DNA of 41,036 nt from a virus. A program made the position numbers and the translations under genes. Under the pieces are notes generated by a model. The model was not told the origin of the DNA and did no database searches. It saw nothing but the letters and a program-made list of their open reading frames with translations. The DNA is taken from positions 1-41,036 of the IMG/VR virus record IMGVR_UViG_3300017971_000466. The stretch is one strand, 5' to 3'. Positions 1 to 41,036 of this stretch are shown here, piece after piece. Every line of letters starts with the position of its first letter. Position 1 is the stretch's first letter.

Positions 1-96
1 GATTTCGCCGATCTGGATCACGAGCACGCCGCGGGAAAGCTCGGCACCGCAATCGACGCAGCGCTCGGGCGGCTGGCCGTGGAGTCTTCTCTTCAC
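1..96 (-). CDS. partial small Cys-pair protein, 3' end outside window
   Basis: The first 32 codons of a leftward gene are visible before it runs off the left edge. It begins with GTG at 96-94, which overlaps the TGA of the upstream gene (GTGA, 4 bp), the junction used throughout this operon. The peptide carries a CVDC knuckle at residues 13-16 followed by GAEL, as in the first half of a zinc ribbon. The second Cys pair, if present, would lie outside the window. No function can be assigned. Confidence 0.6.
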   Translation of the reverse strand, partial: MKRRLHGQPPERCVDCGAELSRGVLVIQIGEI

Positions 97-419
97 GGTT
101 CGAGCGGGATCGCGCCGTGAGGGATCACGCCGCCGGCCGAGCGCTCCCAGCAGCAGCGGGAGCACCAGTCGACGCCGATGGGCGCGAGGGCGTGCTCTCC
201 GATCTGCCTGGCGAGCGCCCGGACCCGATCCTCCTCGGCGGGGGTCAGGGGGTGGCCGCTGAGGATCACGCCACGCTTCGCCGCCTGGCAGACTTCGATG
301 TCCAGCTCCAGCAGCTCACCGAAGTAGATCTCCTCGACCTGCTCCTCGACGACGCCCTCCTCCAGCAGGTTCACGCCGCAGAAGGCGCACGGGACGCGAA
401 TGTGATCGCGCCAGGTCAC
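93..419 (-). CDS. Cys-rich hypothetical protein (108 aa)
   Basis: The gene starts at GTG 419-417, overlapping the stop of the upstream gene as GTGA, and ends in a GTGA overlap with the next gene. The protein has a CAFC pair near residue 11 and a CSRCC cluster near residue 86, separated by an acidic helical segment. This layout suggests one zinc-binding module split across the chain. I do not recognise the family. Coupling on both sides makes the gene itself likely. Confidence 0.7.
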   Translation of the reverse strand: MTWRDHIRVPCAFCGVNLLEEGVVEEQVEEIYFGELLELDIEVCQAAKRGVILSGHPLTPAEEDRVRALARQIGEHALAPIGVDWCSRCCWERSAGGVIPHGAIPLEP

Positions 420-706
420 CGCCCGACCGCCATGTCGCCGAGCGCGGTGATGACCCGCTCGACGTCCTCCTGGGTGTGCGGGGGGACCTGCTGGCCCAGG
501 CCGCCCAGCTCCAGGGCGACCAGCTCGCGGGCCTGGTCGAGCGCCTGCTCGCGGGCCTCCTTGGCGACGACCTGGCGCATCGTCCGGCCCTCGCTTGCGA
601 CGGCCTGGCGGATCTTCTCACAGGTGGCCGGCGCGCCCCCCAGGCTGGGGGCCTCTCCCAGCAGCTCGATCACCACGGCCATCGCCATCCGGTCTTCGGG
701 CCTCAT
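416..706 (-). CDS. small helical hypothetical protein (96 aa)
   Basis: The start is ATG 706-704, inside an ATGA overlap with the upstream gene. A longer open frame in this register reaches further upstream, but there it is an Arg/Pro/Gly-rich shadow of the 703-1212 gene, so the internal ATG is preferred. The product is predicted mostly helical, with an Ala/Glu/Arg-rich middle part. No motif is recognised. Confidence 0.65.
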   Translation of the reverse strand: MRPEDRMAMAVVIELLGEAPSLGGAPATCEKIRQAVASEGRTMRQVVAKEAREQALDQARELVALELGGLGQQVPPHTQEDVERVITALGDMAVGR

Positions 707-1212
707 GCCTCTCCCTCCCCGCGCACCAACTCGGGCCAGAGGTCGGCCGCGCGCATGATCGCCCGGCTGATGGCGAGCGCGGGCGAGTCCGGGTCCTCGT
801 CGATCTGGCACATCTCGCAGGTGACCCCGTCGCTGCCCAGGCGTCGGATCGCGCAGCCCCAGGTCGTGTCGTGGAAGACGCTCGGCCGCAGGCCGCGCTC
901 GACCAGGCGCTTCGCGGCCCACATCGCCGCGTCGTCCTCGGTGGAGAAGGCCGACCAGCACTCGATCTTCAGGATCTCGCAGCCGGCCGTGATGCTCTCC
1001 GGGTGGTCTCGGTTCTGCTCCTCCACCCACGTCTCCAGATCGGCCTTCGAGCGCACCGCCCCCCAGCTCGCGGTCGTCAGGATGAAGGACTCGCCGCCGT
1101 CGCGGGATGCGCCCCACTCGATCCGGGGCTCCAGCCCCAGGGCCCGGCCGACGGCTGCGTCGAGGTCCAGGCCGGGCGGGAGATCCCAGGGCGGTTTCGT
1201 GGTCTCGCCCAC
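703..1212 (-). CDS. hypothetical protein (169 aa)
   Basis: The GTG start at 1212-1210 shares one base with the TAG stop of the upstream ORF and is preceded by a GGGAG ribosome-binding sequence, so the two are translationally coupled. The protein has balanced composition. It contains a CEMC pair near residue 137 and a Trp/Asp-rich centre (TEDDAAMWAAKRL). Family unknown. It lies just beyond the putative attP core, so integration would separate it from the genes upstream of it. Confidence 0.7.
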   Translation of the reverse strand: MGETTKPPWDLPPGLDLDAAVGRALGLEPRIEWGASRDGGESFILTTASWGAVRSKADLETWVEEQNRDHPESITAGCEILKIECWSAFSTEDDAAMWAAKRLVERGLRPSVFHDTTWGCAIRRLGSDGVTCEMCQIDEDPDSPALAISRAIMRAADLWPELVRGEGEA

Positions 1213-1721
1213 TAGAAACTCCCACTCTTATAGGGGGCGCGCTTGCAGGACGTTCGGGCCTGCAACTCCGGGGCGTAAGTGCTTGATCTTGTTAGGTGTG
1301 CGCCCGCTTCGAATCCGGGCGCCGCCTCCAAAACCACCCTAAAACCTCCTTGAAAACAGCAGGTTGTCCTGCATCTGAATACACAGATAAAGCGTCGCAG
1401 GACAGGTGCAGGACAGAAGCCCTTCCTCGGGTCGGGGCCCCGGGGCCCCGGGGCGCCGGGGCGCCAGCCCATCCTCTCGACGAACCAGGCGATGCCTTCC
1501 GTCGGCAAGAACCACTCACCCCGTAGGTGATGACCCGCTCGCCGGAGGTGGTTGTGGATCCGCGCTTCGTCGCCCCTCGTCCCTGGACAGAAAGTGAGCA
1601 ACCGCAGCCGCAGCGGGCACTCGCCGCGGAGCCCGGCGAGCCTTTCCCTCGGGTTCGTGCTGAAGCCGATCTTTACGGGCCCATCACCCCCGGCCTGGAT
1701 CGCGTAGATGAAGCCGCTCAA
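1212..1721 (-). CDS. GIY-YIG (T5orf172/MUG113-type) protein, reads through attP core
   Basis: Residues 3-80 match the small GIY-YIG subfamily T5orf172/MUG113: FIYAI stands for GIY, VKIG for YIG (16-19), then R25, the acidic E52 and a GEWF block (68-71). Such proteins are suspected endonucleases or DNA-binding modules, often phage-borne. The start is a TTG at 1721-1719, overlapping the upstream TGA (TTGA) after an AGGAG ribosome-binding sequence. Residues about 85-169 are Pro/Arg/Cys-rich and look unlike a folded domain. They are encoded by the tRNA-like core and TGCAGGAC repeats of the putative attP. The domain call is firm; whether the tail is biologically meaningful is doubtful. Confidence 0.75.
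   Translation of the reverse strand: MSGFIYAIQAGGDGPVKIGFSTNPRERLAGLRGECPLRLRLLTFCPGTRGDEARIHNHLRRAGHHLRGEWFLPTEGIAWFVERMGWRPGAPGPRGPDPRKGFCPAPVLRRFICVFRCRTTCCFQGGFRVVLEAAPGFEAGAHLTRSSTYAPELQARTSCKRAPYKSGSF
1243..1416 (+). other. putative attP site of the integrase
   Basis: Positions 1301-1330 read like the 3' end of a tRNA gene: a T-loop TTCGAAT (1308-1314), a T-stem half CCGGG, an acceptor strand CGCCGCC, a T at the discriminator position and CCA. The U73 discriminator and this acceptor strand fit tRNA-Cys best; tRNA-Gly also has U73. The matching 5' half of a tRNA is absent, as expected for a phage attP core. Copies of TGCAGGAC (one with C in first place) flank it at 1244-1251, 1366-1373 (inverted), 1396-1403 and 1407-1414, and resemble integrase arm sites. 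The integrase gene lies 1 kb away. Confidence 0.6.
1396..1416 (+). repeat. tandem arm-type repeats YGCAGGACAG, 11-bp period
   Basis: Two direct copies of GCAGGACAG begin at 1397 and 1408, exactly 11 bp apart, about one helical turn. A further inverted copy sits at 1366-1373, a direct copy at 1244-1251 on the other side of the tRNA-like core, and another at 1746-1753. Clustering of five copies of an 8-mer within about 510 bp is not expected by chance. Confidence 0.6.
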
Positions 1722-1915
1722 TCGCCTCTCTCCTGCCCTTTGGTTTGCAGGACGAACGGGGGAAGGTGAGGGTTTTCGGCTTCGGTCCCCGGCCGCGGCT
1801 TCGGCTTCGTCGAGCGTGTGTGTTTCCCCCGCTCATGGTAGACGCGGTTCCTGGGCGTCGAGCACGCGGAGCAGTGCTCCAGGACCACCGGGGGCGTCTT
1901 CTGCTTCGCCGGCAT
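1718..1915 (-). CDS. small Cys-pair protein (65 aa)
   Basis: The ATG at 1915-1913 lies 1 bp after the stop of the upstream gene, and the stop overlaps the TTG start of the next one. Residues about 15-18 form a CSAC knuckle followed by a basic stretch (RNRVYHERGKH). The C-terminal half is Pro/Lys-rich and probably disordered. It resembles many small phage proteins with a single zinc knuckle; function unknown. Confidence 0.65.
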   Translation of the reverse strand: MPAKQKTPPVVLEHCSACSTPRNRVYHERGKHTRSTKPKPRPGTEAENPHLPPFVLQTKGQERGD

Positions 1916-1916
1916 C

Positions 1917-2300
1917 TCAGTCCTCCCTCGGCGGCCGGAAGCGGTGTCCGCAGTCCACGCACGCGATCACGACGGCGGCCTTCTGCGCAAGCGTGCGCGC
2001 GTCGAGGGCGACGTTCCAGCTCGCGCATCTCGGGCAGCAGGCCGGAGGTTCCGGGCGCCCGCAGGTCGGACATTGCCCCGTCGTCTTCGGCGGAAGCCGA
2101 GTAAAGGACTCCGTCGGCGGCGGTGGGTGCATCACAATCCGCGCGCACTCACGGCACCAGTGGACGGTGACCTTGATGCCATCCGGCAAGCGCTCCTCCG
2201 AGAAGATCAGGCCATCGCCGCCACACGAGCAGCAGTTATTCATAACCCGGATCGAGACCCCAGGGATCTTGACCGGCTCCGGGCTATCTACTCCTGCCAT
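1917..2300 (-). CDS. multi-zinc-ribbon protein (127 aa)
   Basis: The protein is built of Cys pairs: CCSC (about 23), CREC (about 49), CPTC (about 76), CCPRC (about 88) and CVDC (about 114). That is enough for two or three zinc ribbons. No enzymatic motif is present. It lies 3 bp downstream of the integrase gene, at the head of a run of Cys-rich genes that ends at the attP region. A nucleic-acid or protein-binding adaptor role is possible but inferred only from the zinc fingers. Confidence 0.75.
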   Translation of the reverse strand: MAGVDSPEPVKIPGVSIRVMNNCCSCGGDGLIFSEERLPDGIKVTVHWCRECARIVMHPPPPTESFTRLPPKTTGQCPTCGRPEPPACCPRCASWNVALDARTLAQKAAVVIACVDCGHRFRPPRED

Positions 2301-2303
2301 GCC

Positions 2304-3476
2304 TCAGTCCTCCACCGGGCGCGGGCGGGGCACGTCCACCAGGGCCTCACCCGCGAGCTTGACGTAGCGCTTCGTCGTCTTCGAGTGGTCAGCGTGGCCC
2401 AGGTAGAACCCGACCTTCTCGATGTCGACACCCCGGCCGGCGGCGCTGGTCGCGAAGCAGTGGCGGAGGGCCTCGTTCGGCTTGAACCAGAGGCCGGTGG
2501 CCGCCATCGCCGCGCGCACCACCCGGCGGGCCGCGGCCGGCGTCCACCGCTTGTCCGCGTTCTGGGCGTCGGGGTTCGGGAAAAGGGGCCGGGCCGGCGC
2601 CGCAGCGTCCCGAAGGCGGGCCGGTCGCTCCACCTGGTCGTGGATCCACCGCGCGACCTCGCCGTCCGCCGGCAGATACCGGACCCGGCCGCCTTTCCCG
2701 TGGACCGTGAGGACGTCACGCTCGAAGTCGTAGTCCCGGACGTTCGCCCGGATCGCCTCGCTGGGCCGGAGGCCCATGTAGCCGCGCGCCAGGAACGCTC
2801 CCCTCTTCTCCCAGGGGATCGCCGCCAGGAGGCGATCCTGCGCCTCGGGGGTGGGGATTCTGGGCGCGTGCTCGGGGATCTGGACCTCGGGCAGCTCGGC
2901 CACCACTTCGAGGTCGCCGCGCTTTCGAAGCCAGCGCAGGCAGGTCCCGACGTCGGCCACCAGGTGGTGGACCGAGCCCGGGGAGAGCTGCTTCTCGTCG
3001 AAGAGCCAGTCGCGCCAGTCCTCCAGCACGCCGTAGTTGATCGCCTGAATCGGCAGGTCGAGCAGGGGGTCGAGGTGGCCGCGGCGCTCGTGGCCGCGCA
3101 GCTCGTCGATCCGCTTCTCGGAGAGCTGGCGGCGGCGGTCGTCGCGGCCCTGGCGGGCCTTGGCCGCGCAGAATCGTCTGTAGTGGCGCCGGAGGAGCAT
3201 CTCCGGGGCGCCCGTCGGCAGGAAGTCGGCGATGGCCTGTAGCTCGCTCAGGCCGTTCCGGATGTCGGCCCTGATCTCCTCCAGGGCCTCGCGCGCCTGG
3301 GCCTCGTCGCGGAAGAGGACCCGCTTGCCGCTCTTCGTCTGGTAGCCCCGCAGCCGGTAGCGCGTGCCCCCGATCCGGCAGTAGATCAGGGGGTAGACCT
3401 TGCCCCCGCGACCCTTCTCCAGCTCGACGCTGCCGAAGCCCCTCGCCACCTCCCTCAGATACCACGACCGGCGCAT
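2304..3476 (-). CDS. int: tyrosine recombinase (phage integrase), 390 aa
   Basis: This is a full-length lambda-type integrase. Residues 1-80 carry the arm/AP2-like N-terminal part, about 85-190 the SAM-like core-binding domain and about 205-380 the catalytic domain. Catalytic residues visible are R237 (MGLRPSE), K261 in the beta-hairpin (HGKGGR), R338 (LRHCFAT), H361 (LGHADH) and the nucleophile Y371 (KRYVKL). The HxxR box has Glu (E335) where His or Lys is usual. I chose the ATG at 3476 because the longer open frame upstream is an Arg/Pro-rich shadow. Unlike its neighbours, the gene is separated from the upstream gene by a 35-bp gap that contains a copy of the operator motif, suggesting its own control. 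It would integrate the phage at the attP site near 1300. Confidence 0.93.
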   Translation of the reverse strand: MRRSWYLREVARGFGSVELEKGRGGKVYPLIYCRIGGTRYRLRGYQTKSGKRVLFRDEAQAREALEEIRADIRNGLSELQAIADFLPTGAPEMLLRRHYRRFCAAKARQGRDDRRRQLSEKRIDELRGHERRGHLDPLLDLPIQAINYGVLEDWRDWLFDEKQLSPGSVHHLVADVGTCLRWLRKRGDLEVVAELPEVQIPEHAPRIPTPEAQDRLLAAIPWEKRGAFLARGYMGLRPSEAIRANVRDYDFERDVLTVHGKGGRVRYLPADGEVARWIHDQVERPARLRDAAAPARPLFPNPDAQNADKRWTPAAARRVVRAAMAATGLWFKPNEALRHCFATSAAGRGVDIEKVGFYLGHADHSKTTKRYVKLAGEALVDVPRPRPVED

Positions 3477-3483
3477 CGCGTGT

Positions 3484-3497
3484 TGCGAAATTGCATG
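3484..3497 (-). promoter_or_regulatory. operator-like motif upstream of int
   Basis: On the minus strand this reads CATGCAATTTCGCA, matching the CATGCAAnnnCRCA motif found in both control-region promoters. It ends 7 bp before the integrase ATG, in the only gap around this gene. No convincing -35/-10 pair surrounds it, so binding here might block transcription entering int or hide its ribosome-binding region. Confidence 0.5.
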
Positions 3498-3511
3498 GAC
3501 GGGGGGCGCGC

Positions 3512-3955
3512 TCAAGGAGCCCTCCCCGGCGGTGCCTTGGAGGGCTTCGTCAGCTTCGCGACGGTCAGCAGGACCGGCCAGCCTCCCTCGAACTTGAAGA
3601 TGAACTTGAGGCCCTTGTGCTTCCGCCGCTCGGGGGCCGCGGCCGGCGCTTTGAGCTGGAGCGCTTCGGTCGCGACGCGGGCGAGCCAGGTGTGGAGCCC
3701 CTCGTCCTTTTGCCGATCCTGGCGCCAGATCTTGAGGCACTGAAGGGAGACGCGGTCGATCGCGTGGCCGGTGACGTCGAGTTCCGGCGTGGGTGTGCCT
3801 CTGCGCTGCATCTCGGCCAGGGCGTGCTCGGCGTGCTCGTGGCCGTTCGAGACCATCCATTTCAAGTGGCTCAGCGGAACGCTCGTGATCCGCCGGCCGC
3901 GGAAGTTCCCGTCCTTCAGCGTGAAGTGGTGGAGGTCCTGCGGAGCCGTGGTCAC
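3512..3955 (-). CDS. DUF3820/ExoX-C-like small protein (147 aa)
   Basis: The start is GTG 3955-3953, overlapping the stop of the upstream gene (GTGA); the longer frame is a shadow. Residues about 16-50 (NFRGRRITSVPLSHLKWM) resemble the short 'fold-and-Trp' module of DUF3820 and the C-terminus of exonuclease X, in which a small Gly-Lys/Arg patch precedes PLSYLxWL. In other phages this module accompanies DNA metabolism proteins. The rest is helical with a basic Ala/Pro linker near the end. The assignment rests on a short motif only. Confidence 0.6.
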   Translation of the reverse strand: MTTAPQDLHHFTLKDGNFRGRRITSVPLSHLKWMVSNGHEHAEHALAEMQRRGTPTPELDVTGHAIDRVSLQCLKIWRQDRQKDEGLHTWLARVATEALQLKAPAAAPERRKHKGLKFIFKFEGGWPVLLTVAKLTKPSKAPPGRAP

Positions 3956-4305
3956 GATCGCTTCATCTCCCGCAGGCGCCGGTCGATCTCGGCCGCGATC
4001 AGCGCGCCGGCTTTCTCCAAGCAGCGCAAACCCTCCTGGTTGTTGATCGGGCGTTCCTCCTCTTCGTGATCGCCCGGCTTCCACCAGTGCTCGTCCCAGT
4101 GTCTCGGCCAGAGCCAGTCGAAGACGGCGTGGCCGGCCTGCTCACCCAGGAGGCCCGTTGACTCGATCGCGTAGAGGGCGCCGACGGCCGCCAGATCTCC
4201 GACGTCATGCTCGTCGTCGTGGTCAGCGGTCCAGCCCTCCTCGTCGATCTGACGCTGCCGCTCCATCGCGATCCGGCCGATCCCTGTCGTGTGGTCCACC
4301 GTCAT
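3952..4305 (-). CDS. phage ERQRQI..EGW-type conserved hypothetical (117 aa)
   Basis: The protein opens with a block (IAMERQRQIDEEGWTADHDD) typical of a widespread small phage family of unknown function, followed by a helical region and a Trp-rich middle (FDWLWPRHWDEHWW). Two starts are possible: ATG 4305 (117 aa, 83-bp overlap with the upstream gene) or ATG 4266 (104 aa, 44-bp overlap). I list the longer. It ends in a GTGA overlap with the next gene. Confidence 0.7.
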   Translation of the reverse strand: MTVDHTTGIGRIAMERQRQIDEEGWTADHDDEHDVGDLAAVGALYAIESTGLLGEQAGHAVFDWLWPRHWDEHWWKPGDHEEEERPINNQEGLRCLEKAGALIAAEIDRRLREMKRS

Positions 4306-4729
4306 CCTCCCCCGGGATGTAGAAGGGCCCCGCGTCGGGGCCGTTGACGAAGAGCTTCTGGTCGTCCGGCCAGAAGCCCAGGTCGTACTGCTCAGAGCCG
4401 TCGAGGCAGTTGACCAGGACATCCTGCTCCTGGGCGCGCAGCATCACGGCCCAGACGTCCGTGTAGGTGTCGTGGCGCGCGAGGTCGTCCAGGGAGCCCT
4501 TGAAGTTCTCGTAGTCGATGCCGAGCACCGCCTCGGCGATCCTTCGCGCCGCTGCGCCCTTCTGGACGATCGTGCGATAGCGGTAGTCGGCCTTCGGAGT
4601 CTCCTCGACCTCGGCGTCTGGGAAGAGCGCCTCGATGCCGCCGCGGAACCGGCCGCGCACCACGAGCAGCTCCTCGTGGTCCCGGTGCTGCACGATTGAG
4701 AGGAAGCCCTCTCGTGCGAAGATCCACAT
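4223..4729 (-). CDS. conserved phage hypothetical (168 aa)
   Basis: The ATG at 4729 forms a TGATG junction with the upstream stop. The N-terminus is a beta-rich MWIFAREGFLSIV block followed by a conserved YRYRTIVQ segment, then IDYENFK and RHDTYTDVWAVM. This arrangement is familiar from small proteins of actinobacterial and other phages and plasmids whose function is unknown. The last 25 residues overlap the start of the next gene and may be poorly conserved. Confidence 0.7.
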   Translation of the reverse strand: MWIFAREGFLSIVQHRDHEELLVVRGRFRGGIEALFPDAEVEETPKADYRYRTIVQKGAAARRIAEAVLGIDYENFKGSLDDLARHDTYTDVWAVMLRAQEQDVLVNCLDGSEQYDLGFWPDDQKLFVNGPDAGPFYIPGEDDGGPHDRDRPDRDGAAASDRRGGLDR

Positions 4730-5241
4730 CAGGCCGCGGCCTCCTCTTCGTCCCACGGCCGGTCGGTGCGCGGCTCCGGGCCCTTCGTCCTCGGCTCCAT
4801 GTCGAGGAACTTGACCGGGACGAGAATGAGGTAGGAATCGACGCGGACTAGGCCATCCCGCGAGGGGTGCGGGTCGTGGACCATCATGCCGTCGAGGGCG
4901 ACGACGCAGCGTCCCCCGGCCCTGCCGTCGGGGAGAACGCCGCGGGGCCCTGTGCCACACTGGACCGCGTAGCCCCGCGGCGCCACCTCGTCCTCGCGAT
5001 CATCCGGGAGGCTCAGGTAGTAGCAGAGCCAGCCGCGCTCGGCGCAGAACTGCCAGAGCACCCTCCACCAGTGCGGGTCGATGCCGGCCTGGATCTGCTC
5101 CTCCGTGCGCTCGTCCTTCTCGCGGAGGATGTCCCGGAAGTTCTCAGGCTCTTCGAGCGGGATCTCCAGGATGGAGCACACCGCCGCCATCAGGCAGTTC
5201 CCCTCGCCGTAACCGAAGCGCGTCTGGTCGACCGGCTTCAT
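4729..5241 (-). CDS. papain-like/C39-like fold candidate (170 aa)
   Basis: The ATG at 5241 sits in an ATGA overlap. Near residue 15 the sequence GNCLMAAVCSILEIPLEE has the form of the catalytic-Cys helix of papain-like or C39-like phage proteins (G-N/D-C followed by a helix), and near residue 118 GMMVHDPHPS matches the block near the C-terminal acidic residue of that family. The usual His just before it appears to be Cys here (GRCVVALDG), so enzyme activity is uncertain. It would be cytoplasmic; substrate unknown. Confidence 0.55.
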   Translation of the reverse strand: MKPVDQTRFGYGEGNCLMAAVCSILEIPLEEPENFRDILREKDERTEEQIQAGIDPHWWRVLWQFCAERGWLCYYLSLPDDREDEVAPRGYAVQCGTGPRGVLPDGRAGGRCVVALDGMMVHDPHPSRDGLVRVDSYLILVPVKFLDMEPRTKGPEPRTDRPWDEEEAAA

Positions 5242-5429
5242 CGGACGTCCGCCAACTCTTCCCCGTGGACGCCCCGCATGTAGACGCCTCGGGGATCCTG
5301 GGGGATGCCGGTCTTGCCGGCCTCGCGGGCGCGGATCGCGAACTGCTCCTGGATCTCCTCCGTCACCACGACCACGTCGGGCGTGTGCGGTGCGAACTGC
5401 TCGACGTCGCTCTTCGCGAGCTGGAGCAC
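5238..5429 (-). CDS. small hypothetical protein (63 aa)
   Basis: A longer frame runs to 5534, but its first 35 residues are Arg/Pro/Gly-rich shadow of the upstream gene. The best start is GTG 5429-5427, preceded by AAGGAG with a 6-base spacer and lying 11 bp after the upstream stop. The product is helical (TEEIQEQFAIRAREAG). It ends in an ATGA overlap with the next gene. No family recognised. Confidence 0.6.
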   Translation of the reverse strand: MLQLAKSDVEQFAPHTPDVVVVTEEIQEQFAIRAREAGKTGIPQDPRGVYMRGVHGEELADVR

Positions 5430-5440
5430 GGCCAGCTCCT

Positions 5441-5794
5441 TCAGCTCGGCCTCGGTCTCTCGACCTGGTCGGCGCCGTCCCAGCCGCGGACGTGATCCGC
5501 CAGTGTGCCGACCCCGGTGTCCCGGTTCCACCATTTGGCGACATACTCCGTCCGGTACTCCATCGCCTTCTCCAGCGTCAGGTCGACGAAGATCCGCATC
5601 CCGACCGGCGGGACGAAGAAGGGCGCGTAGACGTCGTGCGGCCAGTCGACGTGCGACATCTCCACGCCGCCCCGGCTGGAGATCACGAAGGGCGTGATCC
5701 CGTCGCGCGAGTTCCAGAGGATCTCGTGCTCTTCGCCGTCCTTCGAGACGTAGTGCATCAGCTTGAAGCCTTCGGCCTGCTTCCCTTCGGTCAT
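5441..5794 (-). CDS. hypothetical protein (117 aa)
   Basis: The ATG at 5794 follows AAGGAGG with an 4-base spacer and overlaps the upstream stop (ATGA). The protein mixes beta strands and aromatic residues (WNSRDGITPFVISSRGG, SHVDWPHDVYAPFFVPP), suggesting a compact globular fold. No motif is recognised. Confidence 0.7.
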   Translation of the reverse strand: MTEGKQAEGFKLMHYVSKDGEEHEILWNSRDGITPFVISSRGGVEMSHVDWPHDVYAPFFVPPVGMRIFVDLTLEKAMEYRTEYVAKWWNRDTGVGTLADHVRGWDGADQVERPRPS

Positions 5795-6852
5795 GCTGCC
5801 CTCCTTGCTGGCACGTCCTGGCGGCGCAGGTCCCGCGGCCACTCCTCGGGGTCTGCTCCCGCTTTGTTGTGCAGGACGATCCGAACCGGAGCGCCCTGGT
5901 AGTGGGCCCGGAAGGGCGTCCAGTCGTGGTGCCGCGTGTCGTCAGGCCAGTCGGTCTCGCTTTCGCCCATGAAGCCGGCGTCGTTGCGGTCGATCACCAC
6001 GCGGCCGAGCTGCTTGACGTAGGCGTTCAGCTCTGCCTCGTCGCACTGCCCGACGATGTGGCGGACCCAGGAGACCTCGCACGGTCGCGCGCCGGCTCCC
6101 GTTTCACCGCCGACGATGACGCCGTGGATCCGCTCGTGGAGCGAGTAGCAGTCGAAGTCGGTCAAGGCGTCGAAGAGCCGCAGGTTGATCGGACCGAGCA
6201 GCGGCTCCAGGCTGAAGAAGCGGACGGCCGCGGGGACCTGGATCAGGTGCCGGGCCCGGTAGTCGTAGGTGTTCTGGTCCTCGGCCGTGACACCGATCTC
6301 GACGTTCGGCAGCGGCCAGGTGTCGATGTCCTCGACCGCCTGGGTCAGCCACGCCGGCCGGCGCCCCGGCCAGGTGTCGTGGATCCGGGCGGCCTCGTTG
6401 ATGATCCGGTTCAGGCAGTCGCTCTGGCGGCCTTTCGTGAGCCACTCGTAGAAGCGGACCATGTCCTCCGGATGCTTCGTGAGGACCTGGTAGGTGTGGC
6501 GCGGCGTGAGAGCCATCACCGCCCAGATCGGCAGGCGCCAGTGGTGCGGCACCAGCGGGTGGCAGACGTCCGTCATCGAGCCCAGGAAGATCCGCTTCCC
6601 GACCTGCCAGCGGAGCGTCTCCACGAGCCGCTCGGGGATGTAGCGGAACTGCCCGGTCCAGCGGACCCTGCCCTTCGTCATCTTCGCGAGGCCGTCGTAG
6701 ACCGAGGTCGCGTTCGGGTTGCGCCCGCGCATCAGCAGCGGGATCCGGTACGCCTGGCGCGCGGCGTAGCAATTCTTACACCCGGGCGAGGTCGCGCGGC
6801 AGCCGATGATCGGGTTCCAAGTCTCGCCGGTCCAGCCGATCTTCGTGGGCAT
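5791..6852 (-). CDS. phage Gp37/Gp68 (DUF5131) family protein (353 aa)
   Basis: This is a full-length member of the phage Gp37/Gp68 family. It opens with TKIGWTGETWNPIIGC and has a three-Cys motif, C18-x6-C25-x2-C28, followed by YA. That is the family hallmark and resembles a radical-SAM-type cluster-binding loop. Further family blocks are FLGSMTDVCH, VLTKHPEDM, EIGVTAEDQ, FFSLEPLLGPI and GVIVGGETG. The biochemical role is not established; a TIM-barrel cluster enzyme is predicted. The start MPTKIG (6852) is preferred over an ATG six codons upstream because it forms the TGATG junction seen elsewhere here. Confidence 0.85.
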   Translation of the reverse strand: MPTKIGWTGETWNPIIGCRATSPGCKNCYAARQAYRIPLLMRGRNPNATSVYDGLAKMTKGRVRWTGQFRYIPERLVETLRWQVGKRIFLGSMTDVCHPLVPHHWRLPIWAVMALTPRHTYQVLTKHPEDMVRFYEWLTKGRQSDCLNRIINEAARIHDTWPGRRPAWLTQAVEDIDTWPLPNVEIGVTAEDQNTYDYRARHLIQVPAAVRFFSLEPLLGPINLRLFDALTDFDCYSLHERIHGVIVGGETGAGARPCEVSWVRHIVGQCDEAELNAYVKQLGRVVIDRNDAGFMGESETDWPDDTRHHDWTPFRAHYQGAPVRIVLHNKAGADPEEWPRDLRRQDVPARRAA

Positions 6853-7331
6853 CAGTTCTCTCCGCTGCAACTCGGGCAGTCGCAGCCCTCTCTCTCCCCC
6901 GCTTCGAGGAGCTGGTTCTCCAGACCCTCGACCTGCTTCTCCAGTTCCCCGATCCGCTTCTGGAGCGCTTCGAGGTTCGCGTTCGCGATGTCGACCACCG
7001 TGACAGTGCAGGCGGCGGACGCCGGGGCGATGTGGTGCGTCTTCCCGCAGTTGGAGCAGACGAACTGATCGAGCTTGGCTTCGAGCACCTCGACCCGGCT
7101 GGCCTTCCGGCCCAGCTCCAGGGCCTCCGTGACCGCCCGGTGTCGATGGAGCTGCGCGAGATCCCGCTCAGCAACGGCCTCGTCGTGGAACGCCTTGGCG
7201 ATTCCGTCCATCTGCTCGGCCGTCTTGAGCTTCACTTGTAGCTCCTGGATCCAGCAATAGGGGCATCGGTCCGCGAAGCCGACGGGCACATTCGCCCCGA
7301 TCGTGTCGTGGGCGTTGCAGCTCCAGCTCAC
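6852..7331 (-). CDS. Cys-pair plus coiled-coil protein (159 aa)
   Basis: The start is GTG 7331-7329 in a GTGA overlap, with GAGGAGGG 3-4 bases upstream; the longer frame is a shadow of the ASCH gene. Cys pairs occur at CPYC (about 23), CSNC (about 92) and CDCPSC at the C-terminus. Between them are long helices (LEVLEAKLDQF; NLEALQKRIGELEKQVEGLENQ) with heptad spacing. It looks like a zinc-knobbed coiled coil; role unknown. Confidence 0.7.
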   Translation of the reverse strand: MSWSCNAHDTIGANVPVGFADRCPYCWIQELQVKLKTAEQMDGIAKAFHDEAVAERDLAQLHRHRAVTEALELGRKASRVEVLEAKLDQFVCSNCGKTHHIAPASAACTVTVVDIANANLEALQKRIGELEKQVEGLENQLLEAGEREGCDCPSCSGEN

Positions 7332-7690
7332 GCTGCCCTCCTCAGATCTGCGACGCACTCGAACTCGACGCAGTGGACTCGGACGTGGAGGTACTGCACC
7401 GGGCCGTTGTCGAGTCGGTTGATCCGACGGAAGGCTTCCAGGTACGCCTCGGGGCTCGGGTAGCCCTCGGCCAGGGCGTCGGCCGGCGAGATCTCGCCCA
7501 AGGGCTCGCGCCAGCGGCGCAGGATCGCGATCTGGCCGAAGGGCTCGCCGGGCGGGTTGCACCAGGCCGGCCGCGTGTAGCAGAGGTGGAGTGAGCCTTC
7601 CTTCACGCGCCAGCGGGACCAGAGGCGGCGGGTCTGCGTCTTGCTCCCGTCCAGGATCGGCTCGACGTGCTCGACCTGCCAGAGGAGCAT
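7328..7690 (-). CDS. ASCH (PUA-like) domain protein (120 aa)
   Basis: The sequence matches the ASCH fold: an N-terminal strand (MLLWQVEHVEPILDGSKTQTRR) with the characteristic GxKxxTRR motif, a strand-rich middle (FGQIAILRRWREPL) and the helix ISPADALAEGYPSPEAYLEAF common in ASCH proteins. ASCH domains bind RNA or modified bases, and some are nucleases or amidohydrolases; small phage versions are common. It sits in the accessory part of the early operon, overlapping its downstream neighbour by GTGA. Confidence 0.8.
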   Translation of the reverse strand: MLLWQVEHVEPILDGSKTQTRRLWSRWRVKEGSLHLCYTRPAWCNPPGEPFGQIAILRRWREPLGEISPADALAEGYPSPEAYLEAFRRINRLDNGPVQYLHVRVHCVEFECVADLRRAA

Positions 7691-8023
7691 CTACCCCTCC
7701 TCGTGTTTGAGCAGGAACTCTTCGATCTTCTCGACCGTCTCCAGCAGCGCCTCGCGCTCCGTGTTGCAGCGCTTCTCGATGGACTCGTGGCGCGCGACGT
7801 AGAAGGCTTCCTTCGTCGCCAGGTCCTCCGTCTCGTTCGGCACCGTGAAGATCTGCTTCACGAAGACGCGCACCAGTTCGGGCGCGGTGTAGTAGCCGAA
7901 CGGCATCGCGAAGACGCGGCTCACCGCCGCATGGATCACCTCCGCCGCGTGCTTCTCGGCGGCCTTCTGTGCCTGCTCGGCCTTCTCCTGGATCCGCTGC
8001 TCGATCGTCTGGACGTCTGCCAT
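7691..8023 (-). CDS. helical hypothetical protein (110 aa)
   Basis: ATG 8023 to TAG 7691, directly abutting the next gene. The N-terminal 30 residues form an Ala/Glu/Lys helix (RIQEKAEQAQKAAEKHAAEV), and the C-terminus a second helix rich in Glu. A central region has aromatic and Pro residues (FAMPFGYYTAPELVRVFV). No recognised domain. Confidence 0.7.
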   Translation of the reverse strand: MADVQTIEQRIQEKAEQAQKAAEKHAAEVIHAAVSRVFAMPFGYYTAPELVRVFVKQIFTVPNETEDLATKEAFYVARHESIEKRCNTEREALLETVEKIEEFLLKHEEG

Positions 8024-8024
8024 C

Positions 8025-8405
8025 TCACCCTCCCGCAGCCGCGGTGGCTGCTCGATGCGGCGACGTGACCAGCGAGAGCCACACCCGCTTCGGCCGCCGA
8101 TCGTTCTGCGGGATCTTGCTCGGCTTCACCCGCTCCGTCGCCAGGATCAGGCCGATCGTCGCCGCGGCGCGCATGATCGCGCCCAGCGCCCGCTTGTCTT
8201 TCGGTTGGCGCGTCGTCATCTCGGCGAGCTTCGCCTCGACCTCGTCGGTTGTGAACGCGGCTTTCTCGACGGCGACCTCGTGGACGGCCACGATCGCCAT
8301 CCGCTTCCAGAGGGCGTCGGCGCCCTGCGCGACCCGCTCGATCGCGATGTCGCGCAGGCGTGCGCCCTCCCCCGGGTTGAATAGACTCCTCTGGCTCGGC
8401 TCCAT
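8025..8405 (-). CDS. phage winged-helix-like hypothetical (126 aa)
   Basis: The protein opens with SLFNPGEGARLRDIAIERV, then a helix, then FTTDEVEAKL, ALGAIMRAAATIGLI and RPKRVWLSL at the C-terminus. This order is shared with a common phage family found next to replication genes: an N-terminal 'F.p..g..LRD.g' motif, a short winged-helix-like core and a terminal strand with Trp. DNA binding is likely but not shown. It starts 19 bases before the end of... the small gene upstream closes at 8406, so the two abut. Confidence 0.65.
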   Translation of the reverse strand: MEPSQRSLFNPGEGARLRDIAIERVAQGADALWKRMAIVAVHEVAVEKAAFTTDEVEAKLAEMTTRQPKDKRALGAIMRAAATIGLILATERVKPSKIPQNDRRPKRVWLSLVTSPHRAATAAAGG

Positions 8406-8561
8406 CTAGCCCTCCCCGTCCATCTCCTTCGATGCCTGGAGCGATGCTCCGACCATGTCCTGCGCGTAGTCGAGAGCCTCCTGGTACTCCGACACCGAGC
8501 AGTCCACGCCGCCCATCTCGTTCAGGAACCGCTCGATGATCTTCTCGAACTCAGGCCGCAT
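8406..8561 (-). CDS. small acidic helical protein (51 aa)
   Basis: This short frame fills the gap between the ATPase gene and the 8025-8405 gene. It begins at ATG 8561, overlaps the last 11 bases of the ATPase gene, and ends with TAG 8408-8406 directly before the ATG of the next gene. The peptide is amphipathic and acidic (FEKIIERFLNEMGG; YQEALDYAQDM). Position and tight packing support it; function unknown. Confidence 0.6.
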   Translation of the reverse strand: MRPEFEKIIERFLNEMGGVDCSVSEYQEALDYAQDMVGASLQASKEMDGEG

Positions 8562-10473
8562 CCTTCACCCCCTGGAGCACTCCGTCCTTGAGCCACCACA
8601 CGGCGACGTTGTCGATCGGCGGCTTCTTCGGCGCGTCCGTCCGCAGCGTTGCCAGGCCCAGGATGCCGCCCGGGTAGCTCTCGGCGCGCTGGAGCAGCGC
8701 CGGCATCACCTCGCTCTGGACCTTCGGGTTGAAAACGTCCAGCTCGTCGACGATCAGCATCGGGAAGCGGCAGAGCGTGGCGATGGCGTGCTGGATCCCG
8801 ATGCCCAGGCGCAGCAGCGCCGAGCGGGAGAGCTGCGGCACGCGCATCGTCTTCCCCGACGGCCGCTCGATCAGCAGGTCGAGGTCGCTCGTGAAGCTCA
8901 CCGTCCCGATGCCCGTGAGGGTCGTGACGTGGTTGACAAGGTCGGCGAACTCGGGCAGCAGCACCGCCAGCAGGCCGGCCTCGATCCCGCTCGGCTTGAG
9001 CGCCTGGGCGATCTTGTCCCAGGCTTCGTGATCCTCGCGGTGGACCGCGACCTGCTCCTGCTCCGCCTCCCAGGACTCTTTCGCGCTGCTGTAGTCACGC
9101 ACGGCCTGGAGGAGCTGCCGGTTCAACTCGATCCGCTGATCCAGCTCGGGGACGCTCACCTCCTCGGCGCCCTCGTTCTCCTCGATCACCTTCTCGCAGT
9201 TACGGACCTTGCCGAGGAGTTCGCGGAGCGTTGCCCGATCTCTCTCTGCTCCGTTCCGCCCCTCGACAAGATCCGCGACAGTGCTCTCCAGGCGCTCGAT
9301 CGTCGACCGCGCGACGTCCACCTCGGTCGTGAGCCGCGCGCGCTCGGGCACCATCAAGTCGATGGTCTGCTTCGCCTCGGCTGCCCTCTGGCGGATCGGT
9401 GCCAGCGCCTTCTTGATCGCGGCCTGGGTCGCCAGGCAGGGAACGCCGAAGGCCTCGCAGGTCTCCGGCTTCTTGAGGCTCGTGGCCGTGTTCGCCACGG
9501 CCTCCTCTGCTGCGATCTGCTCCGAGAGGTGTTCGATCACCTCCTCCTTCTCTGCGACCTGCACTTCGAGCCCGGTCTTCTGCTCGATCAGCGGCGCCGG
9601 GTCGTCGTGCGCGTCCTGGTCGTAGGTGGTGATCTTCGTCTCCAGCTCTTCGACCTGGGGCTTCAGTTCGGCGAGCATCCTCCGGGCTCCACCGAGGGCC
9701 TCTGCACCGCCGCGGATCGCGTTGTCGCGGCCGACGCGGAGGTTCCTGATTTGCTCCTCGACCGTGGCCTCGCTGATCTTCTCCAGGTCGATCTCGCGCT
9801 CGCCGATCGTCACGATCTGCTGCGGCTTGGGCCTCCCTCCTTCGAGGTGCCGGCCGGCCTTCTGCCGCTGCTCGACGGCGATCTTCTCGGCCGCCCGGAA
9901 GCCCTGCTCCGCGGCGACCTGGGGGATCGCCTCTAGTTCGAAGTGCTTCTCGGAGAGGGCCCGCTCGGCCATCGCCTCGCGGATCTTCTGGGTCGTCATC
10001 GAGCGGCCGAGGATCCGGAAGAGCACCGCCTTCGCGTCCTCGGGGCTCAGCTCCAGGAAGCGGAAGGAGTTCAGGACCGCGAGCATCTGCGCCTCGTCCA
10101 TCCCGAAGCAGCCGTAGATCAAGGCCTGGGCGTCCTTCAGCCCTTCCTCCGCGCCGCCGTCGTGTTGCACCACGAGCGACTGCTTGCCGGAGCGCAGCAC
10201 GGTCCGCACGATCTGGATATGGTCCTGACCGCTTCCGTGGCTGTACTGGACCGTGGCCTTCTTCTCCTCGCCCCGGATCGCGATCTCGCCGATCTCGTTC
10301 TTGTGGCGGACCCCGAAGCGGGAGAGGAGCGTCCCCGTCCAGGCGAAGCAGATGGCGTCGCGGATCGCGCTCTTGCCGGTCTCGTGATCGCCCACCACCA
10401 TCGAGAGCGCGTGGTTCAGCGGTAGCTCCAGGTGCTCGTGAACGAACCAGTTCGTCAGTGTCAGCTTCGACAT
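8551..10473 (-). CDS. Rad50/SbcC/SMC-like ATPase (640 aa)
   Basis: The architecture is that of a small Rad50/SbcC-type ATPase: Walker A at 28-35 (GDHETGKS), long coiled-coil arms (about 170-500), an ABC signature-like LSRSALLRLG at 548 and Walker B LIVDEL at 573-578, followed by an H-loop-region segment. Mid-arm, a CEAFGVPC pair (C-x6-C) sits where a zinc hook (CxxC) would be. Such proteins tether or clamp DNA ends and work with a nuclease. Here the upstream genes are a RecT-like annealing protein and a RecB-like nuclease, and no SbcD-type partner is visible. The start MSKL (10473) gives a TGATG junction; an in-frame ATG lies three codons upstream. Confidence 0.85.
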   Translation of the reverse strand: MSKLTLTNWFVHEHLELPLNHALSMVVGDHETGKSAIRDAICFAWTGTLLSRFGVRHKNEIGEIAIRGEEKKATVQYSHGSGQDHIQIVRTVLRSGKQSLVVQHDGGAEEGLKDAQALIYGCFGMDEAQMLAVLNSFRFLELSPEDAKAVLFRILGRSMTTQKIREAMAERALSEKHFELEAIPQVAAEQGFRAAEKIAVEQRQKAGRHLEGGRPKPQQIVTIGEREIDLEKISEATVEEQIRNLRVGRDNAIRGGAEALGGARRMLAELKPQVEELETKITTYDQDAHDDPAPLIEQKTGLEVQVAEKEEVIEHLSEQIAAEEAVANTATSLKKPETCEAFGVPCLATQAAIKKALAPIRQRAAEAKQTIDLMVPERARLTTEVDVARSTIERLESTVADLVEGRNGAERDRATLRELLGKVRNCEKVIEENEGAEEVSVPELDQRIELNRQLLQAVRDYSSAKESWEAEQEQVAVHREDHEAWDKIAQALKPSGIEAGLLAVLLPEFADLVNHVTTLTGIGTVSFTSDLDLLIERPSGKTMRVPQLSRSALLRLGIGIQHAIATLCRFPMLIVDELDVFNPKVQSEVMPALLQRAESYPGGILGLATLRTDAPKKPPIDNVAVWWLKDGVLQGVKDAA

Positions 10474-11519
10474 CAGAAGCACCCCTCGAAGCTCGACTGC
10501 TCCGGTTCGGCGGGGGAAGAAGTGGGGGGCTGGTCCGGCTGGCGGGAGCTACCCCCAGCCGGGTCGGCCTCGACTTCGGATCCACGGGCGCCGGGATCCG
10601 GCTCCGGAGGGCTCGACGCCCTTCCAGCCTCCCCTTCGTTGGGCACAGAACCTTTGTTGTTGCTCGCAGCCTGGGCCTTGGCTGCCGCGGACTCGGTGCC
10701 CCCGGTGACCTCGGTGCCTGACCCCAGGACCTCGGCGACCGTGCTGGAGACCTGCTCCTCGCCCGGGTCGGCGCCGATCGACTCGGGGCCCTGCTCCTTG
10801 TCGCGCAGCGCGTTGTAGGTCCCCCGCAGGTCGGCCAGTTCTTCGTTGTCGAGCTTCTCCAGCGGCTTTCCGAGGTGCTTCTCCAGGCGCTCGCGCGTGA
10901 CACCGCGACGCATGAAGCCCTCGACGATCTTCGAGAGGTTCTGCTTCGTGGAGTCGGCCGCGATCATCCGCACCCGCTCGAAGGCCGACTGCACGAACCA
11001 GTCGGGCAGGCCCGCGGTGATCGCGTTGCGCTCCGCCTTCGACGCGGAGGCCTGGATCGCCTGCATGAGCCACTGGCCCTCCAGCAGGACGATCCGCCCC
11101 TTACGCTTCTGGTACTTGGAGAGCACGAAGGGGCGCTCGAACCGGACGTTCGTCTGGAGGTCGGTGAAGACGCCGCCCAGGTGGACCCGGTCCTCGTTCT
11201 CGCTCACGATGTAGGCGCGGCTAGCCGCGTTGCCCCAGTTCCGCATCAGGATCCGAGCGAGCTGGATCGAGGGGCCGGTGACGTTGACCGAGTCGCCCTC
11301 GTCCCGGTAGGGGATGACGTAGTAGCAGCGCTCCGCGAGGCGCGGGACCATGTCTAGCTCGGCCATGGTCGCCGCCAGGATCTTCTCGTGGTCGCGCGGA
11401 CGCTGGATCGAGAAGGCGAGCATGGACTCGTGCTCAACGCGCATCACGGTCGCGCCGGCCGCGACGAGCGACTCGCCGGGGCTCATTTCCTCGGGGTGTA
11501 GGTCTGTTGCGGATGCCAT
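10473..11519 (-). CDS. RecT/Redbeta-like single-strand annealing protein (348 aa)
   Basis: Residues about 50-215 contain blocks typical of a large phage single-strand annealing protein family: CYYVIPY, VTGPSIQLARILMRNWGN and GVFTDLQTNVRFERPF, then QAIQASASKAERNAI and ALPDWF-like segments. The last 110 residues are low-complexity Pro/Gly/Ser/Glu and probably disordered. Annealing proteins pair complementary single strands produced by an exonuclease; the PD-(D/E)XK gene upstream is the probable partner, with SSB next to it. GGAG lies 6-7 bases before the ATG. The exact subfamily cannot be fixed by eye. Confidence 0.75.
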   Translation of the reverse strand: MASATDLHPEEMSPGESLVAAGATVMRVEHESMLAFSIQRPRDHEKILAATMAELDMVPRLAERCYYVIPYRDEGDSVNVTGPSIQLARILMRNWGNAASRAYIVSENEDRVHLGGVFTDLQTNVRFERPFVLSKYQKRKGRIVLLEGQWLMQAIQASASKAERNAITAGLPDWFVQSAFERVRMIAADSTKQNLSKIVEGFMRRGVTRERLEKHLGKPLEKLDNEELADLRGTYNALRDKEQGPESIGADPGEEQVSSTVAEVLGSGTEVTGGTESAAAKAQAASNNKGSVPNEGEAGRASSPPEPDPGARGSEVEADPAGGSSRQPDQPPTSSPAEPEQSSFEGCF

Positions 11520-11531
11520 AGGGGTCTCCTT

Positions 11532-12344
11532 CTAGGAGGTCGGGCGCGGACGCCCGGCGAAGTAGGGGCAGATGCCCGTGTAGCCGCAGAACTTCGTGGA
11601 GCAGACCCAGTGGTCCTCGGGGGCCGGCAGGAAGATCTCGGCCTCGATCGCTCTGCGGGCTGCGTTCGCGCGCGCGATGAAGACCTCCAGGTCCTTCACC
11701 TCGCGCGTGGTCCAGAGCGTGTCCTTCTTGCAGTCGCCCCTCTTCGGGGTGCGCCACATCACGTCGAAGCCGAGCCTCGGCGGCGCCACGCCGTAGTGTG
11801 CGCGGTGGAGCAGGTCGTAGCAGGAGAGCTGCCCGGACTCGTGCGCCATGTTTTGCGGCGGCGCCTGCGTCTTCGTCTTGGCGTCGCGGATGCCCTCCGC
11901 CGCGACGAGGTCGATCACGCCGACGAGCTTGCACGGCAGCGCCTCCGACGGCTTCAGTTCGACGCGGACCTCGACGGCCGTGGGCACGATCTCGGGCGCG
12001 AGCTGCGTGGCGTGGAGCTTCGAGAGGCCGACGACCTCGTCCTTCACCCTGCCCTTGGCGTCCGCCAGGCTCAGCTTGGCGTACTCGCCATCGAGCATCA
12101 GCGGGCCCTTGCACGCGGCGTCGACCGCGTCCGAGGCGATCTGGACGACCTGCTCGACGGGCAGAAGCTCGCCCGTCTCCAGCTTGTGTTTCATGTTCGC
12201 CTCGATCGGCTGGTGGATCACCTTGCCGCGCGTCTGGGCGAAGCCGGGCGGGATGTCGATCTTCTCGTTGTAGTGCAGGTGGTACTGGTGGCCGCACTTC
12301 GACACCGAGTCGATGCGAGACCAGGAGATGGCTTCGAGCTGCAT
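11532..12344 (-). CDS. RecB/Cas4-like PD-(D/E)XK exonuclease with Fe-S cysteines (270 aa)
   Basis: The nuclease core is visible: D145 (VGVIDLVA), D154-A-K156 (IRDAKTKTQ) and the QxxxY motif Q172-Y176 (GQLSCYDLL). C17 at the N-terminus plus C248, C253 and C259 near the C-terminus reproduce the split four-Cys set that holds a 4Fe-4S cluster in AddB and Cas4. The enzyme should resect double-stranded ends for the annealing protein encoded next. AGGAGG lies 8 bases before the ATG. The gene is 12 bp from both neighbours, consistent with a tight recombination cassette. Confidence 0.85.
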   Translation of the reverse strand: MQLEAISWSRIDSVSKCGHQYHLHYNEKIDIPPGFAQTRGKVIHQPIEANMKHKLETGELLPVEQVVQIASDAVDAACKGPLMLDGEYAKLSLADAKGRVKDEVVGLSKLHATQLAPEIVPTAVEVRVELKPSEALPCKLVGVIDLVAAEGIRDAKTKTQAPPQNMAHESGQLSCYDLLHRAHYGVAPPRLGFDVMWRTPKRGDCKKDTLWTTREVKDLEVFIARANAARRAIEAEIFLPAPEDHWVCSTKFCGYTGICPYFAGRPRPTS

Positions 12345-12356
12345 CTGGAGGACCTC

Positions 12357-12779
12357 CTAGAAGGGGATGTCGTCGCCGTCCGCGGCGGGCGGCGCGTTCT
12401 GCTGCCGGCGGCTCTGGCTGCCGGGGTTCCCCGGGCTGCTGCCGCCGTTCTTGGGGCTCAGGAAGACGACCTGGTTCGCGACGATCTCGGTGGTCTGCCG
12501 CTTGTTCTGGTCGCGGTCTTCCCACTCGCGCGTCTGGAGCCGGCCCTCGATGAAGACGCTCTTGCCTTTGGCGAGGTACTGGGCGCAGTTCTCGGCCGTC
12601 TTGCCCCAGGCGACGATGCGATGCCACTCGACGCGCTCCTGGGGCTGGCCGTTGCCGTCCTTCCAGCGCTCGTTCGTGGCGACGGTGAAGTTACAGACGC
12701 CCTTTCCGCCCTGCGTGTAACGCAGTTCGGGGTCGCGCCCGAGGTTGCCGATCAGGATCACCTTGTTGACGGATGCCAT
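12357..12779 (-). CDS. ssb: single-stranded DNA-binding protein SSB (140 aa)
   Basis: A canonical bacterial-type SSB: the OB-fold starts [20 protein letters not shown], continues with FTVATNERW and [20 protein letters not shown], and ends [13 protein letters not shown] short Gly/Ser/Gln-rich linker leads to the acidic tip DGDDIPF that docks replication and repair partners. The start is ATG 12779 after AAGGAG with a 6-base spacer; a longer in-frame start at 12809 is unlikely. It would coat single strands made by the neighbouring nuclease. Confidence 0.95.
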
Positions 12780-12789
12780 GCTTTTCTCC

Positions 12790-12987
12790 TTAGTTGGGGG
12801 TGAAGTCAAGACGGAGCAGAAAGCTCGGGCGCAGCCAGAACCACACCCAGGCCGTAAGGAGCACGCTGGCGACGGCCAGACTGACCATCCCGGAGGTGAT
12901 CGGGACCAGGATCAGGAGCGGGACGTTCATCCCGACGAGGGCGGCCGATGCGAAGCGGAAGAACTGGTAAAGCTTGGGTGAGATCAA
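12790..12987 (-). CDS. small two-helix membrane protein (65 aa)
   Basis: After a short N-terminus ([10 protein letters not shown]) come two hydrophobic stretches, about 12-30 and 34-53, separated by a Ser/Gly turn, then a positively charged tail. By size it could be a holin-like protein or a membrane anchor, but it lies in the early recombination operon rather than a lysis cassette, so no role is assigned. ATGA overlap with the upstream gene. Confidence 0.65.
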
Positions 12988-13322
12988 GCAGCCCTCCTCT
13001 GGTCGCGCGCGAGCCGACGATTACGTCGTCGCTTGCGGATGCGATAGCGGCGCCGCTTCTCGCCGGGGTGCTGGGGGGACTTCCCGGCCAAGAAGCGACG
13101 CCGCGCTGTTGCACGCCGACGCTCGCGCCGGTCGATGGCGCGCTTGTCGGTGGAGACGTAGGTGCCGCTGTCGTGAATCACGCGGGCGCCCTCGAACTTC
13201 TTCGACCCCCACGCGTGCGTCTCGCGCTTCATGTTCCGCACGGCGCTGTCGATCAGCGCGAGCATGGAGTTCTGCACGACCACGACCTGGGGCTGGCGCT
13301 TCGGCTTCTGCCGCTGCTTCAT
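12984..13322 (-). CDS. very basic small protein (112 aa)
   Basis: The N-terminus (MKQRQKPKRQPQVVVVQ) and the Arg-rich C-terminal third (RERRRATARRRF; RRRYRIRKRRRNRRLA) make this protein strongly basic and likely nucleic-acid binding. A short central region could be folded. ATG 13322 gives a TGATG junction and has GGAGG 7 bases upstream; a GTG directly before it is the alternative. Family unknown. Confidence 0.65.
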   Translation of the reverse strand: MKQRQKPKRQPQVVVVQNSMLALIDSAVRNMKRETHAWGSKKFEGARVIHDSGTYVSTDKRAIDRRERRRATARRRFLAGKSPQHPGEKRRRYRIRKRRRNRRLARDQRRAA

Positions 13323-13729
13323 CACGCCGCCTCCAGGACCGTGAGCAACTCGCGCGTGCGGGAGAGGGCGACCTTGAAGCTGTCACGGTCGAGCGCGCTC
13401 CGGGCGAGGCGGGTCGCGCCATCGAGCAGGATCACGAGGTCCTGCGTCTTCTGGACGACCGCGCTCTTCATCTTCGCGGGGTGCTGCTGCCAGAACTCGG
13501 TGAGCGCGGAGGCGGGTCTCCGGTAGAGCTGGACTGCGCGCTCATGGCGCTCCAGGGCGTCGTGCTGGTCGTCGTGCTCGGCGCCATCGAAGGCCCAGGC
13601 GCGGAACTTCTCGGCCACCTCCTCGTCCAGACCTAGCGTGAGGACGATGTGGTCGACGACGTGGCCCAGGCAGTAGGGCTCGCCGACAACGGGTTCGTAG
13701 AGGCGCTCTCCGTGCTGGTCACATCGCAT
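13322..13729 (-). CDS. first gene of leftward operon, hypothetical (135 aa)
   Basis: This is the first gene after the leftward promoter; GGAGG lies 9 bases before its ATG. The N-terminus has Cys and His residues (MRCDQHGERLYEP; YCLGHVVDHIV) that may bind a metal, followed by helical, charged sequence to the end. The position of first early gene under the presumed repressor would suit an early takeover or regulatory protein, but nothing in the sequence proves it. Confidence 0.7.
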   Translation of the reverse strand: MRCDQHGERLYEPVVGEPYCLGHVVDHIVLTLGLDEEVAEKFRAWAFDGAEHDDQHDALERHERAVQLYRRPASALTEFWQQHPAKMKSAVVQKTQDLVILLDGATRLARSALDRDSFKVALSRTRELLTVLEAA

Positions 13730-13769
13730 CGGGTGACCCTCCGGGTCGGATCCAGTAACGCATGGACCC

Positions 13770-13797
13770 AGTATATGTGATTTTGCATGGAACGCAA
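13770..13797 (-). promoter_or_regulatory. leftward early promoter
   Basis: On the minus strand TTGCGT (13797-13792) and TATACT (13775-13770) are separated by 16 bp, a good sigma-70 pair in otherwise GC-rich DNA. Transcription would start near 13763 and enter the gene at 13729. The spacer is almost filled by the operator motif, so a bound repressor would occlude polymerase. Confidence 0.7.
13776..13789 (-). promoter_or_regulatory. operator-like motif in leftward promoter
   Basis: Minus strand CATGCAAAATCACA, lying exactly between the -35 and -10 hexamers. It shares 13 of 14 bases with the site in the opposing promoter at 14942-14955. Confidence 0.65.
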
Positions 13798-13806
13798 GGG
13801 GGAGGA

Positions 13807-13836
13807 AAAGCGCTGGGTCTCCGCGGGGATCCGCGG
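13807..13836 (-). terminator. possible terminator ahead of leftward promoter
   Basis: CCGCGG at 13831-13836 and 13821-13826 can form a 6-bp stem with a 4-base loop on the minus-strand transcript, followed about 10 bases later by TTTT. It is weak, but this is where the repressor transcript would need to end before the early operon. Confidence 0.35.
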
Positions 13837-13847
13837 GTCAGGCCGAG

Positions 13848-14231
13848 CTAGTCAGTTTTCGGGGCGCAGGAGGGGTGGGCAGGGCTCACCTTCGAGCGCG
13901 CCGAGGGCGGCGAGGGCGGCGGAGGAGCATGAGCATGGTCGAAGTGCTCCCGGTAGGCCTGGGCGCAGGCCTCGCGCACCTCCTTCGGGCACGGGGGCAG
14001 GTCGTCCCCGACCACGATGGCGATCCTCCTGGCGGCCAGTTCGGCCGGGAGTTCGACTAAGGCTCGCATCACGTCGATGGCAAGCTCTTCGAGGTCACGG
14101 TCGATGATCTGCACGGCACTGAAACAGAGGCGGGCAGCCATCTCGGGGGATTTGGCCGCGGACTTTGCCATCGCCGCTCGTGATCGAGCGGTGAGGGTCT
14201 CCGATACCCTCACGACTCTCCGGCTTGCCAT
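13848..14231 (-). CDS. hypothetical protein downstream of repressor (127 aa)
   Basis: The ATG at 14231 lies 21 bp after the repressor stop and is preceded by a run of G that can serve as ribosome-binding sequence. The protein is helical (IIDRDLEELAIDVMRALVEL) with a Pro-rich, probably disordered tail (HAPPPPSPPSARSK). It would be co-transcribed with the repressor and hence expressed in the lysogen. Unknown family; the Pro/Ser tail reduces confidence that the whole frame is used. Confidence 0.55.
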   Translation of the reverse strand: MASRRVVRVSETLTARSRAAMAKSAAKSPEMAARLCFSAVQIIDRDLEELAIDVMRALVELPAELAARRIAIVVGDDLPPCPKEVREACAQAYREHFDHAHAPPPPSPPSARSKVSPAHPSCAPKTD

Positions 14232-14252
14232 TTCCCCCCCCCAGTGGGTGAA

Positions 14253-14852
14253 TTAGAGGGCGATCTCGGCGAGCTTCTCGGTGTAGCGCTTACGTTGCTT
14301 CTCTCTTCGACTCTTGTCCAGGGGGGGCTCGTTCTTCTCGAACTCCTCGATCAGCTTTGCGATCGAGAGAAAGGCGGGGGACGGGCCCAGCGAGAGCACC
14401 GCGTCCGCGATGTCGCTCAGCAGGCAGGCCAATCCCGACTCGAAGGCCGCCTCGAACTGGAGCATGGTCATCTTCACCCGAGCTGGGTCGTCGAACTCCA
14501 TCATCCGGATGAAGCGGGCGTACTCCTGCGTGGTTTCATCGGGGATCTTCCAGCCTGTCCGCTTCGGCTCGGCCTGGCGATCTGAGACGGCGAAGACCTC
14601 CAGCAAGAGCTGGGGGACGGTGGTGCCTCGATGCTCCGCGACCTGGTCGAACCGCTTCAAGGTCCAGGTGGCGTCCTGGCCGGCCTTGATCCGGCTGCAC
14701 TCTGGCTGGGATAGCCCGGTCGCCCGCTGTATCTGCATGACGTAGCCCTGGTCGTCTGGAGCCAGCGTTGGGAGCGACCGCATCCAGATCGCGATCCGCT
14801 CCGCGGTCGAAAGCGCGCTTGGCTTCGATCGGGGGCTCTTCTCCCGGGCCAT
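14253..14852 (-). CDS. HTH repressor-like regulator (199 aa)
   Basis: Residues about 36-85 form an XRE-type helix-turn-helix (YVMQIQRATGLSQPECSRIKAG, split here to motif level: turn ATGLSQ, recognition helix QPECSRIKAG). The rest is a helical effector or oligomerisation domain with no LexA-type Ser/Lys peptidase motif visible, so induction would not follow the usual self-cleavage route. I start at ATG 14852 (GAGG 5 bases upstream); an open frame continues to 14948 but runs through the promoter region. It is divergent from the Cro-like gene and is the likely lysogeny repressor acting on the CATGCAAnnnCRCA sites. Confidence 0.75.
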   Translation of the reverse strand: MAREKSPRSKPSALSTAERIAIWMRSLPTLAPDDQGYVMQIQRATGLSQPECSRIKAGQDATWTLKRFDQVAEHRGTTVPQLLLEVFAVSDRQAEPKRTGWKIPDETTQEYARFIRMMEFDDPARVKMTMLQFEAAFESGLACLLSDIADAVLSLGPSPAFLSIAKLIEEFEKNEPPLDKSRREKQRKRYTEKLAEIAL

Positions 14853-14933
14853 CCTCACCTCACCGGCCCCAGGAGAATAGAGGTTCCCTCGGTGGGAGCA
14901 AACCCCCACGGTTTTCCAGCCAGAGAAGCATAC

Positions 14934-14961
14934 TTGCGCGACATGCAAAATCGCATATCAT
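14934..14961 (+). promoter_or_regulatory. rightward promoter of Cro-like gene
   Basis: TTGCGC (14934-14939) and TATCAT (14956-14961) are separated by 16 bp, mirroring the leftward promoter. Transcription would start about 7 bp after the -10, at about 14968, only 2-3 bases before the ATG at 14971. Confidence 0.65.
14942..14955 (+). promoter_or_regulatory. operator-like motif in rightward promoter
   Basis: CATGCAAAATCGCA fills the spacer of the rightward promoter. The inner TGC-N6-GCA is an imperfect palindrome, as expected for a dimeric HTH protein. Confidence 0.65.
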
Positions 14962-14970
14962 CCCCGCGCG

Positions 14971-15252
14971 ATGACGACCCTTGCGGCCTACCGGGAGCAG
15001 GAGTGCCTGACCGTGAGCGAGCTAGCTCGGCGCTCCGATCTCGGGCAGCCCGACGTCTCGCGAGCGGAGGCCGGGGCGCCGACGCTCTTTACGTCGATCC
15101 GTCTCGCGATTGGCACCCGGGGCGCAGTGCTCCCATGGAAGCTCCACCTCAAGCCAAAGCACCGCCGCGCGCTGCGTCAGTTCTTTGAACTGGCTGAGCA
15201 GCTTACGATCGAGCGCCTGGAGCGCGAGGGTCGGCTGCGGGAGGCGGTGTGA
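14971..15252 (+). CDS. Cro-like HTH regulator, probably leaderless (93 aa)
   Basis: Residues about 12-36 form an XRE-type HTH (LTVSELARRSDLGQPDVSRA). The second helix/turn and recognition helix (LGQPDVSRAEAG) parallel those of the divergent repressor (LSQPECSRIKAG), suggesting that both read the same operator. The small size and divergent position fit a Cro-type protein. No ribosome-binding sequence precedes the ATG, and the predicted transcript starts 2-3 bases before it, so translation is probably leaderless, like lambda cI from PRM. Its 3' end overlaps the antisense immunity gene by 50 bp. Confidence 0.75.
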   Translation: MTTLAAYREQECLTVSELARRSDLGQPDVSRAEAGAPTLFTSIRLAIGTRGAVLPWKLHLKPKHRRALRQFFELAEQLTIERLEREGRLREAV

Positions 15253-15415
15253 TCGCGGTCGTGGACCAGATCAGCGCGGCCAACCAGCCGAGCACGGTCC
15301 AGCCCAAGAACAAGGTGAGCAGGACGATCGGCATCGTCTGGGGGTGGCCTCGCTTCACGGCCACGAAGACCGGCACGAAGTACAGCAGCAGCGCCAGGGC
15401 GAACAGGTCTTCCAT
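15203..15415 (-). CDS. superinfection-immunity-type membrane protein (70 aa)
   Basis: The product matches the T4 Imm-like superinfection immunity family: ALLLYFVPVFVAVKRGHP, then a short Thr/Met segment and IVLLTLFLGWTVLGWLAALIW. The conserved 'NLFLGWTxxGWxxALxW' second helix is obvious. Members sit in the inner membrane and block DNA entry of related phages. I start at ATG 15415 (AAGGAG with a 6-base spacer), since the longer frame adds a non-conserved leader. The gene lies antisense to, and overlaps, the end of the Cro-like gene, so it could be expressed in the lysogen when the rightward operon is silent. Confidence 0.85.
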   Translation of the reverse strand: MEDLFALALLLYFVPVFVAVKRGHPQTMPIVLLTLFLGWTVLGWLAALIWSTTAITPPPAADPRAPGARS

Positions 15416-15532
15416 GGGGTTCTCCTTCCGGAGATCGGGGGGGGACGGAAAAGATGCGGTCTCGGAGGGGCTGCTGTCCAGTCTTTTTTGTATGGGCGGG
15501 TCGCTGACGGACCAGGGGGGGATCCGGTTTTT

Positions 15533-15546
15533 CATGCAAGAACGCA
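15533..15546 (+). promoter_or_regulatory. operator-like motif before replication gene
   Basis: CATGCAAGAACGCA, the third member of the motif family on this side, ends 16 bp before the GTG start of the replication gene. The flanking -35 and -10 positions are poor, so it may act as a roadblock or lie beside an activator-dependent promoter. Confidence 0.5.
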
Positions 15547-15562
15547 CCGTTAAGGGGGTGAG

Positions 15563-16528
15563 GTGCCTTCACGCGTAATCCGCAGCTCCATCAACCGGAG
15601 CAAGAGCCTCTCTAGGGTCAGTCTGGGAGCGAATCTTCTCTTCCGGGCGTTGCTGAACGAGTGCGACGACTACGGCCGGATGGAAGCCGAGCCGGCCGTG
15701 CTCCGCGGGACGGTGTTCCCGCTGCTCGTCGAGCAGATCTCCGTCGAGGAGGTCACGGCCTGGCTCGACGAGTTGGCGCACGCTGACGATCCGGAACGTC
15801 ACAACGGCATCGAGCCCGACGTGAGCCCGATCGGCCTCTACACGATCGGCCGGACGCAGTACCTCTTCTTCACGCGCTGGGAGGACCACCGGGGCAAGTC
15901 CAAGCGCGGCGGCCACTCGAAGTTCCCGGCCCCTCCGAGCCCGCCCGACCCCAAGGCTCCCGGGGCTTCCCCGGAAGTCCACGGGGATCCGCGGGAGTCC
16001 ACGGGAACCCCCGGGCCCCCGCCCGAGGAGTCGAGGAGTCGAGGAGTCGAGGAGAAGAAGGGAGAGGCCGCTGCGCGGCCTGCCCGTGCTTCTGGGTCTT
16101 CGACCTCTGGCCGGAAGCCGTGTAGGCAGTGCGGAGAAGCTCACGGCAGCAAGGGCCGGCCGTTCCCCGAGAAGCTCAGCGAGACGGAGGCCGCAGCCCT
16201 CAAGCGGTGGTGCGAGCAGAGGCGCGTCCCCCTGGAGAAGGCCAGGCGCTACGCCATCCGCGCGCGCGAGTGGTACGACGAGCATCCGGCCAAGAGAGCT
16301 CGCGCCTGCTGGGTCGCCTTCATCCGGAAGGCGCTCCTCGAGGAGTGGTGGGAAGGCAAGCAGAGCACGAGCCCCCGCTCCCGCGGCCGTTACCAGGCCG
16401 CCCCGGGCCCCTTCAATTCCGAGCTGCCCCAGATGAAGGGCAACCGCTCGGGCCCGAAGGATGACATGGCGCCGGTTGCCAGCGTCGTCCGCGATCTGTT
16501 TCCCGGGGCCGCCACGGGCGGCTCATAA
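15563..16528 (+). CDS. replication-initiator-like protein (321 aa)
   Basis: The GTG start follows AAGGGGGTGAG. Residues 1-120 (SRVIRSSINRSKSLSRVS; ECDDYGRMEAEP; VFPLLVEQISVEEVTAWLDEL; YLFFTRWEDHRGKSKR) follow the winged-helix pattern of phage replication-organiser proteins, in which the core is followed by a basic SKFPAPP segment. A disordered Pro-rich linker (about 125-165) leads to a CRQCGEAHG knuckle and a helical C-terminal domain (about 200-265, ending IRKALLEEWW). It should bind an origin and load the host helicase; no helicase gene is visible here. Its position at the head of the rightward operon fits. Confidence 0.65.
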   Translation: MPSRVIRSSINRSKSLSRVSLGANLLFRALLNECDDYGRMEAEPAVLRGTVFPLLVEQISVEEVTAWLDELAHADDPERHNGIEPDVSPIGLYTIGRTQYLFFTRWEDHRGKSKRGGHSKFPAPPSPPDPKAPGASPEVHGDPRESTGTPGPPPEESRSRGVEEKKGEAAARPARASGSSTSGRKPCRQCGEAHGSKGRPFPEKLSETEAAALKRWCEQRRVPLEKARRYAIRAREWYDEHPAKRARACWVAFIRKALLEEWWEGKQSTSPRSRGRYQAAPGPFNSELPQMKGNRSGPKDDMAPVASVVRDLFPGAATGGS

Positions 16529-16544
16529 CCAAAGGAGAAAGACC

Positions 16545-16898
16545 ATGTCAGTCGACGAGGGCCTACAACCGCTGACCCTGATGACGCTCAACGATGGCGA
16601 CCTGGAGGCGCAGTTCCAGCAGCGCCACACCGAGGCGCTCGAAGCGCTAGCGAACCACAGCCAGCTCCGTGCCAAGGGCGGGATGATCGAGGTCACGATC
16701 CCGATGGAGGTGAAGATCGTTCTCAACCCCGCGGATCGGACCTACATCCTGGAGTGCCGGGCCGACCACGTCAAGCTCCCGAAGCCCTACACGTCGCAGG
16801 GGAAGGGATACCTGCGCGACGGCGAACTGAAGGTGAGGCCGGAGCCGAGGCAGCAGACACTCGGCAGCGTCTCACCGTTGCCGAAGCCGACCGGCTAG
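16545..16898 (+). CDS. hypothetical protein (117 aa)
   Basis: ATG 16545 follows AAAGGAG at a good distance. The N-terminal half is helical (NDGDLEAQFQQRHTEALEAL), followed by strands (MIEVTIPMEVKIVLN; YILECRADHVKLP). It precedes the DUF2303-like gene in the same orientation. No domain recognised. Confidence 0.7.
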   Translation: MSVDEGLQPLTLMTLNDGDLEAQFQQRHTEALEALANHSQLRAKGGMIEVTIPMEVKIVLNPADRTYILECRADHVKLPKPYTSQGKGYLRDGELKVRPEPRQQTLGSVSPLPKPTG

Positions 16899-16952
16899 CA
16901 GACCGGGCGGTGAGACACGGCCGAGAGGCCACAACCCCAAGAGGAGAACGTG

Positions 16953-17806
16953 ATGATCGCAGAACTGATCGACGGACTACTGGCGCGGCTCCAGAGCCCC
17001 ACCCCGCTCGGTGGGGCAAAGCCGCAGAAGGGCGCCGAGTATCTCGTCATCCGCGACGACCACAAGGTCGTCGAGGTCGAAGGGCCCAAGCAGGCCCGGC
17101 GCGTCCACGAGTTTACCGACCTCGGAGCTTCGCCGAGTGGGTGCTCCGGCACGCGGACGCAGCGAAGACCGAGATCTCGGTCTCGGAGGACGAGGTGATC
17201 GCGGTGCTCGACGGCCAGCGGCTCAACCCGGACCGGGTGACGTGCGAGCTGCTCTTCCATCCGAGCTTCGCGGCCTGGGGCGGAGCGCTCAATCGCAAGC
17301 TCTCGCAGCGCGACTTCCACCAGCTCGTGCGCGCGAACCGCGGCACGCTCGGCACGGCCGCCGAGGACCTGCTCCTGAACCTGAGCCAGATGAAGGCGGT
17401 CTCGGGCGGCGAGGTCTCCGTTCACATCGCTCCGACCGGCTACACGCAGTTCTCGGGCAGGAGCGCGAGCACCGAGATCGAGGGCAGTCTCCCGCCGGAG
17501 ATCCAGGCGATGACGCCGATCTTCGATGGCGTCGAGGACCTGGAAGTGCTGGGCGACGACGACGAGGCGCCGCTCCAGGAGTACCAACTCGACATCCTGA
17601 TCGAGGTGGAAGAGAAAGGTGGCGAGTTCTTCTTCAGGCTGACCGACCCCGGCCTGGACCTCGTGATGCGCGCCGCGAAGCGGGGGATCAAGACCTTCCT
17701 CGACCACCTCCTGCGCGACGTGACCGGCGCGAAGTTCCTCGTCGGGATGGGGACGCTCAAGGGAGACGAGGTCCGTCGTCCGGCAGAGGGCGCGGCGGCG
17801 GAGTAG
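16953..17806 (+). pseudogene. DUF2303-like gene split by a one-base frameshift
   Basis: Two reading frames together encode one DUF2303-type protein. The first, from ATG 16953 (GAGGAG 6 bases upstream), gives AELIDGLLARLQ ... YLVIRDDHKVVEVEG ... VHEFTDL, then at CTC 17121-17123 the family sequence continues in the -1 frame as RSFAEWVLRH and on to the TAG at 17804-17806. The conserved block should read TDL-R-SFAEWV; inserting one C after CTC would restore it. The sequence has no heptameric slip site, so a real mutation or an assembly error is more likely than programmed shifting. DUF2303 proteins are common in phage early regions; role unknown. Confidence 0.75.
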
Positions 17807-17810
17807 CTCG

Positions 17811-18035
17811 GTGCCCGAGATCGCGCATAGGTTGATCCTGGTCGACCCCGTCGCGCCTGCCCAGCAGCAGGCCGTGGCCGTCGAGCTGGAGGATGGCGTC
17901 GAGGTCACGATCGTCGGCACGCAGAAGAAGATCATGCTGCCGAAGGGGACGCTCGTCGCGGTCGGCCAGAGCAACCTGCGGGTCACGGCCGGAACGATTG
18001 AATCCGCCGTTGTGGACCTGGAGTTCGCCGGGTGA
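17811..18035 (+). CDS. small beta-rich hypothetical protein (74 aa)
   Basis: GTG 17811, 4 bp after the stop of the DUF2303-like gene. The product alternates hydrophobic strands (RLILVDPVA; VAVELEDGVEVTIV; GTLVAVGQSNLRVTAGTIESAVVDLEF), suggesting a small barrel. No family recognised. GTGA overlap with the next gene. Confidence 0.6.
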   Translation: MPEIAHRLILVDPVAPAQQQAVAVELEDGVEVTIVGTQKKIMLPKGTLVAVGQSNLRVTAGTIESAVVDLEFAG

Positions 18036-18277
18036 GTGCGCGGGGGGCGAGAACTCGGCGGGCAGGGGGACCTCCTCCTGTCCGTCGAGACATCCCTCGC
18101 GAGGAGCTGGTCCGTCGCTGGGGCTTCAAGCCGGGGATCAAGTGCCGGTGGTGCCCCGAGACGTTCCAGCGCCCGGCGGACCTGCCGGTTCACATCCCGG
18201 CGCAGAGCTGCGGGTCGGTCGCGTGCAACGAGAAGCAGCGCGAGCACGAGGCTCGCGTGGCGGAGGGGGCAGCATGA
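18032..18277 (+). CDS. zinc-finger-like small protein (81 aa)
   Basis: After a basic N-terminus (ARGARTRRAGGPPPVRR) the protein has CRWC near residue 38 and CGSVAC near residue 60, with a His at about 54 between them, consistent with one zinc site. GTG start in a GTGA junction; ATGA junction with the next gene. Confidence 0.6.
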   Translation: MSARGARTRRAGGPPPVRRDIPREELVRRWGFKPGIKCRWCPETFQRPADLPVHIPAQSCGSVACNEKQREHEARVAEGAA

Positions 18278-18444
18278 GCGCCTCGATGCAGATGGAGAGA
18301 GTCTTCGGAGCCGAGATCCAGGTGTGGTGGGCCTCGCCCTTCAAGCCGTCCTACCAGCCGGGGCTCTACCTCTGGACGAGACCGATCAACGGCACCGTGG
18401 GCACGCAGCGGCGCATCCTGCCGCTGCCGCGGCTCCGCCGCTAA
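18274..18444 (+). CDS. small hypothetical protein (56 aa)
   Basis: ATG 18274 overlaps the previous stop (ATGA). The peptide is rich in aromatics (IQVWWASPFKPSYQPGLYLW) and ends in a basic Pro/Arg tail. A longer frame in this register is a shadow of upstream genes. Tight coupling is the main evidence. Confidence 0.55.
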   Translation: MSASMQMERVFGAEIQVWWASPFKPSYQPGLYLWTRPINGTVGTQRRILPLPRLRR

Positions 18445-18471
18445 CAACGAGCCCAGAGGAGGGGGCTTGCC

Positions 18472-19302
18472 ATGGGAAACGTCAGAGGTTCCGACTACCT
18501 CGATGCCAGGGTCATCGAGATCAATCCGCAGCTCGCCCAGGACATCCTGAAGAAGGCGCACAAGCAGCGCCCGGTCTCGCAGGGCCACGTCGCGGATCTC
18601 GCGAACAGCATGAGCCCCGAGGTCGGGGAGTGGTGCATCGCGCAGCCGCTCCTCTTCGACCGCGAAGACAAGATGTTCGACGGCCAGCACCCGATCCTGG
18701 GTGTGATCCGCTCGGGCCAGCCGCAGAAGTTCCTGGTCATCAAGGGCTTCGACGCGAGCGTGATCCACGCCGTCGACCGGGTGCGCGTGCGCTCCCTCGC
18801 CGATTACCTCTACATGCTGGGCGAGACGAACCACCACACGAAGGCGAAGGTGATCCGGATGGAGGCGCGCTACGACGCCGGCCTCATGCCGACGTCGACG
18901 GGCGGCGCGTTCAAACTGACGACGATGCAGGGCATCGCGTTCCTGGAGAGCCACCCGGACATCCGGATCAGTGTCGACAGCGCGCCGGGCATGGTCAACA
19001 CCTACCTCCCGCGCGCGATGTCGTGCTGGTGCCACTACCAGTTCGCCAAGCGGGACCGCACCGCGGCCGACGACTTCTTCGTGGGCCTGACGATGCAGGA
19101 CTCGGCCGGGCCGACCGATCCGGTCTACCTGCTGCGCCAGCGGATGATCTCGAACCGGCGGGCGAAGAGCGGCGGCAGGATGCCGCAGAAGGAGCAGTGC
19201 GCGCTGACGATCAAGGCCTGGAACGCGGTGCGCCAGAACAAGCCGATGGCCCAGCTCAAGTGGCAGTGGGTCAACGGCGAGCGCTTCCCGGAGATCCTGT
19301 GA
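18472..19302 (+). CDS. ParB-like domain protein (276 aa)
   Basis: Residues about 15-80 resemble the ParB/Srx-like fold of phage proteins: ARVIEINPQLAQDIL, then WCIAQPLLFDREDKMFDGQHPILGVIRSG (given in parts), in which DGQH at 70-73 corresponds to the DGQHR motif, here followed by Pro instead of Arg. The remainder is helical and specific to this family. ParB-like phage proteins may bind or nick DNA or act as CTP switches; this one cannot be assigned more precisely. Ribosome-binding sequence GAGGAGG lies upstream of the ATG. Confidence 0.65.
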   Translation: MGNVRGSDYLDARVIEINPQLAQDILKKAHKQRPVSQGHVADLANSMSPEVGEWCIAQPLLFDREDKMFDGQHPILGVIRSGQPQKFLVIKGFDASVIHAVDRVRVRSLADYLYMLGETNHHTKAKVIRMEARYDAGLMPTSTGGAFKLTTMQGIAFLESHPDIRISVDSAPGMVNTYLPRAMSCWCHYQFAKRDRTAADDFFVGLTMQDSAGPTDPVYLLRQRMISNRRAKSGGRMPQKEQCALTIKAWNAVRQNKPMAQLKWQWVNGERFPEIL

Positions 19303-19754
19303 GCGAGAGGAAGCTGTACCACCTCGACCTGAAGATCGACTACCTGCCGTCGATGAATACGGCCGCCACGCGCCGGCACCACATGGCGGCCGGCAAGGCC
19401 GCGAAGCAGATGCGGATGGTCGTCGTCGGCATGGTCGGCAGCGAGCGGAGGCCGAAGGAGCCGCTCAGGCGCGCGCGGATCCGGTGCGAGCGCCACTCCT
19501 TCGGCGTCCGGGAGCCCGAGAGCGAGAACCTCCAGATGTCGTTCAAGGCGGCGATCGACGCGCTGACCATGAGCTACTTCAAGAAGGACAAGCGGGCGCC
19601 GGGTGGGGGGTGGTGGATCCAGCGCGCCGACGTGCTGATCGACGACACCCCCGAGGTCCTGGAGCGCGACTACAAGTGGTTCCCGGCGCCGAAGAAGCAG
19701 GGCTTCATCCGACTCGTCGTGGACGAGATCGTGGAGGAGGAGAGCGAAGGATGA
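19299..19754 (+). CDS. RusA-like Holliday junction resolvase candidate (151 aa)
   Basis: The layout is that of RusA: a central acidic motif followed by a helix and a second acidic pair. Here E74-S-E76-N-L, K83, D87 and the later D115-D116 (VLIDDTPEV) line up with RusA D70-x-D72-N, K76 and D91. The first two Asp residues are both Glu, which may alter activity. RusA enzymes cut branched DNA before packaging. The GTG start overlaps the previous stop (GTGA). Assigned by motif only. Confidence 0.6.
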   Translation: MSERKLYHLDLKIDYLPSMNTAATRRHHMAAGKAAKQMRMVVVGMVGSERRPKEPLRRARIRCERHSFGVREPESENLQMSFKAAIDALTMSYFKKDKRAPGGGWWIQRADVLIDDTPEVLERDYKWFPAPKKQGFIRLVVDEIVEEESEG

Positions 19755-20071
19755 TCGAGGGCAACGTCGTAGAGGAGATCGAGGAGATCCTCGGGGTCGA
19801 GTTCAGCACGATCGAGAAGGAGGCGATCGGCACCGCGATCGTCCACTGGGGCGAGTTGATGGCCGTGAAGAACGGCCACGAAGAGCCGCGGATGACGAAG
19901 AGCGAGGCGCTCGAAGTGCTGAAGCTCTATCGGGACTGGAACACGGCCGCGAAGGGGCTCAACGCCGAGGAGGAGCAGATCCTCGCCGGCCGCCGCGCGC
20001 TGATCGAGGAGGCCCAGCGCGTTCTGGTCGCGCGGGTCGATCGTCAGGCTGAGGGACTGAAGGCGGGATGA
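19751..20071 (+). CDS. helical hypothetical protein (106 aa)
   Basis: ATGA start junction. The product is acidic and helical: VVEEIEEILGVEFSTIEKEAIG, then a longer helix LNAEEEQILAGRRALIEEAQRV. It overlaps the next gene by 4 bp. No recognised domain. Confidence 0.65.
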   Translation: MIEGNVVEEIEEILGVEFSTIEKEAIGTAIVHWGELMAVKNGHEEPRMTKSEALEVLKLYRDWNTAAKGLNAEEEQILAGRRALIEEAQRVLVARVDRQAEGLKAG

Positions 20072-20409
20072 CCGCGCCGGCCGGCAGCAGCAGCCACGAG
20101 CTGGAGATCCAGGGCGGCGTGCAGCGCCGCGGCACGCTCTTCGGCGAGTACGCCTTCGCCCTGATCGAGCAGGCGCTCGCCGACCTCTCGCACTCGGCGG
20201 ACGTCGAGGAGGAGGACGTCGCCACCGCGCGCCACTTCCTGCTGAGCCCCGAGTCGGTCTTGCCCCACTACTGCGAGCTGCTCTCCCTCGACTACGAGCT
20301 GCTGCGGCGCGCGGCCCTCAGCCGGTCAACTCGGCGCGAAGCGGTGCGCGCGACGCTCGCCGCGCACAACCGCGCGCTCGGACGTGACCGGACGAGGAGG
20401 GCAGCATGA
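20068..20409 (+). CDS. helical hypothetical protein (113 aa)
   Basis: ATGA start junction. A short N-terminal tail is followed by helices (YAFALIEQALADLSHSADVEEED; YCELLSLDYELLRRAAL) and an Arg/Ala-rich C-terminus. No recognised domain. Confidence 0.6.
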   Translation: MTAPAGSSSHELEIQGGVQRRGTLFGEYAFALIEQALADLSHSADVEEEDVATARHFLLSPESVLPHYCELLSLDYELLRRAALSRSTRREAVRATLAAHNRALGRDRTRRAA

Positions 20410-20597
20410 GGCGCGGCATCCTGGTCGCGAAGGACCCCTGCTTCTTGGGCCCCTGCGGGACCTCGATCATCGGGAACATACAGGTCGATCCGGGCTGGAC
20501 CGTGGTCCATGTGCCCTGCATGAGGGGCGTGCGCTTCTTCCATCTGATCTGCGAGCTGCCGGAGTTCTCCGTCTTCCGCGAGGAGGCCTACGCCTGA
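20406..20597 (+). CDS. small Cys-containing protein (63 aa)
   Basis: ATGA start junction. The peptide has CFLGPCG near residue 12 and further Cys residues at about 38 and 49, with strands between them. It may be a small metal-binding or beta-rich protein. The stop shares one base with the next start (TGATG). Confidence 0.6.
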   Translation: MRRGILVAKDPCFLGPCGTSIIGNIQVDPGWTVVHVPCMRGVRFFHLICELPEFSVFREEAYA

Positions 20598-21196
20598 TGC
20601 CCCTCTACCACAGCGCGGACCACGCGATGCGGGTCTATCTCCAGCTCTACGACCTCCTGCTCCAGGGCTTCGACCCGTTCGTGATGGTCGGCCGCGAGTA
20701 CGAGGACAAGTGCCCGGCCTGTAAGTCGGTCGGGAGGTGGAGGAAGCAGGACGGCGTCTGGTACTGCACCGGCCCGAGGTGCGGCGCGAAGCGGCCGTGG
20801 AATGTGGCGGCCGTGATGAAGGGCTTCTTCCAGGACGGCCAGGCCAGGGTGACGATGCGGTCGCCGCTCGGCTTCTGGCCCGGCCGGGTGACGATGAAGC
20901 CCTCGGCCCGCGTCCGCTACGACACGCCGGCCGATCTACTCGCAGACCTCGGCCTGGTCTGGGTCGTGCTGAAGCTGGAGGAGTTCGCGCTGCTCCGGGG
21001 CCGCGTCGAGCTGGACGGCTGGGAACCCCTGATGCGGGATCTCCGCGAGCGCTACCCGCGAGAGCAGTGCGAGTGGCAGGCGTGGAGCAAGCGGAAGGTG
21101 CAGAGGACCGTCGAGGAAGCTCGCGACAAGGCGCAGAGGCGGATGGTCTGGATCGGCCTGATGGACAAGGAGGACTTGCCGGATGATCGGGTGTAG
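20597..21196 (+). CDS. zinc-ribbon protein (199 aa)
   Basis: Residues about 35-62 form a zinc ribbon (CPAC ... WYCTGPRCGAKRPW). This is followed by basic and hydrophobic segments and a helical C-terminus (KVQRTVEEARDKAQRRM). It lies in the replication part of the rightward operon and may bind nucleic acid. Family unknown. Confidence 0.65.
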   Translation: MPLYHSADHAMRVYLQLYDLLLQGFDPFVMVGREYEDKCPACKSVGRWRKQDGVWYCTGPRCGAKRPWNVAAVMKGFFQDGQARVTMRSPLGFWPGRVTMKPSARVRYDTPADLLADLGLVWVVLKLEEFALLRGRVELDGWEPLMRDLRERYPREQCEWQAWSKRKVQRTVEEARDKAQRRMVWIGLMDKEDLPDDRV

Positions 21197-21551
21197 GAGG
21201 CTTCGGGCCTGGCGGCGCGCGCGCAAACGGGAGCAGATCAAGGAGCGGATCCGGCTGGAGCTGGGGATCCTCGGGGCCCCGCGGATCGAGCCGTGGGAAG
21301 AGGAGCTTTACTCGGTCTACCTCCAGCGGCTCGCGCCGATCTGGCCCTGGACGCTGCCCGAGCTGATCTCGGGCTGGGCGACCTGGAAGGCGTTCCTCTC
21401 GCCCAGGTTGACGCTGCCGAGCATCGTCACCTTCGGCGACGTCTTGACGGTCGCGGCGGCGACGAACGAGCTGCCGAGCACCACGGCGCGGGAGATCGGG
21501 GCGGAGAAGGATCCTCTCGCGACGCTTCGGTGGAGAAAGGTCGCAGGGTGA
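21183..21551 (+). CDS. hypothetical protein (122 aa)
   Basis: ATG 21183 overlaps the previous gene by 14 bp. A basic N-terminus (RRLRAWRRARKREQIKER) is followed by Trp-rich helical sequence (WPWTLPELISGWATWKAF). GTGA overlap with the next gene. No recognised domain. Confidence 0.6.
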   Translation: MIGCRRLRAWRRARKREQIKERIRLELGILGAPRIEPWEEELYSVYLQRLAPIWPWTLPELISGWATWKAFLSPRLTLPSIVTFGDVLTVAAATNELPSTTAREIGAEKDPLATLRWRKVAG

Positions 21552-21901
21552 GCGGGCCGATCGAGGAGAAGCACGCGCGCGGAATCTGGGCGATCCTGGT
21601 CGAGCACTGCGGCTTCAAGGCCGACGCGGAGGATGATTTCGTGGTGGCGTGCAGCGAGCCCTTCGTGGCTCTCTGGATCGGTCGCGAAGCGGACCACGCC
21701 ATCCTCGGCGGTGACCTCGGCCCGACGGCGCTCTTGTGGAACGATGGTCTCGTGTGGCGGGTGACGGTGGGCGCAGGCAGCCACACGCGGGGGCGTAACG
21801 AGATGATCGACAAGGCGAATCACGCGCTGCGCGAGTTCTATCAGCAGGCAACCCAGCCCTGCGGCTGGCTTCCGGGCGGTGGGCCCCGGGGCGGGCCGTG
21901 A
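21548..21901 (+). CDS. hypothetical protein (117 aa)
   Basis: GTG start in a GTGA junction. The core has alternating strands (FVVACSEPFVALWIG; AILGGDLGPTALLWNDGLVWRVTVG), followed by a helix and a Gly/Pro-rich tail. No recognised domain. Confidence 0.6.
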   Translation: MSGPIEEKHARGIWAILVEHCGFKADAEDDFVVACSEPFVALWIGREADHAILGGDLGPTALLWNDGLVWRVTVGAGSHTRGRNEMIDKANHALREFYQQATQPCGWLPGGGPRGGP

Positions 21902-21917
21902 CACGAGGAGGAGAAGG

Positions 21918-22109
21918 ATGTCCGGGGGGTTTATCAGTCCGCACGTCTTCCAGCAGCGGCTCCACCGCGAGGGCGTCGACGTCGCGCTTCGCACCGTCCA
22001 GGACTGGTGCAAGCGCAGGGTGCTCGATGCGCGCAAGATCGGCCGAGCCTGGAAGATTCGCGAGAGCGAGGTCCGGCGGATCATGGAGGCCGGAACGGAA
22101 GGGCTCTAG
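21918..22109 (+). CDS. excisionase-like winged HTH protein (63 aa)
   Basis: ATG 21918 follows a strong GAGGAGGAGAAGG sequence. The protein is a compact HTH of the excisionase/MerR-like type: VALRTVQDWCKRRVLDARKIG, then RAWKIRESEVRRIM, with the 'W.i....v..w' wing. It may act as excisionase for the integrase, or bind the repeats that begin only 2 bp after its stop codon. Last gene before the noncoding region. Confidence 0.7.
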   Translation: MSGGFISPHVFQQRLHREGVDVALRTVQDWCKRRVLDARKIGRAWKIRESEVRRIMEAGTEGL

Positions 22110-22275
22110 CGTCGTTGAACGTCGTCGAGCGCAACTACCCCCTTGCGCTACGTCGTCGAGCGTCCTCCAGCGTCGCTGAGCGTTGCCGAGCGCACGTTCC
22201 ACGGGGAACACTGGAGAAGATTCTGCGTTGTTAAGCGTCGCCGAGCGTCGCCGAGCGCAGACGATCCCCTTGCGC
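22110..22275 (+). repeat. phased 10-bp repeats GTYGYYRAGC in three clusters
   Basis: Cluster A has two units (22111-22130), B has four (22152-22191) and C has three (22227-22256), each unit exactly 10 bp. Examples are GTCGTCGAGC and GTCGCCGAGC. A and C are each followed by a related segment ending in CCCCTTGCGC (22131-22148 and 22257-22275). An inverted repeat GTTCC-ACGG-GGAAC lies between B and C at 22196-22209. The position just upstream of the terminase genes suits a packaging (pac/cos) recognition site; a replication or regulator binding site is also possible. Confidence 0.75.
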
Positions 22276-22398
22276 GGCTGCACAGAGTTCCTCACGATTC
22301 TCAGCGTGGTCGGAAGTGCCACCAGTGGAAGCCAAGGAGGCTGACCTCGTGGTCTGACAGCTCTGAAAGGACACCCCAACCTCTCACCTCCCATCAGG
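22276..22398. other. noncoding stretch before terminator
   Basis: No frame with a plausible start or ribosome-binding sequence is visible. A GGAGG at 22335-22345 is not followed by a convincing reading frame. No clear promoter hexamers are seen. Together with the repeats and terminator it makes 427 bp without a gene. Confidence 0.5.
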
Positions 22399-22440
22399 CG
22401 CCCCGCGTTGCTTCGGTAGCGCGGGGCGTTCTGCTTTCTC
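22399..22440 (+). terminator. UUCG-capped intrinsic terminator
   Basis: CGCCCCGCG (22399-22407) pairs with CGCGGGGCG (22420-22428). The stem extends through TTGC/GTAG to a TTCG tetraloop, giving about 13 bp, and is followed by the T-rich TTCTGCTTTCT. It would end the rightward early transcript before the terminase genes. Confidence 0.8.
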
Positions 22441-22536
22441 CGGGAGCCGGCTCCCGTTACCCGCCGGGTAGAGGCCTGAGCGCGCCGGCAGCTCAGGATC
22501 CCACCTCGTTCTGCCGGGCGCGGGGCGATCCCGGGT

Positions 22537-23064
22537 GTGGCGAAGAAGAAGAAAGCGTCCCAGCGCGGGACGATCGACTGGAAGAAGGCCCGAAGGCTCT
22601 ACGAGGTCAACGGTCTCAGCTTCACCGAGATCGGCCGGATCCACGGCTGCAACCGGAACACGGTCTCCCGTAGAGCGAAGGCCGAGGGCTGGGTCGACCG
22701 AGCGGAAATCGAGCGCGAAGCGAGCGGCGAGCGCCGAGAGAAACTCGCCCGCGAGTTCATCGAGCGGGACGGCAAGGCGATCGTCCAGAACCTCTCGCGG
22801 AAGCACCAGGCGACGACGCTACTGCTCGACTTCTTTCTCGACATCGCCCAGAAGCTCCAGAAGGGCGAGATCGTCGGCATCGAGAACCCCGTGGTCACGG
22901 CCGGCCAGGCTGCCCTGGGCCTACGGCGCCTCCAGATCGTCGACGATCTACTCGCGGGCCTGAAGGATGGCAGTTGGCGATCTGACGCCGGCATCGGCCG
23001 AGCGGGTGCAGACCCTCACGAGGAGACACTTCAGAGCGCTCTTGAAGCGCTTGGCGACGACTGA
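22537..23064 (+). CDS. terS: terminase small subunit (175 aa)
   Basis: After a basic start (VAKKKKASQRGTIDWKKAR) residues about 20-55 form the HTH of TerS proteins (LYEVNGLSFTEIGRI; GCNRNTVSRRAKAEGWVDR), followed by a long helical oligomerisation region. Position directly upstream of TerL and downstream of the 10-bp repeats supports the call. Its role is to recognise the packaging site and stimulate TerL. The C-terminal 30 residues overlap the start of TerL by 98 bp; the exact end of TerS and start of TerL are therefore worth checking. Confidence 0.8.
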   Translation: MAKKKKASQRGTIDWKKARRLYEVNGLSFTEIGRIHGCNRNTVSRRAKAEGWVDRAEIEREASGERREKLAREFIERDGKAIVQNLSRKHQATTLLLDFFLDIAQKLQKGEIVGIENPVVTAGQAALGLRRLQIVDDLLAGLKDGSWRSDAGIGRAGADPHEETLQSALEALGDD

Positions 23065-24742
23065 CCCCGAGATGCGGAAGCGGGTCATCAAGGCCCGCTG
23101 CCGCACGGACCGCGAGTTCTTCGCTCGCTTCTTCTTCAAGCAGCGCTTGGAGTACGGCTTCTCGGACTTCCACCGGACCGTGTTGAGCGTCCCGAAGGTG
23201 GCCTACCGGGACCGGCTGCCGATGACCGGCTGGCGCCGGGCGATCGAGGTGCCCCGCGGCAACGGGAAGACCACGGTCGCGATCCTGATCGACGTCTGTC
23301 ACGACGTCGCCTACGAACTGGAAGAGTTCATCGTCATTATCGCGGAGGGCTTCACGCTCTCGAAGAGCCGCCTCCGCGAGGTGCGCTACCAGATCGAGCG
23401 GAACAAGCTCTTCCGCGAGTATTTCGGGGACCTCAAGGGCGACATCTGGCAGGCCGCCGACATCGAGACGTCGAATGGCGTCCGGATCATGGCCGGCTCG
23501 ATGGGCGGCCAGACCCGCGGCCTACTCCATCCCGACACGGGCGCCAGGCCGACGAAGGTCTACCTGGACGACGCGGAGGACTCGCAGGACGTCCAGAACC
23601 CCGAGCTGCGCGAGCGCGACCGGCGCATCTTGACGCAGGACATCGAGGGCGCGGCCACCACGGACGGCCGCACGAACTACCAGATGACGGGGACGCCCCT
23701 CCACCGCGAGGCGCTCCTGCCGAGCCTGGAGCACAACGCCGGCTGGGCCTTCGTCAAGTTCCCCGCGATCCGCTCCTGGCCGAAGCGGATGGACCTCTGG
23801 GAGCGTTGCCGGCAGATCTGGGCCAGCGCGGGCTACCTGGAGACCGACGAGAAGGGCGACCCCTTCGACCTGGAGGCGGGTCAGGCTCGGGTCGACCTCG
23901 CCAAACGCTTCTACCACGCCAACAAGAGGCGGATGGACGAGGGCGTCGATGTCCTCTGGTCCGATGGCGAGCCGTTCTTCCAGCTCATGCTCTGGCGCTG
24001 GGCGAACGGCGAGGCGGCGTTCTCCAAGGAGAAGATGCTCGTCCCCCGAGATCCGGGGCTGGCGACCTTCGAGATGGAGAGCGACGACTACCCCGCACGC
24101 GGCGCGATCCGGCACCGCATCAAGGGGAACAAGCTGATCGTCGACGAGCGGGACGGCGGCACCCGCGAGGTCTTCCTCCACAAGCTCCGCTATGTCTCGT
24201 TCCACGATCCCGCCAAGGCCGACCCGACGGCACGCCTCACGCGGCGCCGGCAGATGCTCGGCGACTACGCGGCGATCGTGACCATCGGCTTCGAGGACCG
24301 ACCTGGTGGGGGGTTGGCCGGGCACGTCGTCAACGTGTGGATCGAGCGGCAGCCGCCCTCGGTGCAGGTCGCGGTCCACTTCGACCTGGCGGAGCGCTGG
24401 AAGACCGAGATCTGCGTCCTGGAGACGGACACGCTCGCGCTCCTGAAGGACACCTACCGCAAGGAGGCGCGGGACCGGAAGGCCGAGGGGCGCTACTACC
24501 AGATCCCCCTGCGATCCCTTGACCGGCAGACGACGAACAAGATCGCCCGGGTCGCCTCCATGGAGCCGGCCGTGGTGAACGCCTGGCTCACGTTCAACGT
24601 GGACCTCCCTCCGGTCTACTGGAACCAGATGGTCGACCACCCCACGGCTGACCACGACGACGGGCCGGATGCGACGGAGGGCGCCTGGCGGTTCGGCGGG
24701 CGGAAGCGCGCCGGCCTCCGGATCGTGCGCCTCGCCGCGTAG
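22967..24742 (+). CDS. terL: terminase large subunit (591 aa)
   Basis: The ATPase domain has Walker A PRGNGKTT (96-103) and Walker B VYLDDAED (198-205). The RNase H-like nuclease domain has D414 in FHDPAKAD and an acidic C-terminal cluster DHDDGPDATE (562-571). It is the packaging motor and headful/cos nuclease acting at the prohead portal. The ATG at 22967 gives a 98-bp overlap with TerS; an alternative start at 23072 (Met36) lies just after the TerS stop, but the intervening 35 residues look coding. Confidence 0.93.
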   Translation: MAVGDLTPASAERVQTLTRRHFRALLKRLATTDPEMRKRVIKARCRTDREFFARFFFKQRLEYGFSDFHRTVLSVPKVAYRDRLPMTGWRRAIEVPRGNGKTTVAILIDVCHDVAYELEEFIVIIAEGFTLSKSRLREVRYQIERNKLFREYFGDLKGDIWQAADIETSNGVRIMAGSMGGQTRGLLHPDTGARPTKVYLDDAEDSQDVQNPELRERDRRILTQDIEGAATTDGRTNYQMTGTPLHREALLPSLEHNAGWAFVKFPAIRSWPKRMDLWERCRQIWASAGYLETDEKGDPFDLEAGQARVDLAKRFYHANKRRMDEGVDVLWSDGEPFFQLMLWRWANGEAAFSKEKMLVPRDPGLATFEMESDDYPARGAIRHRIKGNKLIVDERDGGTREVFLHKLRYVSFHDPAKADPTARLTRRRQMLGDYAAIVTIGFEDRPGGGLAGHVVNVWIERQPPSVQVAVHFDLAERWKTEICVLETDTLALLKDTYRKEARDRKAEGRYYQIPLRSLDRQTTNKIARVASMEPAVVNAWLTFNVDLPPVYWNQMVDHPTADHDDGPDATEGAWRFGGRKRAGLRIVRLAA

Positions 24743-24753
24743 GAGGGCCCTCG

Positions 24754-24945
24754 ATGCGGATGACCGAGGATCGGAACCCGGCCTTCGTCAACTACGAGCC
24801 GCGGCCCGAGTTGAGAAAGAGGCGGCGACGCTCCACGGTGAGGAAGCTGCTGGTGGCAGCCGAAGAGCTGAGGCTCGCCATGGCCGACATCGCCTGGGGA
24901 TGGATCGCGCACCTGAAGGATCAGTGGGTGATGCGGTGCTGGTGA
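24754..24945 (+). CDS. small basic protein between terL and portal (63 aa)
   Basis: ATG 24754 follows GGAGG. The protein has a basic patch (RPELRKRRRRSTVRKL) and a hydrophobic, Trp-rich C-terminal helix (MADIAWGWIAHLKDQWVM) that may be amphipathic or membrane-associated. Its TGA overlaps the portal start (GTGA). No family recognised. Confidence 0.6.
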   Translation: MRMTEDRNPAFVNYEPRPELRKRRRRSTVRKLLVAAEELRLAMADIAWGWIAHLKDQWVMRCW

Positions 24946-26459
24946 AGATCCTCGACCGGAAGCGGGCCGACTACCACGAGTCGGCCTGGGAGGAGTACGA
25001 GCTGCTCTACGAGGGCGGCCACCGGATCGAGAAGCAGAAGACGCGCTTCTTGCCGCAGCGGCCGGTCGAGACGACGGACTGGTACAACGTCCGCCTGGCC
25101 GACTTCCACTACAAGAACATGGCCGGCGCCGCGATCGACGAGATCGCCGCGGCTACGCTTCAGGCGCCGATCGAGCTGAACCTGAAGGCGGAGGAGGGCA
25201 AGCAGCGACCCGAGCCCGACGGCTTCTACGGCGACGTGCTCTGGCCCGATCCCACCGGGACGGGGGAGGGCACGTTCCAGGAGTTTCTCTACGAGGCCCT
25301 CACGACCGCCATGCAGAAGCGGGAAGCCTGGGCCATGGTCGCCTTCCCGGAGTCGGTGCCCGGTTTCGAGTGGCAGAGCCGCGGTGAGCAGGAGGCGGCC
25401 GGCGAGCTGCGGGCCCAGATCGTGCTCGTGCCTCCGGAGTGCGTCATCAACGTCGGCCGGGACGAGAAGGGCCTGGCCTCGGTGATGCTCCGGCATCGGA
25501 TCACGCCAGGCGACCTGCTCCGGGACGAGGAGGCCGCCAAGGACAAGGTCGTCTGGACCTACCTGACGCGGACGACGGTCCAGCAGTGGGAGATCGAGAT
25601 CGAGGCCGGCAAGGAGCCGAAGCCGGACGACGAGGCCACCGCGGTCGACGAGCCGCGAGAGCACCGGCTAGCCGAGGCCAACGACGGCCGGGGTCAGGTG
25701 CCGCTGATCCGCCTGCTGGTCCACCCCTCGCTCTGGGCGATGGACCGCATCGCCTCGCTCTGCAAGAACGAGCTGAGCAAGAGGAACGGCCTGAGCTGGT
25801 ACGAGACGCTCTGCTGCTATCCGCAGCCCTACCACAAGGGCGAGACCCGGCTGGCGGACAGCGAGCCCGGCGAGGAGCAGAAGGCGCAGAAGCGCGGCGC
25901 CCAATACTGGTTCGAGTTGGACGAGGAGGGTGAGGTCGGCTACCTGGAGCCGGGCGGAGCAGCGCTGTCACACCTGAAAGAACGGCTCGACCAGCTCGAA
26001 CGGGAGATCTACAAGGCGCTCCACAATATGGCGGCGGCCCAAGGTCCCGAGGCGGCGGCCATGATGCAGGCGGCAGCCGCGAAGCTCCGCGACGCCGTCG
26101 CGAAGATGATCCTCTGCGAGCGCTATGCGAAGTACGTCCGCGACTTCTCGGTGCAGGTGGCCGACGCGGTCAGCGCGGCTCGGAACGAGGCCTACTCGTG
26201 GGAGGCCAGCGGGGCCGATCGCTTCGACCTGCTCGACTCGACCACGGCCGCGGCCGGCGCGCTGAAGATCCAGGGCATCCCGGACCTCAAGAACTCCCCG
26301 ACGTTCTGGAGGGCCTTCATCATCAAGACGGCGCTGGCGCTTCTGCCGGACGTCGACGCGAAGACGCGGAACGCGATCGTGGACGAGCTGCGCAAGATGC
26401 AGGTCGTCGCTCCCAGCGACGCCGAGGATCCCCTGAGCAAGAGGGACGAGGAGGACTAG
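24942..26459 (+). CDS. portal protein, DUF4055-like (505 aa)
   Basis: I take GTG 24942 as the start because it overlaps the preceding stop (GTGA); the longer frame is a shadow of terL. The sequence has the features of DUF4055 portals: YELLYEGGHRIEKQKTRFLPQ, a clip-side beta-rich middle (VSLVPPECVINVG-like), the wing helices with DRIASLCKNELSKRN, a Gly-rich YLEPGGAALSHLKERL block and an Ala-rich C-terminal helix. The portal dodecamer forms the DNA entry vertex and binds TerL. Position after terL fits. Confidence 0.85.
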   Translation: MKILDRKRADYHESAWEEYELLYEGGHRIEKQKTRFLPQRPVETTDWYNVRLADFHYKNMAGAAIDEIAAATLQAPIELNLKAEEGKQRPEPDGFYGDVLWPDPTGTGEGTFQEFLYEALTTAMQKREAWAMVAFPESVPGFEWQSRGEQEAAGELRAQIVLVPPECVINVGRDEKGLASVMLRHRITPGDLLRDEEAAKDKVVWTYLTRTTVQQWEIEIEAGKEPKPDDEATAVDEPREHRLAEANDGRGQVPLIRLLVHPSLWAMDRIASLCKNELSKRNGLSWYETLCCYPQPYHKGETRLADSEPGEEQKAQKRGAQYWFELDEEGEVGYLEPGGAALSHLKERLDQLEREIYKALHNMAAAQGPEAAAMMQAAAAKLRDAVAKMILCERYAKYVRDFSVQVADAVSAARNEAYSWEASGADRFDLLDSTTAAAGALKIQGIPDLKNSPTFWRAFIIKTALALLPDVDAKTRNAIVDELRKMQVVAPSDAEDPLSKRDEED

Positions 26460-26846
26460 ATGGGAACCCACTTCGTTGGCAGCGAGGACGTCGCGCTCTG
26501 CACCGCGCAGGCGGTGACGCAGTCCGCGCCCTGGACGGGCGCCTGGTTCGAGCCCTCCGAGGCGGAGATCTACGAGCTGGCCTACACGCTCGCGAGCCTC
26601 GAAACGGACAAGGTGGTCAACGTGATCGTCGAGGGCGACCTCGGGATCGTGGGCGGGACGCAGCAGGTCTCGGTGCTCGGCTCGGTGCAGCTCGCCGCGA
26701 ACGGGAGTGGCACTCTCGACATCAACCTCGGCTCGCTGCCCGGCAGCCGGCGGATCCGATGCCGCGCGACCTCCGACGGTGACGTCACGGGCGGCACCCT
26801 GACCGCAGCGCTCCGCGAAGGTCGGAGCGGGCTGCTTAACCAGTGA
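26460..26846 (+). CDS. beta-rich virion-region hypothetical (128 aa)
   Basis: ATG directly after the portal TAG. The sequence is rich in Val/Gly/Thr strands (KVVNVIVEGDLGIVGG; VSVLGSVQLAANGSGTLDINLGSLPG) resembling a small capsid decoration or jelly-roll-like domain, but no family is recognised. TGATG or GTG junction with the next gene. Confidence 0.6.
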   Translation: MGTHFVGSEDVALCTAQAVTQSAPWTGAWFEPSEAEIYELAYTLASLETDKVVNVIVEGDLGIVGGTQQVSVLGSVQLAANGSGTLDINLGSLPGSRRIRCRATSDGDVTGGTLTAALREGRSGLLNQ

Positions 26847-27346
26847 TGGCGCGTTTCCCCTCACGCTCGACGCTGCTCGGTGGCGCTGCCCCGGTCTCAC
26901 GGCCGGCGGACCAGCGGGATCCGTTCCCGATCTACACGCTGCTCAAGAACGCGGGTCTGTCCCAAGAGGACATCCTGGAGGTGGGCGACGAACTGCTTGC
27001 GTGCATCCGGAAGAGGATCCGCGACAAGGCGCTCACGGACGACGCCGACCAGGCGCGGCGCTACCTCAACGACCCCGACTACCGCGCCGAGGTCAACAAG
27101 CTGATCGTGGCCGAGGAGATCGCGCGCTTCGACTTCAGCCACTCCGAGCTGAGGAAGATCGACCAGGGCCTCAACATCGGTCTCACCGAGCCCGAGCCCA
27201 AGAAGCCGGCCGTGGCTCGCACCATCGGCCCGCGGGGCCCCGAGGAGTTCACCATCCTCGAACGCCCTGCGCCTGGCGAGGTGGGCCCGGTCGTCATCAA
27301 GAGCAAGAAGGACGGGCGCGTCCATCGAGACGGCGTCCGTCGCTGA
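26843..27346 (+). CDS. hypothetical virion-region protein (167 aa)
   Basis: The start is GTG 26843 or ATG 26846; both overlap the preceding stop. The middle is helical (LLKNAGLSQEDILEVGDELLACI; DYRAEVNKLIVAEEIARF), and the C-terminus is Pro-rich and basic. It precedes the scaffold gene and may be an assembly factor. No recognised domain. Confidence 0.6.
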   Translation: MMARFPSRSTLLGGAAPVSRPADQRDPFPIYTLLKNAGLSQEDILEVGDELLACIRKRIRDKALTDDADQARRYLNDPDYRAEVNKLIVAEEIARFDFSHSELRKIDQGLNIGLTEPEPKKPAVARTIGPRGPEEFTILERPAPGEVGPVVIKSKKDGRVHRDGVRR

Positions 27347-27478
27347 TCTTTCGGCGCCATTCCGGCGCGTGTCGCGCTTCGTGCGCGAGTACGGTGGCCC
27401 CGCACCGCAACCCTGGGGGTTCCGCAACTACAAGGGTGCCCGAACCCGAGCCCAAGGCTCGAATCGGGGGAGGACGAC
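27347..27478 (+). other. intergenic region before scaffold gene
   Basis: 132 bp without a convincing gene. It holds two small stem-loops, CGCGC-TTCGT-GCGCG at 27373-27387 and CGAGCC-CAA-GGCTCG at 27447-27461. Neither has a T-run, so they are not terminators; the second lies just before the scaffold ribosome-binding sequence (GGGGGAGG). Confidence 0.4.
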
Positions 27479-28300
27479 ATGCCGCCTTTCGACGAGGAGC
27501 AACAGAAAGAGATCAAGGAGCTGGTGAGGGGGACGCTGGGCCTGGAGGAGGACCAGACGCTCGGCGACGTCCTGAAGGGTCAGGTCAACGACGCGCTCAA
27601 CGGCTACGACAAGCGCCAGAAGCGGGAGCGCAAGGAGGCGGACGAGAAGCTCGACGAGCGCCTCCAGGGGTTGACCGAGGCCGTCGAGAAGGGCGCGAAG
27701 GGCCCCAAGGGTGACGACCCCGACCTCGACGACCCCGACGCCGAGATCGACGTGAAGAAGCTCCCGCCGGCTCTGCGGGCCTTCATGGACCGCCAGGGCA
27801 AGCAGATGGAGAAGCTCACGAAGCAGGTGGAGACCGAACGGATGGCCCGCGAGGAAGCGCAGGCCAAGGCCGACGACGCCGAGGAGAAGCGCGCAGCGCA
27901 GGCTCTCCGCGACGCCATCCGCACCACCTCGCTCGACAAGGATGCGGTGGGCGTCGAGTTCGACTTGACCATGTCCGAGGTGATGATCGAGCACCTCTTC
28001 CCGAAGGTGAGGAAGAGCGAGACCGGCGACGGCTACGAGATGCAGGTCGGCGTCGAGGACGTCACGAACGAGCCGATCTACAAGCCGCTCGCCGAGGGCC
28101 TGAAGAGCTTCGGCGGCACGACGGTCGGCAAGCGCTTCCAGGTTCCGGTCAAGGGCCAGGGGCCGGCCAAACCCCAGGGCGAGAAGGGGAAGACCGGCGA
28201 CCTGATCCCGGCCGCCGAGGTGGTCAGCGGCAATATGACCCCGGCGCAGATCCGGGAGGCCTCCAACAAGGGGTCGATTGAACTCGAAGGGGCGCAGTAG
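27479..28300 (+). CDS. scaffold-like protein (273 aa)
   Basis: Highly charged and helical: DEEQQKEIKELVRGTLG, KRQKRERKEADEKLDERLQ and a long heptad segment around 100-150 (DRQGKQMEKLTKQVETERM). Position immediately upstream of the major capsid gene is where phage scaffolds lie. The C-terminal basic tail could bind the capsid protein. Assignment rests on composition and position. Confidence 0.65.
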   Translation: MPPFDEEQQKEIKELVRGTLGLEEDQTLGDVLKGQVNDALNGYDKRQKRERKEADEKLDERLQGLTEAVEKGAKGPKGDDPDLDDPDAEIDVKKLPPALRAFMDRQGKQMEKLTKQVETERMAREEAQAKADDAEEKRAAQALRDAIRTTSLDKDAVGVEFDLTMSEVMIEHLFPKVRKSETGDGYEMQVGVEDVTNEPIYKPLAEGLKSFGGTTVGKRFQVPVKGQGPAKPQGEKGKTGDLIPAAEVVSGNMTPAQIREASNKGSIELEGAQ

Positions 28301-28360
28301 TAGAGGATCCCGATGGTCGGGATGATCCCTCGGCTGCGCGATTGACAAGGAGAAGGAAAG

Positions 28361-29263
28361 ATGGCCGAGGGTATCATCACTGGCGCGAACAACGCCAGCG
28401 CCATCGCGACGGTCGTGGCAGCCAAGACGCTCCCTCCGCTCCGTGCGGAGACGTGCGCCTGGGGCATCGCGACCATGGACTACGAGGACGAGGTTCGTCA
28501 GTTCGGGAGCCAGGTGGACATCCCGATCCCGGCCGAGTTCACCACGAACCTCATGGCCGACGGTGGGACCGTGACGCGCCAGGCGAACAACCTGGGCAAC
28601 GCCTCGCTGGCCCTCAACCGGCACCGCGAGCTGACGTGGGAGCACACCGACGTCAACAAGGCCTACGCGAGCCCGAACCTGGAGAACTGCTCCGCGGGCC
28701 AGGCCATCGCGAACTTCGCCGAGGACATGGACGAGGACCTGCTCTCGGTCTACGCCTCCTTCACCGGCACGGCGGTCGGCGCCTACAATACGGCGCTCAC
28801 CGAGGCGGTGATCGACGCAGCCGAGACGGGGCTCTTCGACCAGCGCGTTCCCGGCAGGGACCGGAAGAGCCTGGTCGTGACGGGCACGGGCTACTCGAAC
28901 CTGCGGCTGATCCCCCGCTTCACGGAGGCCGACAAGCGCGGCAGCGGTGACGCTGCGGCGGCTCGGCTGATGGGTCAGCTCAAGGGCTTCGACGTCTACC
29001 GCGCGCAGAAGTGCAACGTGACGTCGAGCACGAACCGCCACGGTCTGGCGCTGGGTCCGGCGGCTCTGCTGGGCGCCGTTCGCAACCTGGGCACGGACGG
29101 GAACGGCCTGGGTGTCGTTCAGGTCGAGATGCAGGAGGACGGGGTCACGATCCGGATGACCATGTCCTACGACCACCCGGTTCTCGGGCGCATGACGACC
29201 ATCGACACGCTCTACGGCTACGTCTGTGGCCGGACTCTCCACGGGATCGAGGTGAAGCACTAG
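28361..29263 (+). CDS. major capsid protein, P22-coat/HK97-fold type (300 aa)
   Basis: ATG 28361 follows AAGGAGAAGGAAAG, a strong site for a highly made protein. The N-terminus (ASAIATVVAAKTLPPLRAETCAW) and the body (VDIPIPAEFTTNLM; NRHRELTWEHTDVNKAYASPN; LVVTGTGYSNLRLIPRF) resemble the P22 coat-like family. Length, position after the scaffold and before a strong terminator all fit. The assignment to the P22-type family is by eye. Confidence 0.8.
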   Translation: MAEGIITGANNASAIATVVAAKTLPPLRAETCAWGIATMDYEDEVRQFGSQVDIPIPAEFTTNLMADGGTVTRQANNLGNASLALNRHRELTWEHTDVNKAYASPNLENCSAGQAIANFAEDMDEDLLSVYASFTGTAVGAYNTALTEAVIDAAETGLFDQRVPGRDRKSLVVTGTGYSNLRLIPRFTEADKRGSGDAAAARLMGQLKGFDVYRAQKCNVTSSTNRHGLALGPAALLGAVRNLGTDGNGLGVVQVEMQEDGVTIRMTMSYDHPVLGRMTTIDTLYGYVCGRTLHGIEVKH

Positions 29264-29303
29264 CCCACCGCGGCTCGCTTGCTTCGCCTTCTGGCCCCGT
29301 TCA

Positions 29304-29345
29304 GGGCCCGAGGTGCCTCCTCACCTCGGGCCCCTTCGATTTCCC
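29304..29345 (+). terminator. intrinsic terminator after major capsid gene
   Basis: GGGCCCGAGGTG (29304-29315) pairs perfectly with CACCTCGGGCCC (29322-29333) over a 6-base loop, giving a 12-bp stem followed by CTTCGATTT. It would separate abundant capsid transcript from the downstream neck and tail genes. Confidence 0.8.
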
Positions 29346-29400
29346 GCGTCACGCATAGGTGACGCTTGCCTCCAGACCCCCATGAACAGGAGAGAACCCC

Positions 29401-30222
29401 ATGCCGTCGAGTCAGACCCGGGTCCACGACCTGGAAAGGAAGATCCACGAACTGGAGGTCCGCGAGCAGAGCCAGGGCCTCAGCGTCGAGAGCGACCTCC
29501 AACTCCGCTTCCTGCGGAAGTGGCGGGAGCTGGCCGGCCAGGACGTCGTGCTGGTGATCCGCCCCCGCGGTGTGATCGAGCGGCCGGGCGAGAAGGCGAA
29601 GGCCCGGATGGTCGAGGTCCACGACCAGGTGGCCGCCGACTACCTCGTGCTCGGGCCGCGGCGCGGCGAGGTCTGCCGCCTCGCGACAGAGAAAGAGAAG
29701 AAGCTCTTCCGGGAGTACGAGCAGGCGAACCAGGACGCGCACCGGAAGCGGATCGCAGGTGCCCAGGCGCGCACGGCGGTCGAGGGTGTCAACGCACTCC
29801 TCGGTCAGCTCGCCTCGGCTGCCCAGGGAGGCGCTCCCGAGCAGGCGACCCCGGTTCCGCCGCCCCAGGTGGAGGTGGGCCCGTCGGCCGAGGAAGAGGC
29901 GGCCGATCTCGTCCCCGAGGTGGGCGCGGACGCTTCGGAGGAGGAGAGCAAGGAGCCGGCGCCGGCCGACGCCGGTCTGGACCCCGACATGGCGAAGCTC
30001 GGGGCACCGAAGCACGTCAAGGCGCTGATCGAGGCCGGCTACTCGCAGGTCGAGCAGGTCGCCGAGGCGGACCCCGCGAAGCTCACCGAGATCCACGGCA
30101 TCGGCCCGGCCACGGCCTCGAAGCTCATGGTCGAGGCGGCGGAGATCGTCGCGGCGCGCGGGGATGACACCGAGGGCGGTGGAGAGGCGGAGGCCAGCGA
30201 CGCCAGCGACGCCAAGGAGTAG
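29401..30222 (+). CDS. HhH-domain virion-region protein (273 aa)
   Basis: Residues 1-130 are helical (HDLERKIHELEVREQSQ; KEKKLFREYEQANQDAHRKR) with a strand-rich segment around 45-90. A Pro/Glu/Ala linker leads to a helix-hairpin-helix unit at about 203-251 with the hairpin HGIGPATA (232-239), as in DNA-binding HhH domains. AGGAG lies before the ATG. Such a domain in the structural block is unusual and could hold DNA near the capsid or neck. Confidence 0.7.
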   Translation: MPSSQTRVHDLERKIHELEVREQSQGLSVESDLQLRFLRKWRELAGQDVVLVIRPRGVIERPGEKAKARMVEVHDQVAADYLVLGPRRGEVCRLATEKEKKLFREYEQANQDAHRKRIAGAQARTAVEGVNALLGQLASAAQGGAPEQATPVPPPQVEVGPSAEEEAADLVPEVGADASEEESKEPAPADAGLDPDMAKLGAPKHVKALIEAGYSQVEQVAEADPAKLTEIHGIGPATASKLMVEAAEIVAARGDDTEGGGEAEASDASDAKE

Positions 30223-30225
30223 CCG

Positions 30226-30603
30226 ATGGCGCTCACGGACGCCGAGACGCACCAGGTCTACGAGATCCTCGGCGTCCCCGAAGCGGATAGCGTCCTGAAC
30301 CTGAACGCCGACTACGGCACGGGCTCGCGCTTCGAGAACTTCGCGATCACGACGGCGAAGACCGCGATCGACGCGATCCTGGCGGGCCTCAGCGCGGCCC
30401 TGGAGGCGCGGCTCCGCGAGCTGCTCGTGCAGTGGAGCACGGTCTCGACGTCGGCGACGCGACTCAGGGCCAACACCGCGAACCAGGGGGTCGAACGCGA
30501 CCCCCGCAACATCCGCAACCTGATCCGGGCGCGCGTGAAGACGATCGTCCCGGTTCTGATCGAGGCACAAGAAGGCTCCGGCGGGTCCATCCCGCTCGGG
30601 TAA
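30226..30603 (+). CDS. neck/head-region hypothetical (125 aa)
   Basis: A helical protein (HQVYEILGVPEADSVL; ALEARLRELLVQWSTV) ending with VKTIVPVLIEAQ. It sits between the HhH protein and a beta-rich protein in the head-completion area. Family not recognised. Confidence 0.6.
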   Translation: MALTDAETHQVYEILGVPEADSVLNLNADYGTGSRFENFAITTAKTAIDAILAGLSAALEARLRELLVQWSTVSTSATRLRANTANQGVERDPRNIRNLIRARVKTIVPVLIEAQEGSGGSIPLG

Positions 30604-30621
30604 AGAAAAGGAGAGAACGAC

Positions 30622-30933
30622 ATGGCCGCAGGGGATGTGACGGTCAACAGCAAGGATGTCTTCGGCACGCTGACGATGGTCCGCGGCACGATGGAGTACG
30701 GCACGGCCGCGAGCGGTGGCATCGCCCTCGCCTCGGGCTCGGAGAAGTTCGGGCTGAGCACCGTCTACTCGGTGCTCTTCGAGAAGACCTCGGGCTACGA
30801 GTTCGCCTACGACAAGGTGAACGACAAGGTCCTGGCGTACCAGAGCGCGGGCTCGGCCGCGGCGATGGCCGAGGTGACCTCCGGGGATCTCTCGGCGCAG
30901 GTGCCCAGCTTCGTCGTGTTCGGGCGCGAGTAG
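30622..30933 (+). CDS. beta-rich virion-region protein (103 aa)
   Basis: ATG after AAAAGGAGAGAACGAC. The product is mainly Gly/Ser/Val strands (VTVNSKDVFGTLTMVRGTMEY; GIALASGSEKFGL) and probably forms a small beta fold, possibly a head-decoration or neck component. No motif recognised. Confidence 0.6.
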   Translation: MAAGDVTVNSKDVFGTLTMVRGTMEYGTAASGGIALASGSEKFGLSTVYSVLFEKTSGYEFAYDKVNDKVLAYQSAGSAAAMAEVTSGDLSAQVPSFVVFGRE

Positions 30934-30939
30934 CCTCGC

Positions 30940-31284
30940 GTGTCGGGCAAGCCCGTCCTGACCCTGCTCGACGTCGCCGAAGCGACGACGTCGGGCGTGG
31001 GTCCGAGCCTCCCGATCAGTGGCCTGGAGAACTTCGCCGGGGAGCTGCGGGCGGTGGAAGACGTCGCCGGCACCTCCCTCGACGTGGTGATCGAGGACTC
31101 CTTCGATGGCGGTGCGACCTGGAACGACTGGATCGTCTTCACCACGCTCGCGACCACCGGGAACGAGATAAAGGCGATGACCCAGCTCAACCGCACATGC
31201 GGCCCGCTGATCCGTGCCAAGTACACGATCGTCGGCGGGACCTGGTCGTTCACGTTGAGGCTCGCCGCGGACGTGAAGCAGTAG
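30940..31284 (+). CDS. beta-rich virion-region protein (114 aa)
   Basis: GTG 30940, 6 bp after the previous stop. The sequence shows an Ig-like or jelly-roll-like strand pattern (SLDVVIEDSFDGGATWNDW; RAKYTIVGGTWSFTLRL), with the 'DGGxTW' turn seen in carbohydrate-binding and decoration modules. A surface decoration role is possible. Confidence 0.6.
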   Translation: MSGKPVLTLLDVAEATTSGVGPSLPISGLENFAGELRAVEDVAGTSLDVVIEDSFDGGATWNDWIVFTTLATTGNEIKAMTQLNRTCGPLIRAKYTIVGGTWSFTLRLAADVKQ

Positions 31285-31304
31285 GCCGCGACAGGTAGGT
31301 CCCC

Positions 31305-32747
31305 ATGCCGGAAGTGCTCGCGAGCACGCTGTCCCGCGAGCACGCGCTCGAACTCGTCCGCATCGAGCAGGACGAGATCAAGCGGCTGCGGCGGACCTAC
31401 GAGCAGGCTCGCAAGGAGATCCTTGCCCGCCTCGTGGACACCCGGGCCGAGACGTTCACGGCCCAGCAGCTTCGATCCGTCCAGGTGCAGGTCGAGACCG
31501 GCCTGCGCGAGATGGTCAAGAAGCTCCGGGACGACACGTCCGGCCAGGTCGACTCGCTCCTGGAGCAGAGCATCGAGCAGACGCTCGCCGAGATCGGCTA
31601 CTGGGAGCGGACGTTCCGCGGGGCGGCGACGCAGCGGATCCGGGCGTCTGCGGCGCGGCGAGTGCTCAAGCCACGCGCGCTGCTGCTCCACCAGTACGAC
31701 ACCTCGATCAACGCCTACGGGCTGAACCTGATCTCCGAGGTCCAGGGTCGGCTCGGCGTCCACCTGGTCAGGAACTCCTCGTGGCGGGAGATGTCGCTCG
31801 ACATCGCCGGCCGGCTGGACACGAACGCGATCCAGGGCGCCCGCTGGCGAGCTGAGCGGATCGCCCGGACCGAGATGGTCGACGTCCTCAGCCTGGGGAA
31901 CATGACGGCGCTCGAAGAGGCCGCGGCCGATCTTCCCGGGCTCATGGGCCAGTGGGACGCGACCGTCGACAAGCGGTCGAGCTACATCTGCCTCGAACTC
32001 AACGGGCGGATCCGGCGCATCGGCGAGCCCTTCACGACCTACCGGGGCCGGCCGATCGTCAGGCCTCCGGCGATCCCGAACTGCCGGAGCCGGCTGGTCC
32101 CCTGGCATCAGGACTGGGCCGACCTGGACCCCTCGGTGAAGCCGAGGGGCGCCCCGAAGCCCGTCACACGGAAGCACCGACCGGGCCCGAAGCCGAAGCC
32201 GGCCGAGAAGAAGCCGCGCCGCCGCAAGACGAACAAGCAACGGCTCGCCGAGTCCCTGCGCCGCGAGGAGCAGGAGATCCGCAACCGCCGCACCGAGTTC
32301 GGGGTGCTCTTCGATCCCGACGGCACGGTGGTCTTGAAGAAGACGAGCCGGCAGCGGAGCTACATCAGGTTCTACGAGGACGAGCTGAGGCAGTTCAGGG
32401 GGCGGGTCTTCACTCACAACCACCCCAGCGGCAGCGCGTTTTCGATCCAAGACCTGTCCGTCGCGGCCGAATATGGCCTCGCAGAGATGCGGGTTGCTGG
32501 CTCGCGCGGCCACGCCTACTCCATCAGGCCGCGGCCCGATCGGCCGTGGTCGAAGCGGTTTTTCGACGAGGCCATCGAGCCCTCGTTTCAGCGCCACTCG
32601 AAGGAGATACAGCGCCTCAACTGGAAGCGGATCCGGACGGGCAAGCTGAGCACGAGCGACGCGAACCTGGAGCACTACCACCAGGTCTGGACCCGGGTGG
32701 CTCGTGAGGTGGGCATGGTATACTCCCGGCGGAAGGTGCCGAAATGA
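31305..32747 (+). CDS. Mu gpF-like minor head protein with JAMM-like C-terminus (480 aa)
   Basis: Residues about 1-275 are a Mu gpF/SPP1 gp7-type head morphogenesis protein: long helices, then WRAERIARTEM (181-191) and the terminal PNCRSRLVPW (258-267). A basic linker (about 285-320) joins a second domain (330-480) with E358/E360, H371-N-H373-P, S380 and D383 (FTHNHPSGSAFSIQDL), close to the JAMM metalloprotease/RadC pattern HxH-x6/7-S-xx-D, here with six spacing residues. Such extra C-terminal domains on gpF proteins are often enzymes carried into or attached to the virion. Ribosome binding is weak but the start is at the first ATG. Confidence 0.8.
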   Translation: MPEVLASTLSREHALELVRIEQDEIKRLRRTYEQARKEILARLVDTRAETFTAQQLRSVQVQVETGLREMVKKLRDDTSGQVDSLLEQSIEQTLAEIGYWERTFRGAATQRIRASAARRVLKPRALLLHQYDTSINAYGLNLISEVQGRLGVHLVRNSSWREMSLDIAGRLDTNAIQGARWRAERIARTEMVDVLSLGNMTALEEAAADLPGLMGQWDATVDKRSSYICLELNGRIRRIGEPFTTYRGRPIVRPPAIPNCRSRLVPWHQDWADLDPSVKPRGAPKPVTRKHRPGPKPKPAEKKPRRRKTNKQRLAESLRREEQEIRNRRTEFGVLFDPDGTVVLKKTSRQRSYIRFYEDELRQFRGRVFTHNHPSGSAFSIQDLSVAAEYGLAEMRVAGSRGHAYSIRPRPDRPWSKRFFDEAIEPSFQRHSKEIQRLNWKRIRTGKLSTSDANLEHYHQVWTRVAREVGMVYSRRKVPK

Positions 32748-32911
32748 CCGGAGAGCGCAGGAAGCCGGGCGCGATCCCTCCGCATCCGCCCGCCGAGGTG
32801 CCTGCCGTGAAGGACGGCGCCGTCGATCTCGACAAGGGCAGCGAGGACTGGACGCGCCAGCTCTACGGTCTTGCGCCGATCGAGACCGAGGAGGAGGAGA
32901 CCGAGAGGTGA
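32744..32911 (+). CDS. small acidic linker protein (55 aa)
   Basis: ATG 32744 overlaps the gpF stop (ATGA); the TGA overlaps the next GTG (GTGA). The peptide is Pro-rich at first, then acidic (WTRQLYGLAPIETEEEETER). It bridges the gpF and twin-arginine genes. Function unknown. Confidence 0.6.
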   Translation: MTGERRKPGAIPPHPPAEVPAVKDGAVDLDKGSEDWTRQLYGLAPIETEEEETER

Positions 32912-33381
32912 CCCGGCGCGCGTTTCTCTGGGCGCTCGCGGCCATCACCGGCTTCTTCGCCGGGCTATGGCCGAAGGCGGGCGCCGAGGCCGCGCAGTCT
33001 TCCGCGGTGGCCGCAGACGTCTCTGTCGCGTCCGGTGCCTGGGAGCGGCGCTGCGTCGTTGACTACCTGAAGGAGTCGATCGCGTCGGCGCTGGCGCCCT
33101 TGCAGTACAGGCCCTTCAGCGCCTCGCTCGTGAAGTCGACGTGCGAGGACGTGCTCGATCGGCAGGTCGCGCTCGGGTTCCTGCCGAGCCAGCAGGATCT
33201 CAACGGCGGCGGCGAGCAGCCGCAGCTCAAGCCCTATCACGTCGAGGTGGCTCCTCTCGGGGGGAGCGAGGTGCCTGGGGACGTCCGGGTCGACATCGGC
33301 CTTCGCGTCTTCCCGAGGATGGAGTGCATCGCGCTCAGGGTCGAGTGGGAAAGAGCAGAGGTGCGGCATGACCCGGCGTAG
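32908..33381 (+). CDS. twin-arginine leader fused to sheath C-terminal-like domain (157 aa)
   Basis: The first 29 residues form a Tat-type signal: TRRAFLW followed by a hydrophobic stretch (ALAAITGFFAGL) and an AxA-like cleavage region (AGAEA). Residues 45-157 align with residues 398-517 of this phage's own tail sheath: shared WxRRxxxDYL, LDxQ with LPS/IPS and DLN, LxPY, and MxxIxLRxE. Only the C-terminal sheath domain is present. GTG start in a GTGA junction. No described family with this combination is known to me. It could be exported across, or anchored in, the inner membrane. Confidence 0.75.
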   Translation: MTRRAFLWALAAITGFFAGLWPKAGAEAAQSSAVAADVSVASGAWERRCVVDYLKESIASALAPLQYRPFSASLVKSTCEDVLDRQVALGFLPSQQDLNGGGEQPQLKPYHVEVAPLGGSEVPGDVRVDIGLRVFPRMECIALRVEWERAEVRHDPA

Positions 33382-33778
33382 CTTCTTCCGGATCCTGGGC
33401 GGGCTCGTGCTCGCAGCGCTCGGGTTCTTCGCGGGGCGCAGGGTCGAGGAAGCATCTTGGCGGGCCGGTGTTATCGCGAAAACCGAGATGGTGGCCGCCG
33501 TGAACGCGGCGGAGAAGGGGCTTCTCGATCACTATCCGGTTCCGCCCCCGTGGCATCCGAACTGCCGGTGTGTGCTCAAGGAACCGGTCACCTGGTACTA
33601 CGTCTACACGACGCCGGGGCAGGGGCCGATCATCTTGCCGAAGCTGAAGGAGACGCCACTCCCCGATGGCTGGCGCTTCGAGGGTGCCTTCCATAACGAT
33701 GCCAGCCGCGACACCGTGGGCTTCGTGCGGCCCGGGAAGTTCCCCGAGTGGATCGAGTTCGAGGGGCGCATCTCGTGA
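33368..33778 (+). CDS. twin-arginine leader fused to gpF-like fragment (136 aa)
   Basis: MTRRSFFRILGGLVLAALGFF is a twin-arginine, signal-like N-terminus (TRRSFFR, then a 14-residue hydrophobic run); no clear AxA site is seen, so it may remain an anchor. Residues 31-42 (WRAGVIAKTEMV) match the gpF-like protein's WRAERIARTEMV, and HPNCRCVL matches the gpF C-terminal PNCR block; the intervening domain is missing. The rest (about 72-136) is unrecognised. It overlaps its neighbour by 14 bp and is coupled to the next gene by GTGA. Confidence 0.7.
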   Translation: MTRRSFFRILGGLVLAALGFFAGRRVEEASWRAGVIAKTEMVAAVNAAEKGLLDHYPVPPPWHPNCRCVLKEPVTWYYVYTTPGQGPIILPKLKETPLPDGWRFEGAFHNDASRDTVGFVRPGKFPEWIEFEGRIS

Positions 33779-33981
33779 GCGCCTGCTCGGTCTGCGGCGA
33801 AGACGTGCTCGAAGGAGCGCTTCGCTGCCGGCACTGCGGCGTCCCCTTCGAGGGCCCAAGCAAGCAGCCACGGCTGAAGCCATACGCGAAGGTCGGCGCA
33901 GGCCTTCGACGCACGGAAGACGGGGTCGAGGTCCAGGGCTTCGGGATCTCCTTCGGCTTCGAGCCAGACGACACCGACTAG
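33775..33981 (+). CDS. small zinc-ribbon protein (68 aa)
   Basis: GTG 33775 in a GTGA junction. Residues 4-21 carry CSVCGEDV and CRHCG, a compact zinc ribbon, followed by a Lys-rich then acidic, Gly/Phe-containing tail (GFGISFGFEPDD). It ends the coupled run that contains the two twin-arginine genes and may belong to the same unit. Confidence 0.65.
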   Translation: MSACSVCGEDVLEGALRCRHCGVPFEGPSKQPRLKPYAKVGAGLRRTEDGVEVQGFGISFGFEPDDTD

Positions 33982-34164
33982 AGCTTCTGGGGGGCCGTCG
34001 GGACGCGGCAGGCGTCCAGGCGTAGGGGACGTTCCACCGCCCCGGCTTCAGCGCAGTCCCGGGTCAGCCCCGGCTCGCGCGGTTGTCGGCCGCGGCCTGC
34101 CGGGACGTCAAGGGAGCCGGGCTGGGCGCAACCCGGCCGGCGGTTTCTCGGGGAGGGGTGTGCG
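33982..34164. other. noncoding gap
   Basis: 183 bp of GC-rich sequence without a convincing frame. Several short inverted repeats can pair but none has a T-run. A GGGGAGGGG sequence at its end serves the next micro-gene. Confidence 0.4.
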
Positions 34165-34227
34165 ATGGGCTGCGAGCACTGCGGCGGCAAGCGCAAGAAG
34201 AAGAAGCGGCCGGGGGGTGGCCGCTAG
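34165..34227 (+). CDS. 20-aa Cys/poly-Lys micropeptide
   Basis: ATG 34165 follows GGGGAGGGG with a good spacer; the stop TAG lies 3 bp before the next gene's ATG. The peptide carries a CEHC knuckle and a KRKKKKR patch, ending Gly/Arg-rich. Such knuckle-plus-basic micropeptides occur beside phage neck genes. Evidence is the ribosome-binding site, spacing and non-random composition. Confidence 0.5.
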   Translation: MGCEHCGGKRKKKKRPGGGR

Positions 34228-34230
34228 CGT

Positions 34231-34740
34231 ATGGCGGCGCCGGATCCGCCCTTCGTCCGAGAGCCCGAGGACCTCTTCACGCAAGAGGTCGCCCCTGCGC
34301 TCGACGAAGCGCGCAGAGAGATCGCGGGTGTCGGCCTCCGGCCGCAGAGGGTCTTCCTGGTGATCGACAAGTACGAGGGGCCTGGCCGGAAGGAGGGCGC
34401 CCTGGTCGAACGCGAGCTGACCGAGCTGGATCCGCAGCCGGCCGTCCGCACGCTCTCGGCCCGGGAGGTGGCGGGCAGCGGAGGGCTGTACCAGGCGGGC
34501 GACGTCGCGCTCAGCCAGATCAGCCGGGTCAACTACACGAACGAGCAGCTCCGCGGGAAGACGCTGGCCGGTGACGACCTGCCCGAGCGCTGGGACTTCT
34601 TCGTCGCGATCCAGGACTACGGGCGGATCCACGCCGAGTTCTACAACGTGCAGTCGAGGCCGGTGCTCCTGCCGACCGAGTGGAAGATGACGCTCCGGCC
34701 GCGAAACAAGCGCGCGCCGCTCGTGATCGGCCCCGACTGA
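34231..34740 (+). CDS. head-tail connector-region protein (169 aa)
   Basis: A mixed alpha/beta protein (EVAPALDEARREI; VFLVIDKYEGPGR; WDFFVAIQDYGRIHAEFYN). Its place between the minor head proteins and an HK97 gp10-like gene suggests a neck or head-completion protein. No family recognised. The stop is coupled to the next gene (TGATG). Confidence 0.6.
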   Translation: MAAPDPPFVREPEDLFTQEVAPALDEARREIAGVGLRPQRVFLVIDKYEGPGRKEGALVERELTELDPQPAVRTLSAREVAGSGGLYQAGDVALSQISRVNYTNEQLRGKTLAGDDLPERWDFFVAIQDYGRIHAEFYNVQSRPVLLPTEWKMTLRPRNKRAPLVIGPD

Positions 34741-35312
34741 TGCTTGGCGCGACGCAGGTCTTCAGCACGCCAAGCGCGGCGCGGAGGGCCCAGAAGGCCA
34801 AGCAGGAGGACATCGAGCAGGCGATCGGGCTGGCGCAGTACAGCTCCGCCCTGCGGACGAAGCGCTTCATGCAGCGGGATCCGAGGGTTCCCGCCGACAT
34901 CGGGGCCTACAAGGCCGGCCTGGAGGTCCACCGGCTGCGCTACATCAAGCAGACCCGGCTGGAGGCGAACGCGCCGCACTCGGGCGTGCTGGAACATGGC
35001 GCGAGGCCCTTCTGGGCGCCGATCGCGCCGCTGATCGAGTGGGCGAAGCGGAAGGCGGCCGACCTCGGGATCGTCGACGTGCCTGCGGGCCAGCAGTTCC
35101 AGGGACCGGCGAGCCTGAACGCGGACGAGAACCGGGCGGCCGAGGCGTTCGCCTACGCGGTGCAGCGGGCCATCGCCGCGCGAGGACTTCCGGCCCGCTA
35201 CCCGATGCGGAACGCGCTGCCCTTCGCGCTCAAAGCGCTCGACCGGGACTTCATCCGACACCTGCGGCGGATCGCACGGGAGAGGCGGGGCCCTGGGGGA
35301 GGCACGAAGTAG
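34740..35312 (+). CDS. HK97 gp10-like neck/tail-completion protein (190 aa)
   Basis: The central segment PHSGVLEHGARPFWAPIAPLIEWAKRK follows the pattern of HK97 gp10-like proteins ('a..veyGt.ph.i.p...'), which join head and tail. Long helices flank it. The ATG shares one base with the previous TGA. The longer frame upstream is a shadow. Confidence 0.65.
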   Translation: MLGATQVFSTPSAARRAQKAKQEDIEQAIGLAQYSSALRTKRFMQRDPRVPADIGAYKAGLEVHRLRYIKQTRLEANAPHSGVLEHGARPFWAPIAPLIEWAKRKAADLGIVDVPAGQQFQGPASLNADENRAAEAFAYAVQRAIAARGLPARYPMRNALPFALKALDRDFIRHLRRIARERRGPGGGTK

Positions 35313-35969
35313 ATGGCCGACCCCGTGGCGCTCGCGCTCAACGAGGCGATGATCCGCACGCTGGCGGAGTATTTCGACCAGGACCTCCCTGTCGCGCTGA
35401 AGGCGGAGTCGGACCCGGTCGGTCACATCGCGCACGTCACGAGCGGCTGGGAGCACATCGGCCACGACATGCGCTACCCGACGGTCTCGATCGACGCACC
35501 GATCGAGGGCGACCGCGTCAGCTCGGCGCCGGTTGCGATCGTGATCGTCGAGTCGAGTCCGACGGCGCCGATCGTCGAGGTCTACTACCACGTCGCCGAC
35601 GTCGAGATCCCGCTGACGCTCAACGTCTTCGCGGAGAGCAAGGTCCAGCGCTCGCTGGTCGTTCACGCCCTGGAGGTGGCGCTCCAGGGTGACGTCCTCG
35701 ATGGGGCCGGCGCTCTCCAGCTCGACAGCTCCTACTACTACGGGCTGCCGTTCGGCTACCGGCGCGAGGGGCCGTTCCGGTCCATCGACAGCGAGACCAC
35801 GGTCGGCGGCGACGAGTGGCGCGCAGTGGGAACGCTGCTTGTCGAGAGCCATGAGATCGCGCGGGTGCAGATCGCCCGCTTCCTCGACCTGAGCATCGAC
35901 TGGCGCGTGGCCGAGATGACGAAGGTCGACCAGGTGCCGGGCGAGATCGTGACGTACTTCGAGCCGTAG
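35313..35969 (+). CDS. tail-terminator-like protein (218 aa)
   Basis: The protein starts with a helical segment (ALNEAMIRTLAEYFDQDL) and continues with alternating strands (YPTVSIDAPI; APIVEVYYHVADVEIPLTLNVFAES; WRAVGTLLVESHEI), similar to tail terminator proteins that cap the tube before joining. It precedes the sheath gene directly, as is usual for such proteins in contractile phages. Family not certain. Confidence 0.6.
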   Translation: MADPVALALNEAMIRTLAEYFDQDLPVALKAESDPVGHIAHVTSGWEHIGHDMRYPTVSIDAPIEGDRVSSAPVAIVIVESSPTAPIVEVYYHVADVEIPLTLNVFAESKVQRSLVVHALEVALQGDVLDGAGALQLDSSYYYGLPFGYRREGPFRSIDSETTVGGDEWRAVGTLLVESHEIARVQIARFLDLSIDWRVAEMTKVDQVPGEIVTYFEP

Positions 35970-36013
35970 CGCCGGGGGGACGCGCGGCCAGACCTACAAA
36001 ACCACCGAGAAAA

Positions 36014-36054
36014 GAGCGGGCTCGGGGCTTCGGCCTCGGGCCCGCTCGCCTTTT
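36014..36054 (+). terminator. UUCG-capped intrinsic terminator before sheath
   Basis: GAGCGGGC (36014-36021) pairs with GCCCGCTC (36040-36047); the stem continues inward with two wobble pairs to a C-TTCG-G tetraloop, 15 bp in total, and is followed by GCCTTTT. It separates the neck genes from the sheath operon. Confidence 0.85.
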
Positions 36055-36065
36055 GGGAGGGAGCC

Positions 36066-37619
36066 ATGGCTGGAGTCTCCACCATCCGCCGCACGAACAA
36101 CGCCGCCGAGTACATGAGCGTCGACGGTGTCGTCATCGACGAGCGCAAGCCGCCGAGCGCGATCGTCGCGAAGCCGCAGAACCGGGTGTGCGTGATCGGC
36201 GAGTTCCAGAAGGGCCCGGTGGACGTCGTCACGCGCATCGGATCGCCGCGCGAGCTTTACGACAAGTTCGGAGGCGCGGGGCCTGACGCGAGCGGCAACT
36301 TCTACAAGGGCTACCTCTCCCTGGCCCGCAAGCAGTTCGGCCGGCTCTACGTCATCCGCCTCTCGAACTCGACGCAGGCCACGGCCACGGTGGACCTCGA
36401 CGACTCGACCGTGCCGACGGCCGTGCTCCGGATCAACGCCGAGTCGCCCGGCGTTTGGGGCAACAGCCTCACGGTGACCGTGTCGGTTGCCTCGGACGGC
36501 ATCGCCACGCATTTCAACCTGACGGTGAAGTACGACGGCGAGACGGTGGAGGTCCACCGTAACCTGAACCTGGCCGACGTGAACGATGGCGAGGACCTCA
36601 CGCCCGAGTCGCTCTACATCCGGGCGGAGCGCCTCGCGATCGGCGACGGCCGGCCCGTGGACATCGCCGACGAGGCGCTCACCTCCGGCCTGGACGGCAC
36701 GTTCGCCGACGCTGACTACACGGGCAGCGGTTCGGACAGCCGCGGGATTCAGCTCCTCTACGGCTCCAGCCACAGCGACATCAAGTGGGTCTTCGTGGCC
36801 GAGAGCTACGCCGCCGCGGTCAACGGTGCGCTCCTCAACCTCTCGGCGACCACGAAGACGAAGAACTGCCTCATCATGGGCGACCCTTCGAACGACGTCG
36901 CCGCGGCGCTGACCGACGTCGCCAGCTACCGCAACGACCGCATCGGCTATTGCTACCCGCACGCCCAGATCTACCTGGCCGAGGCCAACAGCGGCCGGGG
37001 CGGCCTGGTCCAGGTCGGCCTCAACTCCTTCGCTGCCTCCGTGCTCGCGGGGCTGCCTCCGGGCTCGAACCCGGCCGGGGTCAACGGCGAGGAGTTCCTC
37101 ACCGGCATCCGTGCGCTCACGAACCAGAACCTCGGGACCGCGGACTTCGAGAGCTTCCGCGAGAAGGGGATCATGGGCTTCCAGTTCACGATGGAGCGCA
37201 ACAAGTTCTCGATCCGGTCGGGGATCAACACCGACCTCGATCCCGCGCTCCACAACTGGGCGCGGCGGAGTATGGCGGACTACCTCCAGGACAACGCCGC
37301 GGCCTACCTGGCGTTCTTGCAGGGCAAGCCCATCAGCTCGAAGAACAAGGTCATGGCGCAGGCCGCCATCGAGCGCTTCCTCGACCAGCAGATCCGGCTG
37401 GAGCATATCCCGAGCAAGCGGGATCTGAACGAGAACCGGCCCGAGGACGATCCGGTCCTGGAGCCCTATGAGATCGACATCGCCTCGCTCAACAGCCAGG
37501 CCCAGGAGGCGGAGGGCGTCTTCATCATTCTCGCTCGGGTCCGCACCTTCGCGACGATGGACTTCATCGTTCTCCGCACCGAGATCGGCGAGCGGGTCGA
37601 GGTCGAGGCCACGGCCTAG
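36066..37619 (+). CDS. contractile tail sheath protein (517 aa)
   Basis: The pattern is that of phage sheath proteins: an N-terminal TIRRTNNAAEY, then CVIGEFQKGPVD and a large variable insertion, LSLARKQFGRLYVIRLSN, and conserved C-terminal blocks WARRSMADYL, FLDQQI-IPSKRDLN, LEPYEIDIA and TMDFIVLRTE. The sheath surrounds the tube and contracts to drive it into the cell. GGAGGG lies before the ATG. Its C-terminal 120 residues are the part duplicated in the twin-arginine protein at 32908-33381. Confidence 0.9.
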   Translation: MAGVSTIRRTNNAAEYMSVDGVVIDERKPPSAIVAKPQNRVCVIGEFQKGPVDVVTRIGSPRELYDKFGGAGPDASGNFYKGYLSLARKQFGRLYVIRLSNSTQATATVDLDDSTVPTAVLRINAESPGVWGNSLTVTVSVASDGIATHFNLTVKYDGETVEVHRNLNLADVNDGEDLTPESLYIRAERLAIGDGRPVDIADEALTSGLDGTFADADYTGSGSDSRGIQLLYGSSHSDIKWVFVAESYAAAVNGALLNLSATTKTKNCLIMGDPSNDVAAALTDVASYRNDRIGYCYPHAQIYLAEANSGRGGLVQVGLNSFAASVLAGLPPGSNPAGVNGEEFLTGIRALTNQNLGTADFESFREKGIMGFQFTMERNKFSIRSGINTDLDPALHNWARRSMADYLQDNAAAYLAFLQGKPISSKNKVMAQAAIERFLDQQIRLEHIPSKRDLNENRPEDDPVLEPYEIDIASLNSQAQEAEGVFIILARVRTFATMDFIVLRTEIGERVEVEATA

Positions 37620-37641
37620 CGGCTGATCCACCGCTCCTTCC

Positions 37642-37679
37642 AGCGCCGCCTTCCACTCGGGGAGGCGGCGCTTGTCATT
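37642..37679 (+). terminator. possible terminator after sheath
   Basis: AGCGCCGCCT (37642-37651) pairs with AGGCGGCGCT (37663-37672) and is followed by TGTCATT. The tail is weakly T-rich, so termination may be partial, lowering tube relative to sheath or vice versa. Confidence 0.55.
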
Positions 37680-37692
37680 CAGGGGGAAAGCC

Positions 37693-38115
37693 ATGCGAAC
37701 TCGATGGGCGCACGTCAGCGTGAGGGTTTTCGTCGACAACGCGGAACTCGACGAGTACAAGGCCGTCAGCTTCGACTACAGCGAGAACATCTCCACCGAC
37801 CGGGCGACCTACCAGGGCGACGTGGGGCCTCGCCTCGATGCCTCGGCCGAGGGTGGCACCGGGAGCCTGGAGTTCCGCCTGGAGCATGGCTTCGGCGATC
37901 CGACCGTCGCCTATGAGCAGTATCTCCGGGGCCTCAAGAACCTCGACGGCACCGGCAAGATCGACCTCGCGATCAGCAGGGTCAACCCCAAGACGCGGCA
38001 GCCCGAGAGCCGTCGCTTCGAGAACTGCCAGGTCACCCAGACGGAGCGCGGGGGTTCTGGCTCCCCGTGGGCCGTGATCTGGAATTTCGAGTACGAGACC
38101 AGCGAGAGGACCTAG
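37693..38115 (+). CDS. tail tube protein (140 aa)
   Basis: ATG 37693 follows AGGGGG. The protein is beta-rich (HVSVRVFVDNAELDEYKAVSF; GGTGSLEFRLEHGFGDPTVAYEQYL; VIWNFEYETSE) and has the size and position (after sheath, before chaperone) of a contractile-tail tube protein. Confidence 0.8.
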   Translation: MRTRWAHVSVRVFVDNAELDEYKAVSFDYSENISTDRATYQGDVGPRLDASAEGGTGSLEFRLEHGFGDPTVAYEQYLRGLKNLDGTGKIDLAISRVNPKTRQPESRRFENCQVTQTERGGSGSPWAVIWNFEYETSERT

Positions 38116-38121
38116 CCCCCT

Positions 38122-38508
38122 ATGGCAAACCCCAGAGAACTCCTTGAAGCCACGCTCCCCAGTGGCAAGAAGATCGTGCTGCGCGAGCTGGACGGCAACG
38201 TCGAGCTGATTTGCGCGAAGGAGTGCGGCGAGAACCAGTCGCTCATGTTCTACTCCCAGGTCATGCGGTCGATCGTCTCGATCGACGGCGAGCCGCTCGA
38301 CTCGTCGAAGTACACGCCGCAGAGCACCCGGGACCTCTTCTCGTCGGTCGAGTGGCAGCTCGTCCTCGACGCCTTCGGATTGCTGAACCGGCCGCGCATC
38401 GAGGAGGTGGAGGCCTTCCGCGCCACCTTTCGTCGGTCCGTCGACGGAGACGGAGGACAGCCCGCTCTGGCAGCAGCGGCAGGAGACGCTCCGGCCCCTG
38501 GCGCTTGA
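38122..38508 (+). CDS. tail assembly chaperone, short product (128 aa)
   Basis: The chaperone lies between tube and tape measure as expected. It starts PRELLEATLPSGKKIVLREL and has SSVEWQLVLDAFGLLNRPRIEEVE. Near its end (after about residue 107) the frame becomes Gly/Ala/Pro-rich, while the +1 frame opens into a sensible protein, as expected for a chaperone pair joined by programmed frameshift. The short form ends with TGA at 38506-38508. Confidence 0.75.
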   Translation: MANPRELLEATLPSGKKIVLRELDGNVELICAKECGENQSLMFYSQVMRSIVSIDGEPLDSSKYTPQSTRDLFSSVEWQLVLDAFGLLNRPRIEEVEAFRATFRRSVDGDGGQPALAAAAGDAPAPGA

Positions 38509-38683
38509 GATCGCGTTTCTCGGCCGCTACGCGGGCCAGCAGGCGAGCGAGGTGCTCGCGATGACGATCAGCCTGCGGGCGGCGGTGACGGACGCGCTCA
38601 AGGAGCTGCTGGGGGCCGAGGGCGGAGACGGGGACGAGCCGAGTCCCCACTTCGACGCTCTCTCGCGCGGGCGCGGGGGGTAG
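38444..38683 (+). CDS. frameshifted extension of tail assembly chaperone
   Basis: In the frame one base later than the short chaperone, the sequence reads DSPLWQQRQETLRPLALEIA and continues to SPHFDALSRGRGG with TAG at 38681-38683, 3 bp before the tape-measure ATG. No credible start codon or ribosome-binding sequence precedes it, and the frame overlaps the last part of the short form. It should be made by a +1 (or -2) ribosomal shift between about 38420 and 38508, giving the long chaperone. The left coordinate is approximate. Confidence 0.65.
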   Translation, partial: TETEDSPLWQQRQETLRPLALEIAFLGRYAGQQASEVLAMTISLRAAVTDALKELLGAEGGDGDEPSPHFDALSRGRGG

Positions 38684-38686
38684 ACC

Positions 38687-40057
38687 ATGCCGGGCGTTGG
38701 CGCGACGACCTACTACGACGTCGTCACCCGCTACAAGCTCATCGACGAGATGTCGAACTCCGTCGGGCGCATCGACCGCAGCGTCTCCAAGGTGGACAGG
38801 TCGCTCGCCGGCCTCACGCGGCAGACGGCCATGGTCGGGCGTGGCTTCCGCAACGTCGCGATGCTGGCCGGCCCGGCGCTGGGCGGGATGGTCGGCCTGG
38901 CGGGCGCTGGGCTCGCGATGGTCAAGACCTTCCGCAACCTGAACGAGGAGGCCAACTCCACGATCCAGCTCGCGGCTCAGGTGAACCTCGCCTTCGTGTT
39001 CGAGGGCGCGCAGGGGGCCGCCGAGAACTTCAATCTGGCGATGACCGCCTCGCGCAAGGAGTTCCGCGCGCTGGTTAAGGACGCGGCGGCGCTGCCTGGC
39101 GAACTCCAGGACTTCATCAACATCGCGCAGCAGATTTCGGGCGGTGTGTTTGCTGGCGGCGGAGATCTGACGCGGATGCGCGAGTTGACGGCGCGCGTCG
39201 CACTGGCGGCTCCCGCGGCCGGCACCGGCTTCCAGGAGGCCGGCCTGGGCGCGATGCAGATGCTCTTCGGCGTCTCCCGCGTCACGAACCCGCTCTTCAA
39301 GATGCTCGCGGGCCAGGGGCTCGTGCCGAAGGCCGAGATCTACAACGCGCTGCCGGCGACCGAGCGGCTACGGCGCCTCGATGACGCGCTGAAGCGGCTC
39401 ACGGATAACCCCATGTTCCGGAAGAACATCCTGGGGACGTGGGACACGCAGATCGGCACGCTCTCGGACAACCTCTTCGGCATCGAGGGCATCTTCGGGC
39501 AGCTTCTCCGTGGCCCCTTCGAGGGCTTCATCGACTGGCTGATGCGACTGAACGAGGCCCTCGACCGCAACAAGGACGCGATCGTCCGGCTCCTGGGAGG
39601 AAGCGCGGGCGGCCTGACGGGTCGGAACCTGGAGCGCTTCATGGGCGCCGACGTGAGGAGCGCGGGCGGCGGCTTGCTCGACATGCTGGGCGCGCTGGCG
39701 CCCACGGCGGAGGAGATCCGCAAGAAGCAGATCGAGACCTGGGTCCGGGCGAACTGGGGCATGGCCCTCGGGACGCACGACCCCGTGGAGTATGGGAAGA
39801 GGATCTACGCGCTCGGGGCCCAGCGCCACGCGCACTTCGTGAAGCTCCAGGAGGCGGACGCCGAGGGCAAGCTGCGGAACGTCCCGAAGACGAAGATCGA
39901 GCAGAACTTCCACATCAAGCTCGACCTGAAGAGTGACGACGCGCCCGAGGCGGTCGCCGTCAAGATCACGCGAGCCATGGAGAAGGTCGGCCGCCACCCG
40001 ACCACGGTCTCGCGCGGCCTTGGCTCGGTGGCCTCGATGTCCGGGGCGGGGCCGTGA
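38687..40057 (+). CDS. tape measure protein, short (456 aa)
   Basis: The start is ATG 38687 after the chaperone stop. Residues about 25-75 are a heptad-like segment (MSNSVGRIDRSVSKVDRSLAGL), followed by a Gly/Ala-rich hydrophobic part (MLAGPALGGMVGLAGAGLAMV) typical of tape measures, then long helices and a C-terminal segment that would contact the hub. At 456 residues, helix length predicts a tail of only about 70 nm, a short contractile tail. Confidence 0.8.
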   Translation: MPGVGATTYYDVVTRYKLIDEMSNSVGRIDRSVSKVDRSLAGLTRQTAMVGRGFRNVAMLAGPALGGMVGLAGAGLAMVKTFRNLNEEANSTIQLAAQVNLAFVFEGAQGAAENFNLAMTASRKEFRALVKDAAALPGELQDFINIAQQISGGVFAGGGDLTRMRELTARVALAAPAAGTGFQEAGLGAMQMLFGVSRVTNPLFKMLAGQGLVPKAEIYNALPATERLRRLDDALKRLTDNPMFRKNILGTWDTQIGTLSDNLFGIEGIFGQLLRGPFEGFIDWLMRLNEALDRNKDAIVRLLGGSAGGLTGRNLERFMGADVRSAGGGLLDMLGALAPTAEEIRKKQIETWVRANWGMALGTHDPVEYGKRIYALGAQRHAHFVKLQEADAEGKLRNVPKTKIEQNFHIKLDLKSDDAPEAVAVKITRAMEKVGRHPTTVSRGLGSVASMSGAGP

Positions 40058-40058
40058 G

Positions 40059-41036
40059 ATGGGGCAGGTCCACTACCCGAGGGCGTGGGTTCGGGCTCAC
40101 GTCCGGGTCGAGGACGTCGGCCAGCCTGACCCCGATCGGCTAATCAAGCTCCCGCATCCGCCGATCGAGCTGGAGGTCGTCGAGAACAAGTGGAGCGAGG
40201 CGAACACCTTCAGGGCCGTCGTGGACCTGGAGGACTTCCCGCTCGACCCACGGATCATCCGGGGCGTGACCTTCGAGGTCTTCCTCGCGGACGCCGGCAG
40301 CCTCGATCCCGACTTCTGGCAGAAGCAGAGCCTCGATCAGATGCGGAGCCACGCGGTCTGCCTGGGCGTGGTGGACGAGATCCAGACGCGGATCGACGAC
40401 GACTGGCGCAAGACCACGCTCAAGGGGCGCGACTACACCGCCTACTTCCTCGACGTCGAGACGGAGGGTAAGCCGGTCGCCTACACGGGCGAGGACGGCG
40501 CGAAGCTCACGCTCCTCGAAGTGCTCGAAAAGATCAAGGAGCAGATCCCGAACGCGGAGGCCATCACCTTCGACGTCGACCCGGACGTGCCGACGCTCTA
40601 CCCCGCGGACTACCACACGCGCGGGACGGACGAGAAGCTCAGCACGCGCAAGAAGCGGCAGGGCGAGTCGGCCTGGGAGGCGATGCTCGAACTCTGCCTG
40701 GAAGGGGGCCTGATCCTCTACGTTGAGCTGGACAAGATCCGGGTCCGGCGGCCGACCACGATCTTCGTGAACCAGGGCCAGGACGAGTCGACCTGGTGGA
40801 CGTGGACGCTCGGGCAGAACCTCAAGAGTCTCCAGACCAGCCGGAACATGGGCCGGCAGCACGGGATCAACGTCAGGGTCACGAGCTACTGCCCGGACGG
40901 CGATGGCGGCGAGAAGATCCGCCACGCGAACTGGCCGAAGAACCCCGTGGCGAAGCTGGAGACGCCGGCCTCGGCGGTCGCAGACGACGGGGAGAAGCAG
41001 CAGAAGAAGACGCCGAAGGTGGTCTTCACGCCCTAC
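40059..41036 (+). CDS. baseplate hub-like protein, cut by window end
   Basis: ATG 40059 follows the tape measure stop by one base. 326 codons are visible without a stop. The sequence begins GQVHYPRAWVRAHVRVEDV, has NTFRAVVDLEDFPLDPR and DDWRKTTLKGRDYTAYFLD, then a helical and beta mix, matching the pattern of hub proteins of Mu gp44/P2 gpD type ('f.g...l.G.Dl...f.d'). It would sit at the tube tip beneath the spike. The C-terminal part lies outside the window. Confidence 0.7.
   Translation, partial: MGQVHYPRAWVRAHVRVEDVGQPDPDRLIKLPHPPIELEVVENKWSEANTFRAVVDLEDFPLDPRIIRGVTFEVFLADAGSLDPDFWQKQSLDQMRSHAVCLGVVDEIQTRIDDDWRKTTLKGRDYTAYFLDVETEGKPVAYTGEDGAKLTLLEVLEKIKEQIPNAEAITFDVDPDVPTLYPADYHTRGTDEKLSTRKKRQGESAWEAMLELCLEGGLILYVELDKIRVRRPTTIFVNQGQDESTWWTWTLGQNLKSLQTSRNMGRQHGINVRVTSYCPDGDGGEKIRHANWPKNPVAKLETPASAVADDGEKQQKKTPKVVFTPY

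Follow-up and report, generated by a model that had tools for sequence, protein, structure and literature searches.

Why would a phage place a copy of the docking domain of its own tail sheath behind what looks like an export signal? This question is raised by a short gene in a 41,036-base virus record, which we call the window. The gene lies within the late structural (head-to-tail) cluster, between the gene for the minor head protein gpF and the neck genes. The gene order in the window is terminase, portal, capsid, minor head (gpF), neck, sheath, tube and tape-measure, where the neck, tube and tape-measure assignments are by position. The phage is temperate. The features on which the argument rests are the following.

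2304-3860, minus strand: integrase-like gene (translation inspected).
31305-32747, plus strand: gpF, the first gene of the coupled run; its product is a minor head protein of the MuF type, extended at the C-terminus by a part with HNHPSG.
32744-32911, plus strand: acidic ORF of 55 aa between gpF and the fusion ORF, overlapping both (ATGA, GTGA).
32908-33381, plus strand: the fusion ORF, 157 aa with a GTG start, an export-type leader and a sheath C-terminal domain (CTD).
33368-33778, plus strand: the leader-MuF ORF, 136 aa, a twin-arginine-like leader (MTRRSFFRILGGLVLAALGFFAG) and a shortened MuF minor-head fragment.
33775-33981, plus strand: zinc-ribbon-like ORF, 68 aa, whose GTG overlaps the stop of the leader-MuF ORF.
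36066-37619, plus strand: full-length tail sheath protein, 517 aa, of which residues 385-513 match the fusion ORF.

The first issue is whether the gene is real. Five genes overlap in a run that starts at gpF and continues through the 55-aa ORF, the fusion ORF, the leader-MuF ORF and the zinc-ribbon ORF. The GTG of the fusion ORF overlaps the preceding stop as GTGA (32908-32911) and is preceded by a purine-rich GAGGAG stretch, while its 3′ end overlaps the leader-MuF ORF by 14 bases. The frame is intact and these start/stop overlaps fit translational coupling. The codon usage and GC3 (0.89) of the fusion ORF match those of the phage genes and collapse in either shifted frame, and the leader, the domain and the frame all bear the phage codon pattern, with codon-usage scores across the overlapping run somewhat lower than in the core genes. 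A sigma-70 scan recognised no promoter of the fusion ORF's own, and an Rfam search gave no matches. A chance similarity or frame artefact is rejected by these coding statistics, by the gene overlaps and by the strength of the sheath match described below. An assembly chimera is unlikely because an IMG/VR sister contig differs from the window by one base only across the common stretch, although this contig may stem from related samples and is no proof of conservation. The joining of a leader to a sheath CTD is confirmed as real, and the frame and coordinates given in a preliminary description of this DNA are correct.

Further along the same region, a 25-nt repeat (80% identity) occurs both in the zinc-ribbon ORF and in a tiny CxxC ORF at 34166-34228 (MGCEHCGGKRKKKKRPGGGR). 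About 180 bases of GC-rich DNA with no evident gene separate the two ORFs.

The fusion ORF can be divided into two parts.

32908-33000, plus strand: leader, residues 1-31, with a TRRAFL twin-arginine motif, an 18-residue uncharged h-region and, following it, AEA and AVA sites.
33001-33378, plus strand: sheath C-terminal ('platform' or gp25-like) domain, residues 32-157.

The preliminary description had related the second part to the phage's own sheath, and this homology is well supported. BLASTP aligns residues 32-152 with sheath residues 385-513 at 35% identity over 129 columns (E 4e-19), a MAFFT alignment has 46 identical pairs among 125 (37%), and the match stands 31 standard deviations above shuffled sequences (z 31). 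The accompanying estimate, that about half of the positions are identical in the best blocks, holds for the motifs named there and does not extend beyond them; by segment, identity is 38% in the helices, 32% in the strands and 55% in the C-tail. Residues 32-157 correspond to sheath residues 385-517. The homology thus starts directly after the AxA sites and extends to the sheath C-terminus, so the captured segment is a whole domain.

The fold points the same way, with more reserve. The Pfam models PF10934 and PF04965 do not match the fusion ORF at E-values up to 1, and no solved structure was found by sequence for the domain alone. An AlphaFold model of the domain, of modest confidence (pLDDT 65, pTM 0.63), contains two long helices together with three strands. 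The E-values given by Foldseek for this model are weak. The top match in VIA-align is the T4 sheath initiator gp25 (Z 8.7, rmsd 2.6, 92 aligned), next come the sheaths of P1 (Z 8.2 and 8.1) and phi812 (7.8), and lower down a T6SS baseplate chain (6gj1_D, 6.6) and the C. difficile sheath (6.5); unrelated folds reach Z 6.1 and below, which is a moderate margin. The predicted fold is therefore of the sheath-CTD/gp25 type (Z 8.7-7.8) and not an unrelated one. Because gp25 and the P1 and phi812 sheaths head the VIA-align list, we read the domain as a sheath CTD that also resembles the sheath initiator.

The leader is a separate matter: compared on its own with the phage's sheath and with shuffled sequences, it is unrelated. 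The twin-arginine leader is VTRRAFLWALAAITGFFAGLWPKAGAEA, and residues 1-31 of the ORF read VTRRAFLWALAAITGFFAGLWPKAGAEAAQS, with RR at positions 3-4. The segment RRAFL fits the default pattern of TatP, RR.[FGAVML][LITMVF] (PMC1182353). Such a match is by itself weak evidence for Tat export; among RR-bearing proteins, the pattern alone also matches 15% of the cytoplasmic and 23% of the membrane ones (PMC1182353). The h-region has a hydropathy of 1.98 (maximal 13-mer), within the range of 1.44-2.28 found in nine Tat leaders of P. aeruginosa (listed in PMC6085387). There is no lipobox cysteine, and no Cys at all in residues 1-48. Taken together, the pattern, the hydropathy range and the AEA and AVA sites agree with the earlier account of a Tat-type leader with a hydrophobic run and an AxA site, and judged from its sequence the export of the fusion protein would fit the Tat rules. 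A twin-arginine leader in the N-in orientation places the downstream domain on the periplasmic side.

A second gene with a TRR leader, on which the preliminary description is silent, lies immediately downstream. The leader-MuF ORF begins MTRRSFF, and RRSFF also fits the TatP pattern. Its leader is like that of the fusion ORF (z 4.9, a score that none of 500 shuffles reached), with a higher hydropathy (2.45) and no AxA site, and therefore an uncleaved anchor is as likely here as a signal peptide. Behind the leader the segment AGRRVEEASWRAGVIAKTEMV lines up with AGRLDTNAIQGARWRAERIARTEMV of gpF, and the MuF segments AGR..A.WRA..IA.TEMV and then the MuF motif PPPWHPNCRC can be recognised, while the greater part of the MuF domain is absent. 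The similarity is at the level of motifs: the match to a gpF has an E-value of 1e-9, the best PHROG model of MuF reaches E 0.033, and there is no Pfam match. A structure model of this ORF is too poor to inform (pLDDT 47). Among the sense-strand gene starts of the structural cassette, only these two ORFs have signal-like N-termini; the remaining rows of the scan fall in antisense frames or on codons inside the capsid and tape-measure genes. When 1,883 possible ORF starts were scanned by a stricter twin-arginine criterion, the same two leaders and one antisense shadow came out.

Could the fusion protein simply be the sheath initiator? The sister contig extends past the window and encodes the ordinary initiator within the baseplate module (PF10934, E 1e-7), so the fusion ORF is an extra copy of the sheath CTD. 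We reject the ORF as the ordinary initiator: it lies outside the baseplate module, has no Pfam match and is not similar in sequence to the phage's own PF10934 protein (E 8.7). In a related reading the hydrophobic leader is an assembly arm, not an export signal, and the fusion protein belongs to the neck or baseplate as a minor component of the virion. The ORF and its neighbours are placed between the minor head and neck genes, which suits such a component, as does the initiator-like fold. However, an ordinary initiator is already present, the leader combines twin arginines with AxA sites and an uncharged h-region in the Tat hydropathy range, and the same layout is repeated in the leader-MuF ORF. 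We consider a virion part unlikely.

The sister contig, L019, also encodes a patatin-like phospholipase in the distal region of the phage (3943-4836; PF01734, E 6e-21). Downstream of its baseplate genes, at 2107-11111, there are several genes with Sec-like signal peptides, among them a tail-fibre-like protein with an N-terminal signal (4833-6173), a PKD/thrombospondin-3 protein (8205-10388) and, on the minus strand, a protein with a PEP-CTERM-like C-terminal segment (10416-11111).

The extension of gpF opens another line of thought. This C-terminal part with its HNHPSG motif (32142-32747) has relatives in a stand-alone protein of Aphanizomenon phage CL131 and, in Dorea phage DO134P1, at the C-terminal end of a MuF-type protein. 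A short acidic ORF comes after both gpF (55 aa) and the Dorea MuF gene (46 aa). The locus might be a polymorphic toxin cassette of the MuF type, headed by gpF with its extension, in which the leader-bearing genes would encode accessory or immunity proteins. The occurrence of the extension both alone and fused to a MuF-type protein speaks for this, as does the observation that a small ORF of <150 aa usually follows MuF toxin genes (PMC5576092). Yet the positional counterpart of that small ORF is the 55-aa acidic ORF, which directly follows gpF just as the 46-aa ORF follows its Dorea counterpart, and not the fusion ORF, which is two genes on from gpF, is 157 aa long and carries a sheath domain. 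The extension is also not identified as a toxin, and we regard a toxin cassette as very improbable.

How widespread is the fusion? No relative was found among 50,697 phage records, and the only one in IMG/VR is the sister contig, which is 99.99% identical. A motif scan of GTDB genomes gave 64 stretches, none of them a sheath and none a relative of the fusion, and a scan of genome contigs with the sheath pair alignment found nothing. A sheath profile run against about 1,200 genomes (the phyla of one deltaproteobacterial, one Eisenbacteria and one Acanthopleuribacter genome, and the class of one betaproteobacterial genome) returned distant sheaths only. A short CTD paralogue is found in 0 of 26 other sheath loci, each viewed in 11-25 kb of context and including that of Alicyclobacillus phage MMB025; one of these loci has a full-length tandem sheath pair. 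The nearest distinct relative of the phage (TerL 54%, portal 37%) is a contig that ends before the gpF region. A full-text literature search on sheath and twin-arginine found no described example, in agreement with the preliminary description. The combination of leader and sheath CTD thus appears to be very rare, and unique in the collections searched. The domain may have been acquired recently from a different sheath.

In a bacterial genome (L164, 8663-12348) we observed two full-length tandem sheath genes with C-terminal parts that are 44% identical. This locus is possibly a contractile injection system.

Such rarity invites the view that the fusion is a by-product of recombination with little or no selected function, in which the 3′ end of a sheath gene and a fragment of a MuF gene came to lie behind a leader-encoding start and are open by chance or because they are young. 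The restriction to a single lineage, the absence of a short CTD paralogue from the other sheath loci and the slightly low codon scores are all consistent with this, and both adjacent genes are truncated fragments of virion genes with like leaders. On the other hand, the frame is intact with overlaps suited to translational coupling, the core motifs are retained at 37% identity, and the phage codon pattern runs through leader, domain and frame. With one lineage known no test of selection is possible, and so we hold this account, itself somewhat doubtful, to be nearly as likely as the platform model to which we now turn.

In XM1, the sheath CTD of the lower ring is a platform onto which two subunits of the ring above dock with their N- and C-terminal arms, and the sheath initiator can be superposed on the sheath CTD (PMC10457771). 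We tentatively propose that the fusion ORF encodes a 'platform-only' paralogue of the sheath which is sent to the cell envelope and, while tails are being assembled, captures arms of the sheath. As the platform and the C-tail are kept and the other sheath domains are replaced by a leader, the protein should accept arms but not extend the sheath; without the N-terminal arm and the remaining sheath parts, it would carry no further ring. At the membrane it might capture the arms of free or misplaced sheath subunits, either as a precursor before export or in an anchored form, and polymerisation away from the tube and baseplate would be limited in this way. A precedent in principle is TagA, a peripheral membrane protein that stops T6SS sheaths (PMC7545191). 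The main objection is topological: an N-in leader would put the domain in the periplasm, away from the tails, unless the protein does its work prior to export or is never exported. The 'membrane-side assembly guard' suggested in the preliminary description may be right and is close to the platform model. The leader-MuF ORF next door may act in a comparable way on a head protein. A broader version, to which we give slightly less credence, is that the two genes form a paired cassette of envelope-directed fragments of the phage's own virion, which would regulate, at the membrane, how sheath and head are assembled, or would act against related phages.

Interference was the other suggestion made earlier, as a decoy or exclusion factor. 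An exported sheath domain and MuF piece would in this case act against incoming related phages. For example, Ltp of phage TP-J34 is exported and blocks injection via a tail component, the tape measure protein (PMC3952083), and the leader-MuF ORF bears a piece of MuF, which is head-borne in other phages (PMC5576092). The fusion gene, though, is not obviously made in a lysogen, because it lies in the late structural cluster without a recognisable promoter of its own, and its product lacks a lipobox cysteine. The contractile sheath of an infecting phage remains outside the target cell. A sheath fragment in the inner membrane or periplasm would therefore not meet it, and the arms of an incoming sheath, which contracts there, are already paired. 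We find exclusion improbable, and the decoy reading is weak and disfavoured.

The accepted view of sheath CTDs and gp25-like proteins is that they serve assembly in the cytoplasm, and no report of export signals on virion domains was found. If the platform model or the paired cassette is correct, the phage would send docking domains of its virion into or through the host membrane, which would raise the question of membrane control of tail assembly, or of exclusion by virion fragments. If the pair has no function, it is a clear example of a phage shuffling leaders and domains.

It is useful to compare the locus with known systems. The fusion is like the sheath CTDs (its own and those of P1, phi812 and XM1) in sequence (37% to its own), in the predicted fold of two helices and three strands, and in the C-terminus; it differs in being a stand-alone protein with an export-type leader, without an N-terminal arm or tube-facing domains. 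The gp25, PF10934 and TssE proteins share its predicted fold (Z 8.7 for T4 gp25), and they too present a platform without themselves extending the sheath, as the fusion protein would. Unlike them, the fusion ORF has a leader, no family match, no similarity to the phage's own PF10934 protein and a place outside the baseplate module. The likeness to TagA is confined to the proposed principle, a membrane-associated protein that limits sheath growth; the two proteins are unrelated and TagA works on the cytoplasmic side. The Ltp-type exclusion lipoproteins are, like the fusion, phage-encoded and led by a signal, and the fusion could in principle also interact with a tail component. However, Ltp is a lipoprotein of the lysogeny module that is expressed from the prophage and targets the tape measure protein (PMC3952083), whereas the fusion ORF belongs to a late structural cluster and has no lipobox cysteine. 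Finally, the leader-MuF ORF differs from MuF proteins (the SPP1 gp7 family) in having an RR leader in front and lacking most of the domain, but it retains the A.WRA..IA.TEMV and PPPWHPNCR segments.
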